A DNA stretch of 64,000 bases, from positions 62,001 through 126,000 of the forward strand of contig NW_026251752.1 in assembly GCF_025024155.1 (NCBI RefSeq), read 5' to 3'. The notes below the pieces were generated by a model, which had not been told where the DNA came from, did no database searches, and saw only the letters and a program-made list of their open reading frames with translations. The position numbers and the translations under genes were made by a program. This DNA is from Gamsiella multidivaricata. Its lineage: Eukaryota > Mortierellomycota > Mortierellomycetes > Mortierellales > Mortierellaceae. Below are positions 1 through 64,000 of the stretch, one piece after another (positions within the stretch are counted from its first letter, which is position 1; the number at the start of each line of letters is the position of its first letter).

Positions 1-1
1 T

Positions 2-1270
2 TGGTCGCGTTTTAACAATGTCAGCAACAGCAGCAGCAATGGCAGTGGCAGCGGAAGCGGAAGCAGCAGCAATGGCAGTGGCGGAGGATGCGGAAGCAGC
101 AGCGGCAATCCAACACCAGGCCAGATCCTGACCATGAAGAGCCTATTCAAGGAGAATTTCAACAAGTTTCGCGGTGGCGCCTGGTCGTTGCCCTCAGGTG
201 CTGTTCTGGACGAGCGTCTCCGTGGTGTTATCGAGTGCCTGCCCTATGAGAGCGCGCTCCATAGTTTCGTTATCGAGGATGTCGACGCGCTGCTCCAGCT
301 GTTCGAGGACACGACGGACCAGAAGGAGATCGAGCGCATCATGGTCACGCGCAAGGACGAGGGACTGCCTGTGCTTTCGCCCGCCGAGCACAACTTCCTC
401 CAGCAATACGACATGCTACCGGTTGACCTGGACGAGTTTCTCGCTACCCATGGATGGCGCAATGTTGGCGACGCTCTCCAGAACAAACCGTCGGAGGAGT
501 TCCAGAAAGTTGCGCACGACAGCATCACCCATGTGCTCCGCATGTACCAGGAGAGTGACCTCGCCTTCCCCAAGGGCCCCGCGGAGGCCTGGTTCAACAT
601 CCACCTGTGGGGTTATCTCCGCCTTGCGCTCTCCCGTAGCCGCTCTTTGGAATACAGGCCTGGAGAAGTCTCCTCGGATGCCTCAGCCAACCGACGCAAC
701 AAGCGACGCACTCGGGACGGTCGGCAGTACGCCGGCCATAAAGTTGACGGGCTGGTTGTGGTGTCGGCGCGGTCACTCGAGATCTGTCACATGGAGGCCG
801 CCAAGAAGGACGGAGGAGCCAACACCACGAAGTGCCTGGATGACACCAAAAAGTTGCTCAAGCTAATGAAGGACGCACATGACATGATCCGCGAGAAGGC
901 GACCCAAGATATTCGTGATCGGCTCGTCACTTTCGGGCTGCGCATCTCGGGACCCACGGCCACGATCTTCACGCTGCGCCAGCGCCCCGGTCGGTTTTAC
1001 CAGGCAGTTGCGGAAGCGACCATGTCATTTCCGTCTATTTGGCCGGACGGCGACACGGGCACGATCATTGCCGTCATCTCCCGGATCCTCATGCTCCGGA
1101 AGGCCATCCTAGCCATGGCGGCATCCGTCGCCACTTGGACCTCGTTGGCCATCGACGGCCAGAACCCTGGCGGCCATGGCGACTGGATCGCGCCCACAAT
1201 GACATCCCCCCAGCTTCTGCCCACTACACCCATCATCCCCACTGAGGACATTCCTCCATTGAACCTGTAA
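2..1270 (+). CDS. Lineage-specific protein with possible PD-(D/E)XK-like nuclease fold (5' truncated by window)
   Basis: The reading frame is open from base 2 to the stop at 1268-1270, so the gene enters from the left; the ATG at 134 is internal or an alternative start. The first ~44 codons are a Ser/Gly/Asn low-complexity linker made of AGC/GGC/AAT repeats. Numbering from the ATG at 134, residues 1-180 are an all-alpha-looking domain. A segment around 201-225 follows (GHKVDG, then E216/E221 and K224-K225), with the order D...E-x-x-K expected of PD-(D/E)XK nuclease folds. A conserved-looking block follows (FGLRISGPTATIFTLRQRPG). I recognise the layout, by recall only, as a family found in many copies in Mortierella-type fungi. 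The function is unknown and the nuclease reading is inference from motif order. No intron is needed. The tail (last ~45 residues) is Pro/Thr-rich. Confidence 0.75.
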   Translation, partial: WSRFNNVSNSSSNGSGSGSGSSSNGSGGGCGSSSGNPTPGQILTMKSLFKENFNKFRGGAWSLPSGAVLDERLRGVIECLPYESALHSFVIEDVDALLQLFEDTTDQKEIERIMVTRKDEGLPVLSPAEHNFLQQYDMLPVDLDEFLATHGWRNVGDALQNKPSEEFQKVAHDSITHVLRMYQESDLAFPKGPAEAWFNIHLWGYLRLALSRSRSLEYRPGEVSSDASANRRNKRRTRDGRQYAGHKVDGLVVVSARSLEICHMEAAKKDGGANTTKCLDDTKKLLKLMKDAHDMIREKATQDIRDRLVTFGLRISGPTATIFTLRQRPGRFYQAVAEATMSFPSIWPDGDTGTIIAVISRILMLRKAILAMAASVATWTSLAIDGQNPGGHGDWIAPTMTSPQLLPTTPIIPTEDIPPLNL

Positions 1271-1567
1271 CGGTGCTTCCCCCTCCCCCCTCATCTTTGT
1301 AACTTATTGTCTATTGTATTAATACCAGTGTTGTAAAACACCCTGTATTTTCTATCCCTCTTGCTGGTCAAGGGTCTCCTCCTCCTCCTCCTCTGCTACC
1401 CCATCGATCTGTCACAGAATAAAGATCTCTTTGCCCCGCTTGTGCCGCCGTAACATTGAGGCGAAAGCACCATACAAAAATAATTTGCTCCGCAATCTTT
1501 GTTTATTTCCAAAAAAAAAAAAAAAAAAGTTTCCACCTTGCTTATCCATTCTTTCTTTTCTTTTTTT

Positions 1568-1889
1568 TCAAGTCGATCCAGCCACCACAAACTCGCTCGC
1601 CTGGGTCGCCAACTGCTGGAACAACGACTCGTCCCGGCGCAACAGTCCCCTCGGCGCCGCAAACTCGACGACTTCTCCTTTATCACGCACCAGAATCTTG
1701 TCGCTGCCCATGACCGTCCATGGCCGTCTTGATACGATGCGCAATCGTCAAAATGGTCCGGTCCTTAAACTCGCCCCGAATCGTCTGCTGGGCCAGCTCG
1801 TCCGTTTGCACGTCCACCGAGCTCATTGCCTCGTCCATCACGAGGGTCTGGGACTTGCGCAAGAAATCCGTTCCGGAGAGTGCTGTTGC
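1568..1889 (-). pseudogene. ABC transporter (ABCC/MRP-type) C-terminal relic
   Basis: Read on the minus strand, this short stretch encodes the end of an ABC nucleotide-binding domain: [18 protein letters not shown] (Walker B and D-loop), then TIAHRIKT (H-loop histidine). After a frame change it continues with [18 protein letters not shown] and a terminal segment ending VVAGST before a stop. The signature motif expected just before Walker B is missing (the reading runs LSGTDFLRK), which implies an internal deletion. The frame break coincides with an imperfect 10-bp tandem duplication (ACGGCCATGG then ACGGTCATGG). No other ABC transporter domain is visible upstream, so this is a gene fragment. 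The family resemblance is to full-length ABCC-type exporters. Confidence 0.8.
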
Positions 1890-2701
1890 TCACATATACT
1901 GCTGCAGGCAGGATAAACAAAGAAAGTATTGCTGAAACCCCCCCCCCCAATCGTCTACACTGCACGTCTTTCTGATGCTATATATCATCTGTGTTGAGTA
2001 AGGGGTTTCCCTACGAACCCCAGACCTGAAGTCGTATGCTCTGTACGCCGGTCTTTGCATCTTGATCATATCGGCTGCACCCTTTTCGTTTTAGCGTGCT
2101 CAACCCTGGAACGATGGTGACAACGATGTTGGTTGCTGTGATGGATGACGATGGCAGTGTGCTATCTTAGACGACATGTACCGGTAATGCCAGCCAGGAT
2201 AGGAGAAGAGAAAAAAAAGAAAAAAGAAAAAAAGAAAAAAAAAAGAAAGTAGAAAGGAGAACAAAGGCAGGTCGGGGGAAGAGCGAAAAGAAGGAGAGAA
2301 AGGGGGAGGGGCGATGCTGTTCAATTGGCCAATAGGAGCCGACCAAAATCTCAAAAATTCTTTGTCTCGCGTTCCCGTCCTTGGTCCGTGCCATTGTCAC
2401 ACAAGGCGCGCGAAGGCAGACTGAATGTCGTGAGGATCCCCCATCCTGCCTGCCGCCGGTTTTGCGATCGAGCGTTAGAGAAGAACATTGCGGTGTTGGA
2501 AGAGAAAGGAATAGAGTAGAATTGTTTTTTCAGTTGAGATATTTCTTTGCTTTATTACATGCTACGCAATTCTGGAGCGAGATCCAGCAACAGCTGCCCT
2601 TCAGAGTTGGACTGCTGACTCTTTTTTTGTCTGCTTCTTGTATTATTTCCTCGGTGGTGGTGAGTAGTATTATGTTTGAAGTAGATATGGCCGACGCCTG
2701 T
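1890..2701. other. Gene-free stretch: C-tract, GA-rich tract, CCAAT-like sequence
   Basis: No convincing coding region was seen. Contents are a C9 run near 1940, a purine-rich AAGAAAAAG/GGAGAA tract at about 2204-2310, and an ATTGGCCAATAGG palindrome at about 2324-2336 that resembles back-to-back CCAAT boxes. The right part is probably the 3' untranslated region of the minus-strand coiled-coil gene that ends at 2702. Confidence 0.4.
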
Positions 2702-5700
2702 TTATGCACGGGTCACCATCGAGTCCTGCAGCAGGTCCATCATCTTTTGCAGCTGCTCGTTCTCGCCCTTGAGGGTCTCATTCGAGGACTATTGTGATAC
2801 AAGAAAGCACAGCAACATGTTAGTCCACATTGTGCCTGATAGTTGTATATACCACATATCATCATATCATGAGCAACCTTGGTGCAGTTGCACTTCATAC
2901 CTTGATATCATGCAACTCCTTCTGGATCTTCACCAACTCCTCTGCAATGGCCTTGCTGTCCTGAGCTTCCGCAGCGCCGGCCTCCAATACCTTAACCTTC
3001 TCCTCCAGGCCTGAGATCTGCTGCTTGTACTCATTCTCCTTGTTCTCGACCTCCATCTGGTGGTGCGTCTTCAGTCCATTGAGCTCCTCTTGGTGAGAGG
3101 TCAACACTCGCTGGAGACGTGCCTCATGATCCTGGCCGTGCTGCTCGTGCATCTTGGTCATGTTGTCCATGTTCGCCCTCGTCAGCGTCTGGAGGTCCTC
3201 AAGCTGAATCTTGTGGGTTGACTCCAAATTCTCCAACGCATTGGAATGCTCCTGTTTCAGCTGAGTCTCCTTGGATTCGACCGCTGCCAGGGCCTCATCA
3301 CGCTCCTTCTGAGCAGCCGCAAAACTGGCACGGAGAATCTCCTGCTCCTTCACGAGCTCCTGCTGCTTGGTGGACAGCTCCTCCTCCTTCTTTGCCAGAG
3401 CCTCATTCAGCTTCCTTTCGTGGTCCGCGCGCAAGGCCTCCAGTTCCTGGGCGTGTGCGGCAGAGTGAGACTGAGAGAGGGCATATAGCACCATCGGTGG
3501 AAATATTAGTCAGTATGTGCCGCCTCTTCTGTTTTCTCTGCATCATCGACCTGACAATGAGAACGCAGTTATTCCTCTTACCTCAGTGTTGCTGCGGTTC
3601 TCGGTCTCATGCTTCGCAATCAATTCCTGTAGGGAGACCTTGGCGGCATCAACCTGCTCCTGAGCCGCGGCCTTGGCACCAGACAGCTCGCCTTCCAACT
3701 GGGTCTTGACTCTCTCCAGGTTCTCAAAGGCCTCCTTGGCAGCCTGCTCTGCCTTTGCCAGCTGCTGTTCAAGGTCCTTGATAGCTGAAGCGTGTAGCGA
3801 TTTCAGATCCTCCAACTCTTTGGCACGAGCAGCATCCAGTTCCGCGCGGTCTGACTCGAATGTCTCCTTGACCTGATCCACTGCGCTCTGAACCTGCTCG
3901 TTGGCCTCGTTCTGCAACTCCTTGACTCTGCTCTCGTGCTCGGCACCCAGCTCTGCAATACGGGCCTCATAGTTATTCTCCAGCTTCTTGAGTTCTGCTT
4001 CCTGGGAACTATTGACATCAGCCACAAACTCGGCAAACTTGCCCTGAACTGCATCCAATTCAAGCTGCATCTTACCCTACAAACCAAAGGTTTAGATGTA
4101 GATGTAGATGTAGATGTAAATGTGTGAGCTCGTTTTCAGGTACTCGAATACAATACGCAAAAAAAAATAAGTCTATCAACATCAAATCATCCATTACGTA
4201 CCTTGGTAATGAGCTCCAGCGTATTGAGCTCATTAGCATGCGTCGCCTTGAGCGCCTCAATCTCAGCGGCATGTGCGGCCTTTAAGGCCTCACTGTCAGA
4301 CCCCACATTTGATTTCAACGAGGACACTTCAGTGGCATACTTCTCTTGAAGCGTCTTCAACTCAGACTCCAGCTCGGCCGTGCGAGCAGTGTGCTTTTCC
4401 TGAAGCTCCTTCAGCTCTGTCTGGTGAGTACCTCGGACGCTCTCGAGATATTCCTTGTGTTCAGCTTCCATTTTTTCTTTCAGTTCGGTCAGTGCAAGGG
4501 CATGCTTCTGTTGGAGCGCCTCAATCGCTCCGGATTCGGCGCCTGCACGGTCGTCGAGGGCTTCAGTGTGTGCAGCCAAGACATCATTCAGCTCCTTGGA
4601 ATGGCGCTCACGCAGGTCGTTCTAATTTAACGAAAGGGAGGGATTGAGGGTACGTTAGCCATGGGGCACTCCATGCTCATGCAGCATCTCTGCTGTCATT
4701 ATTCATAGCGGTCGGGGCAGTACCTCAGCTTGGTCCTTAGCTTCCTCAATTCTCTCCTCAAACAACTTCTTGAGCGCATCGAGCTCCTCTCCATGGTCCA
4801 ACAGCAGCTGAGTGACCTCCTCCTGATGACTGAGCCGGAGCTCTTCCAGCTCCACATCCTCAGCTCCCGAGCGTTCCTGTCTAGCCGCTTGGAGCTCAAT
4901 TTCCAGACTCTGAAGTTTGTCTTCATGGATCCTGTTGAGCTCTTCGAGCGTGGATGAGTGCAGGGCCTGAGATTCCTCAAGCTTACGGCGGAGTTCAGTA
5001 ACCTCTTCGTACTTCTTGGTATAATCTGCGAGTTCCTGATGAAGCGACGTCAACTCTGCCTCCTGCACAGCGTTCTTCTCGGATTGGTTCTCAGTCAGCT
5101 CCTTGATCTTTTCTTCGTGCTCAACACGCAATTTCTACAACAATTCGGGTTGCGATGAACAAAAAGTATCGTTAGGAACATGAGTGGTTGCTGCTGCAAC
5201 AGGGTTCAAACAGGACCCTAACGCCTGTAATTTGGGCTCAACAGCAGTGTTTGTTGTACACGGTACCTCGACAAGTCCGCTCAAGCTCTCGACCTCGCTC
5301 TTCAAAGCAGTGATCTCTTGCTCCTTGGCAGCGATCGCTTCCGAAACGACAGTCTGGCTCTATTTATGTGGGGGGGTGGGGCGCATAAAGATCCAAAGCG
5401 TACGGTGAGTCAATCAGGCCATTTGGTTTTCCTTGATTGAAGGTGGTTTTCTGTCCCCTGGAAATTTCGGCATATAATCCATTCACGTGGCGGGTCATTC
5501 GCATTCAGGGCATGCAGATGGACAGTGCGAACAATTGGGCCAGCCATGACAGAAGACAACGCACACAAAACAAACAGAGCGGGAGAGTGGAATGGCACTT
5601 TCCCGCTTTACAGTCCAAAAAAAAAAAAAAAAAAAATATGCGCACCTGTGCCTCGATCTTTGAGAAATCAATTTCGGGGACAACGGTCTCGCCTCCATCG

Positions 5701-6873
5701 CTCGAGACAGTGTCCGCAATCGCATCCGCATGTGAGCTCGAGCCGCTCTCCAATTGCCCTCGCAGAGCAACCAGTTCTTCCTCCTTGGCCTGTAATGCAG
5801 TCGATGCCTCCTCATACTAAAAATGGGACCAAGGGCAATTGATGGATGTTAGCGCCCTGGCGGGGACTTCAATAAAAGTCTATTTATCGTATAATTAATT
5901 GTCTTACCTTGGCGCGAATAACGGCAAGCTCCTTCTTCAGCTCCAGTGCCTCAGAGCCAGTGCTGCCCGTGGATCTGACAGAGCGAACACTTCCTGCAGA
6001 GGATGAGCCAGCAACGCTCGAGGGAGCCTTGGGGACCACACCGGTCCTGGATGTGGTCATGGTGGTCACAGGGGTGCGTCTGAGTGCTGAGGACGAGGTA
6101 GAGGTAGTGGGCTTGCCAGCTGTGCGTGGGGTGGTGGAAGTAGCAGTGGGTTTGCCAGCTGTGCGATTCGCAGTGATGGTAGATGTCCTGGCAGGGGCTG
6201 GGCTTACTATAGGTTTAGTAACGGCTGTGCGCGTGGCGACTCTGCCAGCAGCAGGGCTGGCGGCCGGTGCAGTTGGTACGCGACGAACTGTTGAGGTCGC
6301 TGGGGTTCCAGCTGTTGTGGTAGGGACCTTCTTCGTGCCGGACGTAGTGGTGCTTGGGGTCACGGTTCGCTTGATAGGGGAGGTCCCTGCTGCAGTCGTA
6401 GGGGTGCGAATAGAGGCTGCAGTCCTGGCTGTGGTGGATGTTGCCGCGGGCTTGACAGGTGTCCTGGGCGTAGCTGTAACCTTGGTTTTGTTAGCAGCGA
6501 CAGCGGCAGCAGTGGCAGCACGACGAGCTGCGACAGAAGCGGCCCCTGCGGCGGTGGCAGTTTTTCCAGGGCTGGCGGGAGCCGTGGTGCTCTTAGCAGC
6601 AGCCTTGCTGGGACTGGCGGGTACCTCGGGTGTGGCCTCAGACGCAGCCTCAGATACGGTTTCGGGCGCAGCTTCAGGTACATCTTCAGGGGTGGGATGG
6701 CTGTCCTCTGGCGCGCTGTCTAGTTGGCTAGAGGAAGTGGAGTCAGGCACGGTGTCGGTGGTTGCCTGGGCGTCCGCTGCCACGGGGCTGACGGACTCAG
6801 GGAGGTCTGCCTCCTGGTGACCGCCCTCAGGGCTGGCTGGGGCGAATTCGGGAGCACTTTCGACATCGGCCAT
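2702..6873 (-). CDS. Large coiled-coil protein with basic, Ser/Thr/Pro-rich N-terminus (cytoskeletal-like)
   Basis: Eight exons on the minus strand: 6873-5908, 5816-5646, 5359-5267, 5134-4724, 4621-4202, 4076-3582, 3470-2901 and 2788-2702, giving about 1070 residues. All seven introns fall in phase 0. The start MADVES is the first in-frame ATG. Residues 1-100 are acidic and Pro/Ser-rich. Residues ~100-300 are Ala/Thr/Pro-rich and basic, with TPVKP- and SPIKR-like patches. From ~305 to the end the chain is an almost unbroken heptad-rich coiled coil (long runs of E, K, L, Q, A). The last exon encodes SSNETLKGENEQLQKMMDLL and ends VTRA. A basic TP/SP-rich head followed by a long rod resembles microtubule- or cortex-associated linkers such as CLIP/EB partners, but no CAP-Gly or other named domain is visible, so the role is inference. 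Coiled-coil composition makes similarity-based naming unreliable. Confidence 0.85.
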
Positions 6874-7807
6874 TGTGGTGTAGAGTGATTGGGTATGTGC
6901 TTATGAAGAGGGGGAGGTTGAAGGAGGGATGGATGGACAAGATGACAAGGTGTAACAAAGAAAAAAAAAAAACGGATGTAGTTCCTTTTTTATTTATTTT
7001 CTGGTGCCAACACAATACGCAAACAAACACGCAGCACTGGGGAAGAGTAGCTGAGTGGATGAGCCTGAGTGTGGAAGAGAGTGCTGATGAAAAGGGGATT
7101 AGGGATGAAGGGATGAAGGGATGAAGGGATGAAGGGATGAAGGGATGAAGGGATGAAGAGGGCAGAAGGTACGAAAGAATGAAAAGAAAAGAAAAGAAAA
7201 AAGAATGAGAGAACGAGAGAACGAGAGAGCGAAAGAAAGAGTGCGAGAGAAAAGGGAGGGAAGAGTGGATGGTGCTGCGTGCAGGCTGTCTACGAATGGG
7301 ACATGGATGGATACACAAACACATAGATATCAAAGACTGTGTACAGTAATTGTGTTAGTGTGTTTGTGCCATAAGCAGCCTCCGCACATCCACAGGGTAC
7401 ACAGACAACCCTGCCAGCCCGTCCCTTCACATTCTTCGTGGGGATGGGGCGCATGCATGCAAGCCCATTCGTCTTATCCGTACGTAATTTTCTATTTTCT
7501 ATTTTTTTTTTATATATATATATATCAGACAGGAACACGAATAAGACGATCCCACACACACACTAAAAAGAACTGGCGAAAACCAATGCCAGCTGCAGTC
7601 CAGTCGTCTGTCTCCTTTGCAAAAACCAATGACATCTCGTTTTATTTGCTGGAATAACATCAAAAAAGCACGTAGAACACATTCCATCCTGGTCAATCCT
7701 TATACATACCCACAAACAAATCAGAACCATAAACACAACCCTAATTGCGGTGTGGGTGAAGTGAAGGAATGGGGGGAAAGAGGGGCAAGTGGGAAAAGAA
7801 AAAAAAC
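6874..7807. other. Intergenic region rich in simple repeats
   Basis: This lies between the start of the coiled-coil gene (6873) and the stop of the P450 gene (7808), both on the minus strand. It should hold the coiled-coil gene promoter and the P450 3' end. It carries an 8-bp tandem repeat (7102-7157), a purine-rich GAAA/GAGA tract (about 7160-7265) and a T-run followed by (TA)n near 7502-7526. No coding region was supported. Confidence 0.6.
7102..7157 (+). repeat. Octamer tandem repeat (GGGATGAA)7
   Basis: Seven perfect consecutive copies of an 8-bp unit, followed by a partial unit that decays into GAAAAGAAAAG purine repeats. A minisatellite-like tract upstream of the coiled-coil gene; probably length-polymorphic. 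Confidence 0.95.
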
Positions 7808-9878
7808 TTAAACGTCTGCAAGGCTCTCCTTGTTGAGAAGCACCTCAATCCCATTGCGGGAAAACAACACAATGTCCCCCGTTTGCTCGGGCTTGAATCC
7901 AGGTGACGCCCGGATCTCATAACGCTGCAACAGACGTGTCAGCGTCACTTGTGCGGTCGTGTATGCCAGATTCTGTCCAAGACAGATACGAGGTCCCGCA
8001 TGAAACGGCACAAACATGAACGGCTTGATCATTCCCACGCGCTCAGGGCCCCAGCGGTCAGGATCGAACACGAGAGCGTCCTCTCCCCAGAGCTCTGGCA
8101 GCCGGTGGGTTGTGTATGCACTGTAGGACACTGCCGTGCCCGCTGGGATGTAGTATCCATTGGGCAACACATCCTCCTCAACACTCTGTCTACATTACAA
8201 GAGATGAAAACGGTGAATCAACTTGGCCCATATGGTTGTCACAGTCCTGGTATTCTGCTGACTGCAAACACCCATGTCTACCTTATATTGAAAGGAACGG
8301 GAGGACAGAGTCGAAGCACCTCATTCACCACTTGCTTTTGGTACCTGAACCGTAAAACATAGACAGATATTAGATGGGTATCGAATACATCGACAATAAT
8401 GTTGCACAGCTGATCAATCTCCTGGACTCACTTCAGCTTCTTGATATCGTTGTACTCTGGGATTGCATTGGGACCAATAACCTCCAAGACCTCCTTCTTT
8501 AGCTTGGCAACAATATCAGGACGCTGGCTAAGGTGCCACATCGTCCATGACAACAGTGAAGCGGTCTATTCAAGAAATAAGGCGGAAAAGAGCGCGAATC
8601 AGAGGACTACATCCCTTTTTTTTTTTTTTTTTTTTTTTTTCTACAGTGCCGCGTTCACACGAGGCAGTAAGGTTGAAGTGTACTCGCTTACCGTATCTCG
8701 ACCAGCGAGAAGAAAGTTCAACAACATGTCGCGAAGATACTTCCTGTCAAAGCTGTACTCTTCCTGGGAATTCAAAAAGTGATCGAGAAGGGTAGCGTGC
8801 TCGTCCCCTTCGCCCTTGCCTTGGCCTTGCTTTTCCAGTCGCGCCAGGGCACTGTCGATAATCTTGTACACAAAATCATCCAGTTTCTTGATTTCCTTCA
8901 TAAAACGCCTCTTGGGCACAAGGTATCTCCACAGTGGCAATCGGAAGCGCCAGGCTACGATCGATTGTGCATAATTGAAGGCCGTAGCAAACTCAGAATC
9001 GTTGTCCTCCAGTGCGTGGACAGTCTCGCCAAACAAGAACTCTGTTGCCTCGTCTAATGTGAACCGACAGAAGAGACTCTGCATTCATGCAAATGAGAAC
9101 TCTGTGAGAAAAACGCGTGATAAACAAAACGTGGCAAAGTTTAAATTGTAATATTTACCTGGACATCAAGAGCTTTGTCTGGGTTGGCGTCGAGCTGGTT
9201 ATCGATTGCCTTGATAAGCTGGTCGACATGTCTGTTAATAAGAGTGGCATCCTTGAACTCTGATGTCTGAAAATGAGGTCTGTCGGTCGCAAGTGTTATG
9301 TACCAGGTTAATAACCGGACATAGAGCGCATATGTCCATGTGGACCTAAGCATAGTAATTGCCTACCTCGCGAGCTGCCTTTGTGTCTTCCATGTCTCGC
9401 CATCGGCATTAAAAATGCCAGACCCTAAGAACTCATGGAACATGGCCTGAAACTCGGGGCCTGATACATCCGAATGATAAGACGATGTTTGTTAAAACAC
9501 ATGGATACAATAAGACAGGGTATGAAGACTGATATCGATGTTGTCTGTACCTTTCTCATAGTTGGGTTGATTTTTGGCCAAGATATGCTGGATGCTCGAC
9601 GGATCTAGGACAATGATAAAGTCTTCGTTGAATCCTCGGAAATTCACCGTATTTCCGAACTGCTGGAGGCCTATTCGCAGGAACTCCATCTCGTCCCGAC
9701 CAGCCAATGTCGATAGGACGTAGATGAGTATAGAATCCAATTGCAGGGGCAAATAGCTCGGTGGGATGGGGATAGGAACGGACTTTGCCTCGAGCTCCGT
9801 CTTTGGTTTCTTGGGCCTGAGGACATAGGCGAGGGCAGCAGCCGCAATAGTTGTGCCGAGCAACAAATTGGGGTGCAT
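7808..9878 (-). CDS. Cytochrome P450 (CYP52/CYP63/CYP86-like fatty-acid or alkane hydroxylase type)
   Basis: Seven exons on the minus strand: 9878-9551, 9460-9367, 9279-9159, 9078-8692, 8565-8432, 8344-8282 and 8189-7808, about 502 residues, normal for a microsomal P450. The start MHPNLLLG opens a hydrophobic N-terminal anchor followed by a basic KKPK stop-transfer. Diagnostic motifs are all present: I-helix AGRDT, K-helix ExxR as EVLR, the PERF-like FDPDRW, and the haem loop FHAGPRICLG with its cysteine ligand. AGRDT plus the WKTQR and FNADGE motifs place it in the group of fungal CYP52/63-like fatty-acid/alkane omega-hydroxylases by resemblance; the substrate is inference. It would act in the ER membrane with a P450 reductase. 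The intron at 8566-8691 contains a 25-base homopolymer (8616-8640), which reads as poly-A in the transcript. All catalytic motifs are intact. Confidence 0.93.
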
Positions 9879-10948
9879 AATGAGAAAGAGGGAGATAGGC
9901 GGGCGACAGGAACTTGACTCGAGCACGTGTGTGTTTGTGGAGCAAGGTCTAAGCAAAGTTTTCCGGCAACTGCTGTGGACAATGGGGATGAGAGGGAGGG
10001 CCGGCTGGAGGAATGATCGCGCGAATGAGTGTTTGAGTGTTTGGTCCAGTGGCGGTGGGATGATGGAAGTAATGAGAGCGAGGGTATGAATTGTCTGAGG
10101 GAAGGGGGTCCCTCCTCTTTTTTATATGCGCGTCCGTTGGTGACAAGAGCTGCTGAAGAAGCATCCATGCATGAGCCATGTTGATTTCCCGATTGACCTG
10201 CCGCGTACTTTGGGCACGGTGCAGCCCAGCCGATGTGGAAAAACACACAAGCAAAGCCCCCTCGGCTCGCTCTTCGATGGAGCAGGTCGTTGTGTTGTCG
10301 TTGAGCCTCAAATGCAGCCAACTGCTGCACACATGCTCGTATGAGCGGCGTCCAAGCAGAACACACGCTTCTTTGTGGTCAATTGATAGACGGCCAAGTA
10401 AACTCTAGATAGAACTATCGAAATTGGAGGCGAGCAAATCGCAAATGCATGAGAATAAAGGTGGAAGAAACACGACAGAGATCGACGACATATTCAGTAA
10501 GGATACCAAAAGCCGATACATCGGTCGATCCCATAATTGAGCAGCGATCAACAACAAAAAAAAAATATAAAAAGGGCCCTTGTTTGTCAAGGCACAGCGG
10601 TCCAGAGACGTCCGAGCCGCGCGAGCCAACAGAAAGAGCGTGCGTAGGGGTTGACCCGATAGTTTTTGAGTGAGCACAGAGGGGCTCATCATCCGGTGTA
10701 CGCGCCCAATTTTAACCTGCATGCATGCAGGCTGACATGATGAACACCCATCAACGATCTATACCGTTTCTCGGTATTCCCGACCTTCACCTCCTGGAGC
10801 TTTCATTCAATAAAGGGGCGTGTGTACCCTGGAGCAGTGCTGGGGCCTGTTTGATAATGGACTTGGACAAAAGCCATTTGATTGGTCTGCGTAATGAAGC
10901 AATGTTTATTCATACAGGCACATTAAATGAAAGAGAAAAAGGACTAAT
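9879..10948. other. Intergenic region upstream of P450, downstream of chitinase
   Basis: About 1.1 kb without a supported gene between two minus-strand genes. It should contain the P450 promoter on the right of 9878 and the chitinase 3' untranslated region at the right end. A GCATGCATGCAG alternation lies near 10720-10731. I could not assign any motif with confidence. Confidence 0.4.
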
Positions 10949-12736
10949 TTACGCAAATACAGCTCCGCCGAGGGCAACCAGCGCCAGCAGCGAAGCGATC
11001 TTGACCTGGATGCGCGTGCCACTGCTGATTGGCCCCTTGGACTCGGGTTTGCTTTCGTTGGGTAAAGTCGTGCTGGAAGGGCCAGGTATGGGATCCTTCG
11101 TGCTCATGTTTGTGGGTAGGTTCTGCACGAATCCTTTGTCTAAGGTGTCGCGAATTGATCTTGTCAACTCGTGATTCTTTGTGTCGCTATCCATGGACCA
11201 GATACTGACACCGCCAAAACCATAGTCCTTCAGGTAATTGACCTTGTACGCAAAGGTCTCAGGAGTGTCATAGCCAATCCACTGGTCGTTATCGACGACC
11301 ATGTACATACACTTGCTAACGTCGTCCATCTTGGGGGCCTGGGTAACCTGACGCTGTGTTGCATTCGTGTCGGCAATACTAGTGCCACTGACAATTGTCT
11401 TGGCCTCAAAGTACGACATGGCGCCTTGTTCTTGGCATCCTTCCTTGCCAGGTCCCACGGCAGGTGCTCCAGGCTCAGTGAGCGTCGTATCTTTGAGGGT
11501 GAAGCTGACCCCCGAGAGCGAGAGTCCGAGGTTGAACTTGCGGGGGTTGACAGTCTTGGGGGCCATGGAGGTGACGGCATCGACGAGAGAGTATCCATTG
11601 TATTCTGTGTCCTTGGCAGGATCGCTCAAGGGCGCAGCGCAATAGACCATGGACTCCCAAGGACTGAAAACAGTAGAGAGAGAGAGAGAGAGAGAGACAC
11701 CAGAGATTAGTCAGAAGAAGGACGAATTCGCAGACGATATGACAACTGAAAGTAAACGGTGATAGCTGGTCCTAGTTTCTTACCCATGAAGGTTATACGC
11801 CATGATGTTGAACCAATCAGCTATCAAAGTTCGCCGGGGACAAGGCGTGTTAGAATGAGGAAATCATGAACGTGTCAAGCGATAGTACAGAATACCATAC
11901 CATATTCAGCAAGTTTTGGAACGTGGAAGTAGTCGCCGTGGAAGGGTCCTCCAGGCAGAGCAATGCTCAGAATCAGTCGCTCCTGCTTATCCTTAAGTAC
12001 CTCCGCATTTGCAGCTGCCCTCATCTCCATCATGAAAGTAACAAAGTTCTCAGGATCAGCATCGCGGCCTCCACGCTTCGGATCAGCAGGGCTATATGTC
12101 GATACAAGAAATGTCCGATTAACGCTCATGGAGATGTAGAGACAGAGCAGGAGTCCGTTGGTCAATCTATCTACACTTACTATTCCCAGTCAAAATCAAG
12201 GCCATCAAATCCATGCTCGCGGACAAAGGCGATGGCCGAGTTGATGAACTTTTGGCGGTTCTCGGCTGACGAGACCATAGCTGAATAATGCTCCATCTTC
12301 ATATCCCAGCCGCCAATGGTGATGGCAGTGCGTAAGGATGGCTTCTTGGCCTTGAGGTCGTTCATCTCCTTATAAAGGGGCAGGTCATCCTCGTGTTGGG
12401 ACACAATCAAACCCGCATCATTAATCAGTGCGAATCCAAAGTTCAAATGGGTGTATAGGTCGACCGGGAGATCGGTAGGCGCGAACGGAGTTTTGTCAGC
12501 GCATTCTGTAACGGTCTGCATGGTGTGTAGGATATTCATGGTTATTATCTCGTCTCGTCCCATAAATTTTCAGCAGCGCCATCCATCAACTTCTTGGACC
12601 AAAATCAGCTTAGCATGCCAAAAAGCAACATTGAGTATAGTATATTTACCTTGGAATAGTATCCAACGACGCGTTGGGCGTTCACCAGCGCGGGCAGAAC
12701 TAATGCCAAAGCAGCCACGATTCGTGTCAAATACAT
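10949..12736 (-). CDS. Secreted GH18 chitinase, probably GPI-anchored
   Basis: Five exons on the minus strand: 12736-12650, 12515-12181, 12091-11901, 11820-11784 and 11663-10949, about 454 residues. The second exon could instead start at 12548 (also in frame, +11 residues). I prefer 12515 because it brings the conserved Cys and THLNFGFA strand close to GYYSK, as in the family. The N-terminus is a clear signal peptide with likely cleavage at NA/QRVV. The GH18 active-site motif is intact: DGLDFDWE (DxxDxDxE). [11 protein letters not shown] and the late [11 protein letters not shown] strand, with the barrel-closing Trp, are also present. The C-terminus is a Ser/Pro-rich linker and a hydrophobic tail ([16 protein letters not shown]), typical of GPI attachment. 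It should hydrolyse chitin in the cell wall during growth or remodelling. Confidence 0.93.
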
Positions 12737-13810
12737 GGCGGGATGAGGAGATTAAGTCGAGAGAGTGAGCTGAGAGGGGTAAGTTGAGTGGCGAGGTAGG
12801 TGTGGGAGAGAGCAGGATAGACGTTGTAGGGGGGATGGCTGCAAGTGAGTAGGGACTTGAGAAGAGAGACGAAGAACCGAAAAAAAGAAAAAAAAAAGAG
12901 CGACGTGGGCCATGCGGATTATATCTTAGTCGCGTCGCGTATTGTCCTTCCTCTGCAAGACCTACAAAACCAGAACGAATAGCAATAAGCGACAATCCCG
13001 GTCTGACCTAGATAAGAGAGAGAGACCCCCACCGTTAACTGATATGCCTAATGCATATAAGCGAATATTCCTCCGGGGAACATCTGGCAGGATTTCTGGA
13101 CTGTTGAGACACAGTTTGGATTGGAATGCTTTTAGTGCTTGGGCCGAGTAGCGGGACCGCAGATCGAAACAGATCGGGTATCATCCTGCTCTATCTATCT
13201 CTTTTTCTCTTTCGTTCTCTCTCTACTCCATAGCAAAAGAGACAGAGAGAAAGAGAGAAAGAGAGCGGTTGCCAGGCAAATGGGTCATGGGGAGAACTGA
13301 CGGTAGACGTCCGCGATCTATAGACTGGTATCCGGATATGCGCTGTTGGAGATGAAGACACGCCAGCACGTGCACAGCAAGCACGCGTGCTTGTCAGGCA
13401 CGCCATATTCCATATTCCTGGGGGAGGAGGGGGCGTGGGGGCGTGGGGGCGAGGGGAGGGCAGGGTTCGTGCCTGGCTGCTGCCTGGCGAATCAGATGCG
13501 GCCATATTCTTTCATGCAGTCCACACATTCATGACAATCATCATGACGATAGTGCGGTCTCTGCTAGATTTTGTTCCTTGAATACGACTGGCCGACGGCA
13601 ATTCGACCGCAGTGCTCGGCCGCGTTTTGCTCACCCCCTTACTACTCATTCCCCCCACCACATACCGCCTCTTCTCACCCCTCACCCACCTCTCCTTCTC
13701 TTTCTCTCTCTTTCTCCCCTCCTCATTCGCATTCACATTCGCCTCCCACTCCTCATTCATTCCTCATTTTGCATTCCCAGTCCACGCTCACCAGTGATCG
13801 CCCCCCGAGT
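12737..13810. promoter_or_regulatory. Divergent promoter region, chitinase (-) / phosphorylase-kinase-like gene (+)
   Basis: About 1.07 kb between two divergently oriented start codons (12736 and 13811). It contains GA/CT-rich tracts (13193-13265), a G-rich run at about 13420-13460 and a strongly pyrimidine-rich leader (13650-13790) just upstream of the plus-strand gene. No precise promoter elements can be assigned by eye. Confidence 0.6.
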
Positions 13811-16800
13811 ATGCAGTACCATTCCCAGGCCAGTGTGCGAAAGCGTCTCGACTACTACTACCGTGCCGTCAATGCCGTTATCCTGAATCGCCAGAACCCC
13901 ACCACGGGTCTGATCCCTGCTTCAGTGGCCGTCACCACCCATGGAGACTACCGTGATGCCTGGGTCCGGTAAAGATTATGGGCCTAATTGGACATTTGGC
14001 ATGAATTGCAAGTGCAGAGTGTGTGCGATCAATGCGGAGATGCTAACTGTTATGCTAAATGTTTGTGTGTTATCAATGATGTTGCCGATAGTGATAATGT
14101 GTACTCGATTATGGCTGTCTTTGGGCTGTCTCTAGCCTATCGCCGAATTGACGATGATGAGGGTCGCGCTTGTAAGTCTTGAGCAGGGACGAATACTCTA
14201 TGAAGTTTGGTCTTGGGTCGTTGGGAACCGTTTAAGAGCAGACACACGTTGGTACTTCAGCGCACCGCGTCACCGCCTGCAGATCAGCCGTGCGAATCTG
14301 TCCTGGGCTCTTATCTATAATACTTGGCCCGTGTTCTTTTCATTGTGGGCAGAAAGAAGGTTCATGGATGTGGTTGCCCTTGTCCATTTTATCGCTCAAT
14401 TGAGGTTGCGCAACCTCGGCTCCCTATTTTCTTGTATCTTCTTTTGTGCATTGCTGTAATGGTAAAAAAAAAAAAAAAAGGTTAAAGGATTCTCTAAAGA
14501 GCAAGGACAGTGGACAGCGAGAGAGAAGGGAGGAACAAGTCGCACAGGTGCAGAACGCCCCTGAGAAGCTCCTTCTACGCGTAAAGAGAGAGGGGGTTTC
14601 TGTCTGCTGTCGTCATTGCCTGGCCCACCGTGCCTTTCCTCCGACTTGCTGTGTCCTCCAGCTGTGGGAAAAAGAAGAAAAGGGCTTCCCCTATATGCCC
14701 CGTGAAAGAAAGAAGGAACTGATTTTCCTAACAAACAAAGCACATCCCTACAATTGTGATAGATGAACTCGAACACGCTGTCGTCAAGTTGATGCGTGGC
14801 CTGCTCTTCTGCATGATGCGACAGGCGCCCAAGATCGAGCAGTTCAAGAAGACCCAGGGGTTGAATGACTGTCTGCATGCAAAATACAACACCGCGACCG
14901 GTGACACGGTCGTCGGTGATTCCGAGTGGGGTCATCTGCAGATCGATGCCACGTCGATCTTCTTGCTGGCACTGGCACAGATGACAGCCTCGGGGATACT
15001 GATCATCTATACCACCGACGAGGTTGACTTTATTCAGAACCTGGTCTTCTACATCGAGCGCGCGTATCGTACCCCCGATTATGGTATCTGGGAGCGTGGC
15101 AACAAGATCAATCACGGCGAACCGGAGCTGAACTCATCCTCCATCGGTATGGCTGTTGCTGCGCTGCAGGCCATTAATGGCATCAATCTCTTTGGATCGC
15201 GCGGTGGCCCTAGCTCTGTAAGTTCATTTTAAAGAATATGCCTGGATTTCACCAGTAGGACTTTGTGTCATTGACACACCATGCTGGAAAATTTAATTCC
15301 TGTAGGTCATTCACGTCCTACCTGATGAGATCACTCGCAATTATACAACCTTGCATTCGGCCCTGCCCAGAGAATCCAACTCGAAAGAGATTGATGCCGC
15401 ATTGCTGTCCGTCATTGGGTTCCCTGCATTCGCCATTGGCGATGCCAAGCTGGTGAAGCGCACACGGGACGAGATTATCGAAAAACTTGGCGGCAAATAC
15501 GGTTGCAAACGCTTCCTGCGCGACGGACATCAGACTGTCCTCGAGAGTATGTGCCTTCCTCCAGAATGAACGGAAGCATATGAGAACAGCTATATCAGTT
15601 TCTGCAGCACTAATGTACTGATTACCATACGGTTATTTTTGCCACAATAGACACTACTCGCCTTCACTATGACGCGCAGGAGCTCAAGGTCTTTGAGGGT
15701 ATCGAGTGCGAGTGGCCACTTTTCTTCACATATTTCATTCTCGATGGTCTCTTCAGCGAGAACGAGGAGCAGGTCGAGGAGTACCGCGCCAAACTGGAGC
15801 CCTTGATCATCGATTCTGCCACGCTGCTCGACTTTGGCCAATTCATCTCTGACTCCATCTCCGAGAGTGATGGCGGTCGCACCCCCAAGACCCCTACGTC
15901 TCCTGGATTTGCCACACCAGCGAGCAATAATGAGGGCAAGCTGCCTGAACATATTCCGCTCATTCCAGAGCTGTACTACGTGCCAAGCCATCTAGTCGAT
16001 GCCGAAAAGCAGAATAACCACTCACAAGCGCGTATCGCCAACGACAACCTTCCTCTTGTCTGGGCGAACTCGCTTCACACCCTCGGAAATCTAATTTATG
16101 AGAATCTGCTTAGCGTTGCCGAGATCGATCCCCTCGGAAGGCGCTTCAACGCTCGCAAGACTCAGTCGAGCGATACGGTTGTTCAGATCGTGCTGCTAGC
16201 AGAGGACACTAACTTACAGAGTATGCTGAGCATGTACGGACTGGAGACGCAGACCATGGAGCAGGTCCACCCTATCACTGTCAGCCATCCACAGGGTCTG
16301 AAGGAGGTGTACGCAGCCTTGGGTAGGAATGCCAAGTTAGGACTATCAGGACGGCCTAAACGACCTGTTGGATCTCTCGGAACATCGCGCTTGTATCGTG
16401 TGCAGGGCCACCTATACGCGTTCACACCCCACTTTATGGACAATGAGGAGTTTTATCTGACCAGCGACAACGACTACCTGATCTCGATCTTTGAGCAGGA
16501 ACTGGCGTTCGTTCGTCAGTACTGGGAATACCCTGGGAGGCCCACCATGGTCGTCCTTTTGACCCATGCCATGCTGGGTGGATTGACAAAGTCACGGACG
16601 TTCACTTCACAGACGGATGTCGATTCCCAACGCCTGACTACCTGGAGAAAGTCCACCCTTGGATCCAATCCTCACAAGGACAACAAGCGCAACCTCCTCA
16701 ACTTTTTTATGACCCTGCGTAGTGGTGTCTGCAATAACGTTCGTGTCCGTCTGGGAAGACTGAGCGAGATGATCAACACGTCGTGCATCGAGTCGCTTGA

Positions 16801-19470
16801 CTTCTTGGTCACTAAGAAGGATATCGACTGGCTGGGCATCTTGCGTGGCGCTGCAGATCGTCGCAAGGGTCGTACTGCCAGGAAGCTGGGTCTCAACGAG
16901 AAACAGACCCAAGCAACCACGCCGGGTGCGACTGGGAGCAGGACTCCTGGAAATCATCGCTGGTCCATGCGCAGACATTCTTCCTCTGCTGGCCTGCCGT
17001 TCGCTTCACTGGTCACCCCTGCAGTCAATACAGAACTCGAAGGAGACAGCTATTTCGGATCTCAGGGTCGTAGTTCTACGGATGGTGTTTCTCCGTCTCC
17101 TCACGCAGCCGCTGGTGAACCATCAGAGCCCTACACCCAGAAGCGATACAGGAAGGGTCAAGCCAAGGCATTCAAACTCAAGGATCACGAGGAACCACGA
17201 GTCATTCGCAAGGGAAGCAGCACCGGACTCAATGCTGGAATCCTCACTCCTGACCTCGTCAACCTCGAAATCTCAGAGGCCCCCACCGGCGAGAACACGT
17301 CGGATAGCGCAGCTTTTGCTGCTGGCGAAGACGAAGATTCGGATGAGGGTTCGCCAGATGGAAACATGGACAGCTTGGGCTTAACCCTCGGTGATCCATC
17401 CAACATGGAGGCGGCCCAAAACATGCTTTCAATCTCTGTCAATCTTTATGACCAAGTTGGTACGCTATTGTTTAATGCAGCTCATGACAAAAAGAGCAGC
17501 CACCATCTCAGTTATTAACCATGCACTACTTTGTCATATAGATTTGCTACAGTACTTACTTTCTTGTCAAGGACCGGATTATTTTGTCAACAATCTGGAT
17601 GCCACCGTTCAAACACTTTTGGAGGAGGTCTACTTTAAGTCGCTCCAGCTCAAGCTGTGGTCGATCGTTCGCCAAGCTGCTGGCCTATTGAACAAGGTCG
17701 TCAATTCGCTTACAATCAACATCACGGATCTGGTCATTCGTCAGAAGCAAGTGACTATTGGATCGGGTCCCACGGAGCACTTTATCACCAGTCCTCTGGG
17801 TCCTGATGTCTTGAGTAGGATGATCTATGACGGTAACTTTGACGATGTCCGCGAAGGACCTGTGGTACAGGAGGTCTTGATCTATCTGGGATCGTTCATC
17901 AGAGCTGACCCGGAGATGTTTGAGGGTATCATGCGGCTTCGGACACATTTCCTGATCATTGCTCTTCGCGAGGAGATCTCACGTCTTAACAGCTGCGATG
18001 AGACTGAGGCCGTCGAGCACCTGATGCAACTTTCTCCCTTTGAAGTCAAGTCACTGCTGGGAACCGTCCTGTCGGGACCCACGCTGAGCTCCAACGCCAC
18101 CAACACGCTCCTCCGTAACCAGTCCGTCAGCGCCGCCAGCCCAGCAGCTGAAGCCGGGGACAGCAACTTGTCGACAAACATCGCATCATCCACTTCATCT
18201 GTGCCCCTGGGTGCAGTGCCAATCCCCAACATGGGCAAGAGCTTGACAACGTTGTCGATCAAGGTCCAGTCCGGTGGTTATCACTCTGGCAGCTTCTCCA
18301 AGATCCTGATCAACGAAAGTACCATGTCTGTGTCCTCGCGCGGCATCAACATGGTGGTCATTGATCCCCTACAGAGCGTCCTTATCGAGTCGGTCTCGTT
18401 CGATACCCACATCTCTGAGGATGAGAGCGACGACCTTGCGCGACTTGTAGACTGGCTGCAGCCAGGTATGATTGTCATCTGTAGTTGCAAGGATGACTGC
18501 TACGAGCATCTGACTAGTGCCGCCCGTTTGGCGCTGAAGCAGCTGGGCAGTGGACTCACAGCCAGCCTACGGTACCGCGACTCTTGGTGTATGATTGGAG
18601 AAAAGGGTAAGCAAGAGAGGCTTGTGTCCATTAATTGATCATGGTATAGCTAGCATGCCTATTTTTTTTTTCTCCCACATTAATCGTAATGGGTGCATGC
18701 TTGTTCTTCCTACAGGTACCGAACCCGGCACTGCGTTGGAGGCACACAAGGCCTTTATGGACGGACCGACCGCAGTTCTGGAAAAGACCATCGATTTGAA
18801 TCAGTACAAGGCCAAGGCCGATGTCCAGGAATCCTTCCCATCGCGGTCGGCCATCGCTGCCTTTGTCCCCAATTCTTCTGGTCGCTGGCTACGTCGCCGC
18901 AAGAACGACGGCGCCTTGAACCGTGTCCCGGACAAGTTCTACCCGCGGGTCTGGCGCATCCTATCGCGTTCTGCAGGCTTCAGGGTCGGCTCGCACGTTC
19001 TGCCGCGTGATCCTATCATCTCAGAAAAGACGCCGGAAGAGTTCAACTTTGCATTGGCGGTAGAGAACTTTTTAGGCGTGATCCTGGACCCTGCAGAGCG
19101 TCAGATTGCAGTCGAGACACTGATGGTGATTGCCAAGATCGAGGATCGCAACCCTGGTATGGAGGTACTACCTGAGGTGATTGATCTGCCGATGATCATG
19201 CGCGAGGCTATGAGCAAGTTCTGGAACAAGTGGGTTGTGAATGGACCAGGTGGACGTGGACAGAGCGTCCCTGGAGGCGCGCCTGGGTCAAACATCGCGG
19301 GGGGTGCATCACTGGGCAAACCCGGTCTGGAGCAAGTTGAGTTCGAGCACCACGAGGGTCTTGCGCGAGGCATGTTCTACGATCTGCCACAGGAGGGCAA
19401 GGAAGGCACGTTTGCATACCTTGCACGGGCGGCATTGAAGCTGCTTCCATATTCTATTGACCTGGAATAG
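13811..19470 (+). CDS. Phosphorylase b kinase regulatory subunit alpha/beta-like protein
   Basis: Seven exons: 13811-13968, 14092-14171, 14763-15217, 15306-15546, 15651-17459, 17542-18606 and 18716-19470, about 1520 residues, slightly longer than animal PHKA/PHKB. The N-terminal half is the GH15-like (alpha/alpha)6 region of the family: [48 protein letters not shown]. The central part matches PHK ([18 protein letters not shown]). The C-terminal half keeps the [17 protein letters not shown] and FYPRVW block. In animals these subunits hold the gamma kinase inhibited until calcium or phosphorylation signals arrive. The chain ends LPYSIDLE where animal subunits end in a CaaX farnesylation box, so lipid anchoring looks absent. 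Intron 2 (591 nt) is long for this window and carries an A16 run. The catalytic gamma partner is not in the window. Confidence 0.95.
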
Positions 19471-20663
19471 TTTAGCAATTACATATCTGTACACCTATTC
19501 CATATCTTTTTTGATACAAACATAAAACCATGTAGAAAAGCCATGTGGAGGAGGCACATTCCTGCTGTGGATACAGAAACAAGGCAGGATTTCCATCCCC
19601 TCTGCCGCTTTTAATGGCATCCCGTCGCATGCGCGCACCCAAAAGGGGTTGCATCTTGTCGTAGGACTCAGGGGGCCTTTGGATCAACTTGGATGCTGTT
19701 TTTGTGGGTACGAATGAGAGGGAGGGGAAGGTGGAGGGACGAGCCGCATCCGCTTTCGCTGTCGGCATGAACCACGACTACGACCACGACCAGGACCCTG
19801 CCTTCCCCCTCTCCCTTCTCTCCCTAGTCTATTGTACACCACACCAACCCCCTGTTACGTCTTAGTCCCTTTTATGTAGTCCATGTACATGTATGTGTAT
19901 CTATCTGTATATGCACCTTCCCCAACCACTGCGACGAACGAACGCTCTCCCTTGTCTCCTGTTGCCTCCTCACCCTCTCCGCCACATCCATCATCATCCC
20001 TCCTTTGGTCCCGTACTGTTGGTGTGACCTTGTCTACAGCAGTCTACACGTTAGTCTTTGTTCACCCTCATTCTCATCAGTTGCATCTCGCCCACTCATT
20101 CGCATTCGACCTGGTCATTCACATTTTAAGCAGAAAGAAGAGACGCGTCAGTTAGTCTAGACACGCGCATACAGTAGAACAGACAGCGACGAATTCTGTT
20201 GGTTGTTGTACAAGCAACAGGGCGGCAGGGCATCGCCACCGGCGTCTTCTCCCCCCCTTTCTTGGCTTCGATTCGCCATCGATGCGGATCTTTTGCCCTC
20301 GTCTTCATTTTACTGTACACAACGCGCTCAGACGCTTCTTTTGAATGGTGGCGAACACGATCTTTCGCCACCATTCCTAAAAAAGAATACACTTTAACGT
20401 TTTGGTGGCAACCCTTTTGGACGTGCCCTCATTCCCGCCGCCTACTTCTCCGCCTCTTTCGTCCCTCTTTCTTCTTTCTTCTCTTCTCCCGCTCTCTCTC
20501 TCCCTCTCTCTTCCTTCCTTCTTTATATTCCGATCGCCTCTTCCTCTTCAATCTCACTCGCATCGCATTAACTCTTCACTCCACTGCACTTCACCTCACA
20601 CGTTCCATCGCACTTTCCTGCCCTAGCCAACTGTCATTTCTGTACTTCCTTCTTACGTTTAAC
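19471..20663. promoter_or_regulatory. Promoter and pyrimidine-rich leader of the zinc-finger gene
   Basis: This holds the 3' end of the phosphorylase-kinase-like gene and about 1.2 kb upstream of the zinc-finger gene. From about 20410 to 20640 it is strongly CT-rich (TCTCTCTCCC tracts), like other fungal 5' leaders in this window. The zinc-finger reading frame stays open back to 20199, but the extra translation is leader-like (Ser/Leu/Phe/Pro from CT repeats), so I treat it as untranslated. Confidence 0.5.
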
Positions 20664-22862
20664 ATGCTTGCACAGAACAAGGTCCAAGACAGCATCAGTG
20701 AAGAACATCTCTATACTTCCCCACCTCAGCATGCACCCCTGCCCCAGAGTTATGGCCAGCGCGAGTTCTCTTGGAAGCCATCCTCATTCGAGGCCTTTTC
20801 CAAGCGACATCGAATGCACGATCAACGCCAAGAGGACCAGCACATATACGAACATCATCAAATAAACCAACAGCAGCAGCAGCACCAGTATCACCATGTG
20901 AGGCAGAGCCATCAACAAGAGGACGCAGTCAGTTCCCGCGAGGCAAGACAGCCGAGGTTGTGCTTTAACAAGACACGATCGAAGACCATCCACCCAACCA
21001 TTGCCAACATGGTTTCGTCCACGTCAATCCCATTTGGGAAGTCGCACTCGTCTCCTCTTCCTTCGCCCTATCCCTCATTTTCTCCAGCCCTGTCTCCCTC
21101 ACCCTCGCCCTTGTTGAGGAATGTACCCATGTCTCCTGAACCGGAATCTGAAGATATCATGCATCGTCCACGGGCAGTATACCATACCCCTTCAGCGTGC
21201 AGCTTGTTGCCACCATCGCCCCCGCCACGACGAGATAGCGATGACATGGACATGGACCACGAATACGCATTTGAAGAGCTGTCGTCAGATTCAGTGATGG
21301 ATCAGTGCGAGCCGCAGAGGGGTTGGTCCTCTTCTTCGTCCCTACAGACAAACTCCCCTTCGCCTCTCATGTCCTGCACACCCGATCAGCTCCATCCTGA
21401 GTATCCTCTACACCATCGGCACCATCCCTCTCGGCAGCAGGATCTGCCTCCACCACAGCAACAACCGCTGCGGGATCATCATGTGCCGTCCTCTCCTCCA
21501 AACTACATTGTCCAAGATCAATTGCGGCGACCGCAAGATAATCGTCGTGAATATCTCTACCATCCAGGCAGCCATCCCCATCACCGTCGCCACAGCGTAC
21601 ATGGCCGTTACGGGGACTATCATCGTCACCACCACCACCAACGCAGTAGTAGTAGATCGATGCAAGGAAAGTCGGATATGGCCCCAGGAGAACCAGCGAT
21701 GTCGCCGATATGCAGGTCGAGTTCTCTCAAGGCGCACACAGCCCGAAATTTGAGGCCACGCCTCCTTTCTGTTCCCAACGGCACCGATGTTGGCACTCTG
21801 CAGCATCCTTCTGGCTCATTTGATTCCCCGCCTGTTGTCGCCGGATCAGCGTCAAATATTGTGCAACCAGTTGCTGTCAAGATACAAGGGTCACCGTCTA
21901 GACCTCAAACGCCACCATTTTTTCGCCCACTTCCGCCACTTCCGCAGCCGCAGCAAGAGCCGACGGATACAGAAAATTTTCGACGCGCACCTGCAGCATC
22001 TACTGTCGCACCATTGCTACCTAGGCCCAAGTATTTCGAGTACATGAGCGAGGCTCAAAGGGTGTTGTACGAGCGTCACCCGCCCTCGCCTGAATGTGAT
22101 CGGACTTCCTCGTCATCGCCGTCGTCTTGCCCAGCATCGCCATCCGATATCTCTTGCGAGTCTTCTGTACCACCGTCGCCAGTTCAATTGAGAAGACATG
22201 CATCCTATGAGAAAGTTCTATTGGGGTCTCGTCTTCCACCCCCACGTTCTCATTCTGACACTGCCGCGACTTCTAGTTACGGCTATGACACCCGATCTTC
22301 AGAGCCAAGTCGATTGCATCAGCAGCAGGCACAACCTAGACATCAACTTCCCAGGATACCGACATTCGGTCAGATGTCGCACCAGCCGCTCAAAGAGCCA
22401 GAGACCCATATGAACTCCAAATCAAGGTCGCAATTGACATCGTCTCTGCCAATTCTCATACCACCTCACAGCGGAGGAGGGGTAGGTCGCTCAGAACATG
22501 TCCTTATTTCCACCGGAGTAACCCCACTGCAAAACTTGCCGGGCACGGAAGGTATGACGGTTGTCAGGAACGAGGACGGCGCGATCATGGTTTACAATCC
22601 GATAATGGACACGATGTCCTTTCGATGCGAGCGGTGCCCAGGCGAGTCATTCGGACGGATTCATGACCTGAAGAGACACCAGACTTCGAAGCACCAGGAG
22701 ATGACCTGGCCGTGCGACTTTTGTCACCGTCCATTCGTGAGACGAGATGCGTTGCTGAGACACTATACCGTCAAAGCTGCTAGAGACGATGGACTCCATC
22801 CAGCGTCGCATGAGGTCGACAGGCTGCTGGCTGCCCGTGCCCGTGCCAAGATGCTGTTTTAA
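20664..22862 (+). CDS. C2H2 zinc-finger protein, putative transcription factor
   Basis: A single exon of 732 residues from the ATG at 20664. An upstream in-frame ATG at 20199 exists, but the extension translates CT-rich leader. Most of the chain is disordered: His/Gln-rich (residues ~60-100), Ser/Pro-rich, and an RHHHHQR-like histidine patch near residues 320-325. Two C2H2 fingers lie at the C-terminus: C-ER-C followed by an HQTSKH pair, then CDFC with RRDALLRH. The second finger's last histidine is unusually distant (after VKAARDDGL), so it is atypical. This layout, long disordered body with two terminal fingers, is common in fungal regulators; target genes are unknown. It converges on REV3, with only 158 bp between the two stop codons. 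Confidence 0.87.
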   Translation: MLAQNKVQDSISEEHLYTSPPQHAPLPQSYGQREFSWKPSSFEAFSKRHRMHDQRQEDQHIYEHHQINQQQQQHQYHHVRQSHQQEDAVSSREARQPRLCFNKTRSKTIHPTIANMVSSTSIPFGKSHSSPLPSPYPSFSPALSPSPSPLLRNVPMSPEPESEDIMHRPRAVYHTPSACSLLPPSPPPRRDSDDMDMDHEYAFEELSSDSVMDQCEPQRGWSSSSSLQTNSPSPLMSCTPDQLHPEYPLHHRHHPSRQQDLPPPQQQPLRDHHVPSSPPNYIVQDQLRRPQDNRREYLYHPGSHPHHRRHSVHGRYGDYHRHHHHQRSSSRSMQGKSDMAPGEPAMSPICRSSSLKAHTARNLRPRLLSVPNGTDVGTLQHPSGSFDSPPVVAGSASNIVQPVAVKIQGSPSRPQTPPFFRPLPPLPQPQQEPTDTENFRRAPAASTVAPLLPRPKYFEYMSEAQRVLYERHPPSPECDRTSSSSPSSCPASPSDISCESSVPPSPVQLRRHASYEKVLLGSRLPPPRSHSDTAATSSYGYDTRSSEPSRLHQQQAQPRHQLPRIPTFGQMSHQPLKEPETHMNSKSRSQLTSSLPILIPPHSGGGVGRSEHVLISTGVTPLQNLPGTEGMTVVRNEDGAIMVYNPIMDTMSFRCERCPGESFGRIHDLKRHQTSKHQEMTWPCDFCHRPFVRRDALLRHYTVKAARDDGLHPASHEVDRLLAARARAKMLF

Positions 22863-23020
22863 TAGCTTTCGTGCTTTTTCTTCTTACTCCTCTTTTCTGC
22901 AGATCTTCCAAGACTACTTCCTTATCCTTAATAATCACAATTGGCATACAATACAATGAAATAATGGAGTCGATCGTGTTCAATTCTAACTGCAAGATTG
23001 AAAAAGGCGACCAAATCATA

Positions 23021-26000
23021 TTATTTGTAAGAGAAATCTTCGAGGTCTTTCATGACTCGGTTTGTCAAGTGCTGGGCAATCGACAAAGAGTCCTGAGCCC
23101 TGCGACGCTGCCAAAAGACACCACACTCCAAACTCTCGCATGCAACCAAGTCGGTCTCGCTATTGGCCACACCGTTTTCGATGTCTCCCACACTGCTTCC
23201 TCCGTTGGGTGCAGAGCGACAGCATGAACTGCATACGTCCACAGTCGCTCTGAACATCTTCTCCGCGTTCGAAAGCCGGTTCTGCATCACGAGCATAGAC
23301 TTGATCCGTCCTTGCTCGCTCATGCAATCCGCGCAGAGGTCTCTGTTGGGCTTCTGGCCGACAATCATCTTGCTGCAAATCACACAGAGCTGACTCTGAT
23401 AGTATCGATCAATTCGAGACCCAACGGACACGTAACCCTTGCCGCCTCTTCGTCTGGGCAGGAACTTGGGGCGTACTGACATTCCTTCGGGCTCGGTGTT
23501 CGGTACGCCCTCAGAAGGCTCTGCATCTCCAGCCGCAGCGAGTTCATCGACTTCAACGTTTTCATTTTCGATGAACTGATCATCGCCTGCCTGTACTAGT
23601 TGCTGCTGCCGTTCTTCCTGCGCCGCAACCATCGCCGCCGTCACTTCTGTGGGCACTACTGTGGTAGCTACCATAGGTGTTGTACTTGCAGACCTACCAG
23701 TGCCACCATTACTAACTCCCGAATGACCGAAAGGGACGGCCCTTTGCACTCTGGGCATCTCCTCATACCACGATTTCACATCTGCGCCAGCGAGCTGGAA
23801 GATTCTCTCCATCGACGGTATAATATGTTTGCGGATGTAGTACTCGCCATTGAGCCGCAAGTTTTTGTTCACAAGGAGTTGCTTCGGCTCAACGACCTGA
23901 TCCGTTAACCGAGCCCCTAGGTCGCCATAAACGACTACGTACGGCACACGCTCTCCATGCTGGGGTTCCGAGCGCGGATCGAGCTCCATCCTGCGAGCAG
24001 ACACTACAGCACCTGGAGGCGGTACTCCTTTCTCGCTATCAATAATAAATACACATCCAGAGTGATTGCATTTAGTTTATATCTCCATGTAGAAGACTGC
24101 AGCAATGGCATCGTATTAAGAAGAAGAAAAGCATTCTTGTACCTGTAACCGCCCATACGCACTTCTTTGCCAAACATCAAATCAGGAACAAGAACCCGTC
24201 CTTCTAAGACTTTACCGAGTTGGCGCACAAAGTACGACTTGACTAAAGATAAGTCCTGCGTCCTGAACATTGTTCTGAAAAAAAAAGGAAAAAAGAAAAA
24301 GAACGGTAATTAGCGCCACAATGCAATCTCGAACAACAGCGGCACAAAAGCAAAGGTACATGGACAATCTTGCCTGGACACTTACTTGATACAAGTCTCC
24401 ATGATCTTTTGCACTGCAGGCACACCATCGCGTCGGATGGTCTCAATTCCTTTTGCATCGAATATCGGCTCCTTCTGATTCGGTGATTCATACGATGAAC
24501 CGACGTATCGCTTTTTCGTCACCAGAAAACACTTGTCGTATACCTTCTCAAACTTCAATTTGACCGGCCGCGGGTTCATTCTCGTAATCGTCTCCGCAAT
24601 ATCGTATCCAATCTCAAAGGCCTCCTGCCGTGTCCGACCCTTGAGGTGCACAAACATACTGTCCGTGTCTCCATAAACAACCCTCGCATTCCACTTCGGA
24701 CTGTCGTTCACAAATCTAATCGCCCGCTCCAGTGTCTCGCGAGCGGAGAGCACGATCGAGTCCGCGATCTCGATACCGGGCATGCGACCTGAATAAGACG
24801 CTGAGGTGTAGCCGTAGGTGACATTAGCGATGAACTTGAGGGAAAGTTGACGGGCCTCCAGAAGCTTTAGCAGCGACCTGTTGCCCGGATATTCCTTCAT
24901 GGCTTTCTTGATCATCACACGGGTGTCGAGGATTTCTGCCAACATCCTGCCAAGAAGACCTCTCCGAATACCCTGGTTCACATACATGACGTTATTTGGT
25001 GCAACTATAGAGGCAAAAAAAAAAAAAAAAAAAAAAAATTAGGAGCGATAATCACCACACAGAAACGCTATCCTCAATCCAGACCACATCAGTACGAATA
25101 ATATGCACTTACTATGCAGGTGTTCTTCCATCAGCGGCAGAGCTCCATCCTTGATCTTATACTCTGTCAATACTCCAATCTTGGTGCCTCCTCCAAGTTT
25201 ACCGAGGCACGTGGAGTAACAGATGTTGTATGCGATCATGACACTCGGGTACAGACTCTGGAAATCCAATACTACCACAGGATCCTCATAGAACCCAGAC
25301 TCTGGCTCCATCACCATCGGAATCACTTCGAGAGCCCGCTGGGCCGCAACTTGCGCTCGGCTAGGCGAAATCATGATATAATTCTCGGGCTTCGCTAGAC
25401 GCACCATCATCGACTCGACCTTGTACTGCGAACCGCGCGAAATAACGCTGAAAAAATCTACACCAAAGACACGGGCGAACTCGCTTGTACGAGAAATGAG
25501 CTCCTGCGACTCAATCAGCTGGAGAGTATATTGGACGCGGTGTAGATAATGCCGAATGACTCTTGACTGATGGAGCGCGATGCCATCCAACCACCACTTT
25601 GTCAGTGTTTCATGGGTATAGTGTGGAATTCTAGATGCCAATCCGTACAGAAACGAGGGTGAGGATACGCAATACAAAGACATTCTACAAGCAAAAAAGT
25701 ATGCCATTATTTTACCGTTGTTGCAGAACATGGAAGACCACGTTGCCAAAACCATAGTTCGTGAGCGCGACTTCTCCTCGTATCAGCCTCCATACATTGA
25801 ATAAATGCCGACCAGGGAACTTCAGGCCCGCATGATGTTTAGTGTTGTAGGAATCCCTAGCTTCGAGGATGCTCATGGTAAGTACGGGCGCTTTCAAAGG
25901 TCGGACGCGTGAGAGTAACTTCGACATGTCTAACCCAAACAGGGTTTGGTATCTGTCCACGAGATAGCCCCAGGAAAGCTTATGAACTTCGTAGCCGGCC

Positions 26001-29000
26001 AGAATATCGGGGTCCAGTTCTCGAACGTGGTCGATGACGGCGTTCATCATCGCACCCTCATTCTCTGCAACATAAATGTCGAACCCCACACGTCCGGCTG
26101 CGAGTTTCCTCATCATTCCTGCTTTGGCATGGGTGAATATCCCCGTTCTATACCTATCCATCAGGAACCATACATGTGAGTGTCACGTAGAAGATAACCT
26201 AATACCGTTTCATACATTGTAAATGAGCGTCTGCCCTTACCCTGGTGCCCAACCGTTTGATATCAATCCTTCGCGATCTGTCTGCCAGCAATAAAAGACC
26301 GCCAAAATTTGATCGTACTTCGGGTCGGGCAGAAGGCCACCACGGGTCTGGCAATAGACCTCCAAACTAAGCACGTCCAAGAAGTCTTTTTCCACCGCAA
26401 CCGATGCCGCGGTCTTCGTAGGGCTGTTCTTGTACCCAAATGGGTTCTTCTGCGTAGGACCTTCGATCTGCGATATTCGTTCCTTTCGTTTTTGCGTTGA
26501 TGTTCCGGCAGCTGACCTCAGAGACAATCGGGCGCGCACTTCTTCCTCCTTCAACCAGGATTGAATTGTGGCACGGGATGGTGGCGAGTAGATCGGCTCC
26601 CAGAATCGAAAACCCTCTCCTGGGAGAAAACTCTTGTTGAGGCCAAGAGCCCCGTTGAATATCGGCATAGTCTTGATCCCATTCGACTGTACACGGAATT
26701 CCTTACCCCCAAAGGCTTTCGCCTTAGACGGGACATCTTGCTCATTCGAGAAATATGGTTTCTGATAAACAACATTAGGCAGCCCATGCTCTGTAAACGA
26801 GTGCAGCAAGTCCTGTGTCGTCGGCGGTTCGATCGCGAATCGGTAAATATGTGGTGTAGAACCATGTAGAACGGACGTTTCTGCCGGAATTGGCTCAGGA
26901 ATCGTCGATTGAGAAAGAACGTCATCGAAAGAGTCATGGATGATAGAATCCTCAGCCAAAACATGCTTTGAGATATCTTCCTGCGACCTTCGCTTCAAGT
27001 GAGTCTCGTGAAACACTCCACTGTTCTCGTCATCCATTTGCGCGCCATATGGAACATCGTCTTGGGCAAGTGGCTCGTCGCCGAGAAATGTCTGATTGAC
27101 GATAGTGCTGGCCCTGCAGTTGTGCGTCGATAGTCGGTTCACCTCTGGGCTGCGCGGTGCTGCAGGAGAGTTCAAGGTGACCGTGTGCTGGTGGGTGGGC
27201 TTGTCGACTGAAGACTGCGGAAGTAAGTCAGAGACGTATACAGTATGAGCAGAAGCAAGATCTGGGGAGCTTGGACGAGGCGGAGAATAGAGAAATGCGG
27301 GTCTTTCCAAAGGCGGTGAAGGCGAAGACCACATTTCATCCATAGCCGATAGAAAATAGGTTCGACTTGGCGAGGCTGGCTCTGGATAATCATATCCAGT
27401 AATAGGCTTGGGTGAATCGCGAGCCCTGCGGGGTTGCTTGAATCGCTCGCGCAGATGAGGTATTATTCCAGATCCTTTCGATACATCCTCTATGTCAAAG
27501 TCGCTGTAATCGCCGTCCTCAATCGAGTCATCTACAGGCGTCAGATCCGTCAGCGTCGCCGGTCTGTTATTGCTGTTGCTCATATCCACATGAATTCTTG
27601 AAGGTCGATCCGATTGACGAAATGATCTGGGGCGTAACACAGATCTTGACGCTGTACTCCCACTAGCAACGACTTCGCAAAACCGTTTCGGTGACTGTGC
27701 AGGTGGTTCCTGAGGGGCAGGCAAAGACGATGACGAGAAGCGGGTCCTTTTCCTTCCAGGGTTTTGGGTCACCTTCCTCCAGTTCCTTGCAGCATCCTCG
27801 CCTTTATTGTCGTCGTACAATGGATGTTCGTCGCCACCACCATCAAACTGAGGAATGTTACGGCGATCAACCATATTTACAATCGCTGAATCGGCTTCCT
27901 CGATATGCCCTTCTAAGTCGAACGAGCCTATACCATCCCAAATATCAGCCTCATCCGTCCCACCTGCTTCGTCTGCCTCATCTATAAAAACCTCGTCTTG
28001 AAAGTCATTTATATCTGGTAACGGAAACTCATCATCTCCTATTTGTTCATCGATGCCCTGAAGGCCGGCTAATCCCTTCAAAATCTCCTTTCTGGAATTC
28101 ATATTGTCTTCTTCAAATACTTCACCCTATGCAAAAGTGGAAGAAGGGATCAATAAGGTGCGGACGAAATAAAGTAATATGTTTCCCAATGCGGTTTCGA
28201 CACTTACAGTCTGTGAGATTATTGACTCGTCTACAAGAATGGAGCTGTCCGCTTCGTTATAGACAAATGGAATTTGAGACGCAATCTGCGAACGCGCCTC
28301 AAATGACTCGTCCGGGTCTGAGATCATGCGGGGGCAAAGAAAGTCGACGCTCTCGTATGCCGTCATGAAGGAGGCGGTCACTGGATCTTCTTTGATCTCG
28401 AAGTTGTTGAAATCTCCTTGCGTTGGCGTTTTCGTCTGGCTCTGAGATATCATCTCCTGAACTAAATCAGCGACCATTTGTTTGTTCAGGTCATGATTTA
28501 GCCAAGGGATGCTCACGGGATCACGGACTTGAGTCTTGGGCGGTTCCTGAGTCGGGAGATTACTTGCTTTTCTTCTTTTTGCATCATCCTACGGGGGGTT
28601 TTTTTTTTTTTTTAGTATTCGTCCACGATATTGGGGACTAATTAGATTCAACAAAAAAAAAACTGAACTCACCTCCCAAAGATCAGCCATGGAGGGGACT
28701 TGCGCTGACAAGGAAGGCGGCTTGAAGCACTCTTCCAGCGATTGGTGCAGCCGTCTTTCTGGAGCCCTATCCCTGTTTACGATCCGATCCACTGTTGAGT
28801 CCATCTCAATTTCGCAATGCGATATCCGTCCGGGGTCGTTCTCAGGGGACCAGATCCGCGTTTCTGATACAGATGCTCGTGTCAAACGTTTAGGATGGTC
28901 TCCTATCCTTGGGACTGTAAGAATTAAGACAGTAAAGCGTGCTGTTAGCAGCAAGCCTGGTTTAAATACTTGGTTTAAATAGCACACAAGCGAACTTTCC

Positions 29001-30005
29001 ATTTTCATACATGGAACTTCGTTTCTCAACAGCGCCTCTTCGAGCTCAAGCCATCCCATCCCGTAAAGATTAAAGTCGATAAAGAACTGAAGCCTGAAGG
29101 GTATATGGGATTCGAACGGTTGGAATTGTGTCCCCATGATGGCTCCACTGCGCATCAAATCTACGATACGGCTTTCGAGATCAGGATTGAACAGGTATAC
29201 TTTGAGAAAGCACGAATACCCGACATGGTATCCATAGAAAGGGATGCCCTTGACAGGCGTGATCGCTGCCACATATTGGGATTTCCATGGGTCCTGGGGC
29301 GTTTTGAAAGTGATGCAGGCGGCGTGGTTTAAGCTCAGTCCCAGTTGCTGAATGTATACTTGAACTAGTAGATGACACAAAGAATTGCGACACTCAGAAT
29401 ATAATTTTTCGATACATTGCTGAAAACGTCGCCGTTCTGATTCAGGGGCAACGGTTGTAAATAAAACGTACGTTGAGATGGCTCCAAGGATCCTTCGTAC
29501 GGAACGTAAAAGTATGGGTAGGCCTAAATCATGTGTCATAGTGTGTTAGTGGCGACCATGCTGTGTATGCGATTACTGAACGCCACCGAATTGAAGCAGA
29601 TCGCTGGCGTTGACAGCGGTCTCAGGTACACACCTGGTGGATATGAAGACAGGTCTTTTGTCCTGCCTCGTTAGCGCCGTAAACCCTAACGACAGGAACC
29701 TTCAGTACTGGACATCTGGGGGGCAGGAACTGACATGAATCGTGGTCTAGGGGTCCCGGTTCCGCCATGTAATAGTCCAGGTCGGCAATTCGAATTTTGA
29801 ATCGAACAGACCGGGCAAGCTCCGTAGCGGTACCTGCCGTGATTCCTGTACCGTTGGATTTGTTGTCTGCGAGAGGATATTGCTCGTTGCTGTGCTTTTC
29901 CGAGATATCGGTGTCGGTAGTGGATTGTGGATTGTTGCTGTGACTCGAGGGAAGTACAGCGGAGGTGTTCATGTTACAACCGGGCACATCGATTGTACCG
30001 CTCAT
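23021..30005 (-). CDS. REV3: DNA polymerase zeta catalytic subunit (Rev3)
   Basis: Eleven exons on the minus strand: 30005-29634, 29523-29472, 29436-29011, 28914-28673, 28588-28208, 28126-26241, 26153-25716, 25630-25113, 25004-24386, 24274-24143 and 24035-23021, about 2026 residues. The start could also be the ATG at 29972. The N-terminal Rev3 domain is clear ([22 protein letters not shown]). Exon 6 is a long, mostly disordered insert. The family-B polymerase motifs are intact: [42 protein letters not shown]. The C-terminus carries the two cysteine clusters (CVIC...CADC; VCSSCC...CESLEC) expected for zinc and [4Fe-4S] binding and contact with accessory subunits. The protein performs translesion synthesis in the nucleus with Rev7 and Pol delta accessory subunits. 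The 35-nt second intron is suspiciously short (see findings). Confidence 0.95.
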
Positions 30006-30275
30006 GCACTTCGCTGAACGTTGAGGCCAACACCTGAGTAGGAAGGTAGGACTGATGTTCCTGTTCCGGTGAATGCCGAAAGATGATTGAGAAGTCGAAT
30101 GAAAGACAGGTTGGGGTAAAAAAGGCCAAGTTAAAAAAGACAAGGGGCTGTGCAAGTAAAAGGCACAAAATTGGTGGCAAAAACATTCCATGCATTATGA
30201 CGATTGATTGCCATTGCACTTTAGTTTAGCAAAAAAGAAACCGTTTATTCCTCTAAAACCACTCATCTGCAATGC

Positions 30276-32442
30276 TCAAGCCTTGGTGGTCAGCTCCAAT
30301 CCACCAAGGATGTCCTGGAATTTGTTGATGTTGCGCAAGAACCAGTCGCCATAGCGACGGCCGACCTTCGACTCTGAAATGTGAATCATATCTTCCTTCA
30401 GGCAGAAATCCAGGTCCGATGTACCCTGATACTCTCCCTCCAAAAGTGTGCCTGAGACCCACTTCATCTGACGACTCCTGATCTTCGACATCATCAGCAA
30501 AGTGCGAAGCTGCTCAGGGTCAATCTCCAAAAACGAGGCCAGCTTGGCGTTGCCCATAGTCGTGTAGAGCTTCAGGTACGAGCGGAGGGTTGGCAAAAGG
30601 ATCGAGTGGCGGACCTCAGACAAGAAAACCTTGGTGTAATGCTGAACGGGCTCAAAGGGAGTCAAGTTCATGACCTCAGGGTCGTCCAGGTTGGGTCCGT
30701 TGGGGGAGATGAACTTGGGACAAGCAAAGAGGAAGAGCTCCTCAAAGACTTGCATTGCCTCCTCGGGCTTGGACAGCTTGTTGGACTGCTCCGCGTACTT
30801 TTCTCTGAGCTGGCTGTGAATATTCTCGTCCAGGCGGGTGGGACAGAGGGTCACGCACATGGTCAAAAGGGCGTACATCTGGTCGCCCTTCTTGTTGATT
30901 TGGTCGTGCTGGTATGACCGGGTGTGATACTGCTTGGTGCGGTTGATGAAGGTAAGGATGTGAGAAAAGGCCTTGATGGCATCTGCATAGCGGCGCATCA
31001 TCATGTAGGCGAAGCCGACATAGTAGTAGGTGGTGACGTGGCAGGCGGTAACACGGGCAAAAAGCGCCTGCTTCTTGTTCAACTCAATGTTGTCCATCAT
31101 CTTGAGAGCCAAGGTAAAGTCGCCCAATAAGCAGTGGACGCGGAGCAAGCCGACAATACTGAAGTATCCCAACATCTTATACAAGGGACGAGATCCGTAC
31201 TCTCCAGCAGCTTCCTGCATATCGCCTCCATTCTTCGAAACTAACAACTGTTCGGTGATGCGCGACTTTTGGATGAGCGAGTAGAGAACGTTTAACACAC
31301 TGTAGCAGCTCCAGATCTGAGAATTGTCGCGAAGGAAGGCGAGCTCTTCATCCGTCTTGTTCTTGATGCGGTTGCGGTAGTTGCAGAACGACTGGAACTG
31401 GTAGATGAATTCGTCGATGATATCCCACAGCCACTGGTTTGGAAGCTCGAGCGCAACGGGTCCCTCAGAGTCTGCGACAAGAACAATGGTACGAATTTCA
31501 ATTGATGTTTTCTGTTAATAACAAAGTCTTTAACGGCACTGGAAGGCTGCTATTAGGCCACCCGATCCACTTTCAAGATAAAACCATGACTTACTCAAGA
31601 TGTAATTAAAAAGATCGCAATAGTTTTCATATGAATGGAAACGGTGCTCGATCGTGGGGCTGAGGCGAGAGTAAATGTGGCGATAGTAGAGCTCGCGGTA
31701 CAAGGTCAAGAAGACCTGGTCTACATATGTTAAACAAAAACAGTCAGTCAGTCAATCCAAGATGCAATATAAAATAGACGCGCTCATGAAGTACTGTTGA
31801 TTTACCATCGTTGACCAAAGGCGAAATGGCCTCGGGCTCTGGCCAGGACTCCTTAGCGTAGAACTTCTCGGTCAACTTGTTGAACGAGTGCTCGTAGATC
31901 GAGTGCAGCTCGTACACGTTGTTCTCCAGAACGTTGCGGTGGAAGAACACGATAAAGTTCTTGACAACTTCTGGAATTTGAACCTCCTGGTATTGCTGCG
32001 AGGTCTGGTCTGCAATTCGTAGCGTGTAGCAATTAGGATAGAATGCGTTAGAAGCCGTGCTTGGATAGATATTCACGTATCAAAGTCCAAATCATCCCAA
32101 AAAACAGCGACTGCGGTGCCTCTGCGTCCAACAAGTAGATCTTCCTGCTCCTGAGACTGTGGGAGGCGATTGACCATTGTAAAAACTGTTATCCTCTTGG
32201 TGCTGTCGTCCATGTGTCGCGATGGTTCATAGAATATGTTTCTGGTGAGGTCGAATCGTTGTAAAAGGGCGAAGTTGGGTTGGGCGACTGATCCAGTGCA
32301 GAAGCTGAAGAGAAACCTAGGAAGGACGAAGTGTTTTACCAGCAGCCAAGAGTTCCTCATCAAGGCCATCATCCTGGACGGGGTAAGCGCCAACGACCAG
32401 ATCGACCTCGGAGGCGATATCGATGTCCTCTTCGTAGTTCAT
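30276..32442 (-). CDS. Translation initiation factor eIF3 subunit L
   Basis: Four exons on the minus strand: 32442-32340, 32009-31806, 31720-31595 and 31471-30276, about 542 residues, close to animal and plant eIF3L. The start MNYEEDID is the first ATG, followed by a short acidic N-terminus. Recognisable family blocks are [69 protein letters not shown] TPR helices and the C-terminal PCI segment ending GGLELTTKA. eIF3L is a non-core subunit of the eIF3 complex that helps recruit the 40S subunit; budding yeast lacks it. Intron 1 is long for the window (330 nt). Confidence 0.95.
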
Positions 32443-32711
32443 GATGTGTGATGAAGGAAAAGGTGTTGAGGGTTCGATTTACCCTTGCACTGTGCCTTGA
32501 TATGTAAATCCTAAACTGGCCTCAACAGCAACAAGAAAAAAAAAACAAATTTATTTGACGTGCAGTAAACGATTACATCGCACTTATAACTTTTTATTAC
32601 AAAAAGCACTTCAGCTTGAGAGAAGAGAAGACTGAGAGACCGAGCGACATGGAAAAGAAGAAAAATCGGATAGAGTATTGATCAACGCAGTAACTGACAG
32701 GCTAGCGGCGT

Positions 32712-34164
32712 TCAACTCACTTGAACTTCCACCATATCATCGTCTTCCTCATCAAAGTCTTCATCGTCGTCGTCCAATGCCTCTTGTACCTCTGAGTCCA
32801 TCTGGGTCGCAGTCTCGCCCGATGCAACTCCAACAGCTGCAGGGTTGAACGTTGTCTCAAGTTCGGCGTTGACAATAGCTTTGCTTGCTGAGCTGGAGGA
32901 CCCTGCCCCTGATGCTGCTGCTGCTGCGTTGCGTTCCTTGATGAACTCTGGTTTGAGCTGGTACTTTGCTGTGTAAGGTCCTTTCTTAATGAAGTTGCAG
33001 ATCTCGGCCAAGACCTCCTTTAGATATGAATGTGGCTGCTTGCAGTACTCAACCAAACCCCTGAAAGACCAATAAGGATACTGCTCGAACGCCGCAAACA
33101 GCATATCCACAAGCTCATTCCTGGGCATGCGCGTCGTCTTTTGATCTGGTTGTACCTTCGGCTTCTTTTGCTGTTGTCCGTCAAAGCGATAATAGGATGA
33201 GCAAGATGATGTTAACAATCAGCTTCGTGGCAAACAATGATAACAAGCTAACTAAAGCATAGAACAAATATTTTACTTACGATGAAACCATTACGAATAC
33301 CCACACCGGGCAAGAACATGCCACTACGACCGCCTGAGGGATCGGCTCTGTTGTTTTCATTTGTTAGAATCTGAACTGATCGGCCTCCTTTCTTGGCAGC
33401 CTCAATGTTGCGCTCTCTCATAATCTCGCGATACTCAGTTGTTTGCTGCGGCGTAACTGTGCACTCGTGCTTGATCGTGGCCGAGAGAGAGGTTGCTTTT
33501 CCTGTGGGATATCCAGGTGCATGGGGTGGTTTTGGATGAGGTCCTGTGGGTTCTGTGAAGACAAAGGTGTTTGTGACCTGACTAGGATTCATCTTAAGCG
33601 TGTATGTCTTTGGAAGATTTGTTGTGATGTCGTCCGATGGAAGAAGTAGTTGAAATGGTGCAGAATCTGGATCGTTGGGGTTTGTTCTAGGAACCATAGT
33701 AGAATACCAGGAGCACGTTAGTGCCGCACATGGCGTACTAGTCCTAGAGCACAAGAAGCAACAGGGGATGTACTCACTGGTTGAATATCCTGACTTTACC
33801 GAGATCGACGCCATCCTTATTGACTGTAGCCCATCTATCGGCCAGGAACTTTGGGATCTGATAATATATCGGAGCCGAGCATCAAGGAATAATAAAATGC
33901 TTAGTAGGTGACCAAAATAAAAATAAAATAAAAAAAGGCAGAACAGGTTGTAGATACGCTATTGAGCAAGGCATATCAACGTACCTTGACCAGCCATGCC
34001 TGTGTTCCTGCTTTGGAAAGATCCAAATCACCAACAACGTTGCCGTCTTCGTCAATCACTTCATCTTCGTCCTCAAAGTTCTCCTTTGCGTCTCCTCCGT
34101 CTTCGAAAAGTTCTTCAAAATCTGCGGGACGCTTGCGCGAGAGTCCGTGTTCGTTGTCAGACAT
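32712..34164 (-). CDS. TFIIF beta subunit (RAP30/Tfg2-like)
   Basis: Four exons on the minus strand: 34164-33985, 33857-33778, 33686-33281 and 33170-32712, about 374 residues. The N-terminal dimerisation part begins after an acidic leader (LDLSKAGTQAWLVKIPKFLADRW), the family's conserved block that pairs with TFIIF alpha. The C-terminal winged helix is recognisable: MPRNELVDMLFAAFEQYPYW, then LKEVLAEICNF and KKGPYTAKYQLKPEF. The tail is a strongly acidic D/E run (DDDDEDFDEEDDDM). The protein binds RNA polymerase II and helps assemble the pre-initiation complex. The stop at 32712-32714 overlaps a GTGAGT donor-like sequence, so one more short 3' exon cannot be excluded. Confidence 0.93.
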
Positions 34165-35060
34165 TGTAAACCAGCAGGAATGTGAAGTAACTGAAGAATG
34201 AAAGCAATGAGAAAAAAGGTAGGATGATGTTCCTAGGAAACGGCCGGGTTCGGTGTATACACGGCCACAAGCTGCACCAACACAATTGAAGGCGTTCGAA
34301 AGATGCAACAATAAGGAGCTTAAAGCCCATCTTCCGTTTCATGCTCTGCGCACCGAGAGAAGCAGTGGCTTGTCGGTCATATACTAAGAGATTGAGTACT
34401 GCAATTCAATTGACCCATTTTATTCTGAGGCAGCGTGCGGACCTTGCTGATTCTCTCTTTTGAAATCTTTTTCCGTATGTGTGCTGCTGGCCATGGATGT
34501 TCATATTGGACTATTGATAACCATCCATTGGGAGAATGAGAGACAGGACCTATCGATCCCGCCATCCTACTACCAAATCCCATTGCGCCCACTCATCGGA
34601 CACACAGTGCAGTTGTACCATCCACCTGCACTTTCTCGCACTCTGATCCCAGGATGGCCCAACCATGTCGCTTGCGGACGAGTGCTTTGAACTTGACTGG
34701 ACTGTAACGAGCAAAAGCGACGCTGTGGACACAACTGATGCCGCACCAATTTTTCAGTACTCGAGCAGTGGTCTTTGTGGCCTTTTCGACAAATCAGAAC
34801 TCTCCTTGCAAGTCAGACCGATGCAATCAAAGGCGATCAGTCTCAATATGAAGTTTGCAAATGAACTTGAGCAACAACCCTTCTCCATCTTAGTCCGGCA
34901 TTGTTCTGATTCTGCTCAACCTGGAAGCACGCATCATAGGACAGGCACTCTGTCAAACATCAGGATCAGGAGATACTGGATCGGACCTTTGATTTTACTT
35001 GCCATTCGCACTGGAGCAAACATCTGATTTGGCTTCTCCGTTTCTTGATTGCTCTAGAAA
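34165..35060. promoter_or_regulatory. Divergent promoter region, TFIIF beta (-) / eL32 (+)
   Basis: Nearly 900 bp between divergent start codons. A 120-codon open frame (34668-35027) ends 33 bp before the eL32 start. It shows no recognisable domain and would overlap the ribosomal-protein leader, so I do not call it a gene. No defined promoter box can be assigned. Confidence 0.5.
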
Positions 35061-35879
35061 ATGGTCACTCCTCTTAAGAAGCACACCATCGTGAAGAAGC
35101 ACACCGCTACCTTCAAGCGTCACCAGTCTGACCGCTACAAGACTGTCAAGGTACAATATCATGACCTCTCTTCGACGCAGGATGTTTGAGAAAGGAACAA
35201 CTGTGTTTGTCTCAGCTCGTAATGTGGAACAGGACGGCGATGGTGGATTTCCGATATTGGAAACAGCTTAATATTGTATTTATGAGAATCAGTATATCGC
35301 TTATGCTATGGCATCAGGGAACGCCATTGAAAGATACCATGCAGGACGATTATGATCGACGTACTGTGCTGTACAGAATACCACCCACCAGCAGCGGAGT
35401 CATTTTGAATCACCAAGGATATAGTGATGGTGCACCATCCAATTGTTACATCCTACAACAATTTTGACGATATTGATAGTTATCAACATAGGAGTGGGCG
35501 AGAGAACATAGAGTTTATGACATGATACTAACAAAGTATATTTTACATATATATCTTGCGTATGATCTAACAGGAGTCATGGAGAAAGCCCAAGGGTATT
35601 GATAACCGCGTTCGTCGCCGCTTCAAGGGTCAGATCGTCATGCCCAAGATCGGTTACGGTAACAACAAGTTGACTCGCCACTTGATGCCCTCCGGCTTCA
35701 AGAAGTTCGTTGTCTCCAACATTGCCGAGCTGAACCTCTTGTTGATGCACAACCGCACCTTCGCTGCTGAGATTGCCCACAACGTCTCCTCCCGCAACCG
35801 CATCGCCATTGTCGAGCGTGCCCAGCAGCTCAACATCAAGGTCACCAACGCCAACGCTCGCGTCAGAACCGAGGCTTAA
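35061..35879 (+). CDS. RPL32: 60S ribosomal protein eL32
   Basis: Two exons, 35061-35150 and 35574-35879, 131 residues, the normal eL32 length. The ATG follows a short leader; the N-terminus is [18 protein letters not shown]. Hallmark family sequence follows: [18 protein letters not shown], the MPKIGYG block, [12 protein letters not shown] and a C-terminal helix ending RVRTEA. It is a structural protein of the large ribosomal subunit. Codon use is strongly C-ending (CGC, AAG, ATC), as expected for a highly expressed gene. The single intron is 423 nt, far longer than most in the window, a common trait of ribosomal-protein introns with regulatory or hosted RNA content. Confidence 0.97.
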
Positions 35880-36041
35880 ACTGGATAACTCTTGATCTCT
35901 CCTCCAAACAATAATGTCTCTGTAACGCGGACAGAACTGTTTAAAGTAAAATAAAAGTCATCAAAAAAGATGGGTGCTTCTTTTTTTCTGGAGCCATGAG
36001 TCGAGCTGGGGAGCTTCTTTTATTTATTTTGCATCAGGATC

Positions 36042-39000
36042 TCAGGATTGAGCAGATTCAATGATACGGATGCGATCGAATGACTCGATGAGACTGTATA
36101 GGCTGTCATCAGGAGACGTCTGCTGGTAGAGCTCCTCTGGACTAACGGGCTTTTTACGCGTGGTCTTCTTGGATCCCTTGGCACTCTGCTGTCGCTGCTG
36201 TCCGTCCTGAACGCCCTGAATGAGATCGTGTTCCGATAGTGGTGCGAGAGCTGGATCCTGTTGAACGATCCGCTTAATCTCATCCTGCTTTAATTGGTTG
36301 CCAGCCGGATTTTGTTTCCTGAACAAGAGACTGTTGTGTGCCCGAATAGGAGCTGCTACTTTTGCGACTTCCTGATCAAGACCAATCAGTGCCATGTAGA
36401 TGCTGTGGCGATGTGCATACGACCTTTTGAGCCTTAAAGCGACCTTGACCTTGTCAAACAGGCGGAACTGGACGCTGGTCGCTAATCCCTGTGGGTACGG
36501 AGTAAGAGTGTGAGATGGGACTTTGATGGAAATCTCTGTGGCAAGATCTGTGTCCATCTCACATCCGGATATCGCCACTAAATGGTCATTGTTCCTGTCG
36601 GCTGTAGAATTTTGTCCGCCTCTTTTCAGCACCGACAAGGGCACTGTTACTTTGCCTGATTTCTCCTTCAGGTATACGGGGCCTTTGATACCAAACCGTG
36701 GTACAAATACAAAGAAGCCGTTTTCCCGGATCTCAGAAATGATTCCAGTTTCTACGAACGGGATATCATCGGGCTCCAAGTCATCGTCACCACTGGCAGC
36801 AGGGTTCTGTGTCTTCTGTAGTACATAGAGAGTCTGAAAAAGCTCCGTGGAGTCCTTTTGCGCCAGCTTGGATTCCCGGTTCTTATAGTTGAGATGATCG
36901 GCAATCTGCTCTACCTTGAGGCCGTTTTTCAGTAAGCTGGATGAAGCAGTTGGGGCGGTCGGCGTATCAAGTAAGCATGCCATCAGTTGACGATGAACAA
37001 CCAGATCGGCATAACGACGAATGGGAGACTAAAAGGTTTGTCAAATGTATGGCGTTAATGGCAATCCATTTTGCAAAGAAATGAGAGAGAGCTTGATCTT
37101 CAAGAATACGTCTGTATACATACCGTAAAGTGAGTGTAGAAATCCAGCGCTAAACCATAATGCGCATATTCATTGACCGACCAAGATCCAGAGGAGATAT
37201 AGCTGGCTTCTGACATGGCCATCGTGGCCATAGTCTTCAAAAGCCGCACAAACTCAATGTTGCCTTGACTTCCAGCAGCACAATTTCTCAGTGAGTTCGC
37301 AAGCGCCAGATTCGAGCTCGTATCGATCACAAATCCCTACAAAAAAAAAAAGGAAAGTCAGTACAAACATTGTGCCATAAATCACATACACGAATGAAGA
37401 GGGTAGGAAGGCGCGAGTACATACTCTGCTCTCTGCAGCTCGAAACAGCATCTTAAAGTGGCTCTCAATCGGCGGAGGATGACGGCGGAGCATTGCTGAA
37501 TCTCTAAATCCGGTGTAGATCCTCTTGGCCACGTATGCGTTGGCCATAACCATGGCCTCTTCGATAATCTGATGCACCTCCAGGGGCTGCTTCGGCAGAA
37601 TATCAGAAATCCCTCCATCTTCTTCCTTAAACTTGAATTTGACTTCTGCACTCTCCAATTCAAGACCTCCATTGGCCATGCGCCGTGCCTGGAATAGTAG
37701 TAACCAAAAAGTCGTTCAGCTGATTGATTCATTGAATAAACTTATTGGTATCCAGACGAATTCATTCTGCTGTTGAAATATACCCTGGCTTTTCGCATTG
37801 TTTTGGCGAGGAGGACGATAGCTGGTTTGAGATGCTTACACAGCTTTGCCTCTAATCCCGGCACGACGTCCTTGCCGCTTAACAACCCTTGTGCTTGTTC
37901 GTACTCCATTTCGCATGCAGACCGAATGACAGTACGACCGAACCATGTAGTGAGCACGTTCGCCTCACTATCCAACGTCCAGATCACGGACACTATCGAG
38001 TGTAGCGAAGAGATGGGTCAGATTTGCGAATTAATAGATACATAAAACATGGTTTCGATACATACTTGCGTATCGATCGACATGATGACGAAGAGAGCAC
38101 ACTTGCTCACTCAGGACTTTCGGTAGCATGTCAAATCGACGATCAGAAAGATAGACAGTCGTTCCTCTCGCCCTGGCCTCCAGATCAGTAAGTGAATTCT
38201 CCTGAACAAAATAGCTGACGTCTGCGATGTGAACCCCAAACTCGATTTGACCATTTGCGATCTCCTTGATTGAGATCGCGTCGTCGATATCCTGGCAATT
38301 TGGGGGATCGATGCTGAAGACAGTATGCTTTCTCAAGTCTCGCCGCCTGCTCAACTCCCCTGGTTCAGGTGTCCACGGTCGCTCCGGAGTATTGGTAGGC
38401 ATTTCCTTGAGTGATCCGTCACTGAATCCTTGAGTTGTTTGCGAGACAGAAATCCCATGTTCAATTAGGATGGCTGAGATCTCGGTATCCAAGTCGTGAG
38501 CTGGTCCGATGCTGCGCACGTAATGTCCGTTGGGATACTGAGAATTGATAGGCCAGCTGTCGATCCGGACAACAATCCTTTGGTTCACTAAGGCCTTGGG
38601 ATCATGATGTCGGATCCTGATCTTCGGGATAACTGGGTTCAGGGGCAATACGAGGTGGAAGGATCCTGACTCCTTTTCTGATCCCTCCTGTAACGTGGCA
38701 ACGTACGGTTGCCAGTTCCTCGACATCACACCGACGACCCGTCCTGTGGGCTTGACTTCGTGGAATCGATGCTGACCAGAACCCTCCTCGTCGTCATCTC
38801 CAGCCGCATGAACCTCTTCGGGGTCATAAGATATGTGTGTTGAGGGAGCAATCCAAGAGCTCTTTTTCAGCAGCTCAACGACCACTATATCGCCGTGAAC
38901 TGCACGATTGCGGTACTCAGAACCGACTATCACAATTTCGCCAATGTTGGAGTCTCCACGAATAAAGGCCTGATCCCGATGGTTAGCGCGGACTCGAAGT

Positions 39001-40232
39001 ACACCCTGAAAAAATCGCTCAGACTTGACGCCGGCCTCCAGCTCGGACATGGGTTTATACTATTGTAAAATTAATGGCGGAGTTCACTTAACATCGGTTT
39101 TGACATTCCCTATAGAACTGTGCAGCTTTATTAGGAAGGTAATGCTTACCTCTTGGTATCCTGTTCCTCCTGAACCCTTCTTCGATAGTGCTGAACCCAG
39201 GTCCTGACTGTCAAGATCCTCTTCCAGAATTGCTTCCTTTAAAGAATCCAAAAGTTCATGCAACACCGCCGAAGTTGGCCAGTATGTCGTGAGATATTCT
39301 TTGAGAGACATGACCGTAATCCCACTGACATCCGCAATGAAGTTGGTATCCTCCTGCCTAAACTATAGATCATTCGCAAATACAAAGTGTATTAGTAGAG
39401 GTAGTGTCACCAAAAAGAGAAAGAGATGTTCAGTATGAAATGTGACCCTTACTTGCTCAGAAAGAAGGATGATAGGTACACTTCCTGAGAGATGACGGCG
39501 GTACCATACTGCAGTTTGAAGAATAGCCCTCCAATCCCTACGATCAATTGATTCGTCCGGTCCTCGCAAAACACAAGTGTCCTTGCAGTGTTCGTTACAA
39601 AACACAATGCTCCTTCGCCTAGGATCTTTGGCAATTTGACGCAAACTCTTATATGTCCTTGACTTATCTTCATTTTGCAACTAATGGGTTTGCAGCGGTT
39701 TTTCATTAGCGTGCATGATTCAAATACCAAGTCCATGAATCCAATCGAGGTGCTCATACCCTTAGAAGGATCGTCTCCGTAAATATGACATTGGTCAGTT
39801 CCTCCTGCTCGAGTATTTCTACGTATCGCAACGCAACCTATAGGTCAAGAACGCGCATGATAAGTCTACCTGCAGAGAGATCACTGTCATGAGCTACGGC
39901 GTAATGTAATATAGAACATACAGAGTAGTCCGGCAACAGACAGTATGCCGGCTCGGAATTCAAAAGACTGGACTCGACCTTAACCCTCTGATAGCATGGT
40001 GGCTCCAGCGGACATTGACTTGAGAGACACGGGATATCATTTCGAAGATAGACTGGTGTCCAGGATTGGGTATTAAGAAGGCCAGCAAGACAAAAAAAAA
40101 GCGTTAGGCGTTTGGTGTCAGATACAACGGCAAGAGCACTGTCATTCAGCCGTGCAACTCACCCTCACGGACTTTCTTGACCACTGTGTTCTTGTTTGTT
40201 TTGCGAAAGTGCACATTCTCAGTCCTGAGCAT
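36042..40232 (-). CDS. DIS3L-type exosome exoribonuclease (RNase II family)
   Basis: Ten exons on the minus strand: 40232-40163, 40052-39922, 39837-39760, 39680-39453, 39362-39150, 39059-38066, 37992-37784, 37688-37425, 37336-37124 and 37028-36042, about 1128 residues. I start at MLRTENVHFRKT, which matches the family; an ATG 41 codons upstream is also in frame. Order: degenerate PIN domain (~60-170), cold-shock OB folds, RNB catalytic domain, S1 (GFFVFVPRFGIKGPVYL), basic tail. The RNB site SIDPPNCQDIDDA keeps the metal-binding aspartates. The resemblance is to animal DIS3L rather than DIS3: LPDYSVALRYVEILEQEEL aligns with the DIS3L PIN start, and EMPTNTPERPW and the terminal SLYSLIESFD block are DIS3L-like. 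In DIS3L the PIN endonuclease is inactive; here the expected late Asp (TND) reads SEQ. It would degrade RNA 3'-5', probably with the cytoplasmic exosome. Confidence 0.92.
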
Positions 40233-40436
40233 GGTGCCAACTTGATGGGATGTACTTGATGGTGTCGTGGAATCAGCGTGATGCTCGCCCAAGCAGTCGT
40301 CACTTGTGCGGGAATAAAAATTGAAATCGTACGGCGTTTTTGTTCTCGCTGCCATCACCTTCTAATCTCTTCCTCTTTTTGCTGCCCACGCAAGATTTTA
40401 CATATCCCAGCGCTTTATTAACACACTAGCGAAACC
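40233..40436. promoter_or_regulatory. Compact bidirectional promoter, DIS3L-like (-) / copper transporter (+)
   Basis: Only 204 bp separate the two start codons, so both genes must share regulatory DNA. If the upstream in-frame ATG near 40355 of the DIS3L gene were used, the gap would shrink to about 80 bp. No clear TATA box or known operator is visible. Confidence 0.7.
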
Positions 40437-41115
40437 ATGGACTACGGGGTATATGGCGGACACGATGGACATAATGGAGGAGAACATGATGGTGGACACG
40501 ATGGCGGACACGGCGGAGGCGAAGGCACCTGCAGCATGAACATGCTGTTCAACTGGGACACTGAGAACCTCTGCGTCGTCTTTGAATCCTGGATGATCAA
40601 TACGCCAACTGCGCTCGTATTCTCCTGCATTATCATCATCGGTATGGCAGCTTCGTACGAGCTACTTCGGGCGCAGTCTCGTCGGTACGAGGAACGTTTG
40701 ATCGAGGGTGCGCGCAAGCGACACGGTGGCGACCCCTCGTCACGCGTTGTAGATGCTAGCGCCGGCATCGCCGAGGACGAAACACCCCTCCTGACCTCTA
40801 GGGCAGGTACTTTGAGGTAGCTAGTGATGTCGACATTGCGGTATATTTTCAAATATCGGATAATGTTGTGATGGACATCAACTAACCACAAGGATTGTGT
40901 ATGCATTCTCGTCTCATAGGCTCTCCAACCAACAGCAGCTCACGCGGGCCCTCTTCTACATGGCTCAGGTCTTTGCCGGCTTTTTTTTGATGCTGATCTT
41001 CATGACCTATAATGGCTATCTCATGGCAAGCACCGTCATTGGGGCAGGCCTTGGCTTCTTTTACTTTGGAGGTGATTCTCTGTCCTCCCCTACCAAAGCT
41101 TTGAGCTGCCATTAA
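40437..41115 (+). CDS. CTR-family high-affinity copper transporter
   Basis: Two exons, 40437-40816 and 40920-41115, 191 residues, normal for the family. The N-terminus is extracellular-type and rich in His, Gly and Asp (GGHDGHNGGEHDGGHDGGHG), suited to binding copper. FNWDTENLCVVFESW then leads into TM1 (ALVFSCIIIIGMAASYELL). A cytosolic loop rich in Arg/Glu follows, then TM2 carrying the conserved MxxxM motif (LMLIFMTYN) and TM3 with closely spaced glycines (GAGLGFFYF). The chain ends ALSCH, a Cys-His end like the copper-transfer tail of CTR proteins. It should form a trimeric Cu(I) channel in the plasma or vacuolar membrane. The exon junction within AGTLRLSNQ follows from frame; the nearer GT at 40807 would break the frame. 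Confidence 0.93.
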
Positions 41116-41403
41116 GATATGGATCCTACGCAAGTCGACTTCTTGTGCAGTAGTTTTCATCCCCTCACTCAATACTTCGAGTATTTTCGTGAAGAATAAT
41201 AAAGACCAGATTTTTTTGCTGCTTCTGCGTCTTTGACATGAAGAAAACAGTCCAAATATGGAATCTGATCTCCTTTGAGCAAGCGCCGCCCAAAACATTT
41301 CGAGTCCTTCTTCTGTACCCGACCACACCTTTTCTCACTTTACCGCAAAAGTTCACCGTTTTTATAACTTGCGCTCATTGCATCGAAATCGAAGCGGGAA
41401 ATC
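41116..41403. promoter_or_regulatory. Short spacer holding the transporter promoter
   Basis: A 288-bp spacer between two plus-strand membrane-transporter genes. AATAATAAAG at about 41195 may serve as polyadenylation context for the copper transporter. TTTTTATAAC at about 41359 is a TATA-like sequence about 45 bp before the next start codon. Confidence 0.45.
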
Positions 41404-43997
41404 ATGTCAGCCCATGGCCATCCAGATATGACCATTCGCAGCGCGATCAACGAAAATCATAGCAGAGGGAGCAGCATCAGTCTTAACAAACCAAACAACG
41501 ATACTGGCTCCAGCACCGGCGTGGATGACAGAATCAGTGCCTATCACAACAGCAACAACAAGAACGACATGGACGACATGGACGAATGTGTTGTTGAGGC
41601 TGAGGACAACTCTCCTTCGAGGTTCTTGTACTTGCTGATCACTTGCCTGGCGATCGGCGGCTTCCTCTTTGGCTACGACACTGGTGTCATTGCCGGCGCA
41701 TTACTTCCGATCAAAGAGGAGTTTGGGCTGAACAGCCAGGAGCAGGAGTTTGTGGTTGGAGGTATGTCTTATGAGAGAGTAGACCATCATGGACCAGATG
41801 GAGGATACGCCGTTTTGACTCGTTGGTTTGAGAAAAGGGCTCTCAGCAGTATCCCTCGATCCCATTCCCTTAACCCACCGGTCTCCACTATGAATTAGAC
41901 TACCATGTTGTTGTTGTTGATGTCACGTAGCATCCTGTGTCACTATGCAGCTCGAACTTTATTCTTTGGACGACTAAACCAACTCCAATTTCTAATGCTC
42001 ACTTTTACCAGGAACGACGTTGGGTGCCATCCTCGGGGGTCTCTTGGCCGGCGCGCTCTCGGATCTCATCGGTCGCAAACCGGTGACACTGCTTTCGTCG
42101 ACGATCTTTATTGTCGGTGCAGCTCTCATGACGTTTGCTCATCAATACTGGCTTCTTCTTTTCGGAAGAGTCGTTGTCGGAGTCGGTGTTGGTAATTTCT
42201 TTTTCTTTTTTTTCTTTTTTTTTATGCCTGGCTCCTGCTAATGGTCTCACTCTTAATATTAGGTCTCGCTGCTCTCGTGGTCCCATTGTACATTGGAGGT
42301 GAGTCGACCTGGACGTGTACAGCCTGTTCCTTTCTGTAAACCAATTCCGTCCGTAAATGCTAGTAAATTAGGTGACAAGGATACTCACGCTGCCTTACCA
42401 TTTCACATTTGTGTCTATTTTTGAATAGAACTTGCGCCCAGGTAAAAGTGGTACACCTACAGCAACATATGATCAATGCATGAGAGTAGCCATCTCACCA
42501 ATGTTTTGTTACACGAATTTGAACGTCTATTGATCGTCCTACAGTGCATATCGTGGTCGACTTGTGACCATGAACGTCCTACTGATCACGGGAGGTCAAT
42601 TGGTCGCCTACCTAGTCTCGTCTGCGCTCACGGACGTCATTGATGGCTGGCGCTGGATGATGGCTATCTCAGCTCTACCAGCTCTCCTTCAATTAGTCAC
42701 GCTACCATTTCTTCCGGAATCACCACGCTATTTGGTCAAAAAGGGCGATATCAATGGGGCGGAGGCCGTTTTGAGGCGCTGCATGGGCCTTTCTGATGCT
42801 AATGATGACTATATCGCCAAGGAGGTTGATGCAATCAAGGAAAGTCTGGAATTAAGCCATAAGGCACGGTACCGCGACCTTTTGCGCAAAGATCTCAGGA
42901 GACCTTTGATAATTGCCTGCTTCATGCAGTTGTGGCAGCAGCTCTCTGGATTCAACACAGCTATGTACTATTCCGCCACAATCCTGAAGATGGCCGGATT
43001 TCCCAACGCCAAAAGCGCCACCCTGTTCTCGCTACTCATCGCTGGAACCAATATGGTCATGACAAGTGAGTTCTTAGGAGTATTAAGATCTAGTAATTGT
43101 ACTCTGCGATGTTACTGGAGCTCAGCTGACAAGGGAAAATATCAATATCTATGCTACTCAGTGGTGGCAATCAAAATTATAGATCGCGTTGGACGCAGGA
43201 AAATATTGCTTGTGACCATGGTCGGAATGATTGCTGGTCTGGTTGTCCTCGGTGTGGCATTTATTAAGATCGTGGGATTCACTGTCAAACAGGACGACTG
43301 CGTTCAGTATGGAGACAATTGTGCGGCCTGCCTCACAGACGACCGATGCTTTTTCGCAGATCTCAGCAACAGCTGCCAGGACATGGGCTGGGATGGAAAC
43401 GGCAGGCGACCCATCTACACCGGCATCTGCCCTAACCGATCTCAAGGAATCAAGACCGGAAGCTGGGTGGCGCTCGCCAGTCTGGTATTCTATGTAGCTT
43501 CATATGGCCTCGGACTTGGAAATGCGCCCTGGCTAATTCAGAGCGAGCTATTCCCACTTGATATCCGCGGCAAGGCGAGCGGCATGGCTACAGGTACGAT
43601 AGCATGCTGAGTAACGATCAATTCTAATTGCAGAATGCAACTAGTGCAACTAATGCACCTGTAAATTATGGCTTCTGTTTATTTATTAGCTTGCAACTTT
43701 GCTGGAAACTTGGTCATTTCACTCACATTCTTGACCTTAACTCAGCGGATTACAGCCACTGGAACCTTCTGGCTGTACGCGTGTATCTTGGTCATCGCAT
43801 GGCTGTTTGTGTTCTTCCTCGTCCCAGAAACGGCTGGGTTAAACTTGGAAGCGATTCAAGAGCTGTTCAGAACCGAGTCTCCGAGTGATTCAGGACCCAC
43901 ATCAGTGATGCATTCTCCAAAGCTACTTGCAGGAGGGGAACAATCTGAGGAGGATGCTCGGATACGCCGTCGAGGACAAGGCTCGCAGGAGTTGTAA
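41404..43997 (+). CDS. MFS sugar-family transporter, proton/myo-inositol (HMIT/ITR-like)
   Basis: Seven exons: 41404-41761, 42012-42191, 42263-42298, 42429-42441, 42545-43065, 43162-43593 and 43690-43997, 615 residues. Sugar-transporter signatures are intact: GGFLFGYDTGVIAGAL, DLIGRKP, ELAPSAYRGRLVT, PESPRYL, QLSGFNTAMYYS, IIDRVGRRK and FLVPETAGLNLEAI. Twelve transmembrane segments are expected. A loop between TM9 and TM10 carries a cysteine cluster (CVQYGDNCAACLTDDRCFF ... NSCQDMGW ... GICPNR). This matches the PSI-like extracellular loop of proton/myo-inositol symporters of animals and plants, which most fungal hexose transporters lack; the substrate assignment rests on this. Exon 4 is a 13-nt micro-exon encoding the heart of the ELAPS motif. 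The ~75-residue N-terminus is Asn/Asp/Ser-rich and cytosolic. Confidence 0.93.
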
Positions 43998-46761
43998 CAA
44001 CATGGTCATGGAGTGCATGTATACCTTAATTGATTCTATACACGGACCGATGAATAATACAGCATTAAAGCAAAGTCCGTTCTGAAGGCGCACTGATCGA
44101 TCGATCTGTCTTGGTGCGCTGCAAGCATAGCTGGCGTTGCTTATTCTAGCTACAGAGCGTTTTGAAGCGCCGCGGGGCCAGACATTTGTGCAACTGCATG
44201 ACACGCTTCGCTTGCATGGGTCAACTACTGGGACCCTGATTTCTGCTTCACCTTCAGGGTATTGCACAACACGAAACAGGAGCAGCAGGGTAGGAGCTCA
44301 GACAAGAATATAGATGACATGCAGAAAAGGATTACGAACTATGGGGATACGTGCATGTAGGCCAAAGATGCATGTACATACACTACGGTGTGAGTGCAAA
44401 GTGAGAATACTGAAATCACTTTAAGCACGCTGGAATTATTGCAACCCATCAAAACATTCCTCAATCCCTGATTCTTCTTCTCGGACACAGATGACTCGGG
44501 GGTTTTGTATCCGTCCTTGGAACGTATGACATCCCTGTACATACAAAATGCGCCTAAGATCTCTTGCCCCTTGAATCTCTAACTCCCTGATCCATGGCCA
44601 TGTTTTAACACACGATCATGGCTAATGACTCCATAAAATAAAAGTCCTTTTTTGCGTCCACTGGAAGACAGCCATAAGCATTTATCCGCAAGATGGATAG
44701 TGCTTAATACCGCTATTGCCGTTGCACGAATGACCTAGGCGGTGCCGAATTGCTCCTCACAACAGACTGTCTTTTGTACTGTTCTCTGGATCTTATCTTT
44801 GAAGACAGACATATCAAAGACGAAGGAGGAATGATAGCAAGATATCGTCTACATTTAAGAACAGGAACGGAAAAAGAAAGAAGGTGAGGACGAAAGAAAT
44901 GATCAGACTGGGCCGGTACGATAGGGCAAAGTACGAAGAAATTAAGGTTCAAATGGATTGGTTAGATAAAAGGGTTGCTTTCAATTGGGCACGACGCCAG
45001 CAGACTATGTAAGCAACTAGTTGTGCAATCAGATAAGCCAACAATGCGATGCAGTGCATGAAGACTGAGCAAAATTTCTTTTCTTGCCTGTGATTGGAGC
45101 AAACAGAGGTCATAGTCGGTCCCTAACGTTTCCACCGACTACCTTCGTCCGTTTTCCAGTCCACCTATTTTCTCATCTTCGACCCTGCCTCCCTTTCTTT
45201 TATATCTCCATCAGGAAAAAAGAAGAAGGAAAGAGGGGTGAAAGAGTAAAAGAGTAAAAAGTAAGGTACATGTGGACAAATGGAGTTCACCGCTTCACTG
45301 GACAATCTCATCTGGATAAAAGACGAGCCTTAATTTTTTAAGATTACCCAGGAGAGTGGAATCAAAAGAATGCGATTTTAAGGTTGTGCTTGTCTCATCG
45401 CACGACCCTCGTAACACCCAACTATCTTGTTGCCGCACCTCCAGTCCGCCGTCATTTCGAGTTATTTTTATTACTGCATGTTGTCACAGAAGAGCTCTTT
45501 TGCTCTCTATGTTTCTTTTATGCAACTTATTCATCCTATTCAAACCCCTCCAACCCTTTGTTGTTGTTTTTTCGGGAGGGGGTATTAGGCAATTCGGCTC
45601 TCTGCTGATCCCCGGCTGCTCTTCTGAGCACATACCTTGGCCATGGATGAATGTCATTCATCGCATCCTTCATCAAAAAAATAAAATAAAATAAAACAAT
45701 AAAAAAGCAAGCTCGGCACGGTTGGATACCAGAGGGGCTGCAGCAGATCTTGGGACGACCAGGCGACTGTTATACCGCATGATCACCATTGTGAAGCTCA
45801 CACGCGACGACCACTACTCCTACACTACTTACAGCTATCATCTCTCCATCTTTCGATTCAATCTATTGTGTTTGCGCACTCGTTACAGTCAATATCTTTC
45901 CAAGCACAATAGCGTTTGCACAAGGGCCATAAGTAGCGTATTATAATTTGATGATACTGCGCGCAAACCTCCCCGAATCTGTGCTATATACAACATTTAT
46001 CGTTGGCGCTCTCACTACAAAAGGAGAATTATGGATCAAGACAGGAGGTAATTGTAGCATAGCCACTTCTCCTTGTTTTCTTTGTCGGGTATTTCGGCTA
46101 ATTGTGCTACCTGCTGCGTAAGAAACAGACCCCATCTTAATCACGCAGATGCGCCTGATGGTTCCTGCATTGCGAGAGTAATGGCTTTTAACAGAAGCCG
46201 CGGTACTGAGACTGATAGCATAATCATTATTGGGTATGGAAATGGCCACAGAACCCACAGTCTCACTTGTGTCCACTCTTGTGCGACTGTATGTTCGTTT
46301 TTATGATCAAGGAACGTGGATGAAGGCGTTCGCTTTCTGTGGACTGGTAGCAATCGTTAGGTGCGATTTTGAATTCCATTGCTTTTTGCATGTCAAAACA
46401 CCATTTTTACGCACTCGATTCTCCTGGAGGGATCAGATCACAGAATCCTAGAGCATTTCATTTTGCATCCCCCTGATCTTGTCTGCAGAGCGCCATTTTT
46501 ATACTTGCCCTCCAGGGGCCTTGATTACCAACTCCAAGGCTCGACGTATTAGTCTCCTAGCATTTGCTAGTCGAAGTGGATGGTCATGCTACAAGGACAA
46601 TCATTAGAAACCGTACTAATACAACTATGCAATTATCTCTCTTATTGAACTCTCCAATTCCTGATTACATTTCTCCACTTCTTCGCTGTATTTCAGGACG
46701 ACTGCACAATTCAACATCCATTCCGCCCACGATCTTGTTAGCCCTCACTCAGAAGTCCACA
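43998..46761. other. Long gene-free interval upstream of the velvet gene
   Basis: About 2.8 kb in which no open frame shows a recognisable domain or a consistent splice pattern. It probably carries the 3' end of the transporter gene and a long promoter and leader for the velvet factor. An A/T-rich (AAAAT)n-like stretch lies at about 45677-45706. Long promoters are common for developmental regulators, but nothing specific can be assigned. Confidence 0.5.
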
Positions 46762-47915
46762 ATGACATCTAATTCATATTCTGATGCTGTTAGGTCCTAT
46801 GAGCTGACGATGGAGCAGGAACCCATGCATGCTCGGATGTGTGGGTTTGGTGAAAAAGTAATGCGCCCAGCTGATGTCTTTGCGTACACAGCGTCTAAAT
46901 CGATCTTCCGATTTCGCCATGTTGAGCTCTGTATCGGGAAGTATATTGCCTTCTAAACAAAGCTTATGCGTATATATCGTATATATGCAGGACCGACGTC
47001 CAGTAGATCCACCGCCAATCGTCAGACTAACAGTTCGAGAAGCAGACGGGACGCCAGTGGACTTGGAGTAAGTGCATGAATCACATCGTATAATCCGCGA
47101 TGGAGTTCTTTCCGGATTCTAACAAAATCTCTTGACGCTGTGTGCAAAGCATCCCGGACATTGTGGACGTGAGTCGATGTGTTGTAATGGCCGATATCTA
47201 CATGTCCGATAAATATACACCCTGTGCATTGGTCACGAATCCAGCGACGGTCCTTCATATCTCCTCAGTTCAAACAATTGGAGAATCCACTATGTCTGTC
47301 CTGAACCTGGCGACATCCCCACCTGCGCCGTACCACAACCTAACCGGAGCCATCGGGGCTTCGGGTGATCTTCTGAAGGATCTGGAGGGTAAACTTGGGA
47401 TTTTTTTCGCATTTCCTGATCTAAGCGTCCGCACTGAGGGAACTTATACCTTGAGGTTTTCCTTTACATTACTACCTGAGTAAGATTAGCACAGCACAGC
47501 TTTCTGTACATTTGCTTTTCATCTTTTTTTTTCATATTACATTCAGACGACTGATTTGTATTCTTTGGCTCGTGCTCGTTCGATAGACCTCCAGTCATGA
47601 CCTCCTCAGTTGTGGCAACTGTGTTTTCTGCGCCTTTTGAGATCTATCCAGCCAAAAAGTTTCCTGGAATGAGCAGTAAGTATAGCGCCCTTCGGAGACA
47701 TCTATCGAGTCACTGTGGTAGTTGCAACCTATTACCAGAACCATTTGACCTTTGAATCGTATCTCTGTACTCCCATAATAGAATCAACACCTCTTTCAAA
47801 AAAGCTGTTTGACCAAGGTGTTAGAATTCCACTTCGCAAGAAGACGAGAATTGATCGAACAAAGCAGCTAGTCGAAACTGTGGACATTCCAGACGAGATG
47901 GAGGATGAAGAGTAG
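46762..47915 (+). CDS. Velvet-domain transcription factor (VosA/VelB-like)
   Basis: Five exons: 46762-46857, 46991-47067, 47150-47479, 47587-47675 and 47782-47915, 241 residues, almost entirely velvet domain. Conserved family blocks in order: YELTMEQEPMHARMCGFGEK, DRRPVDPPPIVRL, CVVMADIYMSD, FFAFPDLSVRTEGTYTLRF, FPGMKSTPLSKKLFDQGVRI and RLRIRKE-like PLRKKTR. The start MTSNSY lies 14 residues before the domain. There is no long disordered tail as in VeA. Velvet factors are NF-kB-like DNA-binding proteins that dimerise and control spore formation and secondary metabolism in filamentous fungi. The protein ends in an acidic DEMEDEE. Confidence 0.94.
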
Positions 47916-48299
47916 ATGAATAGGCAGAGCCTCCGACCCTCCCCTTTGTAGGCACCGTAACATCGCTGCCAAACGCTCTAGTGGATACTGCTGCCATACG
48001 GAACTCCATTCCCTGGCCTCTATTATTATTATTATTACTATCCTATATATGTCCGTTATCCTAATCTTTCATTTACGTCCATCACATCTTTCGCTTGCTA
48101 CACTCTTTTTCTTCCTTCCAACACAACTCTTCCTAAATAGTTTTTTTTTGTCTCACACTCTACATAGGCAATCCCCTCTCATTCCCGCGTTCTTCTCTCA
48201 CTGTCATCCCTTGAAATAAAGTACCATATTCCTCGTCGTGTAGACTACCATAGGCATTGAGGGCCTGTGACCCTATCTAAGAAAGAAAGGGTATGAACC
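47916..48299. other. Spacer between velvet gene and relic
   Basis: Contains a short (ATT)n tract (about 48023-48036) and a T8 run (about 48141-48148). Probably the 3' untranslated region of the velvet gene plus the degraded 5' part of the following relic; nothing else was seen. Confidence 0.4.
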
Positions 48300-51200
48300 C
48301 GCTCTTCGCTATCAGTCCCCCCACTTATCCAACCTCCCCAGTTCCGTTGATCACAATTCGGTGATTCGAGTCGATATCTTTGGGTCTTTTTATGTCACCA
48401 TTCGCTACGGTTATTCCTCGCACCCTATGGACGATGCTCATCGCATTGTCGAGCGAGAGATACTAAAGCTTGGGACCCAGACGAACTTGGCTCTTTACCT
48501 GGACGGCATTCCTTCGGAAGAAAAGGACTCACTCAAGTGCACCGAAAGAACCTTCGCAAGAAAGCTGTTAACTGCGCCGACAAATGTCTGCGTGAGCTCG
48601 AGGTTTGCGTGGGTAAAAAGCTTCGCGTGCAAAACACCAGTTCATCGACATCAGAAAATACTTGAGCTCAGCCTTCTACTGGTCCCTAGACGCTCGACGC
48701 GCCTTTGCCATATACATGCGCAAGAAACAATGGAGGATCGTCGAGCGCCCGATCGAGGCAGATCTCACGATAGACCTTGAATGCAAGCCTGGCGACATCG
48801 CTGTATCAAAAGATAGTGACATGCTTATGTACAAGAATGTCGAGACCATTTGGCGACTCATCTCAAAAGGAAAACTCCTTGTGTACAACGTCCCAAGCGT
48901 CTATGCGGTTTTAGATCTCATCCGGGTCCAGTTTACTGTACTTGGTATCATATAAAAAAAAAATTACTAAAACCGCAACATCCCCTCTCTCGGAAGTGCA
49001 AAATCATCCAGGAGCTGGATGGAGTAGGTAAACAGATCAATCAGATCATCGTGTATATTACTAATGCAGAAAACGTATTATCGATTCTAACGTCTCGGCA
49101 TTTTTTTTTTTTTTTTTTTTTTTGGATTGCAGACGCTGCGACGATGACGAAGCATTATTCGGCACACAATCAAGTTATGTGCAAGAATACTGCCCAAGAG
49201 ACATTTGCTACTTCGCAGAAGGTTTTTGTGGATCTTTCACAGACCCTGTGCAGATTGGCCCACTCCCTTCGTCCTCAACTCAAACTGCCATGACTTATGA
49301 CAGTCTTCGGAAGCAGTTCGATTGTCTTTCTCAGCGATACTCCCAGATGCCTTAGAGATGCGAGAGGCACGCGAGGCGGAGAGAAGGTGTACAACGTCAA
49401 ACACAGCCTTGCATGAAGGCGTGCATAAAATTAACTCTAATTTATTGTGATCGAACTGGTACTAAGACTCGGCGGCACAAGTTTTCGCAGACCTTCAATA
49501 GGTATCGCACGATCAATCACCCTGCTCCCCGTCAGGCAGAGGCTGGAAGTGAGCTGAGCCCCGCCCAGCCTCGTATCAAACCTCCGCAACACCGACCGCG
49601 ACATTGCGTCAAACAGCGCACTCGACTCAAGGAGCATGAACCGCCTGAAGCAATGAAGCAGTACACATGAAAGGCATGGAAAAAACCGCCCGAGAATCCC
49701 TTGGACCTCGACGCTGGCTCTTTCAAGAAGAAGAAGAAGAAGAAGAAGAAAAAGAAAAAGAAGACTACGCCAAAGCCAGTAAGCGCCTCGACAGGAAAGG
49801 CTGACTTGGTTCGAGTTATGAATTGGGAACATCCGACAGTGACCCTCAATGTCGGAGAGTCGGAATTGATATCCGAAATCAAGGGGTGTCTCCAGGATAT
49901 TGCTCGGGTTGCATCTGACACCAAGCGACAGGGGCAGCAACTCATCGGGTGGTTCATTGAGAGTCCCTTTTCTTCACGCGAGCCTGATGCAACAGACAGA
50001 AATATATTGCGCAACATCTGTCCATGTGTCTCGTCCAAGGTCAAAGTCGAGGGAGAGGTCGATGTGGGTGACCATGATGAACAGGAGGAGGAGGAGAAGG
50101 AAGAAGATAAGAGTGATGATGACCCGGCGCGCAAGGACTCAGACCACCTACGCTTCCATACTGTGCTGCTCCAGCATCTCTACACAGGCGACCCTCCCAT
50201 CGTGACGAATGTAGTTGCTAAGCGCGTTTAACAGCTCGTCGATCGAGCAGCGAGCCTTGGGCCGCTGCAGAGAAGGAGCAATAGAGCTGCAAGCTTGACC
50301 AGGAAGCCATACTCTGCTGCGGCTTTACACCGCTCTATTGCCTCACAGCTGTCCAGTGAAATAAAAAAACAATACAGAAGCAACAGCAATGAGCCCGAGA
50401 AAAAGGTAGAGTACAAAATTTGTGTTCTGTCGCTACATGTGTGCTAGTAGAGGCCAGCTGTAAGAACGACAATACTAACATTGATGATCTGTCTATTATA
50501 GCTAAAGACTTTGGTCTCATATCAGATGGATCACGTACAGAAGTCGACCAAGGCATCCCAGCAATCGAGAATTTCGTGCTTTTGAACCGGTCTAGCAAGA
50601 GTTATCGCAAGACGGCCTCACTAACGAATACAGAGTAGCCTTTCATATCGTCCTCTGAACGTGAGCTCGGTATTTTGTTTGGCAAAATGCTGCACTGAAG
50701 AAAAAACTTCAGGAACTAATACTGGTGGACTTTAAGGACAAGAGCATTATTCCTTCCAAGAGCGAAAGACTCGTGGATTCCTTATCACAGAGATGCTTCC
50801 AGACATCGGCAAGCGTGAGCCATGCAAAGGACCGAGAGATTACAAGGATTTGACGTCCGTGGTAGACCTGAGCATGATGCGAGAACACGTTCAATCCATT
50901 CGGCAGGCCAACTTCGACACTATGACTTACGAGGGATGCGGCTATGTTTGCCGAGGTTCCATTCGGACAGACGGTTTCTGCCTACATCTGTCGGCTTTCA
51001 AGTTGAGGGAACTGCGTCTTGCCCTTTCGAACCACATCCACAGTCAGGGAATAGATTATTACTTGACCGAGGCCCGAAACATGGTGAAGATCCAGCAGGA
51101 TGTCACTAGCCTTTGGATTAAATCAAGGTTCCAGGTCTCGATCTCAGCCAAGCCTGTATAGTCGGAGCCAGCGCGTTGTTACCAAAGAACGATGATCCTA

Positions 51201-52045
51201 TCAGTACGATAACGGGTCCTGGAAGAAAGGATGATAATGTCGACATGACCAGCTCTTCTGAGGATACAACCCCTACTCCCGTTCCTTCCACCTATTACAA
51301 TCTCGTAGTAAAGCAGAAAGCTGTGTATCAGCCCACGTTTCAACCACAGAAGATGGATGGAAGAGCAAAAAGCAACAACATTGTACCAGGGGACGAAATA
51401 GAATCTATCAGCAACATTGAGACTAAGCTGCCTCTACTTCGCGATGAGGGAGCCAGCTTTGCCAGCTATGTTACGGAGCTGGAGAGAGTAGAGGGACAAC
51501 CGAGTGAGTTTTACAATGGCAGCAACCGGTTCATGAAGCATAAGTGGGACGCGAGAAAGAGGGATGCGGAGTACAGACCCATAACGGATCATCTACTCAA
51601 GTTAGTGGGAGGATCGATTAGCAGAAAGAGAGAAAAAGCCAATAGGGTTGTGATTGGAGTTGGTCTGGGCAAGTTTTCGACCAAGACGAGACTCCTCTTT
51701 GCGCGGATCCTTGTAGCCATACTTTGTTCAGAAGGTAAAAGCATTATCATTTGAGAACCGAAGTTATGTAAAATAGCTTTATGTTTTTATTGACTTTGCC
51801 TTGATGCCCTCTAGGCCAGGTCTCTAGGCTATACTGCTCAACCTGCGGTACTTTCATGCAATGTCGTTCGCAGCCATTTACTCTATCAACAGCGACCGTT
51901 CTATCTTCAGCCAGTAGATAAGGACGGGCACTATCCTTGGATGCAAGGTGCAAGGCCGCACATAGAAGCCGAGGGGAGTAGCAAAAACAGTATTAGCGCA
52001 GTGGGGCAAGGGCAAAGGCAAGGACGAGCTGGAGGATGTAAGTGA
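48300..52045 (+). pseudogene. Decayed XPG/FEN1-like plus TnpB/Fanzor-like RuvC nuclease family member
   Basis: Coding similarity runs in pieces through all three plus frames. N-terminal part: RVDIFGSFYVTIRYGYSSHP (48364 on), frame breaks near 48535 and 48640, then SSAFYWSLDARRAFA, EADLTIDLECKPGD and KDSDMLMYKNVETIW, an XPG-I-like DSDM acidic site at 48812-48823. A stop near 48953, a T23 run at 49101-49123 and a Trp-to-stop TGA after KQYT (49670) follow. Middle: a (GAA)n-encoded poly-Lys tract, HPTVTLNVGE, RVASDTKRQGQQLIG. C-terminal part: RGSIRTDGF, DYYLTEARNMV, GLDLSQACIVGASALLPK (RuvC-I-like Asp at 51140), IETKLPLLRDEGAS (candidate RuvC-II Glu), VVIGVGLGKFSTKTRL, then LYCSTCGTFM (second half of a zinc ribbon). 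The first zinc CxxC and the expected RuvC-III Asp segment are deleted. The tail YLQPVDKDGHYPWM is retained to the stop at 52043. I recall intact relatives in Mortierella-type fungi; function untested. Confidence 0.8.
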
Positions 52046-52289
52046 GCAGCTTCGTCCTCTTGGAAACCCCCCCCTGGCGCGACTATAGACTCCAATATCG
52101 ACGAACTTTCTTGCAAAGATGCGTTCTGTGACGTATTTGAGCCTGAATTGTTCGGCACTCTGTGCCTGATATAGCCCACCTTCACCCAATGATTACAATC
52201 CTTGACCCCCATTCCTTCCACTCTTTCAAACACCTGTCCACCAACATTGCATGTCGCCCTAAACTTCCCTGATTGCTATCGACTGTGCG
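52046..52289. other. Short spacer, probable ASPM-like promoter
   Basis: A 244-bp spacer between the relic and the ASPM-like start codon. A C8 run lies near 52067. No further feature was seen. Confidence 0.4.
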
Positions 52290-55200
52290 ATGGACCCAGT
52301 CTTTGCCTCGATGGGTAACCCGCGCCCTTTTCCCGGAGGATCCTCACAACATCAGGGTCGTGCTGGCAATATACCCCGCAATCTCGCCGCCATAGGAGGT
52401 CCGTTCAACCACAATAAAAGCCAGTCTTCCATCTCCAATGAGAATGAGTTCAAAAAGCCCTTTCTGGATCTTCCATCTGTACCGTTGATGAAGCGCAAAC
52501 TGTCAAGAACTGAACTCGATTCAAAGAACAAGGTTCACTTGCGGCGACAGTCCAACGGCTTCGACAGCAGCAGCAATAACAACCGCGGCAGCAAGGGTGG
52601 ACAACAAAATGAGACCCCTCTTTCCGACAAAACCCTCTCCTCCCTCAATCACGATATCAATACCGCAGATGTACCAGCTCTGATTCTGGCGCCCTTTGAG
52701 CCCCCGCCCTGGCTCGAGTTCGGAAAGGCCGTGGTTGGCACCAAAAAGATGGCTGCAATGATTGTGCAGAACCCAACAGACCTGATCGAGAAGCTCACAG
52801 TGGATTCCAGCTGCAAGATGGAGGAGAAAGGCTTCAACATTGTTCAATTGGATCCTCTTCAGCAAACAGGAGGTAGAAACACGACTGTCGAGCCACTAGT
52901 ACTGCCGCCAAGGAGCAAAGCGGAGATATCGATTTGTTGGACACCCCTTACTGCGGGAAATGTTCGTGCCAGTGCTATCTTGAAGACCAACACTGGACGG
53001 TTCATGATCAATCTCAGAGGATGTGGCGATGTCCCCGTATGTTGTCCGATTAAAATAAGCGTGCTCTTGTCTTGGGCATTGGTAGAAATTAAACGACTGA
53101 CCGTCTGAGCAATGCTCTTCAATCTCTCGATAGATTCCTGAATATCAAAGTTTAAACAGCTCAAGGAGACCATCCACGGCCAGCATTCGCGGCGTGAAGC
53201 AGGGCAGCTTGGCAACACTGAAACCAAGGAGCAGCGTATTAAAACAAAGCATGATGCGGCACAGCGTAACGAGACCTGACACCGCTAATAGAGCGCCAGT
53301 ACCGGGCGGATACAACACTCTTCCATATGTGACAACAAATGAGATGTACGACGAAAAATGGATCGACAAGCAACAACAGTCTTTCAAAGAATGGTTGAAC
53401 CACGAGTTCAGTGGCACGGTGGATGACTTTTCATCCGATGATCCTTCTTCATGGAGTTATTACTCGCACAAGCTGGAGTATGAGCATACCCGAGCCGCGG
53501 CGTGCAAGATTTACCAGTCGGATACCTTTCGAATCGTACTACGCAAAGTGGAAGAGTCCATTGCACGAGATCGACTGCAGCTTCACCCGGAACGTAACCT
53601 TGTTGGTGATATTACGACTCGACGGGAAATCATCGACATGCTGTTTTCATTCGACATTCGATGGCTCGTCCTTGGATTAGAAACTATCACTGGCAAAGAA
53701 GTAGCTATTAAACCAAACTTCGACAGGGCCACGATCTCTGGGTTTATTAACCAGGTACTTACGCCGTCATATTGCAACGACAGGAAGCTGTCCTTTAACC
53801 GAGTATTGAAGTCGAGTTCTTGACGATGTGACTCTTTGTGGAAAATTTTCTTAGGCTATCTTTCATAACGAGCAGATTGAGGCTGAGTTCGAGCCGGACA
53901 GGATATTGTCGAACCGACCAAAGTTCTATCAGGCGATGAACCGGCTAGTTCTCAAGCGAATCTTTATGCTGATACTGTTCCTTGACAAGGCTAAGCTTGC
54001 TCGACTAATTTCTTCGGATCCGTGCTTATTCAACAAGGTGTGTCTCTATCCAATGGCACATATCGTCACTGCAAACTCAGGAATGATATTGATGAACTTA
54101 TGGTCCCTGTTTACACGCATAGGAATCTGATGTCAAATCGTGTAGAACTCTGTTACTGAAGATATCCAACAGCTATTTGTTGGGTGAGGGGGACATCATT
54201 CGGCATTTATTATTCATGGGCTTCTCAGTACTGCACACTCAAGCTCCATTGGATGAATTTAAATTCAAAGTTGAAAACCTTGCGGTGGACCTGCGCGATG
54301 GTGTCAGGCTATGCCGACTAATCGACTTGCACTGTCCCGAACTCAATCTGTGTCAGGCAAGTTCATGTGTGCGGTACACGTAATGTGGCAAGTGCTTCCA
54401 CAAGTACTTGGCAATTCAGTCCTAATCACCGTTGTGCTCCATTCTTATACCCTTATTCCATTAGAAAATGAAGTTCCCGACGCTTTCAAAAGCGCACATG
54501 CAGCAGAACGTCAGCCTTGCGCTCAATACATTAGTGAAGCAGGGAATCTCTCTGGAGGGCACCCGTGGAGGTGTTGTAAGTTCTCGGGACATTGTCGAAG
54601 GTCATCGCGAAAAGACATTTGGGCTCCTGTGGAAGCTGATTCTCAATTGGAAGGTCGCGGTGCTGCTCGACCTCGGTGTCCTCGAGGCTGAAATCAGTGC
54701 ACTGAGGAAGGAATATATGCGACTCTTTGGCGTCGACCAGCCTGACCGAGTGGTAAGTCGTCAATCGTTGACTTAAAGGATGACCCATGTGTATGCTGTC
54801 TCGCTGACATGGCAAGGCATTGATATTTCTCTAATTATAACAGGACACCGTGTATTTTACGTCGGACCAATTGTCTGCTTTGCTGCGATGGTGTCAGGCG
54901 ATCGGATCTTTTTACAATCTCTCTATCAACAACTTTACTACTTCCTTTTCCGATGGTCGGGCATTTGGAGCCCTACTTAGTTATTACCATCCCACGCTAC
55001 TCGACATGGACGAGATGAAGGACTCTGCCCAGTTTTTGGCAGAATACAAGCAGGTAAGCATGCGGCTTTTGGTCAGTAATAATAGGGAACACATGAATGA
55101 TTGCGCAATCACTAATTTAGTGAATGTATATTTTTTAAAGGGTCTTCATCAACCGGAGCCACAGCTTCCTGAACGTAACGATGGAAAGGGCTGGTTTATC

Positions 55201-58200
55201 GATGCCAAGAATCTCAAGGATCCTATTACTCAGGCAAAGGAGATGGATAGGTTCAACTACCGCCTGCTTGACAAAAGAGTACAGGCTCTCGGCGGAGTCC
55301 CTATTACACGTATGTGTCTTCTTTTGTATTAATGTTATTGCCATGTCAGCATGTCAGTGCCATGACAACAGTCTCTAACAGAGCCTTTCCCATGCAGTGC
55401 GTCATAAGGACATGTCGAACGTGGGCGTCCCGGATGAAAAGGCTGTTATTTTGTTCGTCACATACCTCTGCGCTCGACTCATGCATTTGAACAATGACAT
55501 CAGGGCTGCCAAGACGATTCAGCGTATCTGGCGCAAGAAACATTACGGCCGCAAGGAAGAGAACAGGATCAATTCTACCATTGTTATTCAAAAATTTGTG
55601 CGGAAGTTTCTCTCCCGAAAGCGATTGCACGGACTCAAAAAGCAGCGAGATGACGCAGCAGTGTTGATCCAGACGGGCTGTCGTATGTTCCTGGCCCGGA
55701 CTCGCGCACTCCATAAACTGGAGAGCGTCATCAAAGTTCAGTCTGTGCTCAGAGGCTACTTGACGAAGAAACACTATGTGGAGATCCAATGGGCTGCGTT
55801 GACCGTCCAACGATACTACAGAGGCCATATCGTTCGCCTGTACTTCAACGAAGCTTTGGTGCAGCACCGAGCTGTCCAGATGGTTCAAGCGCAGGCTCGC
55901 GGATACTTGACCCGGAAGTGGTTCCTCCTTTTGCGGATAGCCGCAGCGGTAATCCAGACAAGACGGCGGGCCATCAATGATGGTCGCAGGGTTCGAGGCT
56001 TTTACCTACAGCTTGTCAACGCAGCCATTATTATTCAACGCCGGTGGAGAGCGACTGTGGTGGGAAGAAGTGCTCGGCAGGCGTTTTTGCAGCAGAGAGA
56101 CTTGATGATTCGACTGCAGGCCCAAATCCGATCCAACCTTATTCGACAGGCTTATATCGAGATACGCTGGGCGGCCACTGTGATCCAGGGACGACTGAGG
56201 CAGCGCAATGAGACAAGGAGGTTGCATCATCAGTTTATGATGCAGCGATGGGCGGCAGCTGTTATCCAGATGCAATGGCGCGCTGTGGTTGCTCGGCGTC
56301 ATGTTCAGCATAAGTACCATATGTTACGTTGGGCGGCAATCAAGATCCAAAGCATCGCTCGCGGTCAAGTGGTGCGGCAGCGATATAATGAGCTCCGAAA
56401 CGCCACCCTGGTTGTTCAAAGACGCCGACGAGCATTTGTCGAGGGAAGAGCGCAGGAAGTTGCGTTCCTGAGAGTACGAGTTGCTGTTCGGGTGATACAG
56501 GAGCGATGGAGAGCGGTACTGCTAGGCAGGGCGACGAGGGCGCAGTATCAGGAAGTGCGTTCGAGCATCATTCATATCCAGGCAACTGCACGTGGCTGCC
56601 TGCTCCGTCAACGATTGATGAGGGTCATGCTGGAGAACCAGGCGTGCCTGGCCATTCAAGCTGCTTGGCGTGGTTACGCTCAGCGTCGAGCTTATTTGGA
56701 AGTCAGGGTAGCAGCAATCAAAATTCAACAGACATGGAAGGCGGTTCAGCAACGACATATAGATCAACATGCATTCAAGGAATATCAATGGGGAGCTGCT
56801 GTTATTCAGCAATGGTGGCGTGCTTGTAAAGCTGGTCGGGATGTGCGAATCAGGTATCAACGACTGCGCCAGGCTGCTATTACGATCCAGTCGGTATATC
56901 GTGGCCAAGTCGCACGGCGGGAAGGGATGGTGCTTCGTACAATTGTAGGAGTTCAGACAACAGTACGCGCGAGATATATGCGTTACCAGTTTGAAAGGCT
57001 TCGAGCGGCCGCTGTGGTCATTCAGCAACGTTGGCGAGCATATCGGTCTGGAATTGAGCATCGGGCCATGTTTGAATCGGCACGATATGCGTCCATTATC
57101 ATCCAGCGGAGATGGCGAGCAGCTCTGGAGGGAAGAAAGGTCCAGCAGGAATACCAGTCTACTCGTGCGCTTATCATCGCTATTCAGGCGCATGCAATGG
57201 GTGCTCTGGTGCGTAGAGCGTATCAGAAGATGCGGTGGGCAGCTACAGTGGTCCAGGAGAGGCGGCGTGCGCATGTGCAAGGACGAGAGCAGCGCAAGGC
57301 ATACCTGGAGCTATGGATGGCCTCCAGGAAAATTCAAACTGCCTGGAGATCTTTTCAACTTACGAAGAGGCAGAGACACGCGTATCTTGATTTACGATGG
57401 GCATCTATTGTCATCCAACAGCGATGGCGATATATCATGTATATCCGGACCATGCAGATGCAAGCCGAAGCAGAGCGTCAGGCCACCGCGATCATGATCC
57501 AGACAGCAGTACGTGGATGCCTAGTTCGCAACAGAGTCCGTGAGTACCTTGAGGATCGTGAGCGCGTGATGGTGCGCTGGGTTGAGCTGTCGTCTCTGAC
57601 GCTCTCAGCCATTTGCATCCAACGATGCTGGCGCCGATACCAAGATGGAAAGCTGGCCGTGCTCCGTGAGACTGCCACTGTCATGATCCAGCGCTGGTGG
57701 CGTCAGCATTTGGAGGCTAAGCAGGTGCATGAGCTCGAGTTGCTTGCGTTCAGGATACAAACACAGGTCCGAGGGTTTGTGGCACGCCAGAGGTTCTATC
57801 AGCAACGGCTGGCGATCGTCAAGCTGCAAGCATGGTGGCGCGGTCACCTTGTTCGACAGGATTGCACGGCCAAGATCAAGGCAGCAAGGAAGAGGATTGA
57901 ACATGCGAACGCAACTGCGGAGGAACACATGAAGCTTGGAAACCGAACAACAATGGCATTGGACATCCTACTCAGCAGTGGTCAGCTCTCTGCGGTCCTG
58001 AAAGCATGTTATCACTTGGGTAAGTCATTTATTTTCAATTTAGTTTTGTGTATCGAATATCTCACCCATTTCGCCCACCTTTTGTTAACAATGGTCACAT
58101 CCCATTCTTCTTCCACTTCTTGCATGTAGACGTGGTTACTCGGCTGTCCAAGAATAGCTGTCTCCGCCTGGTGGAGCACAATGTGATCAATATTATCTTC

Positions 58201-58614
58201 CAGCTGATCAAGTCCTGTAACCGAAGTCAACCTCACATGGAGGTCCTGAAGCACGGGCTCAACATCATCGAGAACCTCTCCCGAGATCCTGACACCGTTG
58301 CATCAGTCTTTTGGGCGCCCGAGGGGATGGAGATCCTGGTAGACTGTGCTCAGGCGTATCGCGAAAACGAGATGGTATTTGAGTCCGTAATGACGATCCT
58401 GTTAATTCATCTGGAGCAGGACGAGAAGCGACGCAGTGTGATGAAAGGCATGGGACCTGAGGTCAAGAAGCTGAGAGGCGTTCTGGTGGTCATGGAACGC
58501 AAGGTCGAAAGAGAAGGGCGGAGCAAGAGTCTGCACATGGTGCCAGGAAAGCCCGTGCGACTGTTGGTGCAGTCTGTAGGGAAATTGCGAAGAATCATCG
58601 AGTTGCTGCAATAA
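52290..58614 (+). CDS. ASPM/Asp-like spindle-pole protein (ASH, CH domains, IQ array)
   Basis: Nine exons: 52290-53036, 53134-53754, 53855-54037, 54123-54356, 54465-54752, 54844-55053, 55141-55309, 55398-58019 and 58130-58614, about 1852 residues. Order: disordered N-terminus; ASH domain (~130-249; LEFGKAVVGTKK, IVQNPTD); helical region; CH1 (~520-670; LRDGVRLCRLIDLHCPELNL) and CH2 (~690-760; DGRAFGALLSYYHP). Exon 8 then carries about 31 IQ-type repeats of the form AAxxIQxxWRxxxxxR, with a 20-30 residue spacing. The C-terminal exon encodes an armadillo-like region (GLNIIENLSRDP), as in animal ASPM. CH domains bind actin or microtubules; IQ motifs bind calmodulin. In animals the protein focuses spindle poles. 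Intron 4 uses a GC donor (GCAAGT at 54357). The match to ASPM over the whole length is strong. Confidence 0.94.
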
Positions 58615-58771
58615 CGTATATTTTTTTTTTTTTTGTAATTTATTAAAATTCGCCTGTATTCCATTCATATTCATTGTGTACCCGTCATTCTCAAGACGCT
58701 ACTTGTGTTAGATTGATGCAGAGCAAGTGCTGCAGAGCATCAGCTTGAAAAGGGTAGCGGCGAAGACATAC

Positions 58772-58842
58772 GGATCAATCGTGACTTTTTTTTTTTTTTT
58801 ATTATTAACATAAATCCCCATGTTATATGGATCAATCGTGAC
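58772..58842 (-). mobile_element. Tiny poly(A)-tailed insertion with 14-bp target-site duplication
   Basis: The 14-bp sequence GGATCAATCGTGAC occurs perfectly at 58772-58785 and 58829-58842. Between the copies lie 43 bp that begin on the plus strand with T15, so the inserted strand is minus with a poly(A) tail at its 3' end. A poly(A) tract beside one of two perfect direct repeats is the hallmark of target-primed retrotransposition. The insert body is only ~28 bp, so it would be an extreme 5' truncation. Confidence 0.7.
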
Positions 58843-59252
58843 AAAATAGATCTACTTCTGTAGGCGAAGGAAACGATCAACTGGGCGAAGTCACAGCTGA
58901 ACTAGGAATCACAGTCAAATCTGGTTTACCAGCCCAATTTTACAGACAAAACTGGGCCGATAACCAGTTTCGACTGTTAATCCACATGAGAGGAGTGTGC
59001 ATATAGAGGGAGAATTGCATATATAGAATTTTTTTTTTTTTTTTTTTTTATTCAACATGGCCTCCGAGAGAGAACAATCAGTGCTGGTTTCCTAGTGAAT
59101 AGTCTCTGAGACTTGTGTCTATCTGGCCCTAAATCTTCTAGTGTGGCAGTCGCACCATCTCCAACAACTTCACTGTAACCTCCCTAAGCGTCCCGAGGTC
59201 TTTCTCCTGCGATCCGCTCGGCTAGCTGGCAGGCTCCTCACCTGCAAATCTG

Positions 59253-59302
59253 CCAAGACCATCTCTCCAATTGTAACCTGTACATCTGGGAGATGGTCTT
59301 GG
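59253..59302. repeat. Perfect 13-bp inverted repeat (hairpin) inside the retroposon
   Basis: CCAAGACCATCTC at 59253-59265 is the exact reverse complement of GAGATGGTCTTGG at 59290-59302, with a 24-base loop. It would form a stable stem in the retroposon transcript. Confidence 0.9.
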
Positions 59303-59630
59303 TTTCTTGAGAGCACGGAATCCGTTCTACTGGCTTGCGAGCTGAATCCTCTACTATTGTAACATTTCCTCCTCCTCCTCGTCCCGTCTTTCCTCCACCT
59401 GAGGTCACTGGATGTGAGCTCAGATTAGCCTATTATAAAGTGGGCCTACTCACTTTTGAACTTATACCTGTAACCCCGGCAGGGGTAGCTAAGACGCATG
59501 CTGCCAGTGCAGTGGAATAACTTGTACACCCTGGTGTATAGCTGGGAAGTTCTGAACCAGCGCCTCTCGAAGTCCGGAGGCTAGCGCAAGGGCGAAATTT
59601 ATTCTGAGCATTTTGTCAAGCGTTAAGGAA

Positions 59631-59725
59631 GGGGAAAGGAAACCCACAACGATTACATGGGGTAGTGCCACTCAATGTGGGGGTCGCCGGGGAAAGGAAA
59701 CCCACATAACTGAAGTGGGGTAGTA
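59631..59725. repeat. Imperfect tandem duplication, 58-bp period
   Basis: The 18-mer GGGGAAAGGAAACCCACA occurs at 59631-59648 and 59689-59706. Each copy is followed about 10 bases later by TGGGGTAGT (consensus ATGGGGTAGTGCC / GTGGGGTAGTACGCC). It forms part of the retroposon body. Confidence 0.85.
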
Positions 59726-59774
59726 CGCCCGACTCATGCTCCAAATAAATTTCTATGCGTAGCACATATTACTG

Positions 59775-59838
59775 TGCTTTAACCAGGGCTCGAACCTGGT
59801 CCCTTCGCGTTACAAGGGAGGTGCCCTGACCAGTATGC
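59775..59838 (-). other. tRNA-like head of the retroposon (A-box/B-box region)
   Basis: Read on the minus strand this 64-nt segment has a TGGTCAGGGCAC A-box-like part, an anticodon-type arm CCCTT/AAGGG and a T arm CCAGG-TTCGAGC-CCTGG whose GGTTCGAGCCC matches the B-box consensus with one change. The 5' acceptor strand does not pair with TTAAAGC at the 3' side, and 8 rather than 7 bases lie between the anticodon-stem strands. It is therefore not a functional tRNA gene, and I do not assign an amino acid. Confidence 0.75.
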
Positions 59839-59944
59839 ATTGCATATATAGAAAATTTCAAATATAGAGGTATATTGCAAATAAGGAATGGTAAATCTAT
59901 GTAACTTAATATTGTTCTTTGTCTTATCGTATACTACGAATTCA

Positions 59945-60015
59945 GCTAACATAGTATAATGGTTAGTATATCTCGTTGTGGCCGAGACGATCCTGGTTCG
60001 ATTCCAGGTGTTAGC
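59945..60015 (+). tRNA. tRNA-His (GTG anticodon)
   Basis: A full cloverleaf can be drawn. The acceptor stem GCTAACA / TGTTAGC pairs perfectly over 7 bp. The anticodon stem TCTCG / CGAGA encloses the loop TTGTGGC with anticodon GTG. The T arm CCTGG-TTCGATT-CCAGG is perfect. No intron and no encoded CCA. The base before the first G is A in the DNA, so the extra 5' G of eukaryotic tRNA-His would be added after transcription. The gene lies about 90 bp beyond the tRNA-headed retroposon. Confidence 0.95.
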
Positions 60016-60629
60016 ATTTTGCATGTTTAAGCAGTGATCCTCATTGGAATGTATGTTTTGGCATTTCATGCTCCATCCAGCACTGCAGAATATTTCCTTT
60101 CAGTTCAGCCCAATCTTTTTAGGAATTGTCAACCTTATTTGACAACCCATGCGGAAATCCATTTGCCACGTAAAAAGGATTGGCGTATGAAGAGGATAAA
60201 AAAAGGAAGCATCAACGTTTATTTGAGTAACGGGAGCTGGATTTGCACGCGCACAACATGGTGCAGCTACGAAACGACAGAGATGTCATGAGAAGGTAGC
60301 TGGCAAACATATTGAAAGGTCCGTTAGCTCTGCTTGACCGTTCTTTGGTGGAGAGGTATTCTGAGTGTCTTGAATCCTGGACATTTAAACTTTAATCTAC
60401 GAACTCAACCGATAATAGTATCCTAAAGAAAGTGCTGTTAGGCTCGAATGTATATTATTGATACTACATTCACGGCTGTCATTTATATAATGCTACAGGC
60501 AAGTTTTATCTAGCTCATTTCCGGTGTAAGAGTGACTCAGGGACAGAAAGGCTAAGGTCGAAGTGAGTGCCTCATTAAATAGGTAGAGCCTTTTATTTGC
60601 CCTAGATCCGCCTCGCTAATTCCATCCGC
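60016..60629. other. AT-rich gene-free stretch
   Basis: AT-rich sequence after the tRNA gene with only short, unconvincing open frames. The right end leads into the following relic. Nothing else was seen. Confidence 0.4.
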
Positions 60630-61210
60630 TTGTGTTAGCGAAGAGACCTTTGTAGCCACCTATGTTGAACCGGTACTGCAAGGCACCTTGAAGGCCGATG
60701 ACAAGATCTCGATACATTTGTATGTGTTCAAGCGTGTCTACGCTTACCTCATATGCTGCTACATCCCCAACCAATATGAATTTGTTAATGTTTATGAAGC
60801 CTCAACGCCATATTCACCACGCAAAAAGTCTTAAGACATTAAACCGGGCCGACTAGACATTGCAGTGAAGGCTCGTGGACAGGAACTACTCTTTGGAGAA
60901 ATGAGCAGACCTTGCAAGGAGATGAATATTACCAAAAGTATATCGTCTCGCCAGATCTTTCCTCAACTTGGACAATCCCATGGCGCCATTACTTCAAGTG
61001 ATTTATAACAAAGAGGTGAAAATGCGAGGCATGTTCTTGTTACAAGAAATGGGATCATTTATTGTACAAACCACGGTCAACATGATCCCATCTGTGCTTG
61101 ACACGATATAGATTCTCGTTGCTGTCAAGATAAACTATTGAATCTTTAAGTTTTACGAACAGTGCATATCTATTCCGCTCATCGCTGTGGCAATCATCGA
61201 CAAATTGTAA
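60630..61210 (+). pseudogene. Relic of a lineage-specific family with PD-(D/E)XK-like motif
   Basis: One frame reads SEETFVATYVEPVLQGTLKA from about 60635, continues to a TAA at about 60831, and then, through the stop, reads KPGRLDIAVKARGQELLFGE in the same frame. The D...E(L/I)xFGE arrangement resembles the D...E...E/K order of PD-(D/E)XK folds and parallels the gene at the left edge of the window. After about 61010 the reading moves to other frames (RGMFLLQEMGSF; FYEQCISIPLIAVAIID). In-frame stops and frame breaks mark it as dead. I recall the ETFVATYVEPVL start from a repeated Mortierella-type family, unverified; function unknown. Confidence 0.6.
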
Positions 61211-61267
61211 GCACTTAAGAGGCTTTTACTCGCAGCGCCGAATGGAGCAGGAAAGAAATGCTTCATC

Positions 61268-61297
61268 ATTTTTATTTTTATTTTTATTTTTGTTTTT
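61268..61297. repeat. (ATTTTT)n hexamer repeat
   Basis: Four ATTTTT units followed by a GTTTTT unit; a simple repeat between two relics, followed by CAG. Confidence 0.85.
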
Positions 61298-61597
61298 CAG
61301 ATTAAAAATCTCCATGTCTGTGTATCGGGTTCTAAAGACGTTCCAGAGGTAGCAGCGGAGTGCTTCTGCCGTTGCCGGGGAACTGTTGCTGCAAGTGCCC
61401 TCAACACATGGTCCTCCCCAGGCCGATAATGGTGATGTCTTACTGGGCACTCTAGGGAACGGAGGAAGCGGCTATACGGGGCGCGACGCCTTTGAAATTG
61501 AGTTTATTGGGCTTTCTTATCTTCAGTTACCGTACTTCCACTCCTTTGTGCATGACTTGATGCTCGAGCAGCGTATCAGCTGTCCCCCACAGGTGGA

Positions 61598-62640
61598 ATG
61601 ATCCCTAATCCGGTCCGGCGGCTCCCTTACCACGTTAGCTGTCTCTCGCCGATCGAACTCCTTGCTGACCTGTTTGCATACCTTTTAAAGTTCTTGGGCG
61701 CGAGCGACCTCTGGAACCTGTGCCTTGTTTCGAAATCCATGCTGGGAGACGTTCTGGGGCACATGTCATTGAGTCAAGAGTTCGCGTTCAAGGCAGTCAG
61801 AATATTGCACAGAAAATATCCACTCACCTTCCGAATGGCGTCGCGTGGAGTACGACAGATCATGGGATCAAGACAGAGATTGGCATTGGTCGATGTTCAG
61901 CTCCAACACTCTAGGACCTAGTACAGCACGGCCACCGCCACCACCTCAATCTTCTTCAACAGCAGATTTAAGCCATTGCGACGTTCGAAATACGTATTAG
62001 GCTAAGCAGTCGGAGTTCTTGTTGTCAGCCCCCGTTGATGGGACACCGTACGATGCTATCAACCCGAAGGGCTAACATTTTGGCGCAGGAGAGAGCTATT
62101 CAGGTCCCGATGGCCAGCTCACCCTCAACGCCACTGGTGGATATGAGTGCAGTCTCGTGGATAACATGGATTCGGGTGCTGCTTCATGACACTATTGGCC
62201 CTCCTTCCCCCATTCCCAATCTAACGCTTTTGGTCTATGGTTGATATCCTGTTCGATCCGCATCTGGTGAAGCCTACATACAGGAGAGCCCTCGTCAATT
62301 GTGCACGCTACATAACCGCAGCGATCGACAGTGCCTTTAGAGAGACTACCAACACCATTGTGTTATTGGACACTGTCTTCTGTGGCGAGCATCTAAGGCT
62401 TGCAGTGTGAACATGGGACCGTATTTACGACACATTTCGCTGCACGAACGACCACCGGATGTCGAAATCTTTACTGTTCCACCACCAATACTGGGTACAT
62501 ACTTTCGGATGATGACCTGGAGCCGCTGCCTAAGCGCGACCTCATTGCGCTCTATAGCAGAATTCACATTTCGCATAGCAGCTCGACTACTGTCTACTGG
62601 ACACCAACGCCCAACCAGCGAGACTAACCTACTCAAACCT
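61598..62640 (+). pseudogene. F-box-like protein remnant
   Basis: An open frame at 61598-61921 begins MIPNPVRRLPYHVSCLSPIE and continues LLADLFAYLLKFLGASDLWN and LCLVSKSMLGDV, which fits an F-box helix pattern (LP.ELL..I..FL...DL..LSLVSK). Downstream pieces look coding but sit in different frames: SAVSWITWIRVLLHDTIGPP (about 62148), DILFDPHLVKPTYRRALVNC (about 62240) and EPLPKRDLIALYSRIHISHS (about 62520), with stops between them. Missed introns could rescue some breaks, but I could not build a clean gene. F-box proteins recruit targets to SCF ubiquitin ligases; that role is inferred from the F-box match only. Confidence 0.45.
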
Positions 62641-64000
62641 ATAGTATCCAAGACGTCCGGTGTTAAAAGTGCAAAGATATCTCAAAAGAACGCGCTACCA
62701 AGCCTGTAGACACACAAAAGCATCCCTTTTCCTGGATCAGGAGTCCACCTCTCGTCGGAGACCCACGCTTCTACCGTCCTATTGCATGTCGAGGCTGCCG
62801 ATGATCACGGAGAGCGGCTGATACGCTACAACAAGCTAGAATAAGAAGAAAGCGCCGTCTTCTAGTATAGGCTCAAGAAACCAGGGAGCAGAAGAATCTT
62901 CGATTGGAACAAGAAGAGGACGCCAAAGACGACGACTTTACCCTGTGTCGCTTCTGGATGACGGAGCATATTCGGTGAGAAGCCTCACGGGTGCGGAACT
63001 GCTATCTCTTTGTCATATGGCGTGCGGACTATTCGTAATCAAATCTCAGCATGTCCAAACGGATGATACGATTATGACACTTTTACGGCGTGGCAATCCA
63101 TGGGGAAAAGGTACATGGCGCGAGGGTGAGCGGAAGCGCGCTTCAGTAGACCCGAGTCACGCTTTGGACGAGGTTTTGGTTGCTCATCGCCATGATCAAG
63201 AGCACGAAATGAATTATGAAGAGGTATATCTTCGTCGCCATAATCTGCCTTTCAGTGGTACCCCAACTATGCTTTTTTTTGCGCCGGCTACAAACAATAC
63301 ATGGAATATATGCTGGAGACGATAGTGATATGGACCACTGTCCGTGGCAGAAGCTTTGTTTGGCGGCAATCGAGTTCCTAACACACGAGGACTTGGTGTG
63401 GGGTGGCAATAGGACTCACCAAAGAGCTCTGTAGGTTGCGAGTGGGGGATTATTAGGGCAAATGGTACTATCTCGAATAAAGCTAATATTGCCTTGTGCT
63501 TGATCTGCTTTTTTCTCTTCGCATTTTTTTTTTTTTGAAAACCTCTCAGACTCACCTTGAGTATTCTCCGAGGCATCATTTATTCTTCTGGCAATTGCCT
63601 ACCCATCATACTGATTAGTCGTATCCAGTGAGTCGCTCTATCAGTCCTGTGGGTTAAAACGAATGTGTTGACAGCTTGCAATTGGAGCGGACAAAAATAT
63701 GTCGATACAAGGCTTGTATGAGGATAGTGTGACTTTAAACAGGCTTGAAAAACTCGTGTGGTTGGCCTGAAAAGGATGGACATCAGCTTGCAGTGCTCAT
63801 TCCATCATCGCCCTGTACAACCGTCCTATCTCTCTCGTTCCATTCTCCGTTGCTGCACTCAGCCCGTGCAGCAGTTACTGAGTGCCTAGAATGGCCTTGG
63901 GCAGAGGAGGTCGCGAAGGGGTCAGCAGACTCAAACTCGAAGTACTGCCTGTATATCGATCAGCATCCATAGAGGGCATGACGAGCTGTAGTCGTTTTCT
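62641..64000. other. Degenerate accessory sequence at the right edge
   Basis: Several short frames (for example 62945-63325 on the plus strand) have protein-like composition, with charged stretches such as LRLEQEEDAKDDDFT in an adjacent frame, but no recognisable domain or consistent splicing. A T12 run lies near 63526-63537. Probably further remnants of lineage-specific families; nothing can be named. Confidence 0.35.

Follow-up and report, generated by a model that had tools for sequence, protein, structure and literature searches.

Relatives among known systems and the window copy

Among the closest known systems to the gene family described here is Fanzor1 (SpuFz1, GtFz1 and PpFz1; PMC10432273 and PMC11423790). 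Most Fz1 proteins have 600-700 amino acids (Xu 2024, PMC11423790), whereas the predicted chain of our family reaches ~1,250 amino acids, adds an N-terminal FEN1-type nuclease and carries D[L/A/G]G at RuvC-I in place of the DPG of Fanzor1. In Mucor circinelloides, the Fanzor element MCi-2 (Bao and Jurka 2013, PMC3627910) resembles the family in that its Fanzor-bearing 3' region is nearly constant and its 5' regions vary, and in having target site duplications (TSDs) and no recognisable terminal inverted repeats. The TSDs of MCi-2 are 11-12 bp long with an ATAATT pattern and one of its subfamilies has a partial Crypton transposase, whereas our family shows 9-bp TSDs after ACGTCA-N3 and, in the one element read whole, a putative MULE-like gene; section 12 of that paper mentions no XPG domain for MCi-2. 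From FEN1, EXO1 and XPG/RAD2 the family nuclease differs in sharing its chain with a Fanzor-like domain, in being the product of a mobile element and in its low identity (14-16% in the best rows of the structure comparison). Within open-licence PubMed Central literature we found no earlier description of a FEN1-like and Fanzor fusion; a 2023 Science Advances Fanzor survey lies outside this scope and may mention one. The same literature yielded no link of Fanzor to XPG, Mortierella or Mucoromycota, and no joint treatment of TnpB and Mortierella, or of XPG, transposon and Mortierella.

We analysed a window of 64,000 nucleotides from the Gamsiella multidivaricata genome. Sequence comparison identifies positions 48068-52150 as a degraded member, with decayed protein frames, of a mobile gene family from this Mortierellaceae genome. 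Its parts are as follows.

48068..52150, plus strand: whole decayed element copy, from the left homology boundary to the common right end
48250..49000, plus strand: exon 1 relic, FEN1/XPG/EXO1-type nuclease domain with EADLTID ... KDSDM, frame-shifted (tblastn from the C118 and C93 copies)
48755-48775: EADLTID
48812-48823: DSDM
49099..49245, plus strand: exon 2 relic, ~80 amino acids C-terminal to the nuclease core (tblastn from the C118 copy; C122 and C93 matches overlap)
49464..50417, plus strand: relic of the linker and the start of the Fanzor-like region, with the motif HPT..L..GT..AN (tblastn from the C93 copy; C122 matches overlap)
50504..51694, plus strand: main Fanzor-like exon relic with the RuvC-I Asp at 51140 (tblastn; 51122-51751 matched 132 times in the genome; relatives match Fanzor1 in fold)
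51134-51169: RuvC-I stretch GLDLSQACIVGA, Asp codon at 51140
51416-51433: IETKLP
51647-51676, plus strand: VVIGVGLGKF, the RuvC-II strand within the main Fanzor-like exon relic, canonical Glu replaced
51815-51832: ARSLGY
51817..51997, plus strand: zinc-ribbon (TNB)/RuvC-III exon relic, HRD lost (tblastn from the C93 copy; relatives match PF07282, 1.8e-12)
51829-51855: LYCSTCGTF
52129..52135, plus strand: right-end box TGACGTA, 15 nt before the element end

Comparison with other copies by blastn showed that the span of 48300..52045 given earlier was too short. Matches begin at 48068-48070 for four of nine N-part loci, and some relatives keep further sequence to the left, indicating that part of the left end is gone from the window copy. 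At the right end, the window copy and two other loci (L010 and L021) agree up to GAATTG at 52150 and are unrelated beyond, a boundary set by eye. All motifs named in the earlier note were located at recomputed positions, and comparison with relatives upheld its statement that the first zinc CxxC and the RuvC-III Asp are lost. The window copy lacks ~80 nt between ARSLGY and LYCSTCGTF, including NEYYTSKKCPxC, and hence has also lost the relocated RuvC-II Glu. The two window frames searched alone matched no Pfam family at E<=0.01, so that the identification depends on the relatives; these match PF00867 and EXO1/FEN1 structures over exon 1, and the H and P of HPT..L..GT..AN are invariant in an alignment of 25 sequences.

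Two nuclease domains on one predicted chain

Searches of the G. multidivaricata genome gave 132 matches to a 210-aa C-part and 68 to a 112-aa N-part, figures that include fragments, carry scores for the best candidates only and are not copy numbers. The motifs of the window are therefore not due to chance. In better-kept copies the two parts lie ~3 kb apart on the same strand; no fully intact copy was found among the G. multidivaricata copies surveyed. In relatives, the gene is predicted to be multi-exon and to encode a single chain of ~1,250 amino acids, and 21 of 55 database relatives (predicted proteins, several genera) carry both motif sets on one chain. Natural relatives with the two sets together include the Podila protein P0003 and protein P0019 of Mortierella sp. 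AD010. An AlphaFold2 model of one relative of 1,180 amino acids matched EXO1/FEN1 over residues 1-248 and Fanzor1 over residues 418-1111. Together, these data show a predicted chain composed of a FEN1-fold domain, a flexible linker and a Fanzor1-fold domain with a zinc ribbon, and the alignments show that both catalytic residue sets, of the N-terminal nuclease and of RuvC, are conserved in the relatives. The fusion of an XPG/FEN1-like front to a TnpB/Fanzor-like back, first proposed from the window alone, is thus borne out in the relatives by Pfam matches, the model and the 21 proteins: the fold of their C-terminal half is that of RuvC/Fanzor, its D-E-D set is conserved, and the two halves do share a chain.

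The N-terminal ~250 residues of the relatives model as FEN1/EXO1/XPG. The superfamily fold is accompanied by an XPG_I region, detected by Pfam at E<=0.01 in 12 of 25 database relatives; scores of the family for PF00867 are near or below the curated cut-off, which five family loci of the genome exceed by 0.6-1.7 bits. The seven acidic metal-binding positions, assigned by the residue list and numbering of human FEN1, range in conservation from 34/39 to 37/37 of the rows that have a letter there, the second Glu position being Asp in the family. The acidic XPG/FEN1-like front read from the window is thus supported by both the Pfam and the structural matches.

For the C-terminal half, the Pfam TNB zinc ribbon was matched by locus L070 (E 1.8e-12) and, with E<=0.01 as threshold, by 22 of the 25 database relatives, and the three-dimensional fold of Fanzor1 was recovered in the modelled residues ~418-1111. 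The Fanzor pattern D-X(125-275)-[TS][TS]xx-C4 ribbon-X(5-50)-RD, taken from the Fanzor account in PMC3627910, was present in all 23 proteins with both motif ends recognised, in a search of 55 database proteins with distances limited beforehand to 100-320 and a slightly relaxed ribbon pattern. Sequence comparison on its own retrieved no Fanzor chain from the PDB at E<=10. Its top hits for the C-part were LaTranC (0.019, profile) and the TnpB-like L79 (0.0096, zinc exon); the Fanzor assignment accordingly comes from motifs, Pfam TNB and the modelled fold. The residues of the RuvC D-E-D set and the zinc cysteines are shared by 26/30 to 43/44 of the rows that have a letter at these positions. Yoon et al. 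(PMC10711439) describe as a Fanzor trait an alternative RuvC-II Glu that precedes the ribbon by six residues, and in the family the position six residues before the first CxxC, in NEYYTSKKC, is Glu in 26 of the 30 rows that have a letter there (3 Lys, 1 Gly). IETKLP, conserved in 41 of 43 rows of relatives, lies N-terminal to the VVIGVGLGKF strand. Since the relocated Glu precedes the ribbon (PMC10711439) and IETKLP precedes the RuvC-II strand, IETKLP was rejected as the RuvC-II Glu. Of the TnpB/Fanzor-like back seen in the window, the RuvC-I Asp, the VVIGVGLGKF strand and the half zinc ribbon stand, whereas the proposed Glu in IETKLP falls, the true one being in NEYYTSKKC and lost here. DPG at RuvC-I is called near exclusive in Fanzors in Yoon et al. 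(PMC10711439); none of the 55 proteins fit the DPG form and 21 fit with any middle residue, the RuvC-I of 23 proteins reading DGG (8), DAG (7) or DLG (8). Three further Fanzor-like loci of Gamsiella (L080, L081 and L082) resemble the family in having a RuvC-I frame with a TNB ribbon match nearby, but they carry DPG (VDPG, IDPG and VDPG, respectively) and no N-part match in those stretches.

Element ends, target sites and a putative MULE-like transposase gene

In one subfamily, ACGTCA is found 13 nt before the left end in 11 of 11 left ends. At five sites, from two subfamilies, a 9-bp target duplication starts 3 nt after the motif, which once reads GCGTCA; the duplication is exact at C93, C131, C13 and C128 and agrees in 8/9 positions at C126:732k. 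The second subfamily retains the spacing after the motif in two copies, one of them that with GCGTCA. No TSD was found in eight scanned copies, the window copy, C122, C98:258k, C98:64k, C118, C126:168k, C97 and C134, whose left ends are lost or beyond reach. ACGTCA and GCGTCA were absent from the ~3.4 kb that lead to the left side of the window copy and from the upstream sequence of eight loci of its subfamily, and no left-end motif was obtained for the C118 subfamily, where the scanned stretches end short of the left ends.

Downstream of the zinc exon, 24 of the 40 stretches carried a TG[A/G]CGTA box at a distance of up to 560 nt, against 1.9 expected, the window and L009 being one place that was counted twice. 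The right-end box is shown in groups that are otherwise divergent, and it resembles the target motif ACGTCA. This box, present in the window, and the ACGTCA insertion rule are additions to what had been noticed before. The C93 element, the sole one read whole, matched SWIM at 25.3 bits (cut-off 19.6) and MULE at 20.5 bits, below the cut-off of 27.6. Sequence analysis shows the gene to be part of a DNA element flanked by 9-bp target duplications; in C93 this element also has a putative MULE-like transposase gene. The 19-nt right end had no inverted copy at <=4 mismatches in the C93 and C98:64k stretches, intact left ends inspected by eye are not inverted repeats of the right end, and none of 11 inverted-repeat pairs in L071 was accepted as element ends.

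A 12-nt TSD initially assigned to C93 was re-read, from the spacing at the other sites, as 9 nt followed by a chance match of 3. An 8-nt repeat (9 with one mismatch) near the left side of C118 was not counted as a TSD: the C126, C97, C134 and C146 copies also contain this stretch, which hence is element sequence. We also considered 5'-truncated insertion as a general mode, as C98:64k and C131 looked truncated, and discarded it, C131 having a left end at 135,244-135,267. Several copies of the C131 subfamily adjoin contig ends, and apparent 5' truncation stays an oddity of C13, C128 and the window copy.

RNA guidance and alternative readings

The earlier note had suggested a search for omega-RNA-like sequence and terminal motifs beside the gene. 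The conserved right-end box answers to the latter, but no consensus RNA structure emerged: RNAalifold on nine right ends gave 0 pairs, and nine single folds had z from -0.43 to -3.31. We infer RNA guidance of the Fanzor half from its fold. The window probably contains a defunct copy of a Fanzor1-like element. The protein of this element would have acquired a FEN1/EXO1-type nuclease at its N-terminus, and the element would spread by RNA-guided homing. According to this model, the Fanzor half would be programmed by an RNA from the right end of the element, with a guide extending into the right flank. On the empty allele its match would start 3 nt past ACGTCA, which marks the candidate TAM side; on the occupied allele the match would be interrupted after ~9 nt, so that only empty sites would be cut, and the cut would be repaired from the filled allele. 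The FEN1/EXO1-like half could trim the 5' strand, or a displaced one, either at the break or in a transposition intermediate, favouring copying. Tentatively, and with somewhat less than even confidence, we extend this to a single-chain, RNA-guided cut-and-process machine of a eukaryotic transposon. Directed by a guide derived from the right flank of its element, the Fanzor half would cut the empty allele beside an ACGTCA-type TAM; the FEN1/EXO1 half of the chain would act at once on the R-loop or the broken 5' strand, and repair would copy the element in. ACGTCA may be a preference of the transposase rather than a TAM.

The benefit of Fanzors to their carrier transposons is presented as unsettled in Saito et al. 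(PMC10432273), and a Fanzor fused to a flap/exonuclease in one lineage hints that processing after the cut matters. The fusion offers two separable active sites and would set an example from nature for coupling an RNA-guided nuclease with one that processes strands. From the constant ACGTCA-N3-TSD spacing and from the right-end box, direct predictions of the TAM, the guide start and empty sites follow.

The strongest competitor, which we regard as unlikely, accepts the fusion and holds that the Fanzor half is no longer RNA-guided and survives to bind DNA or to provide structure within a MULE-type transposition complex, with the FEN1-like half processing strands and ACGTCA reflecting the target preference of the transposase or of a tethering host bZIP factor. 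The SWIM and MULE-like matches of C93, the similarity of the right-end box to the target motif, the RNAalifold result and the absence of DPG would all fit, as would the 9-bp duplications, that length being given in PMC3627910 for the MuDr-type elements ROr-4, PBl-3 and MCi-4. Against it, the RuvC D-E-D set and zinc cysteines are kept, which a scaffold need not retain, and the C-part exons look constrained, with median dN/dS over all pairs of 0.38 (115 pairs) and 0.33 (56 pairs).

It is less probable still, and in our judgement improbable, that the N-terminal nuclease is an inactive relic serving branched-DNA binding. Consistent with a relic are the PF00867 scores and a median dN/dS of 0.53 over all pairs of the XPG exon (70 pairs), by which its constraint looks weaker than that of the C-part; the few stop-free pairs show no such difference (XPG 0.33, 4 pairs; C 0.40, 16 pairs; zinc 0.41, 19 pairs), and conservation of all seven FEN1-type acidic positions speaks against a relic. 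Finally, single halves in some database records, and a fused chain known from predicted proteins and gene models, could suggest an XPG-like nuclease gene and a Fanzor gene that travel as neighbours and were joined by gene predictors or models, a reading that is hardly credible given that many one-half records are labelled 'partial', that both halves recur on one chain in several genera, and that the coding blocks run with short gaps from exon 1 to the zinc exon in divergent copies.

Copies of the two-nuclease gene and their relatives

When positions are recomputed, the motifs that the earlier note had read in the window all lie where it placed them. The window's two best frames, searched against the host genome (37.5 Mb, 180 contigs), returned at least 132 matches for the C-part and at least 68 for the N-part, fragments included, and the PF07282 profile alone gave 109 matches, part of them outside the fusion family. 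The window element is flanked by two genes, and its right end lies ~140 bp upstream of the likely ATG of the second:

47136-47483, velvet-factor gene (PF11754, 5.1e-15)
52263-53108, gene with an ASH/ASPM-type N-terminal domain (PF15780, 8.7e-10)

Coding blocks were compared in ten better-kept genome copies, assembled from their loci. The copies have a common order, in which an XPG-like exon comes first, then a short exon, an exon that contains the linker, a RuvC-I exon of ~430 amino acids and a zinc exon encoding the TNB ribbon and RuvC-III. The zinc exon was unmatched in the C146 copy, and the short exon was unmatched at the threshold used in the C13 and C128 copies. Gaps between blocks in the genome copies are mostly ~60-220 nt (wider where the short exon or the linker is unmatched), hence introns fit better than two genes. 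Independently of these copies, a search of 5.8 billion proteins, in which 8,000 candidates were scored, yielded at least 55 relatives, of which 35 carry the XPG-I motif and 29 the ribbon/RD motif; two (P0003 and P0005) have both PF00867 and PF07282 in precomputed Pfam annotation. Two further protein searches, each likewise scoring 8,000 candidates, gave at least 64 proteins with the C-part query and at least 62 with the N-part query. The fusion of an XPG/FEN1-like front to a TnpB/Fanzor-like back, proposed from the window alone, is borne out by the 21 of 55 relatives with both motif sets and by the conserved block order; it is shown in predicted proteins, the folds are shown by modelling and the active sites are conserved, and the description of the family as Fanzor1-like with a fused FEN1/EXO1-type nuclease holds.

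The named sources in the three protein lists are Entomortierella, Gryganskiella, Podila, Haplosporangium, Linnemannia, Mortierella, Dissophora, Actinomortierella, Benniella, Gamsiella and Modicella. All are Mortierellaceae and the remaining rows are environmental records, so that among named sources of the matches listed the fusion is so far confined to this family. Database names for the relatives include 'putative transposase', 'Rad2 nuclease', 'XPG-I domain-containing' and 'Cas12f1-like TNB domain-containing', indicating that each half is already labelled in databases. No earlier account of the fusion was found in the literature searched, one main Fanzor survey lying outside that search.

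Conserved sites and constraint

We aligned 51 of the 55 proteins (leaving out P0043, P0050, P0051 and P0055) and counted, at each position, the rows with a letter. Seven FEN1-type acids, listed and numbered as in human FEN1, are kept in order at 23/25, 33/34, 35/37, 37/37, 34/39, 38/39 and 36/39; the fourth is Asp in the fusion family and Glu in FEN1. In the C-part, the RuvC-I Asp is kept in 43/44, the RuvC-III Asp in 30/31 and the four ribbon cysteines in 29/31, 28/31, 30/30 and 29/30; the alternative Glu, the relocated RuvC-II residue of Fanzors, is kept in 26/30 (the exceptions being three Lys and one Gly). This Glu stands six residues upstream of the first CxxC, as in the Fanzor arrangement that Yoon et al. 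(PMC10711439) describe; these authors give DPG as the second Fanzor fingerprint. None of the 55 relatives fits the DPG pattern at RuvC-I, where DLG, DAG or DGG was read in 23. Three other Fanzor-like loci of the same genome have DPG at this position, and the N-part frame search gave no match in their stretches:

L080, contig C28
L081, contig C126
L082, contig C19

Since DPG occurs in these loci and is absent from the fusion family, the latter is a divergent lineage that coexists with more conventional Fanzors.

For pairs of genome copies with 0.15<dS<1.5, dN/dS had medians of 0.53 for the XPG exon (70 pairs), 0.56 for the linker exon (18), 0.38 for the main C exon (115), 0.37 for the C93 C-part (97) and 0.33 for the zinc exon (56), values that are raised because many copies are dead and come from pairs that are non-independent because some places carry two locus ids. 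Stop-free pairs gave 0.33 for XPG (4), 0.40 for main C (16), 0.44 for the C93 C-part (5) and 0.41 for zinc (19). Both halves look to be under constraint.

Element ends and the right-end box

The gene sits in a mobile element. In one subfamily, ten loci of nearly identical sequence have a common last base, ...TTTAATGCTCCAACG (GCTTCAACG in L037), beyond which the flanks are unrelated, and the C93 copy is enclosed by a direct repeat. The C93 ends are repeated in the genome: a 183-nt stretch of the right end and a 201-nt stretch of the left side have 14 matches each, and the left end proper, GTAGTCTGAACTTTTCCGCACTAA, occurs 10 times with at most 2 mismatches, C93 itself having its first bases only. 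On the C93 element a MULE-like gene lies in pieces, divergently oriented to the fusion gene, with a SWIM finger at 1.1e-5 (above cut-off) and MULE at 6.8e-4 (below cut-off). According to Bao and Jurka (PMC3627910), MuDr-like Fanzor1 elements of Mucorales have 9-bp TSDs, and Mucor MCi-2 has a constant 3' end and variable or 'fuzzy' 5' ends.

A 2.1-kb element in the host genome (C126:732402-734548) has C93-type ends on both sides and is probably an internally deleted copy. A DDE_3-like ORF that scores below the cut-off (L071:3-1049; E 0.0058) is located ~0.5 kb upstream of the C98:258k fusion gene, suggesting that a different transposase may accompany other subfamilies.

Of 40 stretches, 24 have a TG[A/G]CGTA box no more than 560 nt downstream of the zinc exon; block shuffling predicts 1.9, and the highest count in 300 shuffles was 7. 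Nine of the 24 are near-identical C93-subfamily copies and the window is counted twice (WIN, L009); by eye, the box is found in eight groups that differ in the sequence around it. Its place in the window is:

52,129-52,135, right-end box, 15 nt before the element end

RNA folding of the right ends gave no consensus structure; the box may belong to a guide RNA, or it may be a site where a protein binds the end of the transposon.

Target rule and possible homing

In one subfamily, insertion follows a target rule, ACGTCA at a fixed spacing. At 11/11 sites with the GTAGTCTGAACTTTTCCGCACTAA left end (the 10 and C93), exactly 13 nt separate ACGTCA from the GTAG that follows, which reads ATAG once and GTAA once. 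Nine sites were seen first, and the two retrieved after the rule was stated both fitted; a twelfth, C159, has ACGTCA, a shortened left end and a spacing off the rule. At the sites for which the right flank was read as well, the 9 bases starting 3 nt after the motif recur after the right end, exactly in C93 and C131 and at 8/9 in C126:732k. The divergent copies have exact duplications at the same spacing, C13 reading ACGTCA-TCT-GTACGAGTG and C128 GCGTCA-GAC-CACTGTGCA. Between the duplication and their first mutually shared sequence lie 6 and ~22-23 bases, respectively, and their relatives C95, C137 and C33 differ in leftward continuation; in Chlamydomonas, Fanzor elements with short additional 5' sequences have been reported (PMC3627910). 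No target duplication was found in eight other copies scanned, whose left ends fall outside the stretch scanned or are lost.

The TGACGTA box resembles the target motif. The main rival explanation of ACGTCA is a preference of the transposase or of tethering. We infer RNA guidance with ACGTCA as the TAM side, homing, and a role for the FEN1-like half. A guide starting at the right flank would match the empty site directly after ACGTCA-N3, and in the filled site the match would be broken off after the 9-bp duplication; this geometry suits homing.

L046 and the C13 copy are fusion elements that belong to different subfamilies; they lie head to head on contig C13 (~555.8-556 kb), with the ACGTCA motif in the stretch common to both.
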